Below are positions 1 to 64,000 of a DNA stretch of 64,000 bases, piece after piece. The notes beneath the pieces were generated by a model, which saw only the letters and a program-made list of their open reading frames with translations, had not been told where the DNA came from and did no database searches. The DNA comes from Desulfomonile tiedjei DSM 6799 (GTDB lineage: Bacteria; Desulfobacterota; Desulfomonilia; Desulfomonilales; Desulfomonilaceae), in NCBI RefSeq assembly GCF_000266945.1, contig NC_018025.1, positions 6,018,001-6,082,000 on the forward strand, written 5' to 3'. Positions within the stretch are counted from its first letter, which is position 1; every line of letters starts with the position of its first letter. A program made the translations under genes and the position numbers.

Positions 1-2
1 CA

Positions 3-107
3 AATCCTGATGCTGATTTTGTTTTCCGGCCCAATGATTGGGTCGCTATCATAGGGAGTGAGAGTAATAGAGAATCCTTTGCCAAAATGGCATCTCCAGT
101 TAACTAA
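3..107 (+). CDS. C-terminal end of an RCK_C (TrkA-C) domain protein, partial
   Basis: The gene enters from outside the window, and only its last 34 codons are seen, ending in TAA at 105-107. The visible peptide contains DFVFRPNDWVAIIGS followed by a short helix. This pattern (hydrophobic strand, P-N/G-D turn, V-V-x-I-G) is how TrkA-C/RCK_C domains end in potassium channels and cation:proton antiporters, where they bind regulatory ligands in the cytoplasm. The parent protein type cannot be told from this tail. The assignment rests on the motif alone. Confidence 0.45.
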   Translation, partial: NPDADFVFRPNDWVAIIGSESNRESFAKMASPVN

Positions 108-121
108 GGACTGATCCCGAC

Positions 122-332
122 CTACTCAATCTTAACGGGGGTAACAAATCCTTCGGGTTTGACCGTGAGCACTGAGCACTTTAATTGCGGAATGACCTCT
201 TCAGCAGTACTCCTGATAAAAGATCCGGCAAATCCCAGAATAGTCAAGGGTGCCCATTATAACAAGGCTCACACGGTGCCGGGCTGCAATTTCCGGAATT
301 ATAGTCAGTGCCAAAAATTCTGTCGTTTATAG
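122..332 (-). pseudogene. Frameshifted remnant of a universal stress protein (UspA) family gene
   Basis: Read on the minus strand, one frame gives IPEIAARHRVSLVIMGTL (the ATP-binding-loop region of UspA proteins) and then hits a stop. After a one-base shift near 206-215 the reading continues as FAGSFIRSTAEEVIPQLKCS, followed by a segment ending VKIE and a stop at 122-124, which matches the usual C-terminus of the family. No start codon or N-terminal half is visible in a compatible frame. I read this as a decayed gene; a sequencing error at one base is the alternative for the shift, but not for the missing front half. Confidence 0.6.
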
Positions 333-369
333 CTGTTATCGAAAGTCTTGACGGAATCCAATGCCTGCA

Positions 370-625
370 ATGGGAAGAATCAGTAGCGCCGGCGTCCCTG
401 CCGGCGATAACTTATTGCTTTGTTTGGTGAATTGTTCGCCGGCACGGAGGCCGGCGCTACCAATTGCTGGGAACTGCTCTTCACAATCCGTGATTACTTT
501 CGAGAATCGGTATATCCCTCGTGTGAATTACAGGATATTGGTAGGGACCGGTGTCCCTGCCGGTCCATTCTATCGATATCATTGATCATATTTAAGATGT
601 GCCGGCACGGAGGCACGGCACCCAC
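370..625. repeat. Cluster of short GC-rich hairpin repeats
   Basis: The stretch between the UspA remnant and the next possible gene holds at least four related palindromic units: GCCGGCGTCCCTGCCGGC, GCCGGCACGGAGGCCGGC, GGGACCGGTGTCCCTGCCGG and GCCGGCACGGAGGCACGGC. Each is a short stem of alternating G/C with a 4-6 base loop, separated by AT-richer spacers. They resemble the extragenic palindromes at 21.7 kb and 50.6 kb in style but are not the same element. No open reading frame here looks coding. Confidence 0.6.
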
Positions 626-631
626 CAATGC

Positions 632-1036
632 TCAAATCAGCAGGACTGTGGTTCGAGTTGTGCTGTTGGGAGAATTATCTCGATGGGCAAACTCTGGACG
701 AGAATGGTTTCGATGGGCAGTCTCCGGAAAGGTCGCACTCGAATGGGTGAATAATAGCCGGGATAGAGAAGCGCCCCTTGTTGAGCGCTGACTTCCAATA
801 GCCATTTCAAACGAGGAGGATTTTGCGCCCATGCTGGGCATCGTTTGGTCTAAGAGGTGGTGAAAAAGGGAAACCTCGGAAGCGGAACTGGAAAGGGAGG
901 TAGACAGGCCGTATTCTACAATGGCATCGGCGTTATAATCAAAGCATAAGACCAGGCTCGGTTGAATCATACTCACAATCAGGAAGCATACCAGCACCTG
1001 AACCCAGGTTTTGAAAATCCTTGGACGCCACATCAT
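632..1036 (-). CDS. Possible truncated secreted protein, signal peptide only recognisable
   Basis: The 134-residue frame begins MMWRPRIFKTWVQVLVCFLI, a positively charged start followed by a hydrophobic stretch to about residue 30 and a Cys-Phe that could end a signal peptide or lipobox-like segment. AAGGGA lies a suitable distance before the ATG. After about residue 45 the translation becomes Ser/Thr/Arg rich and runs into the GC-hairpin zone, which does not look like a real protein. The likeliest reading is the 5' end of a secreted protein gene whose remainder was lost. A chance ORF cannot be excluded. Confidence 0.3.
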   Translation of the reverse strand: MMWRPRIFKTWVQVLVCFLIVSMIQPSLVLCFDYNADAIVEYGLSTSLSSSASEVSLFHHLLDQTMPSMGAKSSSFEMAIGSQRSTRGASLSRLLFTHSSATFPETAHRNHSRPEFAHRDNSPNSTTRTTVLLI

Positions 1037-1176
1037 TACGATGGTCCCTTAACTCCCAATCGACGACTTCATTACATTTAGGAGCGATTCACTCCTATCG
1101 AAAGACGTCATGATGAACGTTAACCGGCTCCAATCGGATTGTCAAGTTGTCTTAGATTTGTCTGTATCAGCGACAG

Positions 1177-1932
1177 CTAAGTAGCAGCTTCAGTCCCAGC
1201 CGCAGAATGGTTGGGAACATCGGCAACCTGCCGCTTCCGAAGACGCATGTTGAGCATTTCTACACCAACAGAAAAAGCCATGGCGAAGTAGATGTACCCT
1301 TTCGGGACGTGGTGATCAAAACCATCACATATCAAGACAATGCCTACAACCACCAGGAATGACAGTGCCAGCATCTTGATTGTGTGATGAGTGCTGACAA
1401 ACCGTCCGATCTGTGTTGCAAAAGCCATCATCAAGGCAACGGACGCGACAACAGCCGCGATCATGACTGCAAGATTGTCTACCATCCCGACAGCCGTAAT
1501 TATTGAATCAAATGAAAAAACCAGGTCAATTAGCATGATCTGAATGATCACTCCAGAGAAGGCGGCCGTCAATTGACTGGGAGTTCCTTCCTTCTCTCCT
1601 TCCAAAAGGTGATGGATCTCTTTGGTGCTTTTCCAGAGTAAGAAGAGACCACCAGAGATAAGAATCAGATCTCTGCCCGAGATCTCTTGGCCCATTAAGA
1701 TGAACAACGGTGCAGTCAGTCCTATTAGCCATGATAGCGTAGTGAGCAAGCCGATGCGCATGAACATGGCCAGAAACAAACCGAGACGTCTCCCCACCTC
1801 ACGCCTCTTCTCAGGCAGTCTGTCCACTAGAATCGAGATGAAGATGATGTTGTCGATTCCCAAGATGAGTTCCAGTGCTGTTAGAGTGCAGAAGGCCAGC
1901 CACGCGTCGGCACTCGTTAATAGGTCTAGCAT
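1177..1932 (-). CDS. TerC-family integral membrane protein (putative metal exporter)
   Basis: This 251-residue polytopic membrane protein belongs to the TerC/YkoY/Alx superfamily. Diagnostic features are LELILGIDNIIFISILVDRL near the N-terminus and IDLVFSFDSIITAVGM in the middle; in this family the paired membrane aspartates (G-I-D-N and S-F-D-S) are thought to bind the transported cation. About seven hydrophobic segments can be counted, with a charged cytoplasmic loop around residues 95-115. The ATG at 1932 is preceded by GAGG. Members downstream of yybP-ykoY riboswitches are linked to Mn2+ efflux or loading of exported enzymes, and this gene has exactly that leader (2081-2200), so a role in manganese homeostasis is the best inference. 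Confidence 0.85.
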   Translation of the reverse strand: MLDLLTSADAWLAFCTLTALELILGIDNIIFISILVDRLPEKRREVGRRLGLFLAMFMRIGLLTTLSWLIGLTAPLFILMGQEISGRDLILISGGLFLLWKSTKEIHHLLEGEKEGTPSQLTAAFSGVIIQIMLIDLVFSFDSIITAVGMVDNLAVMIAAVVASVALMMAFATQIGRFVSTHHTIKMLALSFLVVVGIVLICDGFDHHVPKGYIYFAMAFSVGVEMLNMRLRKRQVADVPNHSAAGTEAAT

Positions 1933-2080
1933 TCTCAGCCTCGCAGTCGCATGATTCTTATCTGACCATGCCTTTTGTCGTTTCTTAGACTCCCTACCAA
2001 TAAAGAGCAGTCAACGCCAAGAGTTCCACCGTCGAGTTGCCTCAGTGTTTGCATTTCTTCCGTAATCTTCAAGACTCTGT

Positions 2081-2200
2081 TCCAAAACAAAAAAGACCTT
2101 TGGCACTGAGCCAAAGGTCTTGTTACGCAAATTTGCGGGCGATGCCAGACTTTACAGCCAGGATGTTGACATCGGCCTTGTTAACTACTCCCCTTTGATC
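2081..2200 (-). ncRNA. yybP-ykoY (Mn2+) riboswitch with terminator platform
   Basis: On the minus strand the leader of the TerC gene reads AAAGGGGAGTAG, then a stem with GATGTCAACATC, CTGGCTGT, the purine-rich return and finally AACAAGACCTTTGGC. The GGGGAGTAG start, the GTCAAC segment and the AGACCTTTGGC close are the conserved parts of yybP-ykoY aptamers. AAGACCTTTGGC then pairs with GCCAAAGGTCTT (2093-2104 with 2110-2121) and is followed by a T-run on the minus strand, giving a rho-independent terminator that shares its 5' arm with the aptamer. This is the architecture of an ON switch: Mn2+ binding to the aptamer should block the terminator and allow TerC expression. Confidence 0.85.
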
Positions 2201-2207
2201 GTCAAAT

Positions 2208-2236
2208 AGCTTAGTAGACAAAGCCTTTGTTGTCAA
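2208..2236 (-). promoter_or_regulatory. Putative promoter of the riboswitch-TerC transcript
   Basis: A perfect TTGACA (plus-strand complement at 2231-2236) lies on the minus strand just before the aptamer. With a 17-base spacer the -10 would be TAAGCT, which keeps the most conserved T, A and final T. The IS66 target duplication begins only 12 bp upstream of the -35, so the insertion leaves the core promoter intact but replaces anything further upstream. Confidence 0.5.
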
Positions 2237-2255
2237 TCTGAAAATACTTGAAGAC

Positions 2256-3801
2256 GTAAAGCTTCAGTTATTCGCGGGAGCAATTGTGATGGATATAGCT
2301 ATTCTTGAGGGCCGTTTCTTTGAAAGAGGAGTTCATAGGGGTCCAGCTTAAGATTCGTTGCTAATTGATCGAGAGTTTTCTTCATCTGTTCTGCAGGGTC
2401 GTTACCTCGTTTCTTGAGGGTGGTGAGGACGGTTGTGAGAATACTGCGCGTCTTGGCTCCGTTATCAGAAATAGATCCATAGCTGACCTTCCTTGCCACA
2501 ACAGAGGGTCTCAGATCTCTTTCGGCTAAATTGTTTTCTGCCGGAATCGTTCGGTCTCGAGCCCAGTGATAAAGCCTCTCTTCATTTTCACGGAAGATAT
2601 CTTGAATCCGGCGAATACCCATATGGCGGGCCGGTCGCTCCATAGCGGCCTTAATTTCAGTCCGAAGCTTAGCCGCTCGACGATAGAATTGCTTATCCGT
2701 AATCGGTTGGCTGCGAAGTCCCTGAGCGAGTGCAAGTAAAGGAGCCACAACAGCCACAAAAGTTGAGACCTCTGCTTCTTCGGGAAACTCTTTTTCCAAA
2801 TCCTGGACATCTCGCAGAAGGTGAGCGTAACAATATTGAATCTCACATGGAGCTTTCTTGTAGCCGCGGTAACGATCCACAACCAAAACGCCCGGTAGCC
2901 GATCTTTGCCGAGGACTGCATGAACTACTTGGGACGAGCGACTCTTGCCAAATTGGAAAATGCTCAAATCGGGAGTGGCGAAGAGCCAAACGTATCCGTT
3001 CTTGCCGTCAGTGCGCCAGCTCGTCTCATCTGCGTGCTTCACAGGAGCTTGTCGATATTCTTCAATGAGCTTTTGAGGAATTCTTTCAAAAAGTCGCCCC
3101 ATTCGATGGTATACCTCCATCAGGCTTCCTTCGCTTACTCCGGTCTGTTCACAGATCCGTCCCATGGGAAGACCATAGAGGTAATACATCGTCATGGCAT
3201 TGGCAATGAGTTGATTTCCGTAAAGACTCTTGGGAAGCACTCCGGGAGTCTGGGGGGTAAACGTGCGTTCACAACGATAACAATACCTTTTGGGTAAGCG
3301 AAATACTATTCGTTCGGGTTTTTGAGAAGGCGTATACAGGACACTCCTCTCTTCCACCCCTTTCTTTTCAAGAATACCCCCGCATTCGGGACAGATATCT
3401 GGAGCCTCCACTTCTACCGCATAATCAAACTCGCACTCGTGGCTCTTGCGACCGGAACCTTTGTGTCCCTGCCGCGCACCTTTGGGCTTTTTCTCCTTCT
3501 GTTCACTGTTCCTCTTGATTGGTATTTTGGATGAGGGAGTGGAAGAGCCGAAGTATCCTTCTTGAGCCTTGCGCTCTTGATAGCGCAGTTTAGCCTCCAG
3601 GCTCTGGATCTTTTCTTTTAACTCGTCAATGCAACGCTGTTTTTCCAAACAAACCGGACAACCGTTTATGCTCATCCCATCATCACCTGAACAAGCGTTT
3701 CACCCACCAAGCCTATACCCCATCTCAAACCCGAACGCGAGAACCATTTAACCCCAAAAATAAAATTCTTCTCAAACTACCGCTCGAAACTGAAGCTTTA
3801 C
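2256..3801 (-). mobile_element. Complete IS66-family insertion sequence, single-ORF type
   Basis: The element is bounded by perfect 14-bp inverted ends, GTAAAGCTTCAGTT at 2256-2269 and AACTGAAGCTTTAC at 3788-3801. It is flanked by the 8-bp direct repeat TTGAAGAC at 2248-2255 and 3802-3809. GTAA ends and 8-bp duplications are the known IS66 signature. At 1,546 bp it carries only the transposase and lacks the tnpA/tnpB accessory genes, as in the ISBst12-like subgroup. Intact ends, intact duplication and an uninterrupted ORF point to a recent insertion. Confidence 0.93.
2299..3675 (-). CDS. IS66-family transposase
   Basis: This 458-residue transposase has the usual IS66 layout: an N-terminal coiled coil (about 10-40), a Lys-rich linker, a zinc-binding region with CPEC and CYRC pairs (about 95-140), and a DDE catalytic core. 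Candidate catalytic residues are the Asp in HADETSWR, the Asp in VVDRYRGY and the Glu in NNLAERDLRP. It also has an early CPVC...C cluster at the extreme N-terminus. The ATG at 3675 lies 113 bp inside the right end. The reading frame is intact, so the element may be active. Confidence 0.93.
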   Translation of the reverse strand: MSINGCPVCLEKQRCIDELKEKIQSLEAKLRYQERKAQEGYFGSSTPSSKIPIKRNSEQKEKKPKGARQGHKGSGRKSHECEFDYAVEVEAPDICPECGGILEKKGVEERSVLYTPSQKPERIVFRLPKRYCYRCERTFTPQTPGVLPKSLYGNQLIANAMTMYYLYGLPMGRICEQTGVSEGSLMEVYHRMGRLFERIPQKLIEEYRQAPVKHADETSWRTDGKNGYVWLFATPDLSIFQFGKSRSSQVVHAVLGKDRLPGVLVVDRYRGYKKAPCEIQYCYAHLLRDVQDLEKEFPEEAEVSTFVAVVAPLLALAQGLRSQPITDKQFYRRAAKLRTEIKAAMERPARHMGIRRIQDIFRENEERLYHWARDRTIPAENNLAERDLRPSVVARKVSYGSISDNGAKTRSILTTVLTTLKKRGNDPAEQMKKTLDQLATNLKLDPYELLFQRNGPQE

Positions 3802-3961
3802 TTGAAGACAACGTTTCTCAAACAGCCGTCATCACCCACCCCGCCATGCGATACCAGCGGGAAATCAGTGGCGTTTGAGATCGTTATGGCAACTCTTGCG
3901 TAAAGAACAGAGCACAGGTAGGATTGTTGTCTGAAATTACGTATGGACAGGAGGATAGAAG

Positions 3962-4237
3962 GTGAATTGCCCCGTGTGCGCAGTAGAACTCAGGATGGCT
4001 GAGAGACAAGGAGTTGAAATTGATTATTGTCCCAAGTGCCGTGGTGTTTGGCTCGATCGTGGTGAATTGGACAAAATCATAGAAAAATCATCCCCTGAAC
4101 AGAACTCCCTCAGCGAGACCCATTATGGGAACGAACGCAAGTCTTATGCAGACAGATCAGAACAGCATCGCTCCTCATATCAAGATGAGAGGTCGGATCA
4201 TTATCATGGGAAAAAGAAGAAGTCCTTCTGTCTTTAG
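3962..4237 (+). CDS. Small zinc-ribbon (zf-TFIIB type) protein
   Basis: This 91-residue protein starts at GTG 3962, six bases after GGAGG. Residues 1-45 carry CPVC, then YCPKCRGVWLDRGELDKI, which is the signature of the short bacterial TFIIB-like zinc-ribbon family; four cysteines would bind one Zn2+. The C-terminal half is hydrophilic and rich in Ser, His, Tyr and Lys and is probably unstructured. Its cellular role is unknown. The 3' end overlaps that of the convergent gene at 4234-4596 by four bases. Confidence 0.8.
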   Translation: MNCPVCAVELRMAERQGVEIDYCPKCRGVWLDRGELDKIIEKSSPEQNSLSETHYGNERKSYADRSEQHRSSYQDERSDHYHGKKKKSFCL

Positions 4238-4596
4238 ATGGCGTTTCCGTTCGGGAACAGGGAAACCGCGGCCTTCAGTATAGCGGCATATTCGATTGCT
4301 CCCATTTTTATGAACCCGGCCAAGGCTTCGTCCCAAAGGATGCCGGTGCTGTTCCAGAAGAATTGCTGATGTCCACCGTTACAGACTTCGTATTCGTACC
4401 ATATGCAAGCATAAATAACCCGCTGACCTAGCGTAGTTCCTTTCATAGTCTGCTGTAAAACTGCCTCTCCTTCATGGAACTCGATGTACTCGTCCAGATT
4501 GGTGGCGATCACCCATGCCAATTCATCGTCTGTTTCGGGTCTGTCGATCCGATAATCCTCTTTGGGCCTTTTATTGCTTTCAGTCGCACTCTCCAT
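4234..4596 (-). CDS. DMP19/DUF4375-like protein
   Basis: This 120-residue protein contains YEYEVCNGGHQQFFWNSTG, the hallmark N-G-G-x-x-Q-F-F-x-N-S/T-G motif of the DMP19-like family, followed by helices rich in Ala. Family members are small acidic proteins; some are thought to mimic DNA, but no function is established for this one. GAGGAG lies nine bases before the ATG at 4596. The 16-residue N-terminal tail is charged and probably flexible. Confidence 0.7.
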   Translation of the reverse strand: MESATESNKRPKEDYRIDRPETDDELAWVIATNLDEYIEFHEGEAVLQQTMKGTTLGQRVIYACIWYEYEVCNGGHQQFFWNSTGILWDEALAGFIKMGAIEYAAILKAAVSLFPNGNAI

Positions 4597-4724
4597 TGGC
4601 GGTAACTCCTCACGTAAGGAGAAATGAAGTCTTTCACAATGCGCTCTCAGAGCCTCTCCGATTCCTCAATCGCTGAAAGTCATATAGTCATTGCCTAAAT
4701 GTAACACTCACTTCATGCAAATGC

Positions 4725-4847
4725 CACGTTGGTCATGGAGGCAAGAAGAAATCCTTACAGAGTCTTTACCTTCCTCTCAGCGACGACGATCTGATCAAGG
4801 CCATTGATATGATGAAGTTCGATATTGGGGAGACGGACATGAGGTAG
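4725..4847 (+). pseudogene. 3' fragment A of a tyrosine recombinase gene
   Basis: One plus-strand frame reads HVGHGGKKKSLQSLYLPLSD, continues through IDMMKFD, and stops at TAG 4845-4847. The order GH-G-(9 residues)-Y-L-x-x-S-D corresponds to the catalytic His/Gly-His and the active-site Tyr region at the C-terminus of phage-type integrases. Nothing upstream in this frame resembles the rest of an integrase. It is closely related to fragment B at 5400-5556 and lies in the same orientation on the other side of hicBA. Confidence 0.6.
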
Positions 4848-5098
4848 GAAAGTGATGGCCGCTGATTGATGATCAGAGATTGTCGAAGAAATCTTGGGGG
4901 GGATACTCCGGCTTGTTTCAGAATACCGCGTAGTGTTCCGACCGCAAGTTCCCGGTGCAAAGGGACCACGCACCCAATCTCGGCTTCCGGCAATTTTTTC
5001 AGGACGACATGACTCCCACGCTGTCTGACTTGCACAAAGCCCAGACGCTCCAACGTTCGAATAACGGTCTTTCCTGAAACGCGCTTCAGTTCAACCAT
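4766..5098 (-). CDS. hicA: HicA-type mRNA interferase toxin, frameshifted near the C-terminus
   Basis: Translation from ATG 5098 gives MVELKRVSGKTVIRTLERLG, then VRQRGSHVVL with the catalytic His of the double-stranded-RNA-binding-like HicA fold, then VVPLHRELAVGTLRGILKQA. In a run of seven C (minus strand; 4896-4902) the frame changes: as written, translation continues for about 40 unrelated residues to 4766. With six C it would end GVSPQDFFDNL and stop at 4873-4875, exactly the normal family end. The start overlaps the 3' end of hicB. Either the toxin is impaired, or the run is a slippage site, or the base is an error. Family role: ribosome-independent mRNA cleavage, neutralised by HicB. 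Confidence 0.8.
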   Translation of the reverse strand: MVELKRVSGKTVIRTLERLGFVQVRQRGSHVVLKKLPEAEIGCVVPLHRELAVGTLRGILKQAGVSPPRFLRQSLIINQRPSLSYLMSVSPISNFIISMALIRSSSLRGR

Positions 5099-5300
5099 AT
5101 GTCGCTTCAAACGTAGTCATGATCACTCGGGAAGTTTTCGGATGTGGAAATTCCTCAAGGTATAGCTCGGTGGCCTCCTTGAGATTGGCAACGGCTTCCT
5201 CCAGAGTGTAGCCTTGGCTAACCGTGCCTACCTCAGGGCATTCGGCAACGAACAGGTCATCTTCCTTGTGAACAACCGCGGTAAATGTTCGTTCAGACAT
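5091..5300 (-). CDS. hicB: HicB-type antitoxin
   Basis: This 69-residue protein begins MSERTFTAVVHKEDDLFVAE, followed by CPEVGTVSQGYTLEEAVANL, the partial RNase-H-like fold shared by HicB antitoxins. The ATG at 5300 is chosen over longer in-frame starts because GGAGGAG precedes it at the right distance and homology begins there. There is no C-terminal DNA-binding domain, so it belongs to the short HicB class. It is upstream of hicA and overlaps it by eight bases, giving coupled expression; HicB is expected to bind HicA and mask its active site. Confidence 0.85.
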   Translation of the reverse strand: MSERTFTAVVHKEDDLFVAECPEVGTVSQGYTLEEAVANLKEATELYLEEFPHPKTSRVIMTTFEATYG

Positions 5301-5399
5301 GGTATCGTTACTCCTCCAAATATCATATACACAATCTGCTGTGGTTTCAATTCGAAACCAACGGTTCATAGCTGCGCACTGCTGGTTCACGCATGCGAT

Positions 5400-5556
5400 G
5401 CGCAGCGGGGTTCCCGGATACAAAGCTGACGCCATTGTAGGGCACGGGAACAAGAAGAAGTCCTTACAGGCCCTTTATCTGAATATTTCTGATCAGCAGC
5501 GCTTGGATGCGGTAGATATGATGAAGTTTGATACGGGGAGACAGATATACGTGTGA
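5400..5556 (+). pseudogene. 3' fragment B of a tyrosine recombinase gene
   Basis: The plus-strand frame reads MRSGVPGYKADAIVGHGNKK, then KSLQALYLNISDQQ and VDMMKFD, with stop TGA at 5554-5556. This is the last ~50 residues of a phage-type integrase (helix with D-A-I-V-G-H, then the tyrosine in ALYLNIS). The upstream codons do not extend into an integrase core. About 60% of the residues match fragment A, so the two are diverged copies flanking hicBA as direct repeats. Confidence 0.65.
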
Positions 5557-5620
5557 GGAAGTGAGCGCGAGCGGTAGTCTGACTAAAGCCAGGCGATCCA
5601 AAGCAGCTTTTGACCTCATT

Positions 5621-6439
5621 TTAATCTTGCTGCAATTTCGTCCCAAGAAATATCAGGGTTGTCAACATAGCGGCTTGTGCGGCGAATACTTCAGTATCAT
5701 ACGGCTGATTGTTAAATAACCATGAGATCTTATCCCAGTAGAAATTAATTCCCAGAATGGCGAGTCCCAAAATATATAATACACCAAGTCCGAAGTATTT
5801 TACGGCGTTCAAAGTCATTGTCCTTCTTGCGGAATTCGCAATCTTTGAAGACATCGGCTGATTCGCAGCTTCGACAGCTTTCCGAAAACTCTTGAGTAAT
5901 TCTGTATCGCCTAAAACGGGCTTAATTCTCTCCATATACTCATCGACTTCTTCTTGGATCTGCTCCTTTACTTGGTCGATCAAGATGTCTCGCAAGAAGT
6001 CGGGTTTCTTGTGACGCCCCTTGGCTCTTCTTTGGGTTCTGTATAGAACCATAGTTACGAGCCTATCGTCTTTCTTTAGTTTGAACTCCCTGTCTAGGGT
6101 ATTCCTGAGGGTTATCAATAGAGGACCGGTCCATCCTGGGTCCACAGTCGTCGAAATATGGGAAAGTCCTTTAGAGACCAATGAAACTCTGGAATGAAGA
6201 GTCCCCCCGATTCTGCTGGAAACCCAGACGGACTCTTTTGTCAAGATCTGAATAGTGCTGCGAGGAGGCAGAGTATAGACTCCATTCTCAGGTCGGAGCA
6301 ACCTCATGTCCAGAGCATAAACAAAATCTCCCACCCTGAGGTCATACCCCATGGGCATTAGGCAGTTTTCTGAAAAGGGTTCAATTATGATGTCTTTTCC
6401 AAGAAGCCTAGCAATGGAGGTATCGGTGAGTAGAGGCAT
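5621..6439 (-). CDS. dUTPase/dCTP-deaminase-like domain protein with two C-terminal membrane helices
   Basis: Residues 1-150 of this 272-residue protein follow the dCTP deaminase/dUTPase fold: MGYDLRVGDF near residue 30, HSRVSLVSKGL near 82-92, and VDPGWTGPLLITLRN at 99-113. The Asp of VDPGW is kept, but the position of the deaminase catalytic Glu (L-E-F in Dcd) is Thr110. Residues 155-205 are charged helix. Two hydrophobic segments, about 213-233 and 250-268, should anchor the protein with the nucleotide-binding domain in the cytoplasm. Such fusions are not housekeeping Dcd. A nucleotide-sensing or depleting role in defence is possible but is inference. It lies among mobile-element remnants. 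Confidence 0.7.
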   Translation of the reverse strand: MPLLTDTSIARLLGKDIIIEPFSENCLMPMGYDLRVGDFVYALDMRLLRPENGVYTLPPRSTIQILTKESVWVSSRIGGTLHSRVSLVSKGLSHISTTVDPGWTGPLLITLRNTLDREFKLKKDDRLVTMVLYRTQRRAKGRHKKPDFLRDILIDQVKEQIQEEVDEYMERIKPVLGDTELLKSFRKAVEAANQPMSSKIANSARRTMTLNAVKYFGLGVLYILGLAILGINFYWDKISWLFNNQPYDTEVFAAQAAMLTTLIFLGTKLQQD

Positions 6440-6587
6440 TTATACCTTCGCGGTCGGAAAATCTTTATATTACGAAAATTCCAGAAAAAAGCTCGTCTGG
6501 GAAGCTTCGAGCATGGAACCCGCCTCGATCAACTTGGCCCATGAACTTCGCCAGCGACTTCGTTTGCTTTCGTTCGCCACATCGAGT

Positions 6588-7112
6588 TCAGCTACTCCAT
6601 CTGCCGCCTGCAAAAGCGTCCTCGTGCCACACTACAAGATCTTGGTAGTGTTCGAATCGCCGAGTCCACTCCTCCACGTCAGTATACCGGACACAAGTTG
6701 GGATAATCGTTGTATATTTTTTCCATGTACTAATTTGAGGTGGTCTTGCAAGTACACCGAAAGAGTTGGTAACCTGTTCCCCAGGAGCCAGTACAGGGAT
6801 TTTGGTGGAGAAACACCGTCGGACGTCCTGTACCAGACAGTCGTTCTTACCCCCAGTTAATACTTCATCAAGTAGCCCTTCACGCACGCTCAAGCACACG
6901 TCTCTTGCCGCACGATTACCAGTATTCTGAATCACTAACTCGAATGCCGTTGCCTCTGATCCGTCCTTACAGACTCTTACTCGCGCGGTGATTATTGGCC
7001 TGAAGTTCTCATTAGCACTCTTTCGGGCAGACTCGGAGGAACGGTACGCAAAAAAGGCCGAAAGACAGGCAACCACTACAGCTCCGACGCTTATCACAGA
7101 TTGGATGTCCAC
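6588..7112 (-). CDS. Small N-terminally anchored membrane protein, function unknown
   Basis: This 174-residue protein starts MDIQSVISVGAVVVACLSAF, a single transmembrane segment to about residue 23, followed by a short Arg/Ser helix. Residues 40-150 are predicted beta-rich, with FELVIQNTGNRAARDV and VLAPGEQV, a pattern seen in immunoglobulin-like domains of membrane-anchored proteins of unknown role. It is upstream of and in the same direction as the dCTP-deaminase-like gene, about 150 bp apart, so the two could be co-transcribed. I do not recognise a named family. Confidence 0.6.
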   Translation of the reverse strand: MDIQSVISVGAVVVACLSAFFAYRSSESARKSANENFRPIITARVRVCKDGSEATAFELVIQNTGNRAARDVCLSVREGLLDEVLTGGKNDCLVQDVRRCFSTKIPVLAPGEQVTNSFGVLARPPQISTWKKYTTIIPTCVRYTDVEEWTRRFEHYQDLVVWHEDAFAGGRWSS

Positions 7113-7214
7113 TTCATAACTCCCAGCGATATTGGATAAACTCTGTTCTTCCTAACCATCCCCGTTCCATATTTCTCCATTAAATTCCCGATCTGTTTGG
7201 GCCCTCAACGGCCT

Positions 7215-7328
7215 CTAAATTCAGCCCCAAACAAAAACAGGGAAGTTGGAGTTGCCCAACTTCCCTGTCCGCATGGTATACTATTTTGGCGTCCCCAAGG
7301 GGATTCGAACCCCTGTCGCCGGCATGAA
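7215..7328. repeat. Displaced tRNA-Glu 3' end (att copy 1) with preceding hairpin
   Basis: Bases 7288-7323 repeat the 3' end of tRNA-Glu (CCA end through the T-arm), and the match continues past one mismatch to 7328. About 50 bp to the left is a hairpin, AACAGGGAAGT paired with AACTTCCCTGT, that also precedes copy 2 at about 7,983. The D-arm and acceptor 5' side of the tRNA are absent, so this is an attachment-site duplication rather than a tRNA gene. The rest of 7113-7425 holds nothing coding that I can support. Confidence 0.8.
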
Positions 7329-7425
7329 TACACATGTCGGATTCTAAGGCTGACGCAGCAAAAAGCCCTATGATTTCTGTGACCTTCGGTCCTACTCGTC
7401 ATGGAACTTGCGGTCCACATGCCCT

Positions 7426-7653
7426 TTAGGGCCTATCAAAAGACTCGGCCAGGGCGCGCTCGCTTTCCTGCGGCAGGTCTATTGCTACAAAATACTTCCC
7501 GGGATAGAGGTAGTCTTCCCCGCTTTCGTCGATTATGCGCAAGTCCCCGTCTCGCTCCGCATCCTTATCCGGGACCACGCGATAAACCTTGTGGATCTCC
7601 AGGGAGGCGGGGAACTCGGTGTTGTCAACACACACGGCAAAACGAGCGCTCAT
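7426..7653 (-). CDS. Conserved small protein of unknown function
   Basis: The 75-residue product begins MSARFAVCVDNTEFPASLEI and contains HKVYRVVPD and ESGEDYLYPGKYFVAIDLP. I recognise this as a widespread short conserved hypothetical family (an SH3-like small beta protein by pattern), often next to the protein encoded just upstream here. The ATG at 7653 is preferred over an upstream in-frame ATG, because it follows the upstream stop by four bases and homology begins at it. No biochemical function is known to me. Confidence 0.65.
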   Translation of the reverse strand: MSARFAVCVDNTEFPASLEIHKVYRVVPDKDAERDGDLRIIDESGEDYLYPGKYFVAIDLPQESERALAESFDRP

Positions 7654-7657
7654 GAGT

Positions 7658-8023
7658 TTAGTCCAGATAACGTTTGCGTTTGAATTCCTTTTTCCCGATT
7701 CCGTGAGCTTCATACCAGTGTAATTCGGCTAACCGTGTGCGACCGCTCGGAAGGCGAACCGTGGCGATTCCTTTCAGTTTTCGCCAACGGCTCTCACCAT
7801 ACTGTTTCCGTAGTCGCCCAATCTCCCGAATGGCAGAGCCGACAGCAATGACTTCGATATCCGTGATGTCGCCAACGATCTCGAATGATTGCGTGCCCGG
7901 CTCTTGGGCCGACTCAGGGGCGGCTAGGCGGCCTGGGATCCCTTTGGGTCCTGAGCGGGCCCTGTATTCGGCGCTAAACGAAAACAGGGAAGTCGAGATG
8001 TTGCCCAACTTCCCTGTCCACAT
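7658..8023 (-). CDS. Conserved hypothetical protein, 5' end probably replaced by recombination
   Basis: The last ~75 residues, from FEIVGDITDIEVIAVGSAIR through GRWRKLKGIA-like and ELHWYEAHGIGKKEFK to RKRYLD, form a conserved unit that commonly pairs with the small gene downstream. In-frame codons continue upstream through the repeated hairpin sequence to an ATG at 8023, but that part copies the att-flanking repeat and is unlikely to be native. No ATG, GTG or TTG sits at the expected start of the conserved part. I infer that the original 5' end was lost when elements recombined at the attachment site. Confidence 0.5.
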   Translation of the reverse strand: MWTGKLGNISTSLFSFSAEYRARSGPKGIPGRLAAPESAQEPGTQSFEIVGDITDIEVIAVGSAIREIGRLRKQYGESRWRKLKGIATVRLPSGRTRLAELHWYEAHGIGKKEFKRKRYLD

Positions 8024-8080
8024 GGTATAATATTTTGGCGTCCCCAAGGGGATTCGAACCCCTGTCGCCGGCGTGAAAGG
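7973..8080. repeat. Displaced tRNA-Glu 3' end (att copy 2, left end of the main island)
   Basis: Bases 8037-8080 match 44 of 44 bases of the intact tRNA-Glu gene (18401-18444), covering the CCA end, T-arm, variable region and part of the anticodon stem. The match breaks at 8081. To the left are the same hairpin and TATTTTGG spacer as at copy 1. Being identical to the end next to the integrase, this is the left attachment site of the 10.4-kb element. Confidence 0.88.
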
Positions 8081-8197
8081 GCGATAGGGCCATACTAGAA
8101 TAAACGCTCTAAGCACTTTTCCCTAATGATTCTCGTCAAATAACGTCCTGATTCGACTGCACCAAAACTGAGCAATCCGAACCAATCCACCCAAAAA

Positions 8198-8216
8198 GGG
8201 TAACTTTTGGGAAACT
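8198..8216 (+). promoter_or_regulatory. Direct repeat shared by the two island ends (left copy)
   Basis: GGGTAACTTTTGGGAAACT at this site matches GGGTAACTTTCAGGAAACT at 18344-18362 in 17 of 19 positions, in the same orientation. The left copy is 118 bp inside the left attachment core and the right copy 37 bp inside the right core. Repeats placed this way are typical arm-type binding sites for a tyrosine integrase. Confidence 0.5.
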
Positions 8217-8258
8217 TCGCTCTATCAGAGCGTTTCAGAAGCATGGGGATTGGTGAGG

Positions 8259-8741
8259 CTACCAAGGCCAGAAATGCCCACCTGCACTATCGTCTTTTAC
8301 GACAGCCAATGAATCATCTGTTTTCCAGAAATTGTGTCGGGATTGAATACCGGTGTCGTCTGATTTCTCCAGAGGCACGGTGTCAGGATTAAAAGCACTC
8401 GTAAAATTGCCTACTGGTGCGAGGTACTCGATTTTTCTCTGCCAGAACCGAACTTCTTCCTGGAGCTTCGCCAATTCCTTGGCTTCATTGGCCCGTCTAT
8501 CAGATTGTTTCCTCATGGTCCGCACATCGTCTTGAATCGACCGCACATCGGCGACAGCCCGCTGTAATTTCTGAATCGCTGTATCAATCATGGTTGTTTC
8601 CTTCCCTGTATCAGCTTTCACAATCTGAAACGGTATTTGATTTGCCCCTTTGGGCACGAGGCTGATAAACTCAACGTCGATTCCCGTTAGTTTGTTGACT
8701 GGGACCCATTTTTCGACCCATTCGACAGTTTTAATCGCCAT
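8259..8741 (-). CDS. Small coiled-coil protein with an XkdF-like phage motif
   Basis: The 160-residue product starts MAIKTVEWVEKWVPVNKLTG and continues with VEFISLVPKGANQIPFQIVK, a motif shared with XkdF-type and related phage head-maturation proteins (E-F-V-S-L-V-P-x-G-A-N). Residues 55-105 form a charged coiled coil. It is much shorter than XkdF and lacks a protease domain. AAGGTGG precedes the ATG, and the gene follows 8751-9398 with a nine-base gap, so the two form an operon. A role in interacting with phage particles is conceivable; this is inference from one motif. Confidence 0.5.
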   Translation of the reverse strand: MAIKTVEWVEKWVPVNKLTGIDVEFISLVPKGANQIPFQIVKADTGKETTMIDTAIQKLQRAVADVRSIQDDVRTMRKQSDRRANEAKELAKLQEEVRFWQRKIEYLAPVGNFTSAFNPDTVPLEKSDDTGIQSRHNFWKTDDSLAVVKDDSAGGHFWPW

Positions 8742-8750
8742 TTCGCCACC

Positions 8751-9398
8751 TTAACTCGCCTTGCGACCCGTTTTCTCAGAAATGGGGGTTAGGTGGGCTC
8801 TGGGATCGCGAGAACCAAGAGGAGCCAAAAGCGCTTCCCAGGTCAAATCGTAATTTGTCAGGCGAGCAAAGAAACGTTCGTACAGCTCCACGACATATCC
8901 CTTGTATTTCTCGCGTCGCGGTCTATTCGCCTCGATAGACATGACCAATTCCAGAGTGATCGGGACGTGCAATGGCTCCGGATTCGCCTTCAACCATTTT
9001 TGCATGACGGCGAAACTAGACACAGATTGCTTCCAAATCTTATAATCGTTGGGTGAGAGAACAGCTTTCGCAAATGAATCTTGCGATTCCCGCCATGCTT
9101 TGCGTTGTTCCGACAAATCCGTTTTGGCAAACTGGCTCAATGCAGACCTGAAATCCTCGACACTCCATCCTTGCTCTTGCCTGATTTTTTGGAGTAGACA
9201 GATTCCCCGGTAATTGCGACCGCGATTAATGTCTCTGGAGTGCTGCACAGTAAATGCCGCGCCTATGAGCGCTTGTAATTGCGGTGCTGGCATTGCGTCC
9301 ATAAGCTCAACACATTGGCGAAAACCGCGGTCTAAAAGGTGGTATCGCACCTCGTAAATATCGGTAGAGTATGCCTGAATCGAATTCGAGTTTTCCAT
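8751..9398 (-). CDS. Island protein of unknown function
   Basis: The 215-residue soluble protein, rich in Arg, Gln and aromatic residues and mainly helical by pattern, has no motif I recognise. AGGAAAGG precedes the ATG at 9398 at eight bases. It has no signal peptide or membrane segment. Co-transcription with the downstream XkdF-like gene and position at the far end from the integrase place it in the cargo or interference part of the island. Confidence 0.55.
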   Translation of the reverse strand: MENSNSIQAYSTDIYEVRYHLLDRGFRQCVELMDAMPAPQLQALIGAAFTVQHSRDINRGRNYRGICLLQKIRQEQGWSVEDFRSALSQFAKTDLSEQRKAWRESQDSFAKAVLSPNDYKIWKQSVSSFAVMQKWLKANPEPLHVPITLELVMSIEANRPRREKYKGYVVELYERFFARLTNYDLTWEALLAPLGSRDPRAHLTPISEKTGRKAS

Positions 9399-9464
9399 AA
9401 TGTATGCCTTTCCTGAGATATCCGTTATTTCAATTGTTCAAAAATGAGCGTGCGGTGGTTGTCT

Positions 9465-9689
9465 CTACCATTTAGAGCGCGACCCGCGTCTATTCGCAAT
9501 ACTTGGCCTATCGTTAATGGTGGTTGTCATACCTAACGCACGCGCTACGAACTCACGAGTCAATGCGGAAATAGACATAGCACGTTCATTCGCCATGTTC
9601 AGTAATGCATTGTGCATACTCTGAGGGAGCTTGAATGTCACAATGGACGTGATAGGCTCGATTTGAACGTCATTATGGAATTGATTCAT
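9465..9689 (-). CDS. Ribbon-helix-helix (CopG/Arc-type) DNA-binding protein
   Basis: This 74-residue protein starts at ATG 9689 after GGAGATG; the longer in-frame extension upstream is ignored because it lacks homology and a ribosome site. Residues 15-50, SIVTFKLPQSMHNALLNMAN and SISALTREFVARAL, give the beta-strand/helix/helix pattern of RHH repressors. It lies first in the minus-strand block with 8751 and 8259 and is divergent from the serine recombinase, so it may repress its own and the recombinase promoter across the 530-bp gap. Confidence 0.7.
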   Translation of the reverse strand: MNQFHNDVQIEPITSIVTFKLPQSMHNALLNMANERAMSISALTREFVARALGMTTTINDRPSIANRRGSRSKW

Positions 9690-10220
9690 ATTGCATCTCC
9701 TATAAATTGAGCAGGAACTTCCTGCGTACCGTCTCAGCCTGAACTGTAGTATTTCGGCTGATTTCATAATTATGGCGCTGCAATCATCCTGTACCAATTC
9801 CATGCAGCAATGGTGGTATACCCTAGATAGAGAGCAGTGGCAACATATATTCGATGCGAAACAGTCACATACTCACCCTGAAAATTTGCTGCGCATTGGC
9901 GGGCGTTTCGCGACCGGTGGCCATAGCCGCACATTTCCAAAAAATTTAGGATCCATACCCAGGTGGGGGGTAGCACTCCCAGCGTTTAACCTACTGACAT
10001 AACTACCGAAACGCCAATCGTGCTACGCAGACCCCCTATGCACCGACCATGTTTTTGTACACAACTGCGGTCCCGATTATGTACAGAATCATCGCACGGT
10101 TGCGAAAGATGATATCATTCAGGCACTTTACAACTATTATCGCAAGTATCGCACTTTGCTATTGACTGATTATGACATTCGTGCGAAACTTGCGATAGAT
10201 AAGAAACAGGGAGAACGGAT
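9690..10220. promoter_or_regulatory. Divergent intergenic region rich in TCGCA/TGCGA motifs
   Basis: No gene is supported here. The right half (10,080-10,200) contains at least six TCGCA/TGCGA pentamers, including ATCGCAC, GTTGCGAAA, TATCGCAAGTATCGCAC and TTCGTGCGAAACTTGCGAT. On the left a short palindrome, GCAGGAACTTCCTGC, lies just before the RHH gene. TTGACT within 10,160-10,190 could be a -35 for the serine recombinase, but I cannot choose a -10 with confidence. Confidence 0.45.
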
Positions 10221-10940
10221 ATGAAGAGAGCAGGACGTAAAGAACAGGCAAGAGGAAAAGCAAATCCGAATACTGCAATTATCTATTGTCGGGTGAGCAC
10301 TCAGAAACAAGCAAGCAAAGGGATTTCTCTTGATATGCAGCTTGCCAGGTGCACAGAGTATGCGGCTAACCGTGGTCTGAAAGTCCTGGATATCATCATT
10401 GATGCCGGTATTTCTGCAAAGGACGTGGAACACCGACCCGGTATGCGCAGAATAATAGATATGGCCAAGAATCGCACCGTTGCGCATATCCTCTCTTTCA
10501 AACTTGACAGGCTATTCAGGAACACTCAGGACACGCTGAACGCAATGGAGATGTTCACGAGATACGGTGTCAAGGTCCACCTTGTGTCCGAATGTAGGAT
10601 AGTGCAGACCGAGAGTGCCGATGATGAGTGTATGCTGGGTTTTCAGGCTGTAATATCCACTCACGAACGGAAACGCATCGGAGAGCGCACCCGTGCAGCA
10701 CTGGCGAGAAAACGAGAGCTTGGCGAATTCACCGGTGGACGTGCACCATACGGGTATAGATATGCGAACGGTGGATTTGTCGTGGACGCGACCGAACAGG
10801 ATATCATTCGCAAGATGCGCACATTTCGGAATCACGGTTACTCTCTGCGTAAAGTGGCCGTATGTCTGAAACAGGACGGAATCACGAATCGGTCTGGTGG
10901 AATGTTTCACCCGAATCAAATCCAGAAATTGTTGGGTTAG
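10221..10940 (+). CDS. Serine recombinase (resolvase/invertase family)
   Basis: In this 239-residue protein, residues 18-160 form the resolvase catalytic domain: AIIYCRVSTQKQ with nucleophile Ser26, GISAKDVEHRPGMRRI, and FKLDRLFRNTQD with the active-site D-R-L-x-R pattern. The long E-helix HERKRIGERTRAALARKR follows, then GGRAPYGYRY and a short C-terminal DNA-binding part. It is intermediate between small resolvases (~190) and large serine integrases (>400). AGGGAGAA precedes the ATG. In an island that already has a tyrosine integrase, its likely job is DNA inversion or resolution, or it may be residue of a second element. Confidence 0.85.
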   Translation: MKRAGRKEQARGKANPNTAIIYCRVSTQKQASKGISLDMQLARCTEYAANRGLKVLDIIIDAGISAKDVEHRPGMRRIIDMAKNRTVAHILSFKLDRLFRNTQDTLNAMEMFTRYGVKVHLVSECRIVQTESADDECMLGFQAVISTHERKRIGERTRAALARKRELGEFTGGRAPYGYRYANGGFVVDATEQDIIRKMRTFRNHGYSLRKVAVCLKQDGITNRSGGMFHPNQIQKLLG

Positions 10941-10954
10941 TATTGACGGTACGA

Positions 10955-11015
10955 ATAAGGCGATTGTTCGCAATTGTGCGAACATCGCACCTTTGATAAT
11001 ATTCGCAAGAATAGG
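10955..11015. promoter_or_regulatory. Putative operator with GTTCGCA/TGCGAAC inverted repeat
   Basis: Between the serine recombinase and the next gene lies GTTCGCAATTGTGCGAAC, an almost perfect palindrome, followed by ATCGCAC and ATTCGCAAG. The same TTCGCA core recurs upstream of the recombinase. The arrangement suggests a repressor site controlling the downstream gene; the RHH, XRE or HTH/RHH products of the island are candidate binders. Confidence 0.4.
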
Positions 11016-11030
11016 AAGGAAGGGTTGATT

Positions 11031-11723
11031 ATGAGTTATGAGGTTAAGCCGAGCGCTAAAGAGCGTATCATGGAATTGAAAAAGGCTGGCAAGAGCTATG
11101 CCGAGATTACCGAGACACTGAACCACGAGGGTTATTTGAACTCCAAAAGCGCACCGTGGACGGTGGGTGCTGTTCAGATGACCCATGACCGGGAAAAGAA
11201 GAGGCTCGAAAAAGAGGGTAAAGAGGCGAAGCCTGCGAATGATGCGCAAATAGTAGGGGCGTCTGAAACGTCGCAAGATGCGCATGTATCGCACACTGAA
11301 TCGGTGGCTGACGAGACTATGGATAATGGCGAAACGTGCGAGACTTGCGAGACTAGACAGCAGGACGAACCGGTGAATACTACCCCCACAATTGCAGAGC
11401 TGACAATCGCAGACTTGCGAAACTTGATACGAAAGGAAATGAAAACCATGATTGATGCGATTGGTGCGAACCATGCGAATACTGCGACCGTTGCGAATAC
11501 TGCGCAAATTACCGAATCGGATATCCCGCCCGCTATACCCAAGGTGGCGAAGACGAAGAGATTTCAGGGTGAAAGAGCTACATTACCCGGGTGCAGAATA
11601 GACAAAGTGCTTGCCGACCTATTCGAGGACGAACGGAAAGAGGCGAGAATAAGCGCATCAGAGCTGATGCAGCGCATTTTGTGGAATCGGTATGGACATC
11701 CGAAACTGAGTTTTGAAGAGTAG
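11031..11723 (+). CDS. Putative DNA-binding protein with N-terminal recombinase-like HTH and C-terminal RHH-like region
   Basis: The 230-residue protein begins at ATG 11031 after GGAAGGAAGG; the upstream in-frame ATG lacks a ribosome site. Residues 5-50, ERIMELKKAGKSYAEITETL with NHEGYLNSKSAPWTV, look like the helix-turn-helix in the 'recombinase' domain of serine integrases. The middle (60-170) is low in complexity and rich in Ala, Thr and Glu. The end, CRIDKVLADLFEDERKEARI then SASELMQRIL, looks like an RHH helix pair. It follows the serine recombinase by 90 bp and may be its accessory factor. I do not know a named family. Confidence 0.5.
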   Translation: MSYEVKPSAKERIMELKKAGKSYAEITETLNHEGYLNSKSAPWTVGAVQMTHDREKKRLEKEGKEAKPANDAQIVGASETSQDAHVSHTESVADETMDNGETCETCETRQQDEPVNTTPTIAELTIADLRNLIRKEMKTMIDAIGANHANTATVANTAQITESDIPPAIPKVAKTKRFQGERATLPGCRIDKVLADLFEDERKEARISASELMQRILWNRYGHPKLSFEE

Positions 11724-11890
11724 GAAGACGAGCAGGAGACACTTCGAGAAGAATTAGAGGCCAAGGCCAAGTGACATCGTAAAACTTCTTGACTCCGGTA
11801 CGCGTTTTGATATGACCCAAGGCACGGGAGGTAGAGAAACATAAAACCTTGGATGCACCTGCACATTCAAGGGAAAAAGAGGGTTATGTC

Positions 11891-12118
11891 ATGACGCGAT
11901 TGGAATGTATGAGGCGACTGTTAGGCTTAACGCAGCTCGAATTAGCCGACCGTATTGGTTATGGGTGCTCCACACCGATTTCAGTTGTAGAGAGGGGTTC
12001 GACCCCATCGCGACCAGTTGTTACAGTGCGATTCAAAAAATTGTTAGAGCAGTATTTCGATGTTCCGTTTCCCAAATTGGCTGAAAAACTCGATTTATCC
12101 AAGCTCTTGACGCAGTAA
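11891..12118 (+). CDS. Short XRE-family helix-turn-helix regulator
   Basis: The 75-residue product starts MTRLECMRRLLGLTQLELAD, followed by RIGYGCSTPISVVERG, a Cro/C1-type HTH in which the recognition helix is followed by V-E-R-G. The ATG at 11891 is selected because homology starts there. It is a single-domain protein, typical of mobile-element repressors. The palindrome TGTCGAATTCGACA about 190 bp downstream, in front of the prim-pol gene, is a plausible operator. Confidence 0.7.
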   Translation: MTRLECMRRLLGLTQLELADRIGYGCSTPISVVERGSTPSRPVVTVRFKKLLEQYFDVPFPKLAEKLDLSKLLTQ

Positions 12119-12134
12119 TTAGCAGTAATTCGTC

Positions 12135-12320
12135 GTATCTCTCCCCCCCTGTTTCCAGGCGTGTATGACAAGCTACGTGCTCGTGTATGACACCTGGAAA
12201 AAATAAAACCCATCTGGTGAGGATGGGTTCCTGGAGAGATTCCGATGGAAAAAATGATGTGATGACCATTTATTTATTCAAAAACTCCCCATTTATCAAG
12301 CATTTTTGTCGAATTCGACA
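12135..12320. promoter_or_regulatory. Regulatory region before the prim-pol gene: repeats and a perfect palindrome
   Basis: Three signals occupy the 284-bp gap. GTGTATGACA occurs twice in direct orientation, set between TTTCCAGG and CCTGGAAA. An AACCCATC/GATGGGTT hairpin has a T-run on the minus-strand side. A perfect 14-bp palindrome, TGTCGAATTCGACA, lies at 12307-12320. The palindrome sits about 85 bp before the prim-pol start and is a good candidate repressor site. Confidence 0.5.
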
Positions 12321-12402
12321 CGAAAAAAATCGCGTTGGTGCACATACATCTGCGCACTGCGCGTTCGTTCATTGTGCAATTGTTCAATTTAGGAGGTTTG
12401 TT

Positions 12403-15105
12403 ATGGAAACTAATACTGCGGAATCTTACATTGAGACCGTACCTGATGTTCACGATACCCCCGTTGAAAAGGAATTCGAGATTTTATTATGGAACGAAGC
12501 GGCTTATAGGCTACGCTGTGCAATCGATATAATTCCGTGGACCCGAGAGAATTACCCGGAACTCTGCCGAGCTGACGGAACATTCCAGTGCAGTGGGTGC
12601 AGTGGGGATATGGTCCCGGAATCGACCCTAGCCACCTGTCCGGACGCTATCCCTTCATCGTTTAATTGCAAAGGTTCGTGTGGCGAGAAATCGCGAAACA
12701 AAGAATCGTTCAACATCAAAGCAGATATGGAACACACCCCATTAAGCGTTGCTATGCACTCTCTGGCCGCCGAATATTTGAATGCCGCAATATCCGACGG
12801 TGAAGGACAGGAAAGCGTTAAAAGGCAGGGGTCACTGATTCAGGCCGCATTTTTTTACGCTGACAAAGGCTGGCAAGTTCACGATATTTTTGAAATGAAC
12901 CGCAAAAACCAATGTTCCTGCGGGAATCCCAAATGCGAATCACAGGGTAAGCACCCGCGGCGGGACCGCTGGCAAGAGCGCGCGACCACGGATAAAAAGA
13001 AGATTTTGGCAATGTGGAGCGGAAGAAATTGTCATTCTAATATTGGAATTCGGACAGGGAAAGAATCAAATCTTTGCGTCGTGGACGTGGACGGTGAGGC
13101 AGGCCGTGAGAATTTCGATGAACTGAAACAGAGGGTGGATATCCCGGACACCTTCCGGGTAATAACCGGTTCCGGAGGATTTCACTACTATTTCACCAAA
13201 CCCGCAGACATGGAATATTTCACCGGTGGAACTGACGTTTTCGCAGACAAAATCGACTTCCGGTGCGACGGAAACTATGTGCTGGCCCCCCCGTCAAACC
13301 ACGAATCAGGCAATCAATACGAGTGGGATCCTGATTGCATATCGTCCGGTGTACAGATAGCAGAGCTTCCGCTGGGTTTGCTGGAAATTGCGAGACAGCA
13401 AAAAGCATCTGGCAGTGGGAAAATTGAAGGTAACGGGAAAAGCAAACCGAAAGGGGATGCGGTCTCACCGACCGGGAAAAAGCGTTTTGAGATTCCAGAG
13501 AACGCGCCAGACGGGACACGCAATGAGACACTGTTTCGATTAATCCGAAGCTACAAAGGGAAGGGCTTTTCCGAAAAAGAGACACACTTCAATGCTTTCA
13601 ATTTCAATCGAGACCGCTGCATACCTCCGAAAACAGACGATGAATTCGAGAAGATTTTTACACACGCATGGTCGTATCAAAATTCTGCTAAATCCAAATT
13701 TTATCATGAGGACAGAATCGTACGTGAACCGGACAAGATACTGTTTTTTTCGGAAAAAGAGACAGTCGACCTTTTTGCACCGCACGCTTGTGCTACTGGC
13801 TTGGTAGGTGGATATGCCAACGCGACCGGGACCGAAAAATTGCCCGGAAGCATGCAGGGGGACGAACGGAAAATCTTTATTTTCCTGGAATCACAAGACC
13901 CCGCCGACGTTGCTGGTTCCCAAAAACTCGCATCAGGACTCGCTGAAAATAATAAGTTTTTGAAAATTGTCGACCTCGCACCGTTTTTTGACGGTAAAAG
14001 CCTGAAATCATTATTTGAAAAAAAGGGTTTTGACCACGTGAAGCAAGTCCTGACCGATGCTGCTGAGAAGTCGGAATGGTATGCACCGCCTATCCTTCAG
14101 ACGTCGCAAGGCAGGGTTATCGAGATATCAAACTATGTGGACCTTTTGCAGAAAGAAATTCCCGAACAAGATTGGATTATTCAGGAATTCGTCCGTGAAA
14201 GCAATTTAGTGATTTTGGCCGGTCCCCCGAAAGTCGGAAAAAGCTTAATAACACTTGGCTGGTGTCTCGAAGTGGCATCCGGTGGTTATGCGTTCGACAG
14301 GTTCAAATGTGCGCAAGGGAAAACATTGAACGTCGCACTCGAAGACCCCGAGCGCAGATTACAAACTCGTTTGCGCAAAATCTCACGGGGGAAGCCGATG
14401 CCGCCCGGAGGATTATTTACTAGAGATTGGCCGTTGCTCCCCGAGGGCACAACTATGCTGGAGCGCTGGTTAGATGCGAATGAGGGGGTTAAGCTGGTTG
14501 TCCTGGATACTCTGCAAAAATTGAAACCTGCAAAGGACAGGCACGGGACTGAATACGAGTTGGATTACCGGACAATGGGAGGACTCCAAAAAATTGCGAT
14601 TGAACGGAGTCTTTCTATAGTCGTGGTGCACCATTTGAACAAAGGGAAGAATAACGAGGGCGGAGACCTTTACGCCAGGGTACTGGGAAGCACAGCGCTT
14701 ACGGGGGCTGCTGACAGCATTTTGATTTTGGAACGGGACCGCTTGTCGACAGAGGGGACCATATTTGTCTCGGGACGGGACATTGAGGAAAAGAAGCATA
14801 GCGTGGCTTTTGACGTGGAAAGTCTCACATGGAGTTATTTAGGAGAAGCATCGGACGTGAAGCGCTCAAGTGAGGCTAACGAGGTTAGGGACATTTTGAG
14901 AGCTTCCGAGGGTAAGCCTATGTCAGTTGCTCAGATTGCAGAGAAGACGAATCCGAGGGTCAGAAGCGACACCATACGGAAGCGTCTTGACCGGATGGCG
15001 AAACGCGGAGAAGTCTTAAAAGCAGCGGGGATGTTCGGGAAATACGTTTTGCCACCGGACGACTTGCATTACGGTGGTTCGCCTGAATATGGTGGGCGTT
15101 TCTAG
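12403..15105 (+). CDS. Primase-polymerase/helicase replication protein
   Basis: This 900-residue protein begins at ATG 12403 after AGGAGG. Residues ~140-330 are a bifunctional primase/polymerase domain: CSCGNPKC zinc-like cluster, VVDVDGEAG with catalytic acidic residues, and GSGGFHYYF. Residues ~360-430 match the primase C-terminal helical domain (NAPDGTRNETLFRLIRSYKG). Residues ~590-810 are a RecA-like ATPase of the RepA/DnaB class with Walker A GPPKVGKSLI and Walker B LVVLDTLQKL, then VVVHHLNKG. The last ~60 residues carry a winged-helix pattern. This single-protein replication initiator, found in phages, plasmids and satellites, would unwind and prime at the iteron region directly behind it. 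Confidence 0.88.
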   Translation: METNTAESYIETVPDVHDTPVEKEFEILLWNEAAYRLRCAIDIIPWTRENYPELCRADGTFQCSGCSGDMVPESTLATCPDAIPSSFNCKGSCGEKSRNKESFNIKADMEHTPLSVAMHSLAAEYLNAAISDGEGQESVKRQGSLIQAAFFYADKGWQVHDIFEMNRKNQCSCGNPKCESQGKHPRRDRWQERATTDKKKILAMWSGRNCHSNIGIRTGKESNLCVVDVDGEAGRENFDELKQRVDIPDTFRVITGSGGFHYYFTKPADMEYFTGGTDVFADKIDFRCDGNYVLAPPSNHESGNQYEWDPDCISSGVQIAELPLGLLEIARQQKASGSGKIEGNGKSKPKGDAVSPTGKKRFEIPENAPDGTRNETLFRLIRSYKGKGFSEKETHFNAFNFNRDRCIPPKTDDEFEKIFTHAWSYQNSAKSKFYHEDRIVREPDKILFFSEKETVDLFAPHACATGLVGGYANATGTEKLPGSMQGDERKIFIFLESQDPADVAGSQKLASGLAENNKFLKIVDLAPFFDGKSLKSLFEKKGFDHVKQVLTDAAEKSEWYAPPILQTSQGRVIEISNYVDLLQKEIPEQDWIIQEFVRESNLVILAGPPKVGKSLITLGWCLEVASGGYAFDRFKCAQGKTLNVALEDPERRLQTRLRKISRGKPMPPGGLFTRDWPLLPEGTTMLERWLDANEGVKLVVLDTLQKLKPAKDRHGTEYELDYRTMGGLQKIAIERSLSIVVVHHLNKGKNNEGGDLYARVLGSTALTGAADSILILERDRLSTEGTIFVSGRDIEEKKHSVAFDVESLTWSYLGEASDVKRSSEANEVRDILRASEGKPMSVAQIAEKTNPRVRSDTIRKRLDRMAKRGEVLKAAGMFGKYVLPPDDLHYGGSPEYGGRF

Positions 15106-15109
15106 TAAA

Positions 15110-15370
15110 AGAACCTGTCCGAGTGTCCGAATATATATGAAAGAGTAATGATTACTTATATATATATTAGGACACCCCTATTGTCCTAGGGTGTCCGAGG
15201 TGTCCGAATTTATGCATGAAGACGTTTTTAACCAGCTCTCTTTTATATCCGGACATGCACGGACACCCTCGGACACCCCCCCTGTCCGAAATATGTTACT
15301 GGATTTACAAATTAAAAGACGGATTCGGACACCTGGACATATATATAGAGTTTTTGTCCGAATCGTTTTG
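15110..15370. other. Putative replication origin: GTCCGA iterons around an AT-rich core
   Basis: Immediately after the prim-pol stop, at least ten GTCCG cores (eight of them GTCCGA) occur within 260 bp in both orientations, mostly as GTGTCCGA. They flank AT-rich stretches: ATATATATG, a palindromic AGTAATGATTACT, and TATATATATATTA. Iterons plus an AT-rich unwinding element beside the initiator gene are the usual layout of plasmid and SaPI-type origins. A 66-codon frame across this region is composed of the repeats and is not a credible gene. Confidence 0.65.
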
Positions 15371-15442
15371 ATTGCTGACGAGATTGATTAACCTGGAATT
15401 TTTGCCAGGACGAACGTGAATTATTATCGGAAGGACAGAATT

Positions 15443-15958
15443 ATGAATCGCTTGATTGCTGGTGACGAGCAGACGACGTATGGGCCCTATCGACTGACAC
15501 GCGAGACGGTGGACAGGTGGCCATTATTGGTGAACTGCTACAGCGAAAAGATGCGAGACGCGATGCTGAGAGCATCCATTATGGGATACTTCGTCAATCC
15601 ATTCCCAAAGGTGAAATCGCCTTATTACCGATGGTGCTCCAATGTGCTCATTCCGTTCATTGGATTTACTCCGCGGAGAACCAGAGCAAGCATTTTGGTC
15701 GATCTGCTTCCAATGTGTGCGGAGTTTCCGGAAAATGCTCTTGACGAGCTGGCAGAAATATTACGGCCTCATGCGGGACGGAATAGTTTTGCAGTGGGGA
15801 TTGCATCATACGTCGACCATGTGCGGGTGCGAGATATTGACGCGTTGGGTAAGAGGCTGGTGGAGTTCGTTCAGGCCAATGCGACGTATCGAGAGCCAGA
15901 GAGAAGCGAATTTGAGCAACGGCTGGGAGTTGTCAGGCCAGCAGCATTGACGTGCTAA
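15443..15958 (+). CDS. Island protein of unknown function
   Basis: The 171-residue soluble protein begins at ATG 15443 after GGAAGGA; a GTG 27 bases upstream is less well placed. It is rich in Arg and aromatic residues (SPYYRWCSNVLIPFIGFTPR) and mainly helical in the second half. No motif is recognised. A hairpin of 11 bp follows the stop (15966-15999) and probably ends its transcript. Its place between the putative origin and the integrase module suggests a replication or maintenance accessory role, but that is only position. Confidence 0.5.
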   Translation: MNRLIAGDEQTTYGPYRLTRETVDRWPLLVNCYSEKMRDAMLRASIMGYFVNPFPKVKSPYYRWCSNVLIPFIGFTPRRTRASILVDLLPMCAEFPENALDELAEILRPHAGRNSFAVGIASYVDHVRVRDIDALGKRLVEFVQANATYREPERSEFEQRLGVVRPAALTC

Positions 15959-15965
15959 GTTGCGC

Positions 15966-15999
15966 GGGGATTCAGCGTGGTAATTCGTGCTGATTCCCC
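15966..15999 (+). terminator. Strong stem-loop after gene 15443-15958
   Basis: GGGGATTCAGC (15966-15976) pairs perfectly with GCTGATTCCCC (15989-15999) across a 12-base loop, seven bases after the stop codon. There is no T-run, so it may be a processing or rho-independent-like stop of weak type. Confidence 0.45.
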
Positions 16000-16132
16000 C
16001 ACGTCCAGCAATCGGGACATGCCAGAGATTGACGTGCGGGTGAGACAGCACTAACTTAATTCGACGCGGCTAACAATGACATATAACAAAAATAAAGGCT
16101 TAATCATTTCGAGCACTTGCGCGTCATGAAAA

Positions 16133-16396
16133 ATGGTGCGAGTGCAGGGAATAAATGGTTACAGTTTTTCGATGCAGAATCAGTGTGCTGAGATCAAGAT
16201 ACGCGCGGAGCGGAAAGCGGGTGAGATGTTGGAAAAGATAGAGAAAGATAATAGGGGACGTCCCCTAAAAAACCCGTCGCACGATGAAACAGGTTTTTCC
16301 CCAAAACTTTCAGACTTCGGAATCTCTCGCTCCTCTTCCTCCCGCTGGCAATCGGTCGCGGCTATACCGGAAGAACAGTTTGAACAGCTGCGTTAA
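16133..16396 (+). pseudogene. Fragment of a mobile-element protein with SMC/ParB-linker-like pattern
   Basis: The frame contains QNQCAEIKIRAERKAGEMLE and then SHDETGFSPKLSDFGISRSS with SRWQSVAAIPEEQFEQLR and a stop. I recognise this as the middle of a protein family common in phages and islands, where it is preceded by an A-Y-A-R-Q-A-K-N segment and followed by a longer C-terminal helix. Both flanks are missing here and no good ribosome site is seen, so it is probably a truncated gene. The family function is unknown; the motif resembles helix-turn-helix parts of ParB-like proteins. Confidence 0.5.
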
Positions 16397-16712
16397 TGGT
16401 GCGCAAAGTTTGCGTAGGATAAAAAGGTATTGACAGGCTTCACTGATTTTCGATATCAGGTGGACCACTATCAACAGAGCGTAACAAATTGATTGCTGTC
16501 AATTCCCAGAATTGGCAGAGAACGGGATTTCCCATAGTATTGAGGGTAATTGCTTGCGATGCGCGTAATTGGATGTCCGGTCTGTGTAGCTTCCCTGCTG
16601 CACCCTATCGTCTCTGAGAAGGGTACGCTGATTATGGTGCTACCCTGAGACAAGTTGCATCCTTCAGGATGTGCCCTGCACTAGACAGGGATTAACGCGA
16701 GGTGAAATATGA
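16397..16712 (+). promoter_or_regulatory. Gap before the Xis-integrase pair, with a candidate promoter
   Basis: No gene is supported in these 316 bases. TTGACA at 16430-16435, followed after 17 bases by ATATCA (16453-16458), is a plausible promoter for the downstream HTH-integrase pair. CGCAAAGTTTGCG just upstream (about 16411-16424) is a near-perfect palindrome and a possible operator. GCATCCTTCAGGATGTGC near 16,660 forms a small hairpin. Confidence 0.45.
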
Positions 16713-17150
16713 TTGAATCACCTAAACGAGAGCGCAACAGAAGGGCCATTTGAGCATTCGACTGACGAGCTGACGAATTCCACAAATCCCATCCCCCAGC
16801 TATTAACCCCAAAGGAAGCAGCTACCCTACTGCGCATAAGCATCAAAGCGCTTAACGCGTTGGCTCATGCTGGTAAAATCGGTTACGTCTGGAAAAATAA
16901 TCGAGAGCGTGGATATTTCCACGAGCATTTGAGGCAATACCTCGCGGCAAGAGAAGTGGTTGCGACCCTATCTTGTGCGAGGAAGAGGGGACCGGTTGTA
17001 CCGGTAGAACCGTGCAAATCGGTTGACAATCGCGTCTCTGAGTCTTTACGATTCCGCCCGAAAGGTGGTGGTGACAGTAGGACGCGACGAGAATCAGAAA
17101 GAGGGAAGGTGTTTAGAGCACAGCTTCGAGAGGAGATGTGCAAATGGTAA
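16713..17150 (+). CDS. Excisionase/AlpA-like HTH protein
   Basis: The 145-residue protein, from a TTG start after GAGGTGA, has a helix-turn-helix of the MerR/HTH_17 excisionase type at residues ~30-75: QLLTPKEAATLLRISIKALN and AGKIGYVWKNNRERGYFHE. The C-terminal third is basic (RKRGP..., FRPKGGGDSRTRRESERGK) and could bind DNA non-specifically. Its stop overlaps the integrase start by seven bases, so the two are translationally coupled. A directionality factor or activator of integration/excision is the likely role. Confidence 0.65.
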   Translation: MNHLNESATEGPFEHSTDELTNSTNPIPQLLTPKEAATLLRISIKALNALAHAGKIGYVWKNNRERGYFHEHLRQYLAAREVVATLSCARKRGPVVPVEPCKSVDNRVSESLRFRPKGGGDSRTRRESERGKVFRAQLREEMCKW

Positions 17151-18349
17151 CACGGAGAACCAATAAACAGGGTATTCAGGATAGTGTCTGGACAGTCTAC
17201 TTTAAGCCATTTCGGGACCGTAAAATCGGTCTGAAACTTGAGACCACGAGCAAACGTGAGGCTATGGCGATTGAAGCAGCGATATTGAGAGCGTGCAGAA
17301 GTGCGGATTATTCCATCCTTGACGGTGAGGCGCGCGAGGCATGTGCCCGTATGTTCAGAAATCAGGGCTGGGAATTGCCAGAATGTCTCGGTGGTACGAC
17401 GGTTCCCGTGGAAGAACTGACATTGTGGCGTGCGATTCAGACGACACTCAGTTACCCAGACATTCGAGACAGCTCGAATCGACAGAGGATGCAAGAGGGA
17501 TTCGCGCATCTGGTCGAATTTTTCAGTAAAGGTTTTGCGGTAAAAGAACTCTGGATACACCATATAAAGGAGTATCAGAGAGCGCGACAGGCTGAACATG
17601 CAGCACATAGCACGATAAACAAAGAGATTGCCGCACTGTCGAAACTCTTCCAGGTGCTCATTGAGTTGCGAGAGATTCAGGTTAATCCGTGCAGGTCTGT
17701 GAAGCCATTGACAGAGAAGAACGATAAACGACAGGTCTACATAAGCCATGCGGATTATCAACGCATCATTTCCGCTTTGCCTGACTGGTACGTCCCCATC
17801 GTTCAGACTGCCTACTATACTGGTATGCGAAGAGGCGAAATACTTGGGCTGACGTGGAATCGAGTCAATCTGAAATCACGGATCGTCTATCTAGGACCGG
17901 ATGACGTGAAGGAACGAAACTTCAAGCGTGTTCCGATTCATCAAGACCTACTCCCCATTTTGGACCGGTTGCGTAAACAGATAGTCGGCGCCGAACACGT
18001 CTTTCATCGTGAAGGCGACCCGATTACGCACAAATATCAGGTCCGGTGGCCTTGGGATAGGATAGTCTCGAAACTGGAAGGGTTGAATCCTACTCCGCAC
18101 TTTCATGACCTGAGACATACGTGGAAGACGAATGCCAGACGTAGCGGTATGGACATGGAACTTCGCGAAAGTATTCTTGGGCATGCGACCCGAGGAAAGA
18201 GCATCAGCGAGGGTTATGGCGTTATCAGTGACGCTGAACTCATTCAGGCAATCGACCGGATGACGTTCGACCACGGGGAAACAATGATATGGGTTCCGAG
18301 TGCCAAAAGAAAAAGCAGACAGGGAGTAGCTGTCTGCAATTTTGGGTAA
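17144..18349 (+). CDS. int: Tyrosine-recombinase integrase of the tRNA-Glu island
   Basis: This 401-residue integrase has an N-terminal arm-binding part (1-100), a SAM-like core-binding domain (~110-200), and a catalytic domain with Arg in TGMRRGEILGL (~227), HDLRHTW (~321), the LGHATRGK segment (~345) and the nucleophile Tyr in ISEGYG (~356). The ATG at 17144 is preferred to the GTG at 17138 because GAGAGGAG is then eight bases away. It ends 50 bp from the intact tRNA-Glu, with a terminator hairpin built into its last codons. It should join the attachment core in the tRNA 3' end with the one in the circular element. Confidence 0.92.
   Translation: MVTRRTNKQGIQDSVWTVYFKPFRDRKIGLKLETTSKREAMAIEAAILRACRSADYSILDGEAREACARMFRNQGWELPECLGGTTVPVEELTLWRAIQTTLSYPDIRDSSNRQRMQEGFAHLVEFFSKGFAVKELWIHHIKEYQRARQAEHAAHSTINKEIAALSKLFQVLIELREIQVNPCRSVKPLTEKNDKRQVYISHADYQRIISALPDWYVPIVQTAYYTGMRRGEILGLTWNRVNLKSRIVYLGPDDVKERNFKRVPIHQDLLPILDRLRKQIVGAEHVFHREGDPITHKYQVRWPWDRIVSKLEGLNPTPHFHDLRHTWKTNARRSGMDMELRESILGHATRGKSISEGYGVISDAELIQAIDRMTFDHGETMIWVPSAKRKSRQGVAVCNFG
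18315..18343 (+). terminator. Terminator at the end of the integrase gene
   Basis: GCAGACAG (18315-18322) pairs with CTGTCTGC (18330-18337), followed by AATTTT. It overlaps the last codons of the integrase. A second small palindrome, GCTAGATTTTTCTAGC-like (18367-18382), lies between it and the attachment core and may be part of the right attachment site. Confidence 0.65.
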
Positions 18350-18362
18350 CTTTCAGGAAACT
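18344..18362 (+). promoter_or_regulatory. Direct repeat shared by the two island ends (right copy)
   Basis: GGGTAACTTTCAGGAAACT matches the left copy at 8198-8216 with two mismatches and overlaps the integrase stop codon. It is a candidate arm-type integrase site 37 bp from the attachment core. Confidence 0.5.
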
Positions 18363-18399
18363 CAAAGCTAGATTTTTTCTAGCAAATATATCTAAGTAT

Positions 18400-18477
<78 letters not shown>

Positions 18478-18534
18478 GAAGAATCACTGCTTTGCATAGT
18501 AGCTCGGATCGAAAACTCTATTTTATTCGTTCCG

Positions 18535-18610
18535 TGGTGGGCCGTGCTGGACTCGAACCAGCGACTCTCTGCTTAAAAGGCAGATACTCTACCGTCTGAG
18601 TTAACGGCCC
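18535..18610 (-). tRNA. tRNA-Lys (anticodon TTT)
   Basis: The 76-base cloverleaf has acceptor stem GGGCCGT/ACGGCCC, D-loop TCAGACGGTAGAG, anticodon loop CTTTTAA, T-arm CTGGTTCGAGTCCAG and encoded CCA. It is upstream of tRNA-Glu on the same strand, 57 bases apart, so the two are probably one transcript. Confidence 0.95.
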
Positions 18611-18807
18611 TCAACCTCAGCCGGAAACAATCACCTGGATGCTGTACTCGTATAAGCGTCCCGTATAGGCGCCCAAGCTTCCCTGTGACGTCGGCCCCAA
18701 CAGAATTCAACCATTAAAGCATAACCCATGTACTTCTGTCAAGTACCTCGGACCGATGTTCGTGCAGGGTGATACAAAAGTGTACAAAAATAGCTATTTT
18801 CAGACAG

Positions 18808-19902
18808 TTACAACTCCGGACTTGTCAGATCCGCCACACCCCATTGTTCGATGCGGTGTCGGTTCAAGGTCAGAAAAGCAGAAAGCGGGGCGTACATATT
18901 GCACTGAGAACAGATTTCCGGAATATCGCCCGCGTCCCACGCAGCACGGATTTTCCGAATCGTATCCCCTTTCCAAATGCGATCGATGGAATCCCTCTGC
19001 ACATTGCCGACCAGCAGTTCCCCTTGCATGTCAACACAGCAGCAAAGGTTCACATCTCCGTTAACATATACCTGAAGGCCGTAATAAAGCTGCTCGCAAG
19101 GTTCCCGCCTGTCATGGATACGACGAAACCTGTTTCCTGCAGGGAGGTCCTCTTCACGAATCGACCCGGTCCAATTGACATAGTCGTCATCAATAACGCT
19201 TATGTAGCTGCCGAGAAGCTCTACCGCTCGACGATAATCGGGAGACGCAAAAACCGCGCGATACGGCTTTGCACATCTCAAGCCGACAGAAATCGCAACA
19301 GGACGGCCGAGCTGATTGTTGGTCTCGAGCAGATCGAACAGATTCGCCATGACCCGTTCATACCTGTCGACCCCGTACACGGATCGATACATGTCTTTGC
19401 TACCGATACTCGTGCTTACAAATATCCAGTTTACACCGGAGGTCAACAGGTTTTTCGCACCGTGAAGATCGAGTGCGATCAAATTCGTCGCGAAGCTGAT
19501 TTCCTTTATGGACGACTCCGAGCGTGCTCGCTGGATCTTTGCGATGAGTCCTTTGTCCACGAGGGGATCTCCTACCAGAGGCGTCAAGCTCAGATCACCA
19601 CCACCGTAAGCGACATATCGATCGAGCAGCATGGAGAAGAAGTCCGAAGTCATCACTTGAGGCGGTCTTTTGCGGAATCGATATGCGCAAAACGAGCACC
19701 TGGCGTTACAGATGTTGGTCGTTTCCACATCGAGTATGGTGAGTCGGGATTCCAGAATCCGCTTGAGACGGCGAGCGACATCCGGATCCATCTTCTGTGT
19801 CCTGATACCGGAAAACCGCTTCTTTACGGACTTGACCATGGGCGCGATGAAGGGAATAAGCCGGGGATAACGTGCTAAAATTTTCGATACGAACGCTCTC
19901 AT
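18808..19902 (-). CDS. Radical SAM protein with SPASM domain
   Basis: The 364-residue protein carries ETTNICNARCSFCAYRF (residues ~60-75), the CxxxCxxC motif that binds the [4Fe-4S] cluster and SAM, followed by the radical-SAM barrel. The C-terminal SPASM region has CEQLYYGLQVYVNGDVNLCC, then C and the later CSQCNMY, enough cysteines for an auxiliary cluster. Such proteins modify peptides, sugars or cell-surface molecules. Its neighbour is a membrane glycosyltransferase, which favours a role in surface glycan or lipid modification, but the substrate is unknown. The first ~30 residues are basic and may sit at the membrane. Confidence 0.85.
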   Translation of the reverse strand: MRAFVSKILARYPRLIPFIAPMVKSVKKRFSGIRTQKMDPDVARRLKRILESRLTILDVETTNICNARCSFCAYRFRKRPPQVMTSDFFSMLLDRYVAYGGGDLSLTPLVGDPLVDKGLIAKIQRARSESSIKEISFATNLIALDLHGAKNLLTSGVNWIFVSTSIGSKDMYRSVYGVDRYERVMANLFDLLETNNQLGRPVAISVGLRCAKPYRAVFASPDYRRAVELLGSYISVIDDDYVNWTGSIREEDLPAGNRFRRIHDRREPCEQLYYGLQVYVNGDVNLCCCVDMQGELLVGNVQRDSIDRIWKGDTIRKIRAAWDAGDIPEICSQCNMYAPLSAFLTLNRHRIEQWGVADLTSPEL

Positions 19903-19987
19903 TGCAGCTCGATCCGACTAAGACTTTTCAACAAAAGTAGTCACTGATTTGAGTAACCTACCTGATTCTTGTGAATCGATCAAGCGA

Positions 19988-21685
19988 TCACTTTTCAGGT
20001 CCGACCTGCTCCTGTGAATGCCGATGGAGCACTTCCCAGGGACCGATTGAACGCACCAGCCTGAAATGCTCTTGAATAAGATTTTTCGTCAGGGGGAATT
20101 GATCGAGCATATCCAATCCCAGCCATGCACATTTTTCCAGGACTATAACTTCTACGCCATTCCGTTTCAGGTCGGAAGCGATCCATCGGTCGAGCAAGGG
20201 TTCTCCCTTTGCAGAGTAGGTTACGCCGGGGTGGAACCAACAGATCGGTTGAGGATTCGGCTTACCCACTATACCATATAGCATGGTGAAGTCCGGAAAC
20301 ACAAAGAAAGGCTTGCCCTGGGCTGTCAAATGACTGACGAGATCGACCACTTCGTTACCAGTCAATTGCCACGTGCGTATCGTAGTCGGCTCGCCCCATT
20401 TCAGAGTGCTCAGACCCTGTATCGGCAAAGAACGGAAGATCGAGGTGGAAAAAAGCAGATCTCTCCGGTTCCACGAGAGATCGCAACCGACGAAGGTCAA
20501 CCCGAAACCCATACACAGGAATACTACCGAGATTACCAGCGGCTTAATTCTCACGAGCGGCAACAAGAATTCCTGTGCCAATCCAAAGGATAAAGCAACG
20601 ATAATCCCTGTAAACGGGACCATATATATTACCGCATTATTCATGGTCGGGATCATCAGGCTCTGTACAGTCAACAGCAGCAGTAAGAGAGTAAATGCTA
20701 TTTTGCTGCGCGGGGTCTTCTGCAAATTATACTGCATTAAGAACGCTGCAGCTACACATATCCAAATTACAGCCGAACCGTAGAGAGCAATCCTCAACAT
20801 GGGGTGTTCATAAGGGATAAGCATACGCTTCAGCCCGACCGTTAACGACTGAGCCCGTGATAAGCCAAGCTCGAATGGCACTTCCAGGAAGTAATGATTA
20901 AAGAGCGACAAGTCGGAATACCGGTGAACCCATAGCACAAAAGTTGCGAGGGTTGTGAATAACCCGATCGCGAACGTTCCCACAAGCGACCAATCGCGGC
21001 GACTTGCTTCTTTCCAGCAGCACGACGCAAAGATCAACCCAAAGCAGGCCGCGGCAATAAGAACACCGGCATTCTGCTTACTCAAGATCGCCAGAGCTGA
21101 AAGTATACCGCATGCGAGAATGATGAGATTCCTTGCCAATTGTCCTGTACTTGTGGACACAAGAACATACACAATGAGCGCCAAGGCGAAAAAGCCGAGG
21201 AAGAACGCAGTATGCTCGAGATACGGCGTTCCGAAAGATGGATAAAACCAGACAGCAGTCAAAACACCTGATGAGATTGCGAGATATGTTCGTCCGGGAA
21301 AAAGAGTCCTGATGACAGAGATCGCGCATAAAGCAGCGACTGCATTGGCCGTGCACGAATGGAGTAAGTAGGAAGAAAAAGAGACTCCAAAAATCCAAAA
21401 AAAAGCAGCTTGAGCCAAGAAAGGAATCGGACCGATGGGACTCACAAAGTCTTTGAACGGTACTTGACCGGTAAGAAGGCGGTACCCACCATCGAAAACG
21501 ATGGATTGATCAGAAGAAAAGAGACCTCGCTGGCCGCAGATCCAACAAAAGAAGAAGGCGAAGACTGCCACTGCGATATACGAAAAAGTCATTCCCCACG
21601 TAAGAGTGCTACGCGGAAGAAGCTCCTTATCAGTATTGCTTTCGCTACTCTTTTCCAGCGTTCGTGTAGTCGTATGAATCGGCAT
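19988..21685 (-). CDS. ArnT-like polytopic membrane glycosyltransferase
   Basis: The 565-residue product has about eleven hydrophobic segments. After the first comes SSDQSIVFDGGYRLLTGQVP and FKDFVSPIGPIPFL, with the early Asp residues in the first periplasmic loop that are typical of GT-C (ArnT/PMT-like) polyprenyl-phosphate sugar transferases. The C-terminal ~100 residues are soluble. ATG 21685 is chosen because GGAGGGG precedes it; the longer TTG start runs into the hairpin-repeat element. The ribosome site lies within a 13-bp sequence that also flanks the other side of that element. Substrate is unknown. Confidence 0.75.
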   Translation of the reverse strand: MPIHTTTRTLEKSSESNTDKELLPRSTLTWGMTFSYIAVAVFAFFFCWICGQRGLFSSDQSIVFDGGYRLLTGQVPFKDFVSPIGPIPFLAQAAFFWIFGVSFSSYLLHSCTANAVAALCAISVIRTLFPGRTYLAISSGVLTAVWFYPSFGTPYLEHTAFFLGFFALALIVYVLVSTSTGQLARNLIILACGILSALAILSKQNAGVLIAAACFGLIFASCCWKEASRRDWSLVGTFAIGLFTTLATFVLWVHRYSDLSLFNHYFLEVPFELGLSRAQSLTVGLKRMLIPYEHPMLRIALYGSAVIWICVAAAFLMQYNLQKTPRSKIAFTLLLLLLTVQSLMIPTMNNAVIYMVPFTGIIVALSFGLAQEFLLPLVRIKPLVISVVFLCMGFGLTFVGCDLSWNRRDLLFSTSIFRSLPIQGLSTLKWGEPTTIRTWQLTGNEVVDLVSHLTAQGKPFFVFPDFTMLYGIVGKPNPQPICWFHPGVTYSAKGEPLLDRWIASDLKRNGVEVIVLEKCAWLGLDMLDQFPLTKNLIQEHFRLVRSIGPWEVLHRHSQEQVGPEK

Positions 21686-21700
21686 GCCCCTCCACGGCAC

Positions 21701-21902
21701 AGGCGCTAACTTTGCGGGCAATTCTTTGTCCCGCAGGGACCAAAGAAAATAGCCCGGTAATTCATTGCCGGGATTTTGAGTATCAGTCGTCTCTCCGGGA
21801 CTCGAAAATCATTGGGTTTTTCCTTAACCGGCGATGAATCGCCGGCCTATTGTCAGTTGTTCCTCCGGAACAAACGACCAAAAACGCCATAAGTTAGCGC
21901 CT
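21701..21902. repeat. Hairpin-array element, copy 1
   Basis: This ~202-bp element is bounded by AGGCGCTAAC (21701-21710) and GTTAGCGCCT (21893-21902), perfect 10-bp inverted ends. Inside are successive small palindromes: GTCCCGCAGGGAC, a CCCGGTAATTCATTGCCGGG stem, GTCTCTCCGGGAC (imperfect), CCGGCGATGAATCGCCGG and GTTCCTCCGGAAC. It is the reverse complement of 50551-50750 with high identity. The 13-bp sequence CCCCTCCACGGCA occurs on both sides, at 21687-21699 and 21906-21918. It encodes no protein. Confidence 0.85.
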
Positions 21903-22006
21903 ATACCCCTCCACGGCAACCGGACGAAGTTGGCGCTGTCACATCCATGTGGTCGGTTGCCCGTGTGAAGAGTCGATTCTACAATAATTCTCGACTGGCA
22001 GCGAAG

Positions 22007-25000
22007 CTAAAAGGACATTAACTCAATCAATTCTTCTCTGGAGAAATGCTTCAGCAACATTTGATCGTCCTGCTTGACAACGCTCTCCATAAGTCGCCGT
22101 TTTCGGCTAATTATCAAATCGATCTTCTCTTCAAGAGTATTCTCGGTCACCAGTTTGAACACCTGGACTCCGCGGCTCTGGCCGATTCTGTGAACCCTAT
22201 CCGTAGCTTGATCTTCACGAGCAGAATTCCACCAGCGATCGTAATGAATAACAACAGATCCTCCAGTCAGATCGATTCCCAAACCCGAAGCTCTCAAAGA
22301 AGCACTGAATACCATGCAATCCGAGTCATGATTGAACCGTCGGACAGGTTCCGCTCTGTTACGTGTGTGTCCTTTAATAGTGGCAAATTCTATCTTCCTG
22401 TCCCGGAGATACGCTTCGATGAGTTCAAGCATTTTCACATATTGACTGAATACAACCACCTTTTGTCCAGACCCGAGGCTTTCGTCCAGAAGCTCTACAA
22501 ACAAGTCCCACTTTCCCGATGCATATTTCTCGTAATTTGTTGAGTCTCCTTCCAACAAAGCCGGATGGTTGCAGATCTGCTTGAGATAGTTCAGTACAGC
22601 GAAAACGTGCATGTAAGGAACAGTCTTATCCGGATCCTTGAGTGTTTGAACAAGCGCGCGACCCTGGTTTTCCACGATGTCCCGGTAGAACCGAATCTGA
22701 TCGTCACTGAGACCGCATCGCCGAATATCTTCTATTTTAGGAGGCAATTCTTTGAGAACCTGCTCTTTTTTTCGGCGCAGCGTAAAAGGCTGAATCATCC
22801 GGGAAAGCTTTTCCTTAGCAGCGTGATCGTTTGTCTCCTCAATTAACTGACGAAAATGCGTTTCAAACAGAGAATCAGTCATAAGATATCCGGGCAGTAT
22901 GACGTCGAAAAGTGATTTCAAATCCGTAACACTGTTCTCGATGGGCGTACCGGTAAGGCCGATAGTGCATACGGATTCCAAAGCTCTGATTGCCGCGTAC
23001 GTCTTGGTGGATTTATTCTTTATCGCTTGTACTTCATCCAGCACGATCAGATCGAAACGGAATTCGGCCAACATTTCTACATCCCTGAGTGCGATACCGT
23101 ACGAAGTTATAATCAGGAGATGTTCTTCAAACGCCTGGTGAAAAGACCGATCAGTCCCGTGATAAATATAAGGATCGAGGAAAGGACAATATTCCATGAG
23201 CTTGTCCTTCCAGTGGCTCAAGACTGTGGTCGGGCACACCACGAGAAAACGCAATCTATCGCTCTTGCGGGTTTGTCGCGACAGAATTCCTGTCATGAGC
23301 GCCATAATCTGATGGGTCTTTCCTAACCCCATATCGTCGCACAACAGACCGGAAAAACCGTTTTCATAAAGAAACCAAAGCCATCCAAAACCGTTTTTCT
23401 GATACCCGCGCAGTTTGCCTTTCATCGTTCGGGTCGAAGGAATGCGCCCTGCTGGTTTCAGCAATTCGAAGCCTTGGAACCAGTCACGGATCTTGGTCGA
23501 TGAAAAGCGCTTTTCGACTCGATCGTGCAAAGCCAGAAAACGTAAGTACTCGGTACGGCCAATGGAAATGGAATCACCAGTATCGAGAAGTTTCTCATCC
23601 AAACCATCCATCCAGGCGAATTCCCGGGAACTGGTGTCTATCCACTTGTCATCGCAAATCAAAAACCTTTTCTTGTCCTTGCGGGATTGGAAAATATCTC
23701 TGAACGGGACAACGAATCCTCCGAAATCATAGGTGATCTGAAGAGACAAGTTGTCGCGGCCGAAATCCTTGTGATCCACCAGAACCTGCTGATATGTTTC
23801 CAGAGTCTCATGATCTACAAGATCGCCATCCATGAGGATGGAGGATTCCGTCTTGAGCACTTCTCCGTGTTCCTGGAGAAACGCATTGATTTTGTCCGCG
23901 GGTATTACAGTCCGTTTCTGAGCAGAGAAATACTCGGCCGGCAAATTCGTAGGGTTAACCGCGATCTGAAAGAAGCCCCAATCCGGAAAAAAGTAGTATG
24001 CGCCGAACAGTTGCTGTTCCAGCTTAGTACGATCCAGGTATTCCTGTCCCGGCTCTGCATCCGGATCGGGATTTTCCACCACGGGTGTGACGTGGAGCGC
24101 CGATGATTCCGCCATTTCAATACGATAGCCTGTTTTCAGCATGTGTGGATGAATGAGCAGATCCGACCCGATCGCTCCCTTCTTGTGCGCTACCTCCATC
24201 ACGGACCCGATCAGATTTCGCGGTGGTATGAGCCTCAGAATAACAGTGTCACTTTCGTCAAATGCTTCTACACACAACTCCTGTTTGTGCTCGAGGAATC
24301 GGAAATGAAAATTTCCGCCTCCGCGACCGCACACGAGAAATCCCACTTTGGCAATGCGATGCCAAATGCTGTCTTCCATGTATTGGCGAACAGACTTCAT
24401 ACCACGGCGGTTGATCTCATGCTCCGATTCGGAGTATTGCCAGGGTCTTCGCCTGAGAGAAGGGACATTCGGGTCTTTTAGCTTTCGCCCGTACATTCGT
24501 CGGAAGAGGGTGGAGTCTATGTCTCTACGAATCAAATCAAAAAACTCGTGGAGGAATTCCTCTACCAGCCTTTCTCCAGGCATGAAAGCCATTATTTCAT
24601 TCTGATTCCTGTCTGAAAAACTGATTCTCAGCCCTTCACCCCCGTGATTTACCTGAACTTTGAATCCCAGCAGCGAATCGCCGAAATTCTTGAATCCGAA
24701 CGAGCTGATCTCATGCCAGAAACTGTCCTGAAAATCTTCGTCAAGTGTACGGAGTCGACCGGTTTCAGGATCAGGTCGCAGAATGTATCGCACAAACGAA
24801 ACAATATGATGGCAGTACGTTCGAGTAGACGAGCGAAAGCATCCGCACGCTGCTCTGGTAAGAACTTTTGTGTCCGGATCAAGTGAGATGTGAACGTTCA
24901 CTCCCTTTTCGGAGGAATCACTCACCAGTCCAAAATACGATTCTCTTCCGAAGTTAATATGCGAAATTCGCGAGGTTTCCGCCAGCCGTAGGCCGCGATC

Positions 25001-25102
25001 CAGAACTTCTGAATTAAACTGCTTTGTTATCTCGGAGGGTAATTCAGCCCCCCGCCCGGTCCCAGAGGCGTTCTTTCTCAATTGTATCACTTTTCCAAAC
25101 AC
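22007..25102 (-). CDS. SNF2-family ATP-dependent helicase/translocase with SWIM zinc finger
   Basis: In this 1,031-residue protein, residues ~85-100 carry CGCFRSSTRTYCHH, the CxCx(n)CxH SWIM zinc finger. A long central region of unknown fold follows, then the SNF2 motor (~560-1025): CDDMGLGKTHQIMALM (Walker A), LIVLDEVQAIKN (DExx), GLTGTPIENSVTDLKSLFD, and the C-lobe with VVFSQYVKMLELI, SLRASGLGIDLTGGSVVIHY and ATDRVHRIGQ. It is the bacterial SWIM-SNF2 group, which acts on DNA-protein or polymerase complexes (RapA-like in mechanism). It stands alone, divergent from the exporter operon. No methylase or nuclease partner that would suggest a defence system is nearby. Confidence 0.9.
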   Translation of the reverse strand: MFGKVIQLRKNASGTGRGAELPSEITKQFNSEVLDRGLRLAETSRISHINFGRESYFGLVSDSSEKGVNVHISLDPDTKVLTRAACGCFRSSTRTYCHHIVSFVRYILRPDPETGRLRTLDEDFQDSFWHEISSFGFKNFGDSLLGFKVQVNHGGEGLRISFSDRNQNEIMAFMPGERLVEEFLHEFFDLIRRDIDSTLFRRMYGRKLKDPNVPSLRRRPWQYSESEHEINRRGMKSVRQYMEDSIWHRIAKVGFLVCGRGGGNFHFRFLEHKQELCVEAFDESDTVILRLIPPRNLIGSVMEVAHKKGAIGSDLLIHPHMLKTGYRIEMAESSALHVTPVVENPDPDAEPGQEYLDRTKLEQQLFGAYYFFPDWGFFQIAVNPTNLPAEYFSAQKRTVIPADKINAFLQEHGEVLKTESSILMDGDLVDHETLETYQQVLVDHKDFGRDNLSLQITYDFGGFVVPFRDIFQSRKDKKRFLICDDKWIDTSSREFAWMDGLDEKLLDTGDSISIGRTEYLRFLALHDRVEKRFSSTKIRDWFQGFELLKPAGRIPSTRTMKGKLRGYQKNGFGWLWFLYENGFSGLLCDDMGLGKTHQIMALMTGILSRQTRKSDRLRFLVVCPTTVLSHWKDKLMEYCPFLDPYIYHGTDRSFHQAFEEHLLIITSYGIALRDVEMLAEFRFDLIVLDEVQAIKNKSTKTYAAIRALESVCTIGLTGTPIENSVTDLKSLFDVILPGYLMTDSLFETHFRQLIEETNDHAAKEKLSRMIQPFTLRRKKEQVLKELPPKIEDIRRCGLSDDQIRFYRDIVENQGRALVQTLKDPDKTVPYMHVFAVLNYLKQICNHPALLEGDSTNYEKYASGKWDLFVELLDESLGSGQKVVVFSQYVKMLELIEAYLRDRKIEFATIKGHTRNRAEPVRRFNHDSDCMVFSASLRASGLGIDLTGGSVVIHYDRWWNSAREDQATDRVHRIGQSRGVQVFKLVTENTLEEKIDLIISRKRRLMESVVKQDDQMLLKHFSREELIELMSF

Positions 25103-25535
25103 TTAAAACTCCTTTACTAACCCTGGCAACCTACATTCCACGACCCGTCGATATCACAATAGAATTGGGGTGTCAATTATTAAATTAGAAAATGAGAAAC
25201 CTCAGACAATGTTTCTAATGTTAGGGGAAATTCGGCTAATTGGTAACTGGAAAGGTTAATTGCTGGTTAGACCGCATCCATCCTCGCGAAAAACACTAAT
25301 GATCGTTGTAGTAACAGGATGGCGGTTATGTGTCCGTTCGCTCGGACGTTCAAAGTACTGGCAGCGGCCACATTACGAATGTATAGTGTCATACCTGAAT
25401 CCGTTCTGAGATTCAGGACTTCGCTCGCCAAGCGAGGTTTGCATTCTATTCTTCTTCGCTACAGGAAATCCTCATGGATGGAGCCTCTTTCCTGTTCCGG
25501 TTCGAGAAAATGTACTCGGAGATAAGTATCTTCAC
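25103..25535. promoter_or_regulatory. Divergent intergenic region, no gene
   Basis: This region lies between the SNF2 gene and the exporter operon. The left half is AT-rich and presumably carries both promoters, but I cannot single out convincing -35/-10 pairs. Near 25,390-25,435 are two small hairpins, CTGAATCCGTTCTGAGATTCAG and CTTCGCTCGCCAAGCGAGG, in the style of the extragenic repeats elsewhere in the window. Confidence 0.4.
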
Positions 25536-26564
25536 ATGGCAAAGAAAATAGTCCCTATTATCGCAATACTGTTGCTGCTCGGCGCGGCAGTGTGGTTTTT
25601 CAAATTGCGATCCGAAAACGGTAAGCATCGCGGCATATTCGTGAGTGGGAACATCGAAGCCGTGGAAGTGGATTTGTCGTTTCGCATCTCGGGTCAAATC
25701 AAAAGTCTGCCGATTGAGGAAGGCGACCGAGTCGAGAAGAACCAAACAGTAGCTGCTCTGGACACTGACACGCTCCTGGCTCAGAAAGGAGCGGCAGAAG
25801 CTGAGTTGGCAAATGCGCGCGCTGTACTCGACGAACTGGAAGAGGGAACTCGATCCGAACAGATCGAACGCTCCCGAGCCGCGTTGAAAGCGGCTGAGAG
25901 TAGGTTCTCGTTTGCGAAAGACGAACACGAACGCTACAAGTCTCTCTACAAAGAAAAAGCCATTTCGGCATCGACCTTCGACACGAAAGAAACCGCGCTG
26001 AAAGTTGCAAGCGAGGAGCTGAGAAACGCCGCACAGCTCGTCCAGGAATTGGAGAAAGGTCCCAGAGAACAGCAAATCAGGGCGGCACGCGCCAAATTGA
26101 CCAGAGTCGAATGGGATCTGAAGCGCATCGAACTCGATATCGAGCACTCCTATCTGATAACACCCGTTTCTGGTGTAGTTCTCGTTAAGTCCAACGAGAT
26201 GGGAGAGGTGATACTTCCGGGAGCGACTGTTACCACTGTGGCGGCATTGGATGAAGTGTGGCTCAAAGGTTATATTGGCGAAATCGATCTGGGAAAAGTC
26301 AAATTGAAACAAAAGGCAATTATAACCACGGACAGCTATCCTGATAAGGTATATGAAGGAGTGGTAACGTACATTTCTTCTCGAGCCGAATTTACGCCCA
26401 AGAACGTGCAAACCAAGGAAGAACGCATCAAACAGGTGTACCGAGTCAAGATAACCATCAAAAATCCTAACCAGGAACTGAAAATAGGAATGCCCGCTGA
26501 AGGCTATATTCTCGTGGATCCCGCGGAACAGAAAAACGAGAGCCAACATGTCGGAAAACCATGA
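25536..26564 (+). CDS. HlyD/YbhG-type membrane fusion protein of an ABC exporter
   Basis: The 342-residue protein has an N-terminal anchor (KKIVPIIAILLLLGAAVWFF), a lipoyl/barrel-sandwich half GNIEAVEVDLSFRISGQIKS, a long coiled-coil hairpin (~85-185) with two repeats of the form E-G-(P/T)-R-x-E-Q-I-x-x-(S/A)-R-A, and the second lipoyl half SYLITPVSGVVLVKSNEMGE. This is the YbhG/HlyD periplasmic adaptor layout. It is first in a five-gene operon (adaptor, two ATPases, two permeases), and its stop overlaps the next gene by 17 bases. It would connect the inner-membrane transporter to an outer-membrane channel. Confidence 0.9.
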   Translation: MAKKIVPIIAILLLLGAAVWFFKLRSENGKHRGIFVSGNIEAVEVDLSFRISGQIKSLPIEEGDRVEKNQTVAALDTDTLLAQKGAAEAELANARAVLDELEEGTRSEQIERSRAALKAAESRFSFAKDEHERYKSLYKEKAISASTFDTKETALKVASEELRNAAQLVQELEKGPREQQIRAARAKLTRVEWDLKRIELDIEHSYLITPVSGVVLVKSNEMGEVILPGATVTTVAALDEVWLKGYIGEIDLGKVKLKQKAIITTDSYPDKVYEGVVTYISSRAEFTPKNVQTKEERIKQVYRVKITIKNPNQELKIGMPAEGYILVDPAEQKNESQHVGKP

Positions 26565-27513
26565 TGCGCAAAACGATCTAGCGATCCGTACAGAAAAACT
26601 CTCGCGCAGATTTGATGAAGTACAGGCCGTTCAGGATCTCGATCTGACCGTGAGACGAGGTGAACTGTTCGGATTGGTGGGCCCTGATGGGGCGGGCAAG
26701 ACCACGACTATGCGCATGCTGGCGGGGATTCTCGAGCCCACGTCCGGGGATGCCTGGATTGATGGTGTCTCGGTTGTGAAAGATCCTGAGGGAATCAAGA
26801 CACATTTGGCCTACATGCCGCAGCGATTCGGTCTGTACCAGGACCTCACCGTAATAGAAAATCTCCATTTCTATGCTGATTTGTTCAGAGTTCCGAGGCG
26901 CATCAGGGCTCAACGGATTGAGGAACTCTTCGGGTTCAGCCGTTTGGGACCTTTCAAGGATCGATTGGCTGGTGCGCTTTCCGGCGGAATGAAGCAGAAG
27001 CTGGGGTTGGCCTGCGCACTTATTCACGAACCACGGGTGCTCCTGCTCGACGAGCCGACCAATGGTGTAGATCCTGTGTCCAGGAGGGATTTTTGGAAGA
27101 TTCTCTATGAACTCTTGAAGGAGAGAATCTCCATACTCGTTTCTACGGCATATTTGGATGAGGCAGAACGAACGAACCGCGTCGGCCTCATGCATAACGG
27201 TTCACTGATTCGTGTTGGAGAACCCCAGGAGATGAAGACGAGATTACCGGGCTTCATGGTCGAACTTACCACGTCGGATCGATCGAAGGCCCGGGAAGTC
27301 TTGGCCCGAATGTCCGGACTGCTCGACATCAACACGTTTGGGGACGGTCTCCACGTGAGAATTTCACAGGAATCCGATCAAGAAGCTATGAGGAATCGTC
27401 TCGAGGAAGCAGGCATCGAAATTCGCTCGCTCAGGAGCATCTCGCCCTCTATTGAGGACACCTTTCTTCATCTGATCACGCGAGCACAGAAAAAGCGGGG
27501 AGATGTCGCTTGA
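26548..27513 (+). CDS. ABC transporter ATPase, first of a pair
   Basis: The 321-residue protein has Walker A GPDGAGKTTTM (~50), the Q-loop YMPQRFGLYQDLTV, signature ALSGGMKQKLGLACAL, Walker B VLLLDEPTNGVDP and the H-loop replaced by STAYLDEAER (Ala-Tyr instead of the usual Thr-His). The missing switch His suggests reduced hydrolysis at one site of a heterodimer. It corresponds to the N-terminal half of YbhF; here the two halves are separate genes. It is translationally coupled to both neighbours. Confidence 0.9.
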   Translation: MSENHDAQNDLAIRTEKLSRRFDEVQAVQDLDLTVRRGELFGLVGPDGAGKTTTMRMLAGILEPTSGDAWIDGVSVVKDPEGIKTHLAYMPQRFGLYQDLTVIENLHFYADLFRVPRRIRAQRIEELFGFSRLGPFKDRLAGALSGGMKQKLGLACALIHEPRVLLLDEPTNGVDPVSRRDFWKILYELLKERISILVSTAYLDEAERTNRVGLMHNGSLIRVGEPQEMKTRLPGFMVELTTSDRSKAREVLARMSGLLDINTFGDGLHVRISQESDQEAMRNRLEEAGIEIRSLRSISPSIEDTFLHLITRAQKKRGDVA

Positions 27514-28484
27514 ACCAAAATGGCAAAGAAATAGCCGTGTTTGCACAAGACCTCACCAGGATATTCGGTGAGTTCGTTGCTGTAGATCATATTGCCTTCG
27601 AGGTGGAGAAAGGAGAGATCTTCGGTTTTCTTGGGCCGAATGGTGCCGGAAAGACGACCACTATCAAGATTCTGTGCGGACTGCTCACCCCAACTTCGGG
27701 TGTCGCTCGCGTCTCAGGGTGGGATGTGGCCACCCAATACGAGGAAATTAAGAAACACATCGGATACATGTCTCAGCGGTTCTCCTTGTACGAAGACTTG
27801 ACTGTCCAAGAGAATATCGAATTTTTTGGAGGCATTTACGGGCTTGCGAGCGGCAAGAGGGCAGAACGCTATAAATGGGTGCTCGAGATGTCGGGATTGA
27901 CTGACAAGAAAGACACCTTGACCAGCGACTTGGCCCTGGGATGGAAGCAAAGGCTGGCGCTCGGATGCGCGGTGCTCCACGAGCCTCCGGTTCTTTTCCT
28001 CGACGAGCCCACTTCGGGGGTCGACCCGTTGTCCAGGAGGACTTTCTGGGATCTGATCAATGATATGGCTCGTGAGGGCATAACCGTATTCGTGACCACT
28101 CACTATATGGAAGAGGCCGAATACTGCAACAGGCTTGCCTTGATGAATCGTGGCCGGATAGTCGCGCTGGGAACTCCGGGCCAACTCAAGACGGAGTGGA
28201 TGCCCGAATCGGTTCTGGATCTGGAATGCGATGAACTGATGCCTGCATGGGAACTGTTGCAGCGAGAGGATCTCTTCAGTGAAGTCGCAGTCTTTGGAAA
28301 CATGCTTCACATCGTTACGAAAAATCCTGAAATCGCCGAAGATAAGGCTCGGGAAATACTGCGAAACGCGGGAATACGCGTTTCTCGTATCGAACCTATT
28401 ACTCCCAGTCTCGAGGATGTTTTCGTAACACTCACTGCCAAGGACATCAATACGGGTTGTACAAATGGGCGTTCAAAGAAGTAA
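27510..28484 (+). CDS. ABC transporter ATPase, second of a pair
   Basis: The 324-residue protein starts at TTG 27510, overlapping the previous stop (TTGA) with GGGGAG upstream. It has Walker A GPNGAGKTTTIK, the Q-loop YMSQRFSLYEDLTV, Walker B VLFLDEPTSGVDP and a normal switch His in VTTHYMEEAE. The signature reads DLALGWKQRLAL rather than LSGGQ, a variation I associate with the second domain of YbhF-like ATPases. Together the pair probably forms a heterodimer with one canonical and one degenerate ATP site. The C-terminal ~80 residues are the regulatory tail of drug-type exporters. Confidence 0.9.
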   Translation: MNQNGKEIAVFAQDLTRIFGEFVAVDHIAFEVEKGEIFGFLGPNGAGKTTTIKILCGLLTPTSGVARVSGWDVATQYEEIKKHIGYMSQRFSLYEDLTVQENIEFFGGIYGLASGKRAERYKWVLEMSGLTDKKDTLTSDLALGWKQRLALGCAVLHEPPVLFLDEPTSGVDPLSRRTFWDLINDMAREGITVFVTTHYMEEAEYCNRLALMNRGRIVALGTPGQLKTEWMPESVLDLECDELMPAWELLQREDLFSEVAVFGNMLHIVTKNPEIAEDKAREILRNAGIRVSRIEPITPSLEDVFVTLTAKDINTGCTNGRSKK

Positions 28485-28486
28485 CG

Positions 28487-28578
28487 CCTAGCAAATCCGG
28501 TCCCGGCATGTCTCCGAAGCGAAGTCAGTCGGTGCCGTTCGTAGCCAAGGAGATTTGCCGGGACCGGCAAATAGCAGG
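28487..28578. repeat. Long imperfect inverted repeat inside the exporter operon
   Basis: The arm from 28487 to 28515, with core CCGGTCCCGGCA and end TCTCC, is complementary with a few mismatches to 28549-28578, which contains GGAGA and TGCCGGGACCGG. The loop is about 33 bases. It sits in the only gap of the operon, between the second ATPase and the first permease, so it could lower or separate permease expression, or it may be an extragenic palindrome that landed there. Confidence 0.65.
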
Positions 28579-28625
28579 TTTCTCAATATTCTTTCTATGA
28601 AAGCACTTTGGCATTAATCAGCGCA

Positions 28626-29762
28626 ATGAACATTCCACGAACATTGGCAGTAGCCCGAAAGGAGACGCGGCAGATTGTGCGGGATTCCCGTTCATTGTAC
28701 CTGGCGCTCGGAATCCCTGTTCTGCTCATGGTGCTTTTCGGATACGCGCTGTCTCTCGATGTAGACGATATCCCTATTGCGGTTTGGGACCAGGATCGCT
28801 CCCCCGAATCCCGAGAGTTCCTGGATCGTCTCACGAGTTCCGGATATTTTCGCGTAGTTTTCGCTACCGATCGTTACAGTCGCATTGTACATGCGATTGA
28901 TGACAATGCCATAACAGTGGGAATCACCATACCCTACAATTTCAGCGAACATATGAAAACGGGCCAGCCAATCACCATTCAAGCATTGATGGATGGTTCC
29001 GATTCAACTCGTGCGGGAATTGCGCTGGAATATCTCAAGGTAATTATAGCCGTATATGAGGGGGATTATCAGTTCCGGGAATTGGACAGGCAGGCGGTGA
29101 AGTCACGTATAAAAGTGCCTGTGGAGTCGCGGATTCGCATTTTGTACAATCCGGAGCTTGTGAGCAGAAACAATATTGTCCCCGGTTTGATAGCAATCAT
29201 CATGATGGTCATAGCTGCACTTCTTACATCCCTGACCATTGTGCGTGAACGGGAGACGGGCACGATGGAGCAGCTCATATCCACGCCGGTCAAACCCAAC
29301 GAGCTGATTATCGGGAAGCTGATTCCGTACTTTGTGCTGGGATACGTCGACCTAATAATAGTCTATCTTATGGGAGAATACGTCTTCCATGTTCCGTTCA
29401 AAGGCAATTTGCTGCTCATGTTCGGGTGTTCCTGTGTCTTTCTCATCGGAGCGCTTGCATTGGGTTTTCTTATCTCCGTTACTGCCCGAAACCAGTTTTT
29501 CGCTACTCAATTCGCTCTGCTTTCAACATTTCTTCCGACGTTCTTGCTGTCCGGGTTTGTTTTTCCCATATCCAACATGCCTGATTGGCTTCAGGTAATC
29601 ACTTACATAGTGCCTGCACGACATCTCATAACGATTCTTCGAGCCATTTACCTCAAAGGCGCAGGCATCGAGATTATTGCCTTTCCTCTACTTATGCTGG
29701 TGGTGATCAGCGGGTTCGTAGTGCTCATTGCAGTGAAAAAATTAAGGAAGACCATCGCATGA
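28626..29762 (+). CDS. ABC-2 type permease (YbhS/YbhR-like), first
   Basis: The 378-residue protein from ATG 28626 begins MNIPRTLAVARKETRQIVRD, a cytoplasmic start, then TM1 (ALGIPVLLMVLFGYALSL). A large periplasmic domain of about 150 residues follows, with DDIPIAVWDQDRSPESREF, and then five further membrane segments from about residue 190. The motif TIVREREtGTMEQLISTPVK before TM3 is the ABC-2 coupling region. The overall pattern (TM, large extracytoplasmic domain, 5 TM) is that of YhhJ/YbhS. A TTG 18 bases upstream is an alternative start; neither has a strong ribosome site. Confidence 0.88.
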   Translation: MNIPRTLAVARKETRQIVRDSRSLYLALGIPVLLMVLFGYALSLDVDDIPIAVWDQDRSPESREFLDRLTSSGYFRVVFATDRYSRIVHAIDDNAITVGITIPYNFSEHMKTGQPITIQALMDGSDSTRAGIALEYLKVIIAVYEGDYQFRELDRQAVKSRIKVPVESRIRILYNPELVSRNNIVPGLIAIIMMVIAALLTSLTIVRERETGTMEQLISTPVKPNELIIGKLIPYFVLGYVDLIIVYLMGEYVFHVPFKGNLLLMFGCSCVFLIGALALGFLISVTARNQFFATQFALLSTFLPTFLLSGFVFPISNMPDWLQVITYIVPARHLITILRAIYLKGAGIEIIAFPLLMLVVISGFVVLIAVKKLRKTIA

Positions 29763-30994
29763 GCCAATTCGCAGACGGCACAGCCAGGAAACGCGCCAAC
29801 ACAAACGGCTCGAAATGGCCGACGCGAGAGTCCGTAAAAGCCAGCCTGCAACGAATCAGTCACCTGATACGAAAAGAGTTCATCCACATTATCAGGAGCA
29901 AACAAAATTTCCGAATGCTGCTCATTGCACCCCTGGTCCAACTTGTAGTCTTCGGGTACGCTTCTCGTCTGGATGTGAAGGATGTTGACACAGTCATTGC
30001 AGATCTGGATCACAGCACCATGAGCCGACAGATAACGGACGCATTCTCCCGGTCGGGCTATTTCAGGATAGTGGCACACGTAAATTCCTATGATGCGGTT
30101 GACGATTATATGCTGAGGGGCAAAGCTGCGGTGGCCATTCTCATCCCGCCGGATCTTGAGCGTCAAATACAAGGATTTCGGACCGTTCTGGTAGGGGTGT
30201 TAATCGACGGAGTCGATACAACCACTGCTGGAACAGTATCGGGCTATGCGCAATCCATATTGCAGCAATTCTCCACAGATCTTATCGTGGCACGCATGAA
30301 CCAGATGCAGGGATTGCTGTACACCACGGCAAATCCCCGGATCATCTCACCCGGCGTAACTGATGCAGGCCGCGCCTGGTTCAACCCGAATCTCAATTCG
30401 AAAAATTTCTTTGTGCCCGGAGTTGTCGTCCTCATAATCTTGGCAATGAGTATTGTCCTCACGTCTGCGATAATTGTACGGGAAAAAGAAATCGGCACGA
30501 TAGAGCAATTGATGGTCACGCCCATATCGCGTTTCGAGCTGATCCTGGGCAAAACCATTCCTTCTTTCATATTGGAATTCACCACGTTAACCGTCATCAC
30601 ACCGCTCGCGTTTCTTATGTTCGATATACCGTTCAAAGGATCTGTGTGGTTTTTTTACGTTACGTCCATAATTTTTCTCATTACCACCTCCGGAATCGGA
30701 ATAACCATCTCCGCATTCTGTAAAACGCAGCAGCAGGCTGTGCTCACATCGTTCATGTTTCTTCAGCCATCGGTTCTTCTCTCCGGGTACGCATTTCCCA
30801 TAGAGAATATGCCCGTAATTATTCAATATGTTACGTATTTAAATCCTCTCAGATATTTTATCACCATCATGAGAGGCGTCTTTCTCAAAGGAACGGGATG
30901 GGAAATCTTGTGGCCGCAAGTGATTCCTATGATTGTCATGGCTATTTTTTATGTAGCATTGGCTTCATTTTTATTTAAGAAGAGAGTCGATTAA
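29759..30994 (+). CDS. ABC-2 type permease (YbhR/YbhS-like), second
   Basis: The 411-residue protein begins at ATG 29759, overlapping the previous stop in ATGA. It has the same topology as its neighbour, with a longer cytoplasmic N-terminus (~45 residues), TM1 in FRMLLIAPLVQLVVFGYASR, the periplasmic domain starting DVDTVIADLDHSTMSRQITD, and ABC-2 helices with IIVREKEIGTIEQLMVTPIS. The two permeases would pair as a heterodimer over the two ATPases. Substrate is unknown; relatives export drugs or lipophilic cations. Confidence 0.9.
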   Translation: MSQFADGTARKRANTNGSKWPTRESVKASLQRISHLIRKEFIHIIRSKQNFRMLLIAPLVQLVVFGYASRLDVKDVDTVIADLDHSTMSRQITDAFSRSGYFRIVAHVNSYDAVDDYMLRGKAAVAILIPPDLERQIQGFRTVLVGVLIDGVDTTTAGTVSGYAQSILQQFSTDLIVARMNQMQGLLYTTANPRIISPGVTDAGRAWFNPNLNSKNFFVPGVVVLIILAMSIVLTSAIIVREKEIGTIEQLMVTPISRFELILGKTIPSFILEFTTLTVITPLAFLMFDIPFKGSVWFFYVTSIIFLITTSGIGITISAFCKTQQQAVLTSFMFLQPSVLLSGYAFPIENMPVIIQYVTYLNPLRYFITIMRGVFLKGTGWEILWPQVIPMIVMAIFYVALASFLFKKRVD

Positions 30995-31116
30995 TTACAG
31001 CACGTTATCTCTGGAAGATGCAGAAGCTTCTCCTATGGCTGCGAAGCGAAGGGGATTGCTCTTGAAGTGAAAGTGTCCAAATAATAGACCAGGGTTTAAA
31101 GGAGGTATTTTTTCTT

Positions 31117-33000
31117 ATGCCTGAAAAAAAGGAATTCACGAAAAAGACTTCTTTTTCGGTCATATATATTCTCTTGGCGTTTCTGGTGTTTTCATTGCTG
31201 CAATTTTGGCTTGCACCCGAACGCGATAGTATCTCGTATTCCCAATTTAAGAAGTATATTGCCGATGGCAAAATCAATGCCGTGGTTGTTTCACAGCGGT
31301 TTCTCAAAGGATATGAGAAAATCCAAGGCGGCACCAAGACTGAGCCCTTGTTTCCCACAAAAATGTATGTGACCCCACGCGTTGACGATCGGAATCTGAT
31401 CAATTTTCTCGAAGAGAATAATGCCGAAATCATTGCGGAAAATGAAAATACGCTTTTGATGACCGTCCTTTCCTGGGTTCTTCCGGCTTTGATCTTCGTA
31501 GGAATTTGGTTGTGGGCAATGAGGAGGATGGGGCAGAGTTCGGGAATAATGACGCTGGGAAAGAGCAAAGCCCGCATCGTGGCTCAGACGGATCTCGGGG
31601 TGACTTTCAAAGACGTTGCCGGCCAGGACGAAGCAATCCAGGAGCTCCAGGAAATCCTGGAATTCCTACGAACTCCGGATAAATTCACCAAGTTGGGAGC
31701 AAAGGTCCCGAAAGGTATTCTCCTGGTGGGCCCGCCGGGAACCGGAAAAACGCTTCTGGCTAAGGCAGTCGCGGGGGAAGCCGGTGTGCCGTTCTTCAAC
31801 ATCAGCGGTTCGGATTTTATCGAAATGTTTGTAGGCCTCGGTGCTGCCCGGGTGAGAGATCTATTCGAACAGGCTGCAAAACAGGCTCCCTGCCTCGTCT
31901 TCATAGACGAGTTGGACGCGCTCGGAAAAGCTCGCGGCGCGGGCAACATCGCAGGACATGATGAGCGAGAGCAAACGCTCAATCAGCTTCTCGTGGAAAT
32001 GGACGGATTTCAGGCAAATCAGGGGGTCGTCATCCTGGCCGCAACCAACAGGCCGGAAATTCTCGATCCCGCGCTGCTAAGGCCCGGCAGATTCGACCGC
32101 CATATACTCGTGGACAGGCCTGACCTGGCGGGCCGCATAGCCATTCTTAAAGTTCATACGCGCACTGTTGTTTTGTCCCGAGATGTGGATCTGGAGATCA
32201 TTGCACGAAGAACTCCTGGTTTTACGGGCGCAGACCTTGCCAATCTGGTGAATGAGGCTGCTCTGCTTGCTGCCAGAAAAGAACAAAAAGAGGTTACGTC
32301 ACGCGAGTTTGAAGAAGCCATAGACAGAATCATTGCAGGCCTGGAAAAGAAGAACCGTGTCCTCAATGAAAAAGAAAAGAAGACAGTTGCCTATCATGAA
32401 ACAGGTCACGCGCTTGTAGCCGCGTTTCGTCCCACAGCAGAAAAAGTGCACAAGATCTCGATCATTCCCAGGGGAATCGGGGCGCTCGGCTTCACGCTGC
32501 AATTGCCGACCGAAGATCGCTATCTCATGTCAAAGCAAGAGCTGCTCGAGAAAATCGATGTTCTCCTGGGAGGACGTGCAGCGGAGTCGATCGTTTTCAA
32601 AGAGATAACCACAGGTGCACAAAACGATCTGCAGCGAGCCACCGATATAGCGCGCAGCATGGTGACTCTGTACGGAATGACGGACAATCTCGGCGCGGTT
32701 ACTTACAGGCCTACTCCAAATCCTTTTCTACAGCAGTCGTACTTTCCGCAGGAACGGGAGATCAGCGATGAAACCGCACGCCTCATAGACAGCGAAATAA
32801 GGAATATCGTAGACGCCAGAATGCAGGAAGTGGTCGGCACACTGCAGGCAAACGAGCTTCTGCTCCACAAAGTGGCACAAAGACTCCTGCAAAAAGAAAC
32901 CATCGAAGCTGACGAATTTTTCGAGCTGATCGGGAAAGAAGTACCTGAAGAACCGGAGGATAAGACGCTTATCAAAGCTGCCGACGTGAGAAATATCTAG
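31117..33000 (+). CDS. ftsH: FtsH membrane-bound ATP-dependent zinc protease
   Basis: This 627-residue protein has two N-terminal membrane helices (about 10-30 and 108-128) around a small periplasmic domain, then the AAA module with Walker [18 protein letters not shown] (~204), Walker [13 protein letters not shown] (~260), second region of homology [20 protein letters not shown], and the protease site HETGHAL (~426) with the later Asp ligand in [25 protein letters not shown] precedes the ATG. It degrades short-lived and misassembled membrane proteins. It is slightly shorter than E. coli FtsH at the C-terminus. Its neighbours are functionally unrelated. Confidence 0.95.
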
Positions 33001-33073
33001 AAAAGATTCTTGAGCCGGAAGAGTGCCATTATTGTAAAGAGAAACTGCCATTCTGGAAAGGTCGTCGCGTCAT

Positions 33074-33715
33074 TTGGTTTCTAATGAAGAAAAACGCAGT
33101 CCGGTGAAGATTGTTGGGATCATTCTCGCCGCAGGGTTGTCTAACCGTTTCGGTTCTTCTAAGCTGAGCCAACAAGTATCAGGTTTGCCTATTGTATCTC
33201 ACGTCCTGATCGCTGCATTGAAATCGGAACTCGACCGTGTCGTGCTGGTGGTCAATCCCGCGACACGCGATATAGCCGTTCCCCAGGAGTTTCTTTCTAC
33301 TGAAAAACTCATTAAAGTAGAGAATCGGCAGCCGCAGCTCGGAATGTCTTCTTCGATGAAAACCGGCCTCGTCCACGTCACGAAAGAGACAACGGCCGCG
33401 CTCATATTGCTTGGCGATCAGCCCGGGATAACGTGTTCCGCCATTGATAGAATGATCGGGGCATCTCGTTTACATAAGGAAAAAATTGTGATTCCCACGA
33501 TCGACGGCCGCCGAACCACTCCTGTTCTGTTTCCTGCGCGCTTGTTTCCGGAACTCCTGTCGGTCTCCGGTGATGTGGGCGGACGAGAGGTAATCATGCG
33601 ATATCCTGAAATGACTATCCAGGTCGAACTGGCTGACGTGTACGACGATTCTGACGTCGATACCCCGGAAGATCTGGAAAAAATGAGACGAGCTGCTTTG
33701 GAAAGGATTGGATAA
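33074..33715 (+). CDS. MobA-like NTP transferase (MocA/molybdopterin nucleotidyltransferase-like)
   Basis: In this 213-residue protein, residues 12-30 read KIVGIILAAGLSNRFGSSKL, the G-x-(I/L)-L-A-A-G-x-S-x-R-x-G nucleotide-binding loop. LILLGDQPGIT near residue 118 carries the metal-binding Asp, and the C-terminus has DVYDDSDVDTPEDL, typical of the MobA-like group that makes molybdopterin cytosine dinucleotide. A start at TTG 33074 is 10 codons before GTG 33104; either is possible. A cofactor role is plausible in an anaerobe with many molybdoenzymes, but the exact substrate is not fixed by these motifs. Confidence 0.8.
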   Translation: MVSNEEKRSPVKIVGIILAAGLSNRFGSSKLSQQVSGLPIVSHVLIAALKSELDRVVLVVNPATRDIAVPQEFLSTEKLIKVENRQPQLGMSSSMKTGLVHVTKETTAALILLGDQPGITCSAIDRMIGASRLHKEKIVIPTIDGRRTTPVLFPARLFPELLSVSGDVGGREVIMRYPEMTIQVELADVYDDSDVDTPEDLEKMRRAALERIG

Positions 33716-33739
33716 CGTGTTCGTTGCAGGTCGATACGC

Positions 33740-35488
33740 ATGAAGATTCGTCTCGCCAAAACCGCGGGTTTTTGCATGGGAGTTCGCCGCGCGGTAGACA
33801 TGGTTCTCGATCTGCAAAGGGCCGCTCCGCCTTTGCCCATCGTCACGTACGGTCCCTTGATACACAATCCTCAGACGCTGAATCTGCTGCAGTCGCGAGG
33901 CATCCAGGAGGTGAAGTCCCTGGACGAGATTACCGGTGGAACAGTGGTAATTCGAGCTCACGGCATCTCGCCGCAGGAAAAACAGATCCTCGCGTCAAAA
34001 GGCGTCGGAATTATTGACGCTACCTGCCCTCGAGTCGCCCGGGTTCAGGCATTCATACGGAAACACGCGGCCCGAGGACATTTTTGTGTAATAGTTGGAG
34101 ATGAAGATCACCCGGAAGTTCGCGGCCTGATGGGATTCGCAAGCGCGGGTGGCCTCGTTGTTCCCTCTGCGGACTGCAATGGACTTATCGATTCCATTCC
34201 GACGGATCGAGGAATTTGCCTTGTCGCACAGACGACCCAGGAGATTGAAGTCTTTGAAAGCGTTGGTGAGTTGCTGCGAAACCGCTGCTCGGAACTGCAC
34301 GAGTACAACACCATATGCGATTCCACAAAACGGCGGCAAATAGAAATCAGCCGACTGGCAAGACAGGTTGAGATGGTCGTAGTGGTAGGGGGGAAAGGGT
34401 CCGGAAATACGCAGCGTCTCGTAAAGGTGGCCCAGGCTCAAGGAGTTCCGGCCCTGCACGTTGAAACCGACGAAGAGCTTCCCTCAGATGCTCTCACCGG
34501 TGTCCGGACGGTCGGAGTGACCGCGGGCGCAAGCACTCCCAACTGGCAGATTCGGCAAGTAACCGACCGGCTGAAAGAAATCGGAATGAGCCGGGGATAT
34601 AGTCCCTGGAAACGAATCCGTCGGTACGCGGACATTTTCGTCATGGTCTACGGCTGGGCCGCTCTGGCCGGAGGCGGGCTTACCGCAACCGCGCTGGTGC
34701 TCGAGGGGCGTCCCGTCACATGGCTGCCTCTCGTGGTTACCATGCTGTTCGTGTACTCCATGCATCTGTTGAACCGCATTCAGGAGAGGGCGGGCGCGGT
34801 GCGTTTCAATACGCCCGAGATTGCACAATTCTACATTCGGCATCGAAAGCTTCTGACATTTTCGGGCTTTTGTTCTTCCGCAGCCGCATTGGCACTGAGT
34901 TTCAGCATGAGCATATACGCAGGTTGCGTACTTTTGGGAATGCTCATTGCCGGAAGCCTGTACATGGTTCCTATTCCGGGGTTGAATCGGTTTCCCCGCA
35001 CAAAGTGGAGAAGCCTCAAGGATCTTCCCGGCTCGAAGACACCTCTCGTAGCTCTTGGGTGGGCCACAGCCGCAAGCCTTTTGCCGGTGATGGGAGACAT
35101 ATCGGATCTGTGGAACCCCGGAGTGGCGATTGCGTTCGTTTTCGCGGCAGGGACAGTGTTTTGGCGCACTGCATTGTCGGATTTACTGGACATCCAGGGA
35201 GATAGGATCGTAGGAAGGGAAACCATTCCCATTCTCATCGGGGTGAAAAATACGCGAACCTTGCTCCTTGCGCTTTTGGTCTTCCTCGGTTTATTCGTGA
35301 CATGCGCGTCGACTCTTGGCTGGATCCCCTCGATTGGTCCTTTGCTGGTGATCAACACTCTTGTGTTCGGGATCGCTTTTCTCGTGTACAAACGGCGCCA
35401 CTTGGTTGACCGGCTGGCATTTGAGGGAATTCTGGACGGGAATTTTCTTCTCAGTGGTCTTCTGAGCGTTCTGTACAGTGGTTCCTAA
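33740..35488 (+). CDS. ispH: IspH-UbiA fusion: HMBPP reductase fused to a prenyltransferase-like domain
   Basis: Residues 1-285 of this 582-residue protein are a full IspH (4-hydroxy-3-methylbut-2-enyl diphosphate reductase, last step of the MEP pathway): Cys12 in GFCMGVRRAV, Cys96 in DATCPRV and Cys193 in TICDSTKRR ligate the iron-sulfur cluster, and the RAHGIS and TTQ motifs are present. Residues ~290-582 are a UbiA-type membrane domain with about eight helices. Its second Asp motif is intact (SDLLDIQGDRIVGRETIP, ~478), while the first is altered to NRIQERAG instead of NDxxDxxxD. The fusion may channel isoprenoid precursors to a membrane product. Confidence 0.9.
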   Translation: MKIRLAKTAGFCMGVRRAVDMVLDLQRAAPPLPIVTYGPLIHNPQTLNLLQSRGIQEVKSLDEITGGTVVIRAHGISPQEKQILASKGVGIIDATCPRVARVQAFIRKHAARGHFCVIVGDEDHPEVRGLMGFASAGGLVVPSADCNGLIDSIPTDRGICLVAQTTQEIEVFESVGELLRNRCSELHEYNTICDSTKRRQIEISRLARQVEMVVVVGGKGSGNTQRLVKVAQAQGVPALHVETDEELPSDALTGVRTVGVTAGASTPNWQIRQVTDRLKEIGMSRGYSPWKRIRRYADIFVMVYGWAALAGGGLTATALVLEGRPVTWLPLVVTMLFVYSMHLLNRIQERAGAVRFNTPEIAQFYIRHRKLLTFSGFCSSAAALALSFSMSIYAGCVLLGMLIAGSLYMVPIPGLNRFPRTKWRSLKDLPGSKTPLVALGWATAASLLPVMGDISDLWNPGVAIAFVFAAGTVFWRTALSDLLDIQGDRIVGRETIPILIGVKNTRTLLLALLVFLGLFVTCASTLGWIPSIGPLLVINTLVFGIAFLVYKRRHLVDRLAFEGILDGNFLLSGLLSVLYSGS

Positions 35489-35531
35489 TTGTTAGGTATC
35501 GATGAATTAACCGCGGCGAGGAAAATTCCTA

Positions 35532-35560
35532 TTGACAGGGATAGCGAGGTGTGTTAAAAA
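35532..35560 (+). promoter_or_regulatory. Strong promoter of the tRNA-tuf operon
   Basis: TTGACA (35532-35537), a 17-base spacer and TAAAAA (35555-35560) lie 26 bp before the first tRNA. The perfect -35 and exact spacing fit a vegetative sigma-70 promoter for this stable-RNA transcript. Confidence 0.75.
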
Positions 35561-35585
35561 AAATACTTTTATAGAGGAACCGTTT

Positions 35586-35661
35586 GCTGGCGTAGCTCAA
35601 CCGGTAGAGCAGCTGATTTGTAATCAGCAGGTTGCGGGTTCGAGTCCCATCGCCAGCTCCA
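35586..35661 (+). tRNA. tRNA-Thr (anticodon TGT)
   Basis: The cloverleaf has acceptor stem GCTGGCG/CGCCAGC, D-arm AGCTCAACCGGTAGAGC, anticodon loop TTTGTAA, T-arm GCGGGTTCGAGTCCCAT and encoded CCA. It is first in the Thr-Tyr-Gly-Thr-tuf cluster, the same order as thrU-tyrU-glyT-thrT-tufB in E. coli. Confidence 0.96.
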
Positions 35662-35666
35662 GATAT

Positions 35667-35751
35667 GGAGGGGTTCCCGAGCGGCCAAAGGGGGCAGACT
35701 GTAAATCTGTTGGCTCAGCCTTCGGAGGTTCGAATCCTCCCCCCTCCACCA
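35667..35751 (+). tRNA. tRNA-Tyr (anticodon GTA)
   Basis: The 85-base tRNA has a long variable arm, acceptor GGAGGGG/CCCCTCC, anticodon loop CTGTAAA and encoded CCA. The extra arm and GTA anticodon identify tyrosine. Confidence 0.96.
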
Positions 35752-35775
35752 TAAGCCCTCTGAGGCTGAAGATTT

Positions 35776-35852
<77 letters not shown>

Positions 35853-35918
35853 AAATTGATGGATGTTCCGCCGATCTCCAAAAGAAAAAGGAGAGTCGGT
35901 GGAGTCTCGCTTTTCTGA

Positions 35919-35995
35919 GCCCACGTAGCTCAGTCGGTAGAGCACTTCCTTGGTAAGGAAGAGGTTCACCGGTTCGATCCCGGTCGTGGGCTCCA
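35919..35995 (+). tRNA. tRNA-Thr (anticodon GGT)
   Basis: The cloverleaf has acceptor GCCCACG/CGTGGGC, anticodon loop TTGGTAA, T-arm CCGGTTCGATCCCGG and encoded CCA. It is the last tRNA before tuf. Confidence 0.96.
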
Positions 35996-36107
35996 CAAAC
36001 CGTACTCCGACCTCCGGTACACGGAGTGAATGCAGGGAAGCCCGATCATTTTTCCGGTCCCTGCGAAAGAAATGCCATTGCTGGTGTCTTAAATTAAGGA
36101 GGAGCCC

Positions 36108-37301
36108 ATGGGCAAGGCGAAATTTGAGCGAACGAAGCCACACGTAAACGTTGGAACGATAGGACACATCGACCACGGCAAGACCACGCTAACAGCGGCA
36201 ATCACGCGGGTGCTAGCGAAGAAGGGTCTGGCTTCGTACATACCGTTCGAGGAGATAGACAAGGCTCCTGAAGAGAAGGAGCGCGGGATAACGATAGCGA
36301 CTGCACACGTGGAGTATCAGACGGACAAGCGCCACTATGCACACGTGGACTGCCCCGGCCACGCAGACTATATCAAGAACATGATAACCGGAGCCGCTCA
36401 GATGGACGGAGCGATCCTGGTTGTTGGAGCCAATGACGGTCCAATGCCCCAGACACGAGAGCACATCCTTTTGGCCCGTCAGGTCGGCGTTCCCTATATA
36501 GTAGTGTTTTTGAACAAGGTAGACATGGTAGACGATCCGGAGCTGATCGAGCTGGTAGAGCTTGAGCTCCGCGAGCTTCTGACTTCGTACGAATTCCCCG
36601 GTGACGATATTCCGATCATCCGTGGAAGCGCTTTGAAGGCCCTTGAGGCCGGCGATCCGAAGCATCCGGATGCTCAGTGCATCATCGAGCTTATGAATGC
36701 GGTTGACGAGTATGTGCCTGTACCGATTCGCGAGACTGAGAAACCGTTCCTTATGCCTGTCGAGGACGTGTTCAGCATCTCCGGACGTGGAACGGTGGTG
36801 ACGGGTCGAGTGGAGCGAGGCCGGGTAAAGGTGAACGAAGAAGTAGAGATCGTGGGTATTCGCGACACCCGCAAGACAGTGTGCACGGGCGTGGAAATGT
36901 TCCGTAAGGTGCTGGATGTGGGCGAGGCCGGTGACAATGTAGGCTTGCTGCTTCGTGGCATCAAACGCGACGACGTGGAACGCGGCCAGGTTGTTGCCCA
37001 TCCGGGAACGATCACTCCCCACACCCACTTCAAGGCAGAGACCTATATTCTGGCTAAAGAGGAAGGTGGACGCCACACTCCGTTTTTCAACGGTTATCGG
37101 CCTCAGTTTTACTTCCGTACCACAGACGTTACCGGCGTGATCACGCTTCCGGAAGGCGTAGAGATGGTAATGCCCGGTGACAACGTATCCCTGGAAGGCA
37201 AACTGATCACTCCCATAGCAATGGAAAAAGAACTCCGCTTCGCCATCCGGGAAGGCGGCCGAACCGTCGGTGCAGGAGTTATCTCGGAAATTATCGAGTA
37301 G
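36108..37301 (+). CDS. tuf: Elongation factor Tu, copy 1
   Basis: This 397-residue GTPase delivers aminoacyl-tRNA to the ribosome. The G domain shows [21 protein letters not shown] and NKVDM; domains 2 and 3 follow with [12 protein letters not shown] and the C-terminal [20 protein letters not shown] precedes the ATG. It is followed by rpmG and tRNA-Trp as in many Gram-negative bacteria. From 36098 to 37309 it is base-for-base the same as the second tuf at 54147-55358. Confidence 0.98.
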
Positions 37302-37337
37302 CAGCCTGAGGCTGATCGACGCCTATCGGAGGCATCC

Positions 37338-37487
37338 ATGAGAGACATCATTACGCTCGCCTGCACCGAATGCAAGCGGAAGAATTACACGACGACAAAG
37401 AACAAGAAGAATACTCCGGACAAGCTGCAGTTCAACAAGTACTGCAAGTTTTGCCGCTGCCACACTCCTCACAAGGAGACAAAATAG
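37338..37487 (+). CDS. rpmG: 50S ribosomal protein L33
   Basis: The 49-residue protein starts [20 protein letters not shown], with a CxxC pair there and a second pair in [11 protein letters not shown], so it is the zinc-binding form of L33. The ATG follows GGAGG, and the gene lies 36 bp after tuf. Confidence 0.95.
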
Positions 37488-37501
37488 GTGGCAAACCGAG
37501 T

Positions 37502-37577
37502 AGGCCAGTAGCTCAACGGCTAGAGCACCGGTCTCCAAAACCGGGGGTTGGGGGTTCGAATCCCTTCTGGCCTGCCA
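37502..37577 (+). tRNA. tRNA-Trp (anticodon CCA)
   Basis: The cloverleaf has acceptor AGGCCAG/CTGGCCT, anticodon loop CTCCAAA, T-arm GGGGGTTCGAATCCCTT and encoded CCA. It lies between rpmG and secE, a common arrangement. Confidence 0.96.
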
Positions 37578-37628
37578 AATCTGAATCGATGATTTTCCGC
37601 GAAGCAAACTTCGAGGAAAGATGGACAG

Positions 37629-37838
37629 ATGGACAAAGTCAAGGAATTCTGGCAACTAACAGTTCAGTTCTTCAGAGAAGTCAAAGTAGAGCTCCAGAAG
37701 GTGACGTTTCCTACTCGGCAGGAAACCATGGGATCTACGATTGTTGTCCTGGTGTTGACGATAATCATGGCAATTTACCTGGGGCTCAGCGATTGGGTGC
37801 TGGCCCGGATTGTCCAAATGCTGCTGCAGGTGGGTTAG
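37629..37838 (+). CDS. secE: Preprotein translocase subunit SecE
   Basis: The 69-residue protein has an amphipathic N-terminal helix with FFREVKVELQKVTFPTRQET, the conserved SecE motif, and one membrane helix (about 37-60). It is the short single-helix form. It stabilises SecY in the translocon and is co-transcribed with nusG. Confidence 0.95.
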   Translation: MDKVKEFWQLTVQFFREVKVELQKVTFPTRQETMGSTIVVLVLTIIMAIYLGLSDWVLARIVQMLLQVG

Positions 37839-37869
37839 TGATAATTGAAGGCAAAGAGGAGGCGATCCG

Positions 37870-38400
37870 GTGGCTCTGAGATGGTATGTCGTTCACACGT
37901 ATTCGGGCTATGAGAATCGTGTAAGGACTGCATTGCAGGAAAAGGTCCGGAGCATGGGACTGGAGGATCGGATCACAGATGTGCTCATTCCGAGCGAGTC
38001 CGTCGTGGAACTGGTCAAAGGTGAAAGAAAGACCTCCAATCGAAAGTTCTTCCCCGGATACATTCTGGTGCAGATGGAATTGGATGATACGACCTGGCAT
38101 ATAGTGAAGAGCACGCCGAAAGTAACCGGATTTATCGGCTCCCGAACGGAACCTGCGGTGATTCCGGATGATGAAGTCGACAAAATAAAAAGCCAAATGG
38201 CTGAAGGACAGGATAAACCCAGACCGAAATATTCCTTTGAGAAAGGTGACTCGGTTCGGGTTGTGGACGGCCCGTTCATCAACTTTAACGGAACCGTGGA
38301 AGAGGTAAGGCCCGATAAAGGCAAGCTCAGAGTGCTCGTCAGTATATTCGGCAGGCCGACCCCGGTTGAACTCGATTTTATTCAGGTGACCAAGAACTGA
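37870..38400 (+). CDS. nusG: Transcription termination/antitermination factor NusG
   Basis: The 176-residue protein has the NGN domain ([20 protein letters not shown] ... [10 protein letters not shown]) and the KOW domain ([20 protein letters not shown]). The GTG start at 37870 follows GAGGAGG at a suitable distance. It binds RNA polymerase, Rho and S10, linking elongation to termination and translation. Confidence 0.97.
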
Positions 38401-38480
38401 GTTGACGGCAGTGAGCAGGCACGGTCATGTTCCGGTCGTCATGATGGAAGTTTTCGTGCCTGGGGAGAGGATACACATTC

Positions 38481-38903
38481 ATGGCTAAGAAAATAACAGC
38501 TACCGTTAAGCTTCAAATTTCCGGAGGCGAAGCGAAACCGTCTCCGCCAGTGGGGCCTGCTCTCGGCCAGCACGGCGTGAACATCATGGAATTCTGCAAG
38601 GCCTTTAACGCCCAGACGCAGAATCAGCAAGGCGTTATCATTCCGGTGTTGATCACGATTTATGCGGATCGGTCTTTCACCTTCGTTCTCAAGACTCCCC
38701 CGGCTTCATACTTGATAAAGAAGGCCGCTGGTGTCGATAAGGGCTCGCCGGAACCGAATCGGAATAAAATCGGTAAGCTGACCATGGCGCAGGTCGAAGA
38801 AATCGCGCGATTGAAAATGTCCGATCTTAATGCCAAAGACATGGAAGGGGCGATGAACACCATCATGGGTTCAGCTCGCAGTCTTGGCATTGAAATCGTT
38901 TAG
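38481..38903 (+). CDS. rplK: 50S ribosomal protein L11
   Basis: The 140-residue protein contains [20 protein letters not shown] and a C-terminal RNA-binding domain ending [12 protein letters not shown]. It binds the GTPase-associated centre of 23S rRNA. It is nine bases from rplA, and the pair is usually autoregulated by L1. Confidence 0.97.
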
Positions 38904-38912
38904 AGGAGCAAC

Positions 38913-39617
38913 ATGTCTGCCATCCCCAAGAAAAAAGAGAGTGCGCGGGAAAAAATCGATCGCGCCAGGAAGTACACGGTAGATGAGGGATTGGACGCAG
39001 TTCTCTCCACATCTTATGCAAAATTCGATGAATCTGTTGACGTGGCAGTCAAACTCGGAGTAGACCCGAGGCACGCGGATCAGATGGTCCGAGGGACGTG
39101 TGTTCTGCCTCACGGAACCGGGAAGTCCGTGCGGGTTCTCGTGTTCGCGAAGGGGGAGAAGGAAAAGGAAGCGCTCGACGCGGGTGCAGATTATGCCGGT
39201 GGCGACGAGTTGGCCAAGAAAGTTCAAGAAGGCTGGCTGGATTTCGACAAGGCAGTTGCAACCCCCGATATGATGGGCGTGGTCGGTAAGCTCGGAAAAA
39301 TTCTCGGTCCCAGAGGCATGATGCCGAACCCGAAGGTGGGGACCGTAACCTTTGATGTGGGTCGTGCAGTAACGGAATTGAAGGGCGGCAAAGTCGAATT
39401 CCGTGTAGAAAAAGCCGGTATTGTCCATGTCCCCGTTGGACGGGTTTCCTTCGGAAAGGACAAGTTGGCGGAAAATCTCAGGACCCTCATGGAAAGTATC
39501 GTTCGTCTGAAACCCTCTACGTCCAAGGGGGTCTATCTAAAGGGAATGTCTATTTCAACGACCATGGGACCAGGCGTGAAAATAGATCCTCAAGAAGTAC
39601 GAAATCTCGTTAAGTAG
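38913..39617 (+). CDS. rplA: 50S ribosomal protein L1
   Basis: The 234-residue protein has [20 protein letters not shown] near residue 45 and the signature [19 protein letters not shown] (~125). It is the L1-stalk protein and probable translational repressor of rplKA. GAGGAGCAAC precedes the ATG. Confidence 0.97.
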
Positions 39618-39639
39618 ATACTTGTATTAGGAGTACTGG

Positions 39640-39800
39640 ATAGCAGATTTCAACAGTTTTCCGTTTTCAAGGCCAAGTCGGAGACAGCGGGCGTGCGCTA
39701 GCACTTAATCAAGAGCCAGCCTAGACGGAGGCCAGAAAGGGGTGCAAGAAGATTTCCACCCGATTCGCCTCGATTCGCTGTTTCCCTCCGACCAAAAGGG
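39640..39800 (+). ncRNA. Ribosomal protein L10 leader
   Basis: The 195-base gap before rplJ contains CGGAGACAGCGGGCGTGC, CTAGCACTTAATC and the hairpin GCCTAGACGGAGGC, a conserved-looking arrangement found in the L10 leader that the L10(L7/L12)4 complex binds to repress its own mRNA. Placement directly before rplJ supports the call. Confidence 0.6.
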
Positions 39801-39812
39801 GGAAATCCTAGT

Positions 39813-40343
39813 TTGAAAAGAGAAGAAAAAGAAAAACAGGTAGCTTGGCTCCGTGAGGAATTACAGGAAGCAAAAGCTCTTTTCCTCACGAATTATCAGG
39901 GCCTGAGTGTTTCAGAGATGAATTCGCTCAGGAGTGAGCTGAGAAGTAAGGGGATCAAGTTCAAGGTTTTGAAGAATACCCTGACACGCCGTGCGTATCA
40001 GGATACGGAGATATCCGCTGTCGGCCCGGATCTCGCGGGTCCCCGCGCTGCCGCGTGGACGAACACGGAAGATGCCGTTCCGGCTATGGCAAAAGTGCTT
40101 TTCGATTTTGCCAAAACCCATCAGAACCTACAACTGGTCCGTGGTGTGCTCAAGGGAAAGTTGGTTCAACCTTCCGAAATTGAGACACTTTCCAAGCTTC
40201 CTTCCAGGGAGGAACTTGTGGGTCGCTTATTGGGACAGATGATGGCTCCTGTGAGTTCTTTTGTCAATGTCCTTGCGGCGGTCCCCAGATCTTTTCTCAA
40301 TGTGCTGAAAGCCATTGAAGAACAGAAAGCGTCCTCATCGTAG
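39813..40343 (+). CDS. rplJ: 50S ribosomal protein L10
   Basis: The 176-residue protein begins [20 protein letters not shown] from a TTG codon after AGGGGGAA; no ATG is near. It contains [20 protein letters not shown] and [15 protein letters not shown], and its C-terminal helix would bind L7/L12 dimers. It forms the base of the ribosomal stalk and the autorepressor of this operon. Confidence 0.96.
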
Positions 40344-40405
40344 TCCGCAGAAGGCGGAGCGATGGGGTTCCCGGTATTTTAGAAGAGCGAATCGAGGAGG
40401 ATATT

Positions 40406-40792
40406 ATGGCGGAAATCAGTAAAGACGACGTAAAGGCTTATATTCGCAACATGTCGGTGTTGGAGTTGAGCCAACTCGTCAAAGAGCTGGAAGAAGAGTT
40501 CGGGGTTTCTGCGGCGGCGCCCATGGCTGTAGCAGCAGTTGGTGCTGTGGCCGGTGGAGAAGCAGCCCCGGTGGAGGAAAAAACCGAATTCGACGTGATC
40601 CTGAAGGATTTCGGCGACAAGAAGATCCAGGTTATCAAAGTTGTACGTTCATTGACCGATCTGGGTCTCAAAGAAGCCAAGGATCTGGTGGAAGGCGTTC
40701 CGAAACCGGTGAAAGAAGGGGTCTCTAAGGAAGATGCCGAGAAGGCCAAGGCAGCCCTGGAAGAATCAGGCGCCACTGTGGAGATCGTTTAA
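40406..40792 (+). CDS. rplL: 50S ribosomal protein L7/L12
   Basis: The 128-residue acidic protein has an N-terminal dimerisation part, an Ala/Gly hinge ([19 protein letters not shown]) and the C-terminal factor-binding domain with [28 protein letters not shown] precedes the ATG. It recruits GTPase factors to the ribosome. Confidence 0.97.
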
Positions 40793-40818
40793 CTATTTCA
40801 CCTGCTAGGTTTCAGAAT

Positions 40819-40854
40819 TGGGCAGAGCATAGTACGTCGTACTGTGCTCTGCCT
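40819..40854 (+). promoter_or_regulatory. rplL-rpoB intercistronic hairpin
   Basis: GGCAGAGCATAGTAC pairs with GTACTGTGCTCTGCC with one mismatch around a three-base loop. There is no T-run, so it looks like a processing or attenuation site between the ribosomal and polymerase genes, as in E. coli, rather than a full terminator. Confidence 0.6.
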
Positions 40855-40914
40855 GAACTCGCGAACACCTCTCCTCACATCCTCCTTTAAGGTCACCACA
40901 ATCAGAGGGAGAAC

Positions 40915-43900
40915 ATGAGTCCTTTTTCCGTGCATTCACAGAGGCTCAGGAAGAATTTTGCACGTATACCGCAGATTGCCGGCATACCCAATTTAATCGA
41001 GATTCAGAAGCAGTCCTACGATCGGTTCCTGCAAGCTGATGTCCCGCCCGAGGCGCGTGAAGATATCGGTCTTCAAGGAGTGTTCCGGTCGGTGTTTCCT
41101 ATTAAGGATTTTTCGGATACGGCATCTCTGGAATTCATCAAATACACCCTGGGTGAAGAAAAATACAACGTAGAAGAATGCCTTCAGAAAGGCGTTACCT
41201 ACGCGGTTCCTTTAAAAATTACGGTTCAATTGATTGTATGGGACGTAGATCCGGACACCAATTCTCGAACGATCAGAGACGTCAAAGAACAGGAAGTCTA
41301 TTTCGGTGAAATTCCGATCATGACCGAAAACGGTACGTTCATCATTAACGGGACCGAACGGGTCATCGTATCGCAGTTGCATCGGTCTCCAGGCATATTT
41401 TTCGATCATGACAAAGGTAAAACACACGCAAGCGGTAAGTTGCTTTACTCTTCGCGGATAATTCCTTTGCGAGGCTCCTGGATCGATTTCGAATTCGATC
41501 CGAAGGACAGACTGTATGTCCGCATAGATCGAAGGCGCAAGCTGCCTGTTACCGTGTTTCTCAAGGCACTGGGATATTCCAGTGAAGAGATATTGAATTA
41601 TTTCTACAACAAGCAGACGATTCTCATCACGCCTGACGGATTGCGGCGAAAAGTCGACCTGAAGCTGCTTGTGGGCACTTCGGCTCCTTCCGATATTTAT
41701 GTGGAAGGATCGGAAGACGTCCTGGTACGCAAAAACAAGAAAATAACCCGTGCGGCTCTCAAAAGGCTCGCCCAGCGCCCTATCGCTCCGCTTACGATGA
41801 AAGTGGAGGATCTTGCGGGCAAAGTCCTGGCCCACGACATTATAGACGAAGCCACAGGTGAAGTCGTAGCGCCGTGCAACAAGGAAATCGCCCTGGATGA
41901 GGCTGAACAATTCGTTCAGGATCTTACTGCACGGGGCATTACGAGCTTCGACGCTCTCTTTATAGAAGAGCGTATCGTTTCTTCTTCTTTGAGAGACACG
42001 TTGCTGGAAGACAAGATTGACGACCGGCCGAACAGGGTTATCGAAGACTATCGAAAGCAACGTCCGGACGAAGAAACGAGCAATGAAACACTTAACGCTC
42101 AGATCGAGATCTACCGCAGGCTGCGGCCCTCCAACCCTGCAACGGTCGAGATCAGCAACACCTTTTTCAATAACCTGTTTTTCAGGACCGAGTATTACGA
42201 TCTCTCCCGGGTCGGACGCCTGAAGCTGAATCGCAAGCTCAATATATCCAGCGACGACGCTCCGCTCGGTCTGCGGACGCTTCGCAACGACGATATCATG
42301 CTTGCGGTGAAGTATCTGCTTGAGTTGAAGGAAGGAAGGCCGGGAAGAGAAATAGACGATATCGACCATATGGGAAATCGTCGGGTCCGTTCCGTGGGCG
42401 AGTTGCTTGAGAACCAGTACAGAATCGGGCTGGTTCGTATGGAACGAGCCATCAAAGAACGAATGAGCCTCCAGGATGTGGAGACTCTTATGCCGCACGA
42501 TTTGATCAATGCGAAGCCGGTTACGGCAGTTGTCAAGGAGTTCTTCGGGTCCTCTCAGTTGTCTCAGTTTATGGATCAGACAAATCCATTGAGTGGGATT
42601 ACCCATAAGCGGCGTCTGTCTGCACTCGGACCGGGCGGACTCACCCGTGAAAGAGCCGGATTCGAAGTACGAGACGTTCACCCGACCCATTATGGGCGAA
42701 TTTGTCCCATTGAAACGCCGGAAGGTCCAAATATCGGCCTTATCGTGTCGCTCTCGACCTATGCAAGGGTGAATGAATTCGGGTTCATAGAAACCCCATA
42801 CAGACCGGTGACTCAGCGTCAGGTCGGCAAGGATATCATGTTCCTTACGGCTCTGGATGAAGAAGGTCACGTCATCGTCCAGGCAAACGCTCAGTTGGAT
42901 AACCAGAATCGCCTTGCCTCGGATCTGGTCTCGGTTCGCCATAAAGAGGGTGAGTTTGCCCTTGTGGCTGCGGAAGAACCCGATCTCATGGACGTTTCTC
43001 CGAACCAGTTGGTCTCCGTGGCGGCTTCTCTTATTCCGTTCCTGGAGAACGACGACGCGAACCGTGCGCTCATGGGATCGAACATGCAGCGCCAGGCTGT
43101 TCCTCTTCTTACCACTCAGGCTCCCCTGGTGGGCACGGGCATGGAAGAGGTGGTCGCGACAGACTCCGGAGTTACCGTTGTGGCAAAACGCGACGGTATA
43201 GTCGATTCCGTTGATGCTACCCGTATCGTTGTCAAAGCCACGGATTTCAATGAAGGCGATCTGGACCCTGGTGTCGACATCTACAATCTGATCAAGTACC
43301 AGCGGTCTAACCAGAACACTTGCATCAATCAGAAGCCTATCGTGAAAAAAGGCGATCGAGTGGCAAAGGGCCAGGTTATCTCGGACGGTCCTGCAACGGA
43401 TAAAGGCGAACTGGCTCTCGGAAGAAACGTGCTCGTGGCATTCATGGCCTGGGGCGGGTACAACTACGAAGACTCGATTCTTGTCAGCGAGAAGATCGTC
43501 AAGGAAGATATCTTCACTTCTATCCATATAGAAGAATTTGAAGTCATGGCCCGTGACACGAAATTGGGCAAAGAGGAAATAACACGAGACATTCCGAATG
43601 TCGGTGAAGAGGCGCTTCGTAACCTCGACGATTCGGGTGTCATTCGTATAGGAGCCGAGGTAAAACCCGGTGATATCCTTGTGGGCAAGATCACTCCCAA
43701 GGGAGAGAATCAGCTTAGCCCGGAAGAAAAGCTGCTGCGAGCCATATTTGGTGAAAAAGCAGGTGATGTGAGGGATTCGTCACTTCGCGTTCCTCCGGGT
43801 GTCGAAGGAACCATCATCGGAGCACGCATATTTTCCCGAAAAGGTACTGACAAGGACAGCAGAACGATTTCCATTGAAAATGAAGAAATCGCCAAGCTGA

Positions 43901-45150
43901 CCAAAGACCGCGACGATGAAATGCGCATTGTGGAAGAAGGTGCGAGAGAACGAATCCGCAGCATGCTGCTGGGCAAAGTCGTTTCAGCGCCGCTCGTGGA
44001 CGGTGGTTCAGGCCGAGTATTCATCAAAAAGGGAGAACCCGTCACCAATGAAGTGATGAACGTGGTTCCTCTGGAATTACTCCGGGACGTTTCTCTCAAG
44101 GGAGATACGGCCACAGAAGACGAGGTTGTTCGCATTCTCGAGCGTCTGAGCGATCAGAAGCATTTCTGGAAAATGCACTATGACGAACGAATCAGCCGCC
44201 TCAAGAAAGGTGACGAACTGCCTCCGGGCGTCATTAAGCTCGTCAAAGTCTATATAGCGATCAAACGGAAACTCTCCGTTGGCGATAAAATGGCCGGACG
44301 CCACGGGAACAAAGGTGTTCTCTCTCGAATTCTTCCTGAAGAGGATATGCCGTATTTTGAAGACGGCACTCCCGTAGAGATCGTGCTGAACCCGCTCGGT
44401 GTTCCGTCCCGAATGAACGTCGGCCAGATCCTCGAAACCCATCTTGGATGGGCGGCTCGCGGGCTTGGCGAATCTTTGAACAAGATGCTGGAAGAGAATT
44501 TCTCCCCGGAGAAACTCAGAGAACAGCTATTTCGGATATTCGAATGCTATGAACCCGAACGTAAGCGGAAAGTGAAAGCCATCATCGATGAGATGGATGA
44601 CGATCAGGTCAAGAGATTTGTAGCCTCTCTTTCCAGCGGTGTTCCCATTGCAACCCCCGTCTTTGACGGTGCGCGGGAAACCGAGATCAAATCCCTGCTT
44701 ACATCGGCCGATCTATCAGGTACCGGACAAACGAAGCTTTATGACGGCCGGACCGGAGATCCTTTTGACACAAGGGTTACTGTGGGGATCATCTACATGA
44801 TGAAACTCCACCACCTTGTTGACGACAAGATCCATGCAAGAGCTATAGGGCCCTACTCACTGGTTACGCAGCAACCGTTGGGCGGTAAAGCTCAGTTCGG
44901 CGGCCAGAGACTCGGAGAAATGGAAGTGTGGGCCATGGAATCCTATGGAGCAGCCTATTCTCTCCAGGAATTCCTGACCGTGAAATCCGACGATGTCACA
45001 GGCCGTACGAGAATGTACGAAAGTATTGTAAAAGGAACGAATGTCCTCGAACCGGGTCTGCCCGAATCGTTCAATGTCTTGGTCAAAGAGATTAAATCCT
45101 TGGGCTTGGATATCGAACTACTGGAAAGTGATACTGCAGTGGCGGGTTAG
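40915..45150 (+). CDS. rpoB: RNA polymerase beta subunit
   Basis: The 1,411-residue protein includes the rifampicin-pocket region [20 protein letters not shown] and [20 protein letters not shown] (residues ~543-580), the active-site region [20 protein letters not shown], the [14 protein letters not shown]-like [20 protein letters not shown], and the C-terminal [20 protein letters not shown] clamp segment. It is about 70 residues longer than the E. coli protein, with variable-region differences in the first half (around 280-400). AGAGGGAGAAC precedes the ATG. Confidence 0.98.
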
Positions 45151-45358
45151 GGCCTAAAACTGCGGCACTGGGAAGAACCGCGTAGAGGCAAAATGTGCGA
45201 GATCGATCGGTTCGAAGATGCAGGATATCGATGATTCCTGAGATGATTCAGCCGAAAGGTCCCGCCAATTCTCAAAAGTAGCCCGGCTCCCCAGGGACCC
45301 GGGCGATCCCTCGAGACCGAAGAGACATATTTCGGTCAATGCTTACCAGGAGGGAACA

Positions 45359-48300
45359 TTGGAAGACGTATATTACAGCTTTTTTGAAAAACCGAAAGAC
45401 CCGTTAAATTTCAATGCAGTCAAGATTTCTCTGGCATCGCCGGAGAAAATCAGATCCTGGTCCCACGGCGAAGTCAAGAAACCGGAGACCATTAATTATC
45501 GAACGTTCAAACCGGAACGTGACGGGCTTTTCTGTGCAAAAATATTCGGCCCTGTCAAAGATTACGAGTGCAATTGCGGAAAATACAAACGCATGAAGCA
45601 CCGGGGCACTATATGCGAAAAATGCGGTGTTGAAGTAATCCAATCCAAAGTCCGCCGTGAGCGCATGGGCCATATCGAATTGGCCACTCCGGTGGCTCAT
45701 ATATGGTTCCTGAAAAGTCTGCCGAGCAGAATCGGCACGCTTTTGGACCTCACGCTAAAGGAAGTGGAACGGGTACTCTACTTCGAATCGTTTCTCGTAA
45801 TCGATCCCGGGAAAACCGATCTGGAGCCGGGAACCCTTATCAATGAAGAAAAATACCGGCAAACCCTGGAGCAGTTCGGGACCGGTTCCTTTGAGACCCG
45901 TATGGGTGGCGAAGCGGTTCGGGATCTCCTGGAGAGACTCGACCTGGTGCAAGAGAGTATAAAGCTTCGCGAGGATATGAAAGGCTCGACCTCTGAAGCC
46001 AAGCGCAAGAAACTGGCAAAAAGACTGCGAGTGCTCGAAGCACTCAAAGGGATTGAACCGGAAGTCCTCGTGACCGAGCTGACCACACTGTATCAGGCAG
46101 CAGACCCTGAAAGTGAAATGGGCCGCTTCCTGGAAGAAATCGTACAGGCCGCTCGTGCAATCCAACTCAAATGGGAAGAGAACGACGACTGGGAAGTACG
46201 CAAGCAACTGGCCTATATCGAAATCAATAATGTTATCGACAGGCTGGTGAGATCCAGAGTAGTTCCGCCGGAGGACTTGGCCGTGTTCCGTCAGTGGCAG
46301 AACCCGGCGTGGATGATTCTCACGACTGTGCCGGTCATTCCGCCCGATCTTCGGCCGCTCGTTCCTCTGGATGGGGGCCGGTTCGCTACATCGGACCTGA
46401 ACGATCTGTACAGGCGGGTCATCAACAGGAACAATCGTCTAAAACGGCTCAAAGAGCTTAATGCGCCTGAAATCATTCTCCGGAATGAGAAGCGCATGCT
46501 CCAGGAAGCGGTAGACGTGCTGTTCGATAATGGCAGACGGGGTCGCGTCATTACCGGACCCAACAAACGGCCGCTCAAGTCGCTATCTGACATGCTCAAA
46601 GGCAAGCAAGGCCGATTCCGCCAGAACCTGCTGGGAAAACGGGTAGACTATTCAGGCCGCTCCGTTATCGTCGTAGGTCCTGACCTCAGGCTGCATCAGT
46701 GCGGTTTGCCCAAGAGAATGGCATTGGAACTGTTCAAACCGTTCATCTACAACAAACTGGAGGAACGCGGGTACGTCACCACCATCAAGAGTGCAAAAAA
46801 ACTGGTGGAAAAGGAGACTCCCGAAGTCTGGGACATCCTGGAAGACGTGGTGAAGGAATATCCGGTGCTCCTCAACCGTGCACCTACGCTGCACAGACTG
46901 GGCATCCAGGCTTTTGAACCGGTTCTTATCGAAGGAAAAGCGATTCAGTTGCATCCTCTGGTTTGTACCGCATTCAACGCCGACTTCGACGGTGACCAGA
47001 TGGCAGTGCATATTCCCTTGTCCGTGGAAGCACAAGTTGAAGCCCGAGTGCTCATGATGAGCACCAATAACATCTTGTCACCTGCTCACGGGAAACCCAT
47101 CATTGTGCCTACTCAGGACATCGTCTTGGGACTCTATTATTTGACCCGTGAGTCCGTCGATCCTGAAGTCGACACTACACCACGAGTGTTTACCGATAGC
47201 TGGGAAATTCGTGTGGCTTACGATGCAGGAGTAGTCGATCTCCATCAGAAAATCCTGCTTCGTGAAAACGGAGAAAAAATCCTGACTACGGTCGGCCGGG
47301 TGCTTCTCAGAGAAATCGTTCCTGAGGAAATCCCGTTCTCTCATTTAAATAAAGTCATGAAGAAGAAAGAGCTGGCAAACCTCATCGATGAGGCGTACCG
47401 GCGATGCGGTGACAAAAAGACCGTTATCCTTGCAGACAGGCTGAAAGACCTTGGTTACTATTACGCGACCAAAGCCGGGCTTTCCATTTGCGTTGACGAT
47501 ATGAAGATTCCTGAATCGAAGCGGGACATTATCAACAAGGCACGGGAAGAAGTGCTGGAAATCCAGAACCAGTACAAGGAAGGTCTCATCACCGACGGTG
47601 AACGTTACAACAAGGTCATTGATATTTGGGCTCGAGCGAACGAGGACATCTCGGAACGCATGATGAACGAGCTGAGAACTATGACCGTGGAACTCAAAGA
47701 CGGCTCGGAACGCAAAGTCGAGAGTTTCAACCCCATTTATATGATGGCGGACTCCGGAGCGAGAGGTAGCACCCAGCAGATTCGCCAGCTCGCAGGTATG
47801 CGCGGTCTCATGGCAAAGCCTACCGGAGAAATCATCGAGACTCCCATCGAGGCGAATTTCCGTGAAGGCCTTTCAGTGTTGCAGTACTTTATCTCGACGC
47901 ACGGCGCACGAAAAGGTCTCGCTGATACCGCGCTCAAAACGGCCAACTCCGGTTACCTTACCAGGCGACTCGTGGATGTGGCCCAGGATGCAATCATCAG
48001 TGAACCGGATTGCGGCACCCTCGATGGTATCGAAATGGCCTCTCTGGAAGAGGGCGGCGAGATCATCGAACACGTTGCAGATCGTATCCTCGGGAGAGTG
48101 GCTCTGGAGGACATCGAACACCCGTTTACCGGTGAGATCATCGTAAAGGCCAACGAAGAGATAAAAGAGGACCATAGAGAAAGAATCCAGGATGCGGGTA
48201 TCGATCGAGTGAAAATCCGTTCGGTGCTCACCTGCCAGTCTCGAAGAGGAGTTTGCAGCCTGTGCTACGGCCGCGATCTCGCTCACGGAAGAATGGTCAA

Positions 48301-50290
48301 CATCGGTGAAGCAGTGGGAATCATTGCCGCACAGTCCATTGGAGAGCCTGGAACACAGCTCACCATGCGTACGTTCCATATCGGTGGAACCGCTTCTTTG
48401 AAAAGGAATATCATTTCCGCTCGAAAAAGAGGTCGAGTCTCCTTCGAGAGGGACAAAGACAAGATAAAGGCGATCATCGTTTCCGAAGAGTTCACTCTTG
48501 ATCCTTCCGAATTCGATAGATGGCTGATCGAGAACGGGCAAACCTTACGTGAGAATTCCTTCCTCTATGAGGGACCGCACCATGAGATGCATGAGGCTGA
48601 AAGCCTCGGAGGCAAGATCGAGATATCGTTGGACAGGAAATCTTTCACCGTCGTAGATGACGAAGGGAACAGGAGCAAGTTCCTGATCCCGGCGGATCAC
48701 CGATTCATTGTCCGCCATGGTGAAAGAATATCGCCTAACACGTTTATCTTTGAGTCGAGTTCCGGTGGCTCTCGTATGAGTGAAGCAGAAAAACGAGGCG
48801 GTATCTTCAATTTGATTGAGGATAAGGATGGGCCCGTTCATTTCAGATTGTACGAGCGTTACCCCGTCATGGATTACATGAACGTGAAAGTCCAGGACGG
48901 TGACCGTATCGAATCAGAAGGTCAGGTCTTGCTGGAGTGGTTGGGTTCCGGTTCATCGGAGCTCTTCTCCCGCAACGAAGGACGCGTCAAGTTCATAGAC
49001 TTGAAAACCGTTGTCAACCGCGATGGTGAACGCGTAGTCATGAACCGCAACGGGTATTGCGCGATTACTGATGATAAGGGACGAGAAAGAGAGCGAAACA
49101 AAGTCATCTATGGGGCGCGCCTGAGGGTTCAGGATGACGAACCAGTCAACCGTGAAACTCTTCTGGCTGAATGGGACCCCTATACGATTCCCATTATTAC
49201 GGAAGTCTCGGGCCGAGTGAAATTCGGTGACGTCATCGAAGGTCTCACGATGAGCGAGCAGGTGGATGAAGTCACGGGTCTCTCTCGAAAAGTGATTGTC
49301 GAGTACAAAGATAAGGACTCGGAAGTCAGGCCTCGAGTGTCCATTAAGGACGAGCACGGCAGAACTATCAAGATCGGCGATTCTGAAGCTCGCTATCTGT
49401 TGCCGGTTGGCGCGAACATCATGGTTAAAGAAGGCGAGGAAGTACACGCAGGTGACGTTATCGCCAAAATCCCGCGTGAGACCACAAAAACAAAAGACAT
49501 TACAGGTGGTCTGCCGCGAGTTGCCGAGCTGTTCGAGGCACGCAAGCCCAAAGAATTCGCGATTATTGCGGAAATCGACGGGATCGTGAGCTTCGGAAAA
49601 GATACCAAAGGCAAGCGGAAAGTCATTGTTACCCCGGAACTGGGCGAGCAGAAAGAATACCTGATTCCCAAAGGCAAGCACATTTCCGTGCACTCCGGAG
49701 ATTGGGTCCAGGCAGGCGAGCCCCTCATGGAGGGTTCGACCAATCCGCATGACCTCTTGGGAATTAAAGGTGAAAAAGAGCTGGCCAAGTACCTCGTTGA
49801 CGAAGTCCAGGAGGTCTACAGACTCCAGGGCGTTAAGATCAACGATAAACACATCGAAGTTATCGTTCGGCAGATGCTGCGCCGCGTGCGTGTCAAAGAA
49901 GTTGGCGATACGGACTTCCTGGTCGGCGAACAGATCGAACGACAAGTCTTCGAAGAGGAAAATAATCGAGTTATGCAAGCCGGCGGAGTACCCGCGATGG
50001 GCGAACCGCTCCTGCTCGGTATAACCAAAGCCTCTCTGTCTACAGATTCTTTTATCAGCGCTGCGAGCTTCCAGGAAACCACGAAAGTGCTCACGGAAGC
50101 GGCTATTTCAGGGAAGATCGACTACCTGCGCGGCCTGAAAGAAAACGTGATCATGGGACGGCTGATACCCGCAGGAACCGGCCTGAGCAGGTACAAAAAC
50201 CTGAGGCTTCTCCATATGGACGATGAGCAGGAACGCCGTGGTAAACCCGAGAAGGCGCGGCCGGTAGTCTCCTACCAGGAGACCGCGTAG
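45359..50290 (+). CDS. rpoC: RNA polymerase beta' subunit with enlarged trigger-loop insertion
   Basis: The 1,643-residue protein starts at TTG 45359 after AGGAGGG. The N-terminal zinc site is [20 protein letters not shown]; the catalytic Mg site is [14 protein letters not shown] (~540); the first half of the trigger loop is [13 protein letters not shown] (~1000). E. coli beta' is 1,407 residues. The excess is a block of roughly 190 residues, about 1015-1205, ahead of the ordinary SI3-like part that begins [15 protein letters not shown]. The trigger loop then resumes at [20 protein letters not shown]. Catalytic motifs are intact, so the insert is an accessory surface module. Confidence 0.98.
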
Positions 50291-50361
50291 TTTTAGATTA
50301 ATGTGCCGCGGGCAGCGCGCATGCGCGTCCGCGGATACCTGATATTTGAAGTCACTTGAAT

Positions 50362-50404
50362 CAAGCGGGAGGCTTTTGTAAATGCAACTCCCGCTTGTTT
50401 TGTT
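50362..50404 (+). terminator. Rho-independent terminator after rpoC
   Basis: CAAGCGGGAG (50362-50371) pairs perfectly with CTCCCGCTTG (50388-50397), followed by TTTTGTT. It lies about 70 bp after the rpoC stop and ends the rplKAJL-rpoBC transcript. Confidence 0.85.
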
Positions 50405-50550
50405 CCTGACGGTCGAAGATTCGCATATGAATTCGCGACCTTATATCGGTTGTCAAAGATTCTGCCCGAATCAAAATGCCCCTTTTACGAAAGGGGGGCA
50501 TAGATGCCGCCGCCTTTGACCCTCGTTTCTAAAGGGGGGCTGGGGAGCAT

Positions 50551-50750
50551 AGGCGCTAAGTTATGGAATTTTGGGTCGTTTGTTCTGGAGGAACAACTGA
50601 CAATAGGCCGGCGATTCATCGCCGGATAAGGAAAAGCTCAATGATTTTAGAGTCCCGGAGGGACGGCTGATGCGTAAAAATCCCGGCAATCAATTACCGG
50701 CTATTTTCTTTAGTCCCTGCGGGACAGAGAATTGCAGAAAAGTTAGCGCC
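50551..50750. repeat. Hairpin-array element, copy 2
   Basis: This element is the reverse-complement relative of 21701-21902. It runs from AGGCGCTAAG to the matching TTAGCGCCT and contains, in order, TTGTTCTGGAGGAACAA, CCGGCGATTCATCGCCGG, GTCCCGGAGGGAC, a CCCGGCAATCAATTACCGG stem and GTCCCTGCGGGAC. The rest of the 680-bp rpoC-rpsL gap holds the rpoC terminator, an AAAGGGGGGC-type repeat (about 50,490-50,540) and the rpsL promoter. No gene is seen in it. Confidence 0.85.
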
Positions 50751-50910
50751 TATGGGCCTCGGGGGATTCTTGACGGACCGGCCCTACTGAATTGAGGTCT
50801 TTTTCTTAACAATCGCTATAATGCTGATTTGACCGGCACCGGGCAGCAGAGTGGCCCGAATCCTTTGCTGGCGCATTGCCGTGAATCAAATCGGTGCGAG
50901 ACAAAAAGGC

Positions 50911-50940
50911 TTGACAAGAAGAGGATAATTTGAACATAAT
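50911..50940 (+). promoter_or_regulatory. Promoter of the rpsL (str) operon
   Basis: TTGACA (50911-50916), an 18-base spacer and CATAAT (50935-50940) lie 30 bp before the rpsL start. The -35 is perfect and the -10 matches five of six. Confidence 0.75.
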
Positions 50941-50969
50941 GCCTGGATACTATTTGGAGGTAGTCGCGT

Positions 50970-51341
50970 ATGCCGACAATTAATCAACTGGTCAGAAAAG
51001 GAAGAGAAAGGCCGAGAAAGAAAAGCTCAGCCCCTGCACTGACCAACTGCCCTCAGCGCAGAGGCGTGTGCGTGAGAGTGTACACAACCACTCCCAAGAA
51101 ACCTAACTCTGCGTTGCGTAAGGTAGCAAGGGTCCGTCTCACGAATGGATACGAAGTCACCTCCTATATCCCCGGTATCGGTCACAACCTTCAGGAGCAC
51201 TCAGTTGTCCTTATAAGAGGGGGAAGAGTTAAAGACCTTCCTGGTGTTCGCTACCATATTATTAGGGGTGCTCAAGACGCATTTGGGGTGCAGGACCGTA
51301 AGCAGGGAAGATCAAAATACGGAACAAAACGCCCGAAATAA
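50970..51341 (+). CDS. rpsL: 30S ribosomal protein S12
   Basis: The 123-residue protein contains [19 protein letters not shown] and [19 protein letters not shown], with wild-type Lys residues at the positions that confer streptomycin resistance when changed. TTTGGAGG precedes the ATG. It helps decoding accuracy. Confidence 0.97.
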
Positions 51342-51582
51342 TCCCTGATTGTGTGTGGATTCGGTCAGACCGAAAGCGCTGACCAAAACCTCGGGATTAC
51401 GTAAATATAACGGGTCCAGGTAAACCGCGGAGACGCGGGGTAGGTTTAGAGGGGATCGACAAGATCACCGAGCGGAAACGCCAAAGCCCCTAAACCTTTC
51501 CAACTTGGAAGCTGCCCGGTGCAGCCCGTTCTGGATATTGGAAAACGTTACTTGGCCGCCGAGCCCGGATGGAGCAGCATGC
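51342..51582 (+). promoter_or_regulatory. Structured 240-base region between rpsL and rpsG
   Basis: The gap contains an AATCCC...GGGATT pair soon after rpsL, the hairpin CCGCGGAGACGCGG (51425-51438), and a strong long-range stem, AGGTTTAGAGGGG (51442-51454) with CCCCTAAACCT (51487-51497), enclosing 32 bases. In E. coli the rpsL-rpsG spacer is the target of S7 autoregulation; the position suggests a similar role, though the sequence is not E. coli-like. Confidence 0.6.
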
Positions 51583-52053
51583 ATGCCTAGAAAAGGAAAA
51601 GTTCCGAAAAGGGATATTTTGCCGGATCCAAAACATCACAGCAAACTCGTTGCGAAGTTCGTAAACGGGATTATGTGGCAAGGCAAAAAATCTGTCGCAG
51701 AGGGCATCCTCTACGACGCTTTTGAACTTATGGCCAAAAGAGCCAATGAAGATCCTCTGAAATTGTTCGAACGAGCAGTGGACAACGTTAAGCCGGTCCT
51801 GGAAGTGCGGTCTCGTCGAGTGGGCGGGAGCACGTATCAGGTGCCTGTGGAGATCAGACCCGAAAGACGTCAGGCGTTGGCTATCAGATGGATCATACAA
51901 TACGCCAGAGGTCGAGGCGAAAAGAGTATGCATGAAAGACTCGCCTCGGAACTGCTGGATGCTGCGGGAAACAAAGGGAGTTCGGTCAAAAAGAAAGAGG
52001 ACACCCACAAAATGGCAGAGGCCAATAAGGCGTTTGCACACTACAGGTGGTAG
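51583..52053 (+). CDS. rpsG: 30S ribosomal protein S7
   Basis: The 156-residue protein begins [20 protein letters not shown] at ATG 51583, preceded by GGATGGAGC; an in-frame upstream start is ignored because family homology begins at this Met. It contains [20 protein letters not shown] and binds the 3' major domain of 16S rRNA. Its end is 23 bases before the fusA start. Confidence 0.97.
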
Positions 52054-52076
52054 GTGTCCTGGAGAGACCGGATCGA

Positions 52077-54176
52077 ATGAGCGGAGATTCACTGAACCGA
52101 ACCCGAAATATCGGGATAATGGCACACATAGATGCGGGAAAGACCACAACTACGGAAAGGGTTCTCTATTACACAGGAGTTTCGCATCGTATGGGAGAAG
52201 TCCACGACGGTCAGGCTGTCATGGACTGGATGGAACAAGAACAGGAGCGAGGCATTACGATAACTTCCGCTGCAACAGTCTGTGAGTGGAAGAACCATCG
52301 TATAAACATAATCGATACTCCGGGACACGTAGATTTCACCATTGAGGTGGAACGGTCCCTTCGAGTGTTGGACGGAGCTGTCGCACTATTCTGCGCAGTA
52401 GGCGGAGTCGAACCGCAGTCGGAAACGGTCTGGAAGCAAGCAGACCGATACGGAATTCCAAGGATCGCGTTCATAAATAAAATGGACCGGTCAGGTGCAG
52501 ACCATCTGAGAGTGATAGACATGTTGAAGACCAGATTGAGAACCAATCCCCTCCTTTTGCAGATCCCACTCGGGACCGAGGATCGGTTTCGGGGAGTCAT
52601 CGATCTGGTCTCCATGAAGGCGCTGGTTTTCGACGATGATTCAAGGGGCATGAGAGTCATTGCCCAGGAAATACCGGCGGAATATCTGGATGACGCTCAA
52701 AACGCGAGGCAACAGCTCGTAGAGAGCGTGTGCGAATTGGACGACGAGCTGCTGGAGAGCTACCTGGAAGGCGATACTGACATCCCGGTGGACCGAATTC
52801 AGAAAACGATCCGGAAAGGTACGCTCGACCTCAAAATTACCCCCGTGCTTTTGGGCGCAGCATTCAAGAACAAGGGGATTCAACAGCTTCTCGACGCTGT
52901 TGTGGAATTCCTCCCGTCTCCGATGGATGTCCCTCCGGTAGAAGGAAAGGACGCCCAGGGACAATCCCTGTCACGTGAGGTGGAAGGTCCTTTCTCAGCT
53001 CTCGCATTCAAGATTATGAACGATCCGTACACGGGGAATCTGACGTTCCTGAGGGTTTACTCCGGAAAAGTGACCGCCGGTTCCTCGGTGTTCAACGTGA
53101 ATGCCGATAAGAAGGAACGCATCGGCCGCATTGTGCAAATGCATGCCAATCAACGTGAAGAGATCAAAGAAGCCCGTGCAGGAGACATCGTTGCAGCGGT
53201 CGGTCTGAAGTACACCAAGACGGGTGACACACTCTCGGATGAAAATGCTCCGTTGCTTTTGGAGTCTATGGAATTTCCCGAGCCGGTTATCTCCATAGCA
53301 CTTGAACCGAAGTCCAGAGACGAAACGGACAAACTGTCCCGTGCCCTTAGTCGACTTCTCAGGGAAGATCCTTCTTTGAAAGTGAAGATCGACAAAGAAA
53401 CCGGCCAGACCATTCTATCGGGCATGGGCGAGCTTCACCTCGAAATAGTTGTAGATCGGTTATTGAGAGAGTTTCAGGTAGAAGCTAATGTGGGTGAGCC
53501 TCAGGTGGCGTTTCGAGAGACCCTCACCAAACCGGTTATCGTGAATTATCGGCACGTGAAACAGACCGGTGGAAAAGGGCAGTTCGCAGAGGTTACCCTG
53601 GAAGTCGAACCGATCAAAGAAGGTTCAGGCTTCGAATTTGTCGACAAAATTACAGGCGGAGTCATACCGAAAGAATTTATCAAACCCGTTGAAGAGGGTG
53701 TGCGAACTGCAATGGAAACAGGGATCCTGGCTGGCTACCCTGTCGTAGATCTGAAGGTGACCCTCACCGACGGCAAATTTCATGAGGTAGATTCTTCGGA
53801 AATGGCCTTCAAGATGGCCGGGATTATGGCGTTCAGGCAAGCTAGTGAGCGGGGCCGAAGCATTCTTCTCGAACCGATTATGGATGTGGAAGTGGTTACA
53901 CCGGGGGAATTTCTGGGCGACGTCCTTGGAAACCTCACCGCGAGGCGGGGGAAGATCCTGGGAATGGAAAGCCGCTCGGGAATCCAGACCGTTGGTGTAA
54001 GAGTTCCGCTGGCCCGCATGTTCGGATACGCAACGGACCTGAGGAGTCTCACACAAGGCCGGGCCACATTTACAATGCGATTTTCTCATTATGAACCTGC
54101 GCCACAGTCCGTCATGGAGAAGGTGGTCGCCGAGTTTAAGCAATCTGGAGGAGCCCATGGGCAAGGCGAAATTTGA
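52077..54176 (+). CDS. fusA: Elongation factor G, 3' end overlapping tuf
   Basis: The 699-residue translocase has the G domain with [39 protein letters not shown] and NKMDR, then domains II-V ending [20 protein letters not shown] 52077, with GGAGAG upstream, is preferred to an overlapping GTG at 52047. Its stop codon lies 20 bases inside the second tuf gene, so the last seven codons (A-H-G-Q-G-E-I) are made of the tuf ribosome site and start region in another frame. It moves tRNA and mRNA through the ribosome and also acts in recycling. Confidence 0.97.
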
Positions 54177-55350
54177 GCGAACGAAGCCACACGTAAACGT
54201 TGGAACGATAGGACACATCGACCACGGCAAGACCACGCTAACAGCGGCAATCACGCGGGTGCTAGCGAAGAAGGGTCTGGCTTCGTACATACCGTTCGAG
54301 GAGATAGACAAGGCTCCTGAAGAGAAGGAGCGCGGGATAACGATAGCGACTGCACACGTGGAGTATCAGACGGACAAGCGCCACTATGCACACGTGGACT
54401 GCCCCGGCCACGCAGACTATATCAAGAACATGATAACCGGAGCCGCTCAGATGGACGGAGCGATCCTGGTTGTTGGAGCCAATGACGGTCCAATGCCCCA
54501 GACACGAGAGCACATCCTTTTGGCCCGTCAGGTCGGCGTTCCCTATATAGTAGTGTTTTTGAACAAGGTAGACATGGTAGACGATCCGGAGCTGATCGAG
54601 CTGGTAGAGCTTGAGCTCCGCGAGCTTCTGACTTCGTACGAATTCCCCGGTGACGATATTCCGATCATCCGTGGAAGCGCTTTGAAGGCCCTTGAGGCCG
54701 GCGATCCGAAGCATCCGGATGCTCAGTGCATCATCGAGCTTATGAATGCGGTTGACGAGTATGTGCCTGTACCGATTCGCGAGACTGAGAAACCGTTCCT
54801 TATGCCTGTCGAGGACGTGTTCAGCATCTCCGGACGTGGAACGGTGGTGACGGGTCGAGTGGAGCGAGGCCGGGTAAAGGTGAACGAAGAAGTAGAGATC
54901 GTGGGTATTCGCGACACCCGCAAGACAGTGTGCACGGGCGTGGAAATGTTCCGTAAGGTGCTGGATGTGGGCGAGGCCGGTGACAATGTAGGCTTGCTGC
55001 TTCGTGGCATCAAACGCGACGACGTGGAACGCGGCCAGGTTGTTGCCCATCCGGGAACGATCACTCCCCACACCCACTTCAAGGCAGAGACCTATATTCT
55101 GGCTAAAGAGGAAGGTGGACGCCACACTCCGTTTTTCAACGGTTATCGGCCTCAGTTTTACTTCCGTACCACAGACGTTACCGGCGTGATCACGCTTCCG
55201 GAAGGCGTAGAGATGGTAATGCCCGGTGACAACGTATCCCTGGAAGGCAAACTGATCACTCCCATAGCAATGGAAAAAGAACTCCGCTTCGCCATCCGGG
55301 AAGGCGGCCGAACCGTCGGTGCAGGAGTTATCTCGGAAATTATCGAGTAG
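54157..55350 (+). CDS. tuf: Elongation factor Tu, copy 2
   Basis: The 397-residue protein is identical to copy 1 in residues, and its bases are also the same from ten bases before the ATG to eight bases after the stop. The start [20 protein letters not shown] follows GGAGGAG. It overlaps the 3' end of fusA by 20 bases, so it is translationally coupled to it. It sits in the standard str-operon position before rpsJ. Confidence 0.98.
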
Positions 55351-55382
55351 CAGCCTGAAGTTGACTGCGAGGTTTTATACCC

Positions 55383-55697
55383 ATGGATATGCAAGCCCTC
55401 AAGATACGGATCAGGTTAAAGGCGTACGATCACAAGCTGCTGGATCAATCGGCTGCTGAGATAGTCGACACTGCATGGAGAACCGGAGCAAAAGTGGCCG
55501 GCCCGATACCTCTTCCTACAAGGATTCATAAATACACGGTTCTTCGATCTCCGCACATTGACAAGAAGTCTCGAGAGCAATTCGAGATTCGTGTTCACAA
55601 GCGGCTGCTGGACATCCTTGAACCGACCCAACAAACGCTGGATGCCCTGATGAAGCTGGATCTCTCTCCCGGAGTGGATGTGGAGATAAAGGCTTAG
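55383..55697 (+). CDS. rpsJ: 30S ribosomal protein S10
   Basis: The 104-residue protein contains [20 protein letters not shown] and [19 protein letters not shown]. It opens the S10 operon and also binds NusB in antitermination complexes. Confidence 0.97.
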
Positions 55698-55719
55698 ACG
55701 GCACGTCGAGGAGACGGAC

Positions 55720-56319
55720 ATGGTTAACGGAATGATTGGAAAAAAACTGGGTATGGTCCAGGTCTTTGACGAGTCGGGTCAGGCAATCGGAGTCACCGTC
55801 GTGGAGGCGGGCCCCTGCACTGTAATCCAGAAGAAAGAGAACTCCAAGGTTCAGCTCGGATTCGGCTCCGTGAAGGAAAGCAGGATGAATAAGCCGGACC
55901 TGGGGCAGTTCAAGAAAGCCGGGACCGCTCCGTTCAGAATTATCAAGGAATTCTCCGCTGAAGATTCCATTGAAGTCGGGCAGGAAGTACGAGCCGATAT
56001 ATTCACTCCCGGTGATTTAGTCAAAGTGGTCGGGATGAGCAAAGGAAAAGGTTTCGCGGGCGTTATGAAACGCTGGAACTTTGGCGGTGGACGCGAGACT
56101 CACGGCTCCCGGTCTCACAGGATTCCCGGATCCGTCGGTCAGTGTGCATGGCCCTCCCGCGTGTTCAAAGGAAAAAGGCTTCCCGGAAGGCTTGGCGGGG
56201 CCAAAGTCACTGCTCCGAGCGTAAGAGTTTTGGAAGTCAGGCCTGACGAAAACCTGATCTTTCTCAAAGGCCCGGTACCCGGAGCCAAAGGGACGATCGT
56301 ATATATAAGGAAACGCTAA
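55720..56319 (+). CDS. rplC: 50S ribosomal protein L3
   Basis: The 199-residue protein begins MVNGMIGKKLGMVQVFDESG and contains the L3 signature FAGVMKRWNFGGGRETHGSR. GAGGAGACGG precedes the ATG. Its stop TAA shares its last base with the ATG of rplD. Confidence 0.97.
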   Translation: MVNGMIGKKLGMVQVFDESGQAIGVTVVEAGPCTVIQKKENSKVQLGFGSVKESRMNKPDLGQFKKAGTAPFRIIKEFSAEDSIEVGQEVRADIFTPGDLVKVVGMSKGKGFAGVMKRWNFGGGRETHGSRSHRIPGSVGQCAWPSRVFKGKRLPGRLGGAKVTAPSVRVLEVRPDENLIFLKGPVPGAKGTIVYIRKR

Positions 56320-56945
56320 TGGCCTCGGTAGACGTTATCAACCAAAAAGGCGTAAAGGTCGACACTATCGAACTGGATGACCGCATATTCAATGTGGAGT
56401 CCCGCGATCAGCTCGTGCAGCAGGTGGTGGTCTGGCAGCAGGCCAAACGCCGCTGCGGTACTGCGGCTACAAAAACCCGTGGGCAAATCTCGGGTGGCGG
56501 CAAGAAGCCCTGGCGGCAAAAAGGTACCGGTCGTGCACGGGCAGGCACCAATCGTTCTCCCGTGTGGGTTGGTGGTGGAACGGTATTCGGTCCCCATCCC
56601 CGTTCGTACGCCTTTTCACTCCCAAAGAAGGTGAGAAAAGAGGCTTTGCGGTCCGTCCTGAGCTCGAGACTCAGAGACAACAACCTCTTTGTAGTTGATA
56701 AGATCGAACTGGAATCGCCGAAGACCAAGCTCTTCCTTGAGACCGTAAAGGCCATGGGGCTTGATACTGGAAAAACGCTGTTCGTAACCTCCGAAAAGGA
56801 TGAAACACTGTCGAGGTCTTCTCGTAATCTTTATCATGTCATGATCTTGCCGACAGAAGGGCTCAACGTGTACGACTTGCTCAGGTACGACAGGCTGGTA
56901 TTACTCCAGGACGCGGTGCCCAAAATCCATGAGAGGTTGGGATAA
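56319..56945 (+). CDS. rplD: 50S ribosomal protein L4
   Basis: The 208-residue protein has the extended loop GGGKKPWRQKGTGRARAGTN that lines the exit tunnel. In many bacteria it also represses the S10 operon. It starts in TAATG with rplC and ends in TAATG with rplW. Confidence 0.97.
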   Translation: MASVDVINQKGVKVDTIELDDRIFNVESRDQLVQQVVVWQQAKRRCGTAATKTRGQISGGGKKPWRQKGTGRARAGTNRSPVWVGGGTVFGPHPRSYAFSLPKKVRKEALRSVLSSRLRDNNLFVVDKIELESPKTKLFLETVKAMGLDTGKTLFVTSEKDETLSRSSRNLYHVMILPTEGLNVYDLLRYDRLVLLQDAVPKIHERLG

Positions 56946-57235
56946 TGCTGGAAGAATACGCAATCATTCGCAGGCCGATCATTACCGAGAAGGGCTCCGG
57001 ACTTAAAGACGACAACAATCAACTGATCTTTGAAGTGCATCCCGGCTCGAACAAGTCGGAGATCAAGAAAGCAGTTGAAAAGCTGTTCAAAGTGACGGTG
57101 CTTTCGGTTCGCACGCAGAACCGACTCGGAAAACGCAAGAGACTCGGCCGTACGGTCGGCAGACGTAAGCACTGGAAAAAAGCCATAGTGACTCTAAAAG
57201 AGGGAGACCGCGTAGAGTTCTTTGAAGGTGTTTAA
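56945..57235 (+). CDS. rplW: 50S ribosomal protein L23
   Basis: The 96-residue protein has IIRRPIITEKGSGLKDDNNQ and VRTQNRLGKRKRLGRTVGRR. It forms part of the tunnel exit and docks signal-recognition and chaperone factors. Confidence 0.97.
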   Translation: MLEEYAIIRRPIITEKGSGLKDDNNQLIFEVHPGSNKSEIKKAVEKLFKVTVLSVRTQNRLGKRKRLGRTVGRRKHWKKAIVTLKEGDRVEFFEGV

Positions 57236-57297
57236 GATCGGGCACGCAACCATAAGGCGCTCACTCGATCGAGAAAAGAATTGAGGACTGGATCAAA

Positions 57298-58122
57298 ATG
57301 GCCATCAAGAAATATAAGCCGACATCTCCGGGAATCAGATTCCAGACCGGGTTCAGTTTCGACGAGATCACTACGGACGAACCCCAGAAGTCACTGACCA
57401 CGGGAGCGAGAAAAAAGGGCGGCCGAAACAATTACGGAAGGCTGACTGCACGGCATCGCGGCGGCGGTCACAAAAGACGATTTCGCATCATTGATTTTCG
57501 CAGGGACAAGGTAGATGTTCCCGGTAAAGTCGTGAGTGTGGAATACGACCCGAATCGGAGTGCCCGAATTGCCCTGATAAGTTACCTTGACGGCGAAAAA
57601 GCCTATATTCTCTGGCCTGACGGCCTGAAGGTGGGCGAAACCATTCTTGCAGGCGATCGCGTCGACATTCGACCTGGAAACTGTATGCCGCTCAAGAATA
57701 TTCCTTTGGGGACGATGGTCCACAATGTGGAAATGAAGATCGGCAAAGGCGGACAGATTATTCGATCCGCGGGGACTTACGGGCAGCTCATGGCCAAAGA
57801 TCAAGGGTATGTCCAGTTAAAACTTCCCTCAGGTGAAGTCCGGTCGATCATCGATCGTTGCAGAGCGACAATCGGGCAGGTCGGCAACCTGGATCACGAG
57901 AACATCTCCCTCGGAAAGGCGGGCCGTACCCGCAGACTTGGAAGAAGACCCAAGGTTCGAGGCGTCGTCATGAACCCTGTGGATCATCCGCACGGCGGCG
58001 GTGAGGGTAGAACATCCGGCGGTCGGCATCCCGTTACGCCCTGGGGTGTGCCTACTAAAGGGTACAAGACTCGAAAAAGACAAAAAGACTCTGACAAATA
58101 CATAGTCAAGCGAAGGAAGTAG
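57298..58122 (+). CDS. rplB: 50S ribosomal protein L2
   Basis: The 274-residue protein contains [20 protein letters not shown] and near the C-terminus [20 protein letters not shown], with the His important for peptidyl-transferase-centre structure. It follows rplW by 62 bp, the longest gap in this part of the operon. Confidence 0.97.
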
Positions 58123-58126
58123 TTCA

Positions 58127-58411
58127 ATGCCCCGTTCGGTGCACAAAGGTCCATTTGTGGACGATCACGTGTTGAGAAAAGTGATGCAGGCAAAGGACAC
58201 GGGTTCACGCAAAGTGATCCAGACCTGGTCCCGGCGCTCGACCATTATTCCCGATATGGTGGGCCTCACCTTTGCGGTGCATAACGGCAAGAAATTCATC
58301 CCGGTTTTCGTCACCGAGAATATGGTCGGGCATAAGCTCGGGGAGTTCTCTCCCAGCCGCACCTTCCACGGCCATGCGGGAGACAGGAAGGCCAAGAAGG
58401 GGAGAAAATAA
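58127..58411 (+). CDS. rpsS: 30S ribosomal protein S19
   Basis: The 94-residue protein begins [20 protein letters not shown] and contains [20 protein letters not shown]. It pairs with S13 in the 30S head. Its stop overlaps rplV in TAATG. Confidence 0.97.
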
Positions 58412-58743
58412 TGGAATGGGTGTCAACTCACAAGTATGCTCGGATCTCGGCACGTAAAGCCAGGCTTGTGGCTGACCTCGTCCGCGGAATGCCCGTCAGC
58501 AAAGCTATGAGTCTGCTTCGGTTCACTCCAAAGAAAGGCGCCGAACTGATCCTGAAGGTGGTTCAGTCCGCGTTGGGCAATGCAACCCAGTCCAGGGGCG
58601 TAGACGAGGAAAGTCTGTACATCAGCAGGATTATGATAGATGAAGGCCCCACTGCAAAGCGATGGATACCGAGAGCCATGGGGCGAGCCACTCGAGTGAG
58701 AAAAAGAACCAGCCACATCGTCGTGGCCGTTAGTGAAGAATAA
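58411..58743 (+). CDS. rplV: 50S ribosomal protein L22
   Basis: The 110-residue protein contains [20 protein letters not shown] and the tunnel-loop region [20 protein letters not shown], a site of macrolide-resistance changes in other bacteria; nothing abnormal is seen here. Confidence 0.97.
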
Positions 58744-58799
58744 AACACATTGGAAGCTCTCACGGAGCTTTCGGATTTCCAACCCTCAGGAGGGTAGAC

Positions 58800-59444
58800 T
58801 TGGGACAGAAAGTACATCCCCAGGGATTCCGTTTAGGCGTGATCCGGACTTGGGACTCGCGATGGTACTCACAGAGAGATTACGGTAATTTTCTCATTGA
58901 GGATCTCAAGCTTCGGGATTTCGTCAAAAGGCGTCTTTCACAAGCCAGCATCTCGAGAATCGAAATCGAGAGAGCAGCCGGAAAGATTCGCATCATCATT
59001 CACACGGCTCGACCCGGAATCGTTATCGGTCCCAAGGGGAGCGAAATCGAAAAGCTCCGCAGGGAGATCCTGAAACTTACGGATAAAGAAGTTATTGTCG
59101 ACATCAAAGAAATCCGTAAGCCCGAAATCGATGCGCAATTGGTCGCAGAAAACGTTGCTCAGCAGTTGGAAAGACGAATAGCCTTCAGGCGGGCAATGAA
59201 GAAATCCGTGACCAGTGCCTTGAAATCGGGAGCAAAAGGCATTCGAATTGCCACTGCGGGCCGTCTGGGTGGCGCGGAGATGGCAAGACGGGAATGGTAC
59301 AGAGAGGGCCGAGTACCTCTCCAAACGTTAAGAGCTGATATCGATTATGGATTCGCCCAAGCATCCACCACGTACGGGGTTATCGGCGTAAAAGTCTGGA
59401 TATTCAAGGGTGAGTTGATAAAGAGCACGCAAGCGGAGAGATAA
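58800..59444 (+). CDS. rpsC: 30S ribosomal protein S3
   Basis: The 214-residue protein starts at TTG 58800 after AGGAGGG and reads [20 protein letters not shown]. It has the KH domain with [20 protein letters not shown] and the C-terminal [20 protein letters not shown]. It lies at the mRNA entry channel. Confidence 0.97.
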
Positions 59445-59445
59445 A

Positions 59446-59862
59446 ATGCTCGCGCCTAAGAAAGTCAAGTACAGAAAACGGCAAAAAGGCCGTCTGAATG
59501 GAACGCCAAGCAAGGGAACACACGTTTCCTTCGGGGAGTTCGGCTTAATGGCCCTGGTCCCCGGTTGGATAACGGCTCGGCAGATCGAAGCGGCTCGTAT
59601 TGCCATGACCCGCCATGTGAAAAGAGGCGGTAAGATCTGGATCCGTTTGTTTCCCGATAAGCCCATTACGAAGAAGCCTGCAGAAACTCGTATGGGTAAG
59701 GGTAAAGGCGCCCCTGAAGAGTGGGTGGCCGTCGTCAAACCGGGAAAAGTGATGTACGAGATGGAAGGCGTTCCTGAGGAAGTCGCCCGTGAAGCCTTCC
59801 GGCTTGCAGCGAGAAAGCTGCCTCTTAAAACTCGGTTCGTCACACGTGAGGAGCTGGTATGA
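59446..59862 (+). CDS. rplP: 50S ribosomal protein L16
   Basis: The 138-residue protein has [20 protein letters not shown] and [20 protein letters not shown]. It lies near the A-site tRNA elbow. Its stop overlaps rpmC in ATGA. Confidence 0.97.
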
Positions 59863-60053
59863 AACCTCGTGAACTCAGAGATCTTTCAGTGGAAGAATTG
59901 GCCGCAAAGGAGAAAGAGTTCTTGAATGAGGAATTCCAACTCCGTTTCAAACATGCAACCGGTCAACTGGATAAAACCGCTCGTCTGAGGAAACTCCGCA
60001 GGGAAATTGCCCGAGTGAAGACCATCATAAGAGAAAAGGAGGCGTCTCAATGA
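59859..60053 (+). CDS. rpmC: 50S ribosomal protein L29
   Basis: The 64-residue two-helix protein has [20 protein letters not shown] and [20 protein letters not shown]. It sits at the tunnel exit beside L23 and overlaps rpsQ by four bases. Confidence 0.97.
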
Positions 60054-60337
60054 CGAACTCCTCGGATAACAGAAAGCAGCGCAAGGTTCGAACCGGCGTA
60101 GTGATCAGCAACAAAATGGATAAGACCGTAGTCGTGGAGATCAGCCGAACCGTTCTTCATCCTATCTACAAGAAATTCGTTCGTCGCAGGAAACGTTTTA
60201 TGGTCCACGACGAAGACAATCGTTGCCGTGTCGGCGATGAGGTAATGATTGTAGAAACGAAGCCGCTCAGCCGTCACAAGAACTGGCGCGTCCGTAAGAT
60301 TTTGAAGGAAGCGGCGCTTCCTGGAGGTGTGTTGTGA
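60050..60337 (+). CDS. rpsQ: 30S ribosomal protein S17
   Basis: The 95-residue protein has [20 protein letters not shown] and [20 protein letters not shown], the OB-fold pattern of S17. It overlaps rplN by four bases. Confidence 0.96.
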
Positions 60338-60702
60338 TTCAACAGCAGACACGTATGGACGTTGCCGACAATTCTGGTGCGAAGGAACTCTTTTGCATCA
60401 AGATTTTGGGCGGGACGCGACGGAAGTATGCGAGCGTGGGCGACGTCGTCATAGTGAGTGTCAAAGAGGCCATACCTAACTCCAAGGTAAAAAAGGGAGA
60501 GGTCCACAAAGCGGTGGTGGTCAGAACACGTCGCTCGGTCCGAAGGCCTGACGGGTCGTACATCCGATTCGATGACAACTCCGCTGTGCTGATAAACAAT
60601 CAGATGGAACCCATAGGTACCCGTATATTCGGACCGGTGGCCCGGGAACTGAGGGCCAAGAAGTTCATGAAGATCGTGTCCTTGGCGCCGGAGGTCCTGT
60701 AA
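60334..60702 (+). CDS. rplN: 50S ribosomal protein L14
   Basis: The 122-residue protein starts at GTG 60334 with [20 protein letters not shown], and contains [20 protein letters not shown] and [20 protein letters not shown]. It forms an intersubunit bridge. Confidence 0.97.
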
Positions 60703-60703
60703 C

Positions 60704-61021
60704 ATGGGTAATATAAAGAAGAACGACAAGGTTAAAGTCATATCGGGCAAAGAAAAGGGTAGACAGGGGAAAATCCTCAAAGTCCTTGGCGAAAAGGATG
60801 CCGCTCTTGTGGAACGGCTGAATTTAGTAAAGCGTCACACCAAAGCTGGTAGAGCCGGTCAACAGGGCGGGATTGTGGAAAAGGAAGCTCCCATCAAACT
60901 GTCAAAGCTCATGCTGGTGTGCCCGAAATGTTCCAAACCCACCCGAACCGGTTCCCGAGTCCTGGATGACGGCAAAAGGGTCCGGTACTGCAAGAAATGT
61001 TCGGAACAGTTAGAGAGCTAG
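60704..61021 (+). CDS. rplX: 50S ribosomal protein L24
   Basis: The 105-residue protein has the KOW motif [20 protein letters not shown] and a C-terminal part with CPKC and CKKC, a putative zinc ribbon found in many bacterial L24 proteins. It initiates 50S assembly. Confidence 0.96.
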
Positions 61022-61031
61022 AGGAAAAGTT

Positions 61032-61574
61032 ATGGCGTCGCGGCTCAAGGAATACTATCAACAGAACATAGTCCCGGCCTTGATGGAGAAATTCAAATAC
61101 TCCAATCCCATGCAGGTGCCCGTACTGAAGAAAGTTGTCGTCAATATGGGACTGGGCGAGGCAATCCAGAATCCGAAAATCCTGGACAGCGCTCAGCAGG
61201 AAATGGCAGTGATCACAGGTCAGTGGCCGGTTTTGCGGAAAGCCAGAAAATCCATTGCATCTTTCAAGCTGCGGGAAGGCATGACCATCGGGTGCAAAGT
61301 GACCCTCAGGCGTGATACGATGTTCTTTTTTCTGGATAAACTGATTAACGTGGCTCTGCCCAGAGTGAGGGACTTCCGTGGCGTGAACCCCAAAGGATTT
61401 GACGGCAGGGGTAACTTTTCCATGGGCATAAAAGAGCAGATCATTTTCCCGGAGATCAACTACGACAAAATCGAGAAGATTCGCGGTATGAACATTACCA
61501 TCGTGACCACCGCGAATACCGATGAAGAGGCACGGGAATTGCTGACTAACCTGGGTATACCCTTTAGAAAGTAG
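61032..61574 (+). CDS. rplE: 50S ribosomal protein L5
   Basis: The 180-residue protein has [20 protein letters not shown] and the signature [20 protein letters not shown]. It binds 5S rRNA and tRNA. Confidence 0.97.
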
Positions 61575-61597
61575 AAAACAGCCTCCAAGGAGGAATC

Positions 61598-61783
61598 GTG
61601 GCCAAAATATCTATGATGGTGAAGGCGGCAAGGCCCCAAAAATTCGAGGTGAGACAGTACAATCGGTGCCACATCTGTGGAAGACCTCGTGCATATTACC
61701 GGAAATTTCATCTGTGCCGCATATGTCTGAGAAATGAGGCTCTTAAGGGCAACATCCCGGGCATGGTCAAATCGAGCTGGTAG
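61598..61783 (+). CDS. rpsN: 30S ribosomal protein S14, zinc-binding type
   Basis: The 61-residue protein starts at GTG 61598 after [27 protein letters not shown] supplies four zinc-binding cysteines, so it is the short zinc form (type Z) and not the longer zinc-free S14. Confidence 0.97.
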
Positions 61784-61795
61784 GAGACTGCTGAG

Positions 61796-62200
61796 ATGAG
61801 CATGACTGACCCCATAGCGGACATGTTGACGCGTATTCGCAACGCGAAGCAGGCACGCAAAGAACAGGTGACGATCCCTGCCTCCGACCTCAAGATCGGG
61901 ATAGCCCAGATTATGAAGGAAGAGGGATACGTAAAGAAATACAAGGTGATTCGTTCCACAAAGAACAAACAGGGCGTCCTGAAAGTGACCCTTCGGTTCG
62001 ACGACGAAACACAGTGCGTAATCGAAGGACTCCAGAGAGTGTCCCGTCCCGGCCGCCGCGTGTACGTAGGCCATGAACATGGTATCAAAAGCCATGGCGG
62101 GGTGGGTATTCTCATTCTCTCGACGTCTCAGGGAGTTATGACCGACAAGGAGGCGCGCCGCCGCCGAATTGGAGGCGAGGTGCTTTGCAGCATCTGGTAA
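61796..62200 (+). CDS. rpsH: 30S ribosomal protein S8
   Basis: The 134-residue protein has MTDPIADMLTRIRNAKQARK and ends with ILSTSQGVMTDKEARRRRIG. In many bacteria it represses the spc operon by binding near rplE. Confidence 0.97.
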   Translation: MSMTDPIADMLTRIRNAKQARKEQVTIPASDLKIGIAQIMKEEGYVKKYKVIRSTKNKQGVLKVTLRFDDETQCVIEGLQRVSRPGRRVYVGHEHGIKSHGGVGILILSTSQGVMTDKEARRRRIGGEVLCSIW

Positions 62201-62225
62201 CGGAATTGATTGAGGAGCTTGAGAC

Positions 62226-62765
62226 ATGTCCAGAATAGGCAAGGCCCCGATACCCATTCCTGAAAAGGTGAAGGTTACACTGACACCCCCGAACATCAGC
62301 GTTGAAGGGCCGAAAGGGGCGCTTAACTTGTCCTTTTCAGACCTGGTAACCGTAGACCTCCAGGACTCGTTCATCAAAGTGTCCGCTGCGTCGGATCATC
62401 GCAAGTCACGAGCTATGCACGGTCTGATGCGGACACTCATTAATAACATGGTCGTCGGAGTTACCGCGGGGTTTACGAAATCCCTCGAAATTCAAGGCGT
62501 CGGTTATCGCGCTGAAACAGACAAGCAGACGCTTACCCTGAATGTGGGGTATTCCAATCCGGTGGTGGTCCCCATACCGGAAGGTCTCACTATAGAGGTC
62601 GAAAAGAATACGATTATCCACGTCCGGGGAATAGACAAACAGCAGGTCGGTGAAATGGCCGCTCGGATTCGGCGTGTGAGGAAGCCCGAGCCTTACAGAG
62701 GCAAAGGTATTCGGTATCTCGGGGAGCAGGTGAGACGTAAGGTCGGCAAGGCCGGAGGCAAGTAG
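62226..62765 (+). CDS. rplF: 50S ribosomal protein L6
   Basis: The 179-residue protein has SRIGKAPIPIPEKVKVTLTP and the C-terminal signature RKPEPYRGKGIRYLGEQVRR. It stabilises the sarcin-ricin region. Confidence 0.97.
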   Translation: MSRIGKAPIPIPEKVKVTLTPPNISVEGPKGALNLSFSDLVTVDLQDSFIKVSAASDHRKSRAMHGLMRTLINNMVVGVTAGFTKSLEIQGVGYRAETDKQTLTLNVGYSNPVVVPIPEGLTIEVEKNTIIHVRGIDKQQVGEMAARIRRVRKPEPYRGKGIRYLGEQVRRKVGKAGGK

Positions 62766-62842
62766 CGCATCCTTGAATCAAGGAAACGCCCTGGTAACTG
62801 TCGACGCAAAAAAACTGCTCCAGGCGTGGAAGAGGAACCAAG

Positions 62843-63211
62843 ATGAGTAGTATCACGGACAAAGTGGAATCGAGAAAAAAACGAACCAGCCGAATCCGTC
62901 ATAAATTAGCGGATAATCGAGACCGGCACCGATTAACTGTTTTTCGGTCAAACAAGAATATATTCGCTCAGATTATAGACGACAGAAAGGGAGTGACCCT
63001 GGTCCAGGCCTCGACATTGGATAAAGGATTCCGGAGAAAAGCGGGCGATCCTTTTAACAAAGACACTGCACGTGAAGTCGGACGCAGACTTGCGGCTCGA
63101 GCCATAGAAGCCAATGTCACAAAAGTGGTCTTCGACAGAGGTCCGTACCTTTATCACGGGAAAGTCAGAGCTTTGGCCGACGGAGCCCGTGAAGGCGGAT
63201 TGGTTTTCTAG
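62843..63211 (+). CDS. rplR: 50S ribosomal protein L18
   Basis: The 122-residue protein has [20 protein letters not shown] and the end [20 protein letters not shown]. It binds 5S rRNA with L5. Confidence 0.97.
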
Positions 63212-63234
63212 ACTTCAAGAAGGAGGATTAGCTG

Positions 63235-63774
63235 TTGCTCAACAGATCGGATGTGGCAGCTGAAGGAGAATTGAAAGATCGCGTTGTTCACCTGAGCAGG
63301 GTCGCGAAGGTCGTGAAAGGTGGACGCAGATTTTCATTTAGTGCTGTTGTCGTCGTGGGAGACGGCCAGGGACGAGTCGGGTACGGACTCGGAAAAGCAA
63401 ACGAAGTCCCGGAAGCCATCCGTAAGGGAGTGGAACGAGCCAAATCCTCCCTGGTGGAAATCCCCATTGTGAACGGCACGGTTCCCCACGAAATTACCGG
63501 AGAGTATGGCGCAGCAAAAGTTCTCCTCAAGCCGGCCGGTTCCGGAACCGGAGTCATCGCCGGCGGCGCTGTTCGTGCAGTCATGGAAGCTGCAGGCATT
63601 CGCGACATCCTCACCAAATGTATTGGCACAAACAATCCGCATAATGTGGTGAAAGCGACATTTGAAGGCCTGAAAGGACTGCGGACCCAACAGCAGATTG
63701 CGAGAAAACTCGGAAAACTGGGGCCGAGCGAAGAAGAGTCCGATAAGGGAGAGGAGCTGGTTCCCAATGCTTAA
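63235..63774 (+). CDS. rpsE: 30S ribosomal protein S5
   Basis: The 179-residue protein starts at TTG 63235 after AAGGAGG. It contains [40 protein letters not shown] and [20 protein letters not shown]. It is needed for translational accuracy. It overlaps rpmD by eight bases. Confidence 0.97.
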
Positions 63775-63946
63775 GGTGACGCTTATACGAAGCAAGATAA
63801 AAAGCACGGAAAAACAGCTGGCCACAGTACGAGGTTTAGGGCTAAGGAAAGTCAATCAGAGCCGGGTGCTCCAGGATACAGCCGCAATCAGAGGCATGAT
63901 TGACAAAGTGAGCCATCTGGTGCAAGTCGAAGAGGTTGCGGAATAG
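63767..63946 (+). CDS. rpmD: 50S ribosomal protein L30
   Basis: The 59-residue protein begins [20 protein letters not shown], with [28 protein letters not shown] lies before the ATG, which sits inside the end of rpsE. Confidence 0.96.
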
Positions 63947-63968
63947 TTCCGCTCCAAACGGAGAAGAT

Positions 63969-64000
63969 ATGGATCTGTCAAATCTCAAAGGACCTAAGAA
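63969..64000 (+). CDS. rplO: 50S ribosomal protein L15, first codons only
   Basis: The window ends after MDLSNLKGPK, which matches the usual L15 start (M-x-L-x-x-L-x-P) in the expected place after rpmD. The gene continues outside. Confidence 0.8.
   Translation, partial: MDLSNLKGPK

Follow-up and report, generated by a model that had tools for sequence, protein, structure and literature searches.

Iteron array behind a Prim-Pol/RepA-type helicase initiator gene as the very probable replication start of a tRNA-Glu element in Desulfomonile tiedjei, and covariation of iterons with the recognition helix among its relatives

To our knowledge, few replication origins have been mapped among mobile elements relying on primase-polymerases. 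For SaPI (rep/ori) and SCCmec (Cch2/ori), a short-iteron origin located directly downstream of the initiator helicase gene and recognized by the C-terminal domain of the initiator is described in the available part of PMC7581432, which also reports that Cch2 requires 5-nt AAGTG iterons. In RSF1010, the iteron binder, helicase and primase act together, while ORF904 of pRN1 combines Prim-pol, helicase and winged helix and has its origin directly 3′ of the gene (PMC4234260, replicons as covered in its available part). For PLE, the available portions of PMC8263062 and PMC7145576 describe covariation between the origin-binding domain of RepA and the iterons of ori, which function only as cognate pairs. 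PrimPol-PV1 elements are integrated and encode PriCT, RepA-type helicase and winged helix fused to archaeo-eukaryotic primases (available part of PMC5862659). The locus considered here was analysed within a stretch of 64,000 nt, hereafter the window (Desulfomonile tiedjei DSM 6799, NC_018025.1, positions 6,018,001-6,082,000, forward strand). It shares the layout of SaPI rep/ori, with iterons directly downstream of the initiator gene; however, initiator helicase and primase are separate in SaPI and SCCmec (PMC7581432, available part), whereas here Prim-Pol, RepA-type helicase and winged helix reside in one protein. The remark of the initial annotation that the repeats and their arrangement came from no origin class it recognized was right only in part, since such a layout is known from SaPI and from crr of phage P4.

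The array belongs to an element of ~10.4 kb (about 8035-18444) integrated at tRNA-Glu and encoding a tyrosine integrase; integrase, att repeats and tRNA target, the attributes of an integrative mobile element, are all present (Table 1). A third copy of the tRNA-Glu 3′ end, 38 bp long, lies outside the element at 7286-7323 and points to an older insertion, of which the 0.75 kb separating it from the att site at 8035-8080 may be a remnant. Outside the element, 5621-6439 (minus strand) encodes a dCTP deaminase-like protein with a long C-terminal extension. Prim-Pol, helicase and winged helix of the initiator are encoded in one open frame and form one polypeptide. Compared with solved structures by sequence profile, the helicase part is closest to RSF1010 RepA (1g8y, E 1.7e-16). 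The AlphaFold2 model of aa 644-971 has mean pLDDT 93, and its C-terminal winged helix is composed of helices aa 888-906, 914-920 and 927-939 with a short wing, R931 and K932 of the recognition helix being specified by codons 14977-14982. The 50 Foldseek matches listed for the initiator model show helicase and recombinase folds (DnaB, Rad51, RadA, Twinkle, etc.), so that the assignment of the winged helix rests on the secondary structure of the model and on profile matches to MarR-type, RPA32 and Z-DNA-binding domains. The stretch 12190-12365, situated before the initiator, has 84% protein-level identity to its counterpart in the element of the related locus L019 (~8727-8897), though the initiators themselves are ~49% identical; because in L019 this counterpart occupies a frame other than that of the gene, the stretch may be a conserved regulatory leader.

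Table 1. Features of the tRNA-Glu element, with positions counted from the first nucleotide of the window
Feature	Position	Strand	Basis or remark
Other att site of the element	8035..8080	.	46-bp exact repeat
Initiator gene: Prim-Pol, PriCT_1, AAA_25/RepA-like helicase, C-terminal winged helix	12403..15105 (open frame from 12187)	+	Pfam; profile; AlphaFold2
Prim-Pol domain, aa 223-395 of 972-aa frame	12853..13371	+	PF09250 E 4.5e-42
AAA_25 / RepA-type helicase domain, aa 651-820	14137..14646	+	PF13481 E 3.9e-28
Winged-helix recognition helix, aa 927-939	14965..15003	+	Helix in AlphaFold2 model
Iteron array, candidate replication origin	15115..15362	.	10 exact TGTCCG and 3 one-mismatch cores; densest 6-mer cluster of the window
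Iteron TGTCCG	15116..15121	+	
Inverted repeat around AGTAATGATTACT palindrome	15123..15175	.	AT-rich 21-nt arms, 86% complementary
Iteron TGTCCG	15124..15129	+	
Degenerate iteron TGTCCT	15169..15174	-	
Degenerate iteron TGTCCT	15182..15187	+	
Iteron TGTCCG	15192..15197	+	
Iteron TGTCCG	15201..15206	+	
Iteron TGTCCG	15250..15255	-	
Iteron TGTCCG	15260..15265	-	
Iteron TGTCCG	15270..15275	-	
Iteron TGTCCG	15283..15288	+	
Iteron TGTCCG	15326..15331	-	
Degenerate iteron TGTCCA	15334..15339	-	
Iteron TGTCCG	15355..15360	+	
Conserved gene, no family match	15446..15958 (open frame from 15416)	+	Homologues in the same place in L019 and L020
HTH_17 protein, probable excisionase	16713..17150	+	
Tyrosine integrase	17138..18349	+	PF00589 E 2.1e-18
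att site at tRNA-Glu 3′ end (tRNA 18400-18477, minus strand)	18399..18444	.	46-bp exact direct repeat with 8035-8080

The initial annotation had reported at least ten GTCCG cores in both directions within 260 bp, accompanied by ATATATA stretches and a small palindrome and placed immediately downstream of the initiator gene, and this observation is confirmed as real. The segment 15110-15370 contains 10 GTCCG against 0.53 expected from the window-wide density (10 against 0.19 for TGTCCG and 13 against 0.64 for TGTCC); AT-rich ATATATA runs are found at 15131, 15157 and 15340, and AGTAATGATTACT occupies 15144-15156, across the loop between the 21-nt arms of the inverted repeat. The first core begins at 15116, 10 bases from the initiator stop codon, which ends at 15105. 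Six exact TGTCCG cores are forward and four reverse, and together with the three one-mismatch variants they make 13 cores within 248 bp, that is, several short repeats adjoining an initiator gene, as in iteron origins. The unit proposed as GTCCGA is better written (G/C)TGTCCGA(A/G), with 8 of the 10 TGTCCG cores extending to TGTCCGA. Centre-to-centre distances of 8, 44, 14, 10, 9, 48, 10, 10, 14, 42, 8 and 22 reveal tight groups of cores with 42-48 bp between them. As single-stranded DNA the array folds strongly (z -7.67, none of 200 shuffles being as good), which we take to be mostly due to the inverted iterons; an origin of the pRN1 kind, consisting of a stem-loop only, was rejected for this locus given the presence of iterons, even though the folding is good.

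Repeats without function, arising by chance or from coding constraints, are extremely improbable here: no point in favour of this explanation was found, and in 1000 dinucleotide-shuffled versions of the 1 kb around the array no 6-mer exceeded 6 copies, whereas 10 are observed, which led us to reject chance. The array lies behind the stop codon and is overlapped only by an unsupported 66-codon open frame, and its paired arrangement is unique in the genome, where GTGTCCGA-(0..80)-GTGTCCGA, a pattern covering same-strand pairs only, has 3 matches, all within the array. Outside the array, none of the 300-bp windows (1274 overlapping windows over 64 kb) exceeds 6 copies of any 6-mer. The possibility that GTCCGA is a generally dense genomic word, which the initial annotation had wanted to see checked by a genome count, was rejected as well, since the window is not enriched (32 found against 43 expected) and same-strand pairs are confined to the array; TGTCCGA occurs 1263 times in 6.53 Mb, or about once per 5.2 kb.

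On these sequence data the array is very probably the site where replication of the element starts, and the reading as a whole, namely that it is the origin of the tRNA-Glu element, bound via the winged helix, melted and primed by the initiator, is given a probability of about 85%. The candidate origin of the initial annotation is supported, as neither outcome named there as refuting it was obtained: the repeat reaches no comparable density in other parts of the genome, and arrays stand at this position behind many homologues. Under this scheme the element would excise from tRNA-Glu before replication, the C-terminal winged helix of the initiator would dock on the TGTCCGA iterons with K932 reading base 5 and R931 base 7, the RepA-type helicase ring would open neighbouring AT-rich DNA inside the array, for which the inverted repeat is a possible melting region, and the Prim-Pol domain would make the first primers for the host replisome. 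The main rival explanation sees in the array an initiator-bound accessory or copy-control site resembling crr, with strands opening elsewhere in the element. Such an arrangement exists in phage P4 (NC_001609, the record of which marks type 1 repeats), where the iterons directly 3′ of alpha, mostly TGTTCACC, constitute crr and ori is a second cluster of the same repeat ~4.5 kb away. In the element 8035-18444, however, no second cluster with more than 5 copies of any 6-mer per 300 bp was detected, by which scan another origin-like cluster was rejected, and the array has an AT-rich inverted repeat of its own; we consider a crr-like role unlikely and retain the array as the probable origin.

Related initiators were found at two further places in this genome. 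The nearest paralogue, L019, adjoins tRNA-Pro, is 49% identical over the C-terminal part and has an array of 12 TGTCGC copies just 3′ of its gene; L020 adjoins tRNA-Val and comprises one Prim-Pol-like open frame and another that matched only in the part before the helicase, 3′ of which weaker repeats TTGTCCC/GGGACAA are present (5 copies in 300 bp). Since these repeats differ from TGTCCGA, the elements of one genome carry different repeats in the same place. The gene following the array, modelled weakly (pLDDT 64), has homologues in L019 (12034-12642, 52%) and L020 (10116-10616, 28%). By eye, the gene pair 8259-8741 and 8751-9398 (minus strand), which gave no convincing Pfam match, resembles 4897-5415 and 5425-6105 (minus strand) of L019. 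A further explanation, less probable than the crr-like one, would make the array an operator or partition site for another protein of the element, such as the small HTH protein encoded at 11849-12118 or the product of 15446-15958. Short repeats running in both directions fit operators or centromeres too, and a gene of the 15446-15958 type follows the array in all three elements of this genome; what speaks against it is the linkage of arrays to the initiator itself, both in location and in sequence, as given in the next two paragraphs.

Relatives were collected by scans with helicase and winged-helix alignments covering genome and viral contigs together with 297 genomes from the phylum of this bacterium; an initial alignment was too heterogeneous for scanning, the A4 scan gave 10 loci, and a single-protein scan of the viral contigs returned no relative. 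For many of the first 160 contig loci, the end of the initiator gene was where the densest 6-mer of the entire locus occurred. When loci were clustered at 50% identity and 450 bp at the match end were taken (L206 and L223 being dropped for too-short translations), at least 7 copies of one 6-mer occurred in 17 of the 42 cluster representatives versus 18 of 1738 control windows from the same loci, and for 20 of the 42 the end-of-match stretch surpassed every control window of its own locus. One Streptomyces-rich cluster of 75 loci inflates raw counts; merging of identical C-terminal 150 residues reduced 447 matches to 312, and removal of downstream segments under 300 bases left 307 distinct initiators. 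At least 8 copies of one 6-mer were found for 106 of these 307 versus 49 of 2104 controls, and at least 6 copies for 197 versus 377 of 2104, which means that 201 initiators have fewer than 8 and 110 fewer than 6. TGT or ACA is contained in the top 6-mer (at least 6 copies) for 93/197 initiators versus 8/377 controls. The 142 arrays with at least 7 copies are distributed between those wholly behind the stop codon (39), wholly inside the open frame (50) and spanning the stop codon (53), and this recurrence behind initiators, often inside their 3′ ends, argues against an operator or partition site of some other protein. Plasmid examples with repeats inside the gene are Caldicellulosiruptor bescii pATHE01 (TTCACTC) and Anabaena pANACY.03 (TTGTCCAA). 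The proposal of the initial annotation to look for the same repeats behind homologous genes held for their place but not for their sequence, which is usually different; one repeat common to all homologues was rejected, as the sequence changes from element to element. Two related initiators of Streptomyces brasiliensis, L183 and L197 (NZ_BMQA01000020.1), are encoded ~19 kb apart, have TGTCCGG and TGTCCCA iterons, respectively, and differ in their recognition helices, presenting a natural test of compatibility. In small Prim-Pol proteins (L024-L028), the repeats are situated in the gene between primase and helicase, adjoining a mid-protein region that by eye resembles a winged helix.

Residue-base codes exist for geminivirus iterons. 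For the initiators collected here, covariation was assessed in a set of 110 with TGTNNN iterons (effective number 51.5), the others of the 307 being excluded because the top 6-mer had fewer than 6 copies, TGTNNN was not clear or the match ended at least 60 positions before the profile end. Weighted, shuffle-corrected mutual information was calculated for each iteron base against each helicase or winged-helix column, and where a motif could be read as either TGTCACA or TGTGACA (six cases), TGTC was assumed, base 5 being A either way. Residue 932 gave the largest shuffle-corrected values for bases 4 (z 6.1) and 5 (z 9.2), with one helicase column (T788) slightly higher in z for base 4 and residue 928 third for base 5. 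Gln932 is combined with TGTCA in 22 of 22 cases, Lys932 with TGTCC in 14/18 and Arg932 in 43/45 (57/63 for Lys and Arg together), and Phe or Tyr with TGTTA in 5/5, while TGTCA is also met once each with Val, Met, Glu and Leu at this position. The initiator of the window obeys the rule (K932 with C5, R931 with A7); the paralogue L019, with K932 and TGTCGC, is an exception. In a pair test, which after removal of near-duplicates (68 kept) used pairs 40-80% identical in the helicase and 309 columns, residue 932 ranked first for base 5 and only eighth for base 4, residue 931 was first for base 7, and residues 928/929 showed no clear-cut association with base 6. Within TGTC iterons C7 accompanies Lys931 in 11 of 13 cases and Arg931 in 1 of 24. 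In a tree based solely on helicase columns (winged helix left out, 78 rows), residue 932 changes state between Gln and Lys/Arg 14 times, and base 5 shifts as expected in all 7 of the independent pairs placed on supported branches (p 0.016); for residue 931 and base 7 on average 3.6 of 4 independent pairs agree, too few for a test. The 15 helices with TTA-type iterons combine Gln with TTAT (4) or TTAC (3) and all other residues with TTAC, so a link of Gln to TTAT is suggestive only. The residue rule applies to TGTC iterons alone. Because the recognition helix covaries with the iteron, recognition of iterons by the C-terminal part of the initiator is supported, and comparison with relatives suggests which residues read which iteron letters. 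That iteron bases covary best with this helix, in a calculation made for the initiator only, likewise makes an operator or partition site quite improbable, and the reading as an initiator-bound origin is kept.

Initiators left out of the covariation set served for checking the rule. The held-out count was restricted to DNA 3′ of the helix codons, to which these codons cannot contribute, and yielded 6 TGTCA-rich versus 1 TGTCC-rich segments for Gln932 (31 unique helices) and 2 versus 14 for Lys/Arg932 (38 unique helices), the others being rich in neither (Fisher p 0.0017 for the contrast of Gln with Lys/Arg); as the unused initiators had been excluded mainly for having no clear TGT top motif, this set is held out rather than random. 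A cruder count over 141 unused initiators separated the groups less well, with more TGTCA in 14 and more TGTCC in 12 of 33 helices with Gln, 6 and 26 of 44 with Lys/Arg, and 12 and 13 of 39 with other residues. A new search through 882 genomes of three groups whose centres were already known added 28 initiators reaching the winged helix, 9 of them with an array of at least 6 copies. None of the 28 has Gln932, and the 8 Lys/Arg members have no TGTC array (at most 3 TGTCC, in L497), so in this set the rule is neither supported nor refuted.

Taken from sequence comparison, a broader proposal is somewhat favoured: these initiators would constitute a family of single-protein replicons whose origins are element-specific iteron arrays at the 3′ end of the gene. 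A few residues of a single helix would set origin specificity, Gln932 pairing with A5, Lys/Arg932 with C5 (with its G partner) and Lys931 with C7, giving orthogonal pairs. If so, a family uniting Prim-Pol, RepA helicase and winged helix would be widespread in integrative elements, plasmids and phages, and joint changes of helix and iteron would generate many mutually orthogonal origin/initiator pairs. Sequence alone would suffice to place its origins at the end of the initiator gene, two residues would predict part of the recognized sequence in the case of TGTC iterons, and many orthogonal origins would become available for vectors. An iteron of its own with a matching helix would allow each of several elements to coexist in one cell without cross-recognition, and incompatibility may be the cause of the diversity. 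It would become possible to test how initiators of replication acquire new specificities and how one cell accommodates several related elements (three here, with different repeats).

Among described systems, the PrimPol-PV1 and PrimQH elements were compared by domain architecture, which is alike; origins are not described in the available part of PMC5862659, the main text of which does not contain the word “iteron”. For PICMIs, no iteron origin is described in the available part of PMC10803314, and our search of the open-access literature found no description of iteron arrays across Prim-Pol/RepA fusions or of a helix-iteron code. P4 alpha is likewise a primase-helicase-origin-binding fusion with a repeat cluster directly 3′ of the gene, but has a bacterial-type (Toprim) primase (available part of PMC4234260), whereas Prim-Pol PF09250 and RepA-type helicase are found here, and P4 possesses two separated clusters of another iteron in place of one. 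RSF1010 has in common the RepA-type helicase, by the profile match mentioned above, yet its RepA, RepB′ and RepC are separate, in contrast to the single polypeptide of this element, whose gene is followed directly by 8-9 bp iterons. In the archaeal plasmid pRN1, the helicase belongs to SF3 and the origin is a 100-nt stem-loop without iterons (PMC4234260, available part), unlike the iteron array of this element. PLE initiators have a RepA_N domain, without predicted primase or helicase, and ~30-bp semi-palindromic iterons, and no residue-base code is described in the available portions of PMC8263062 and PMC7145576. An iteron origin behind its initiator is already known, and the present array would be a variant of it; novelty seems to lie in the breadth of the diversified family and in a recognition helix whose link to the iteron can be read.
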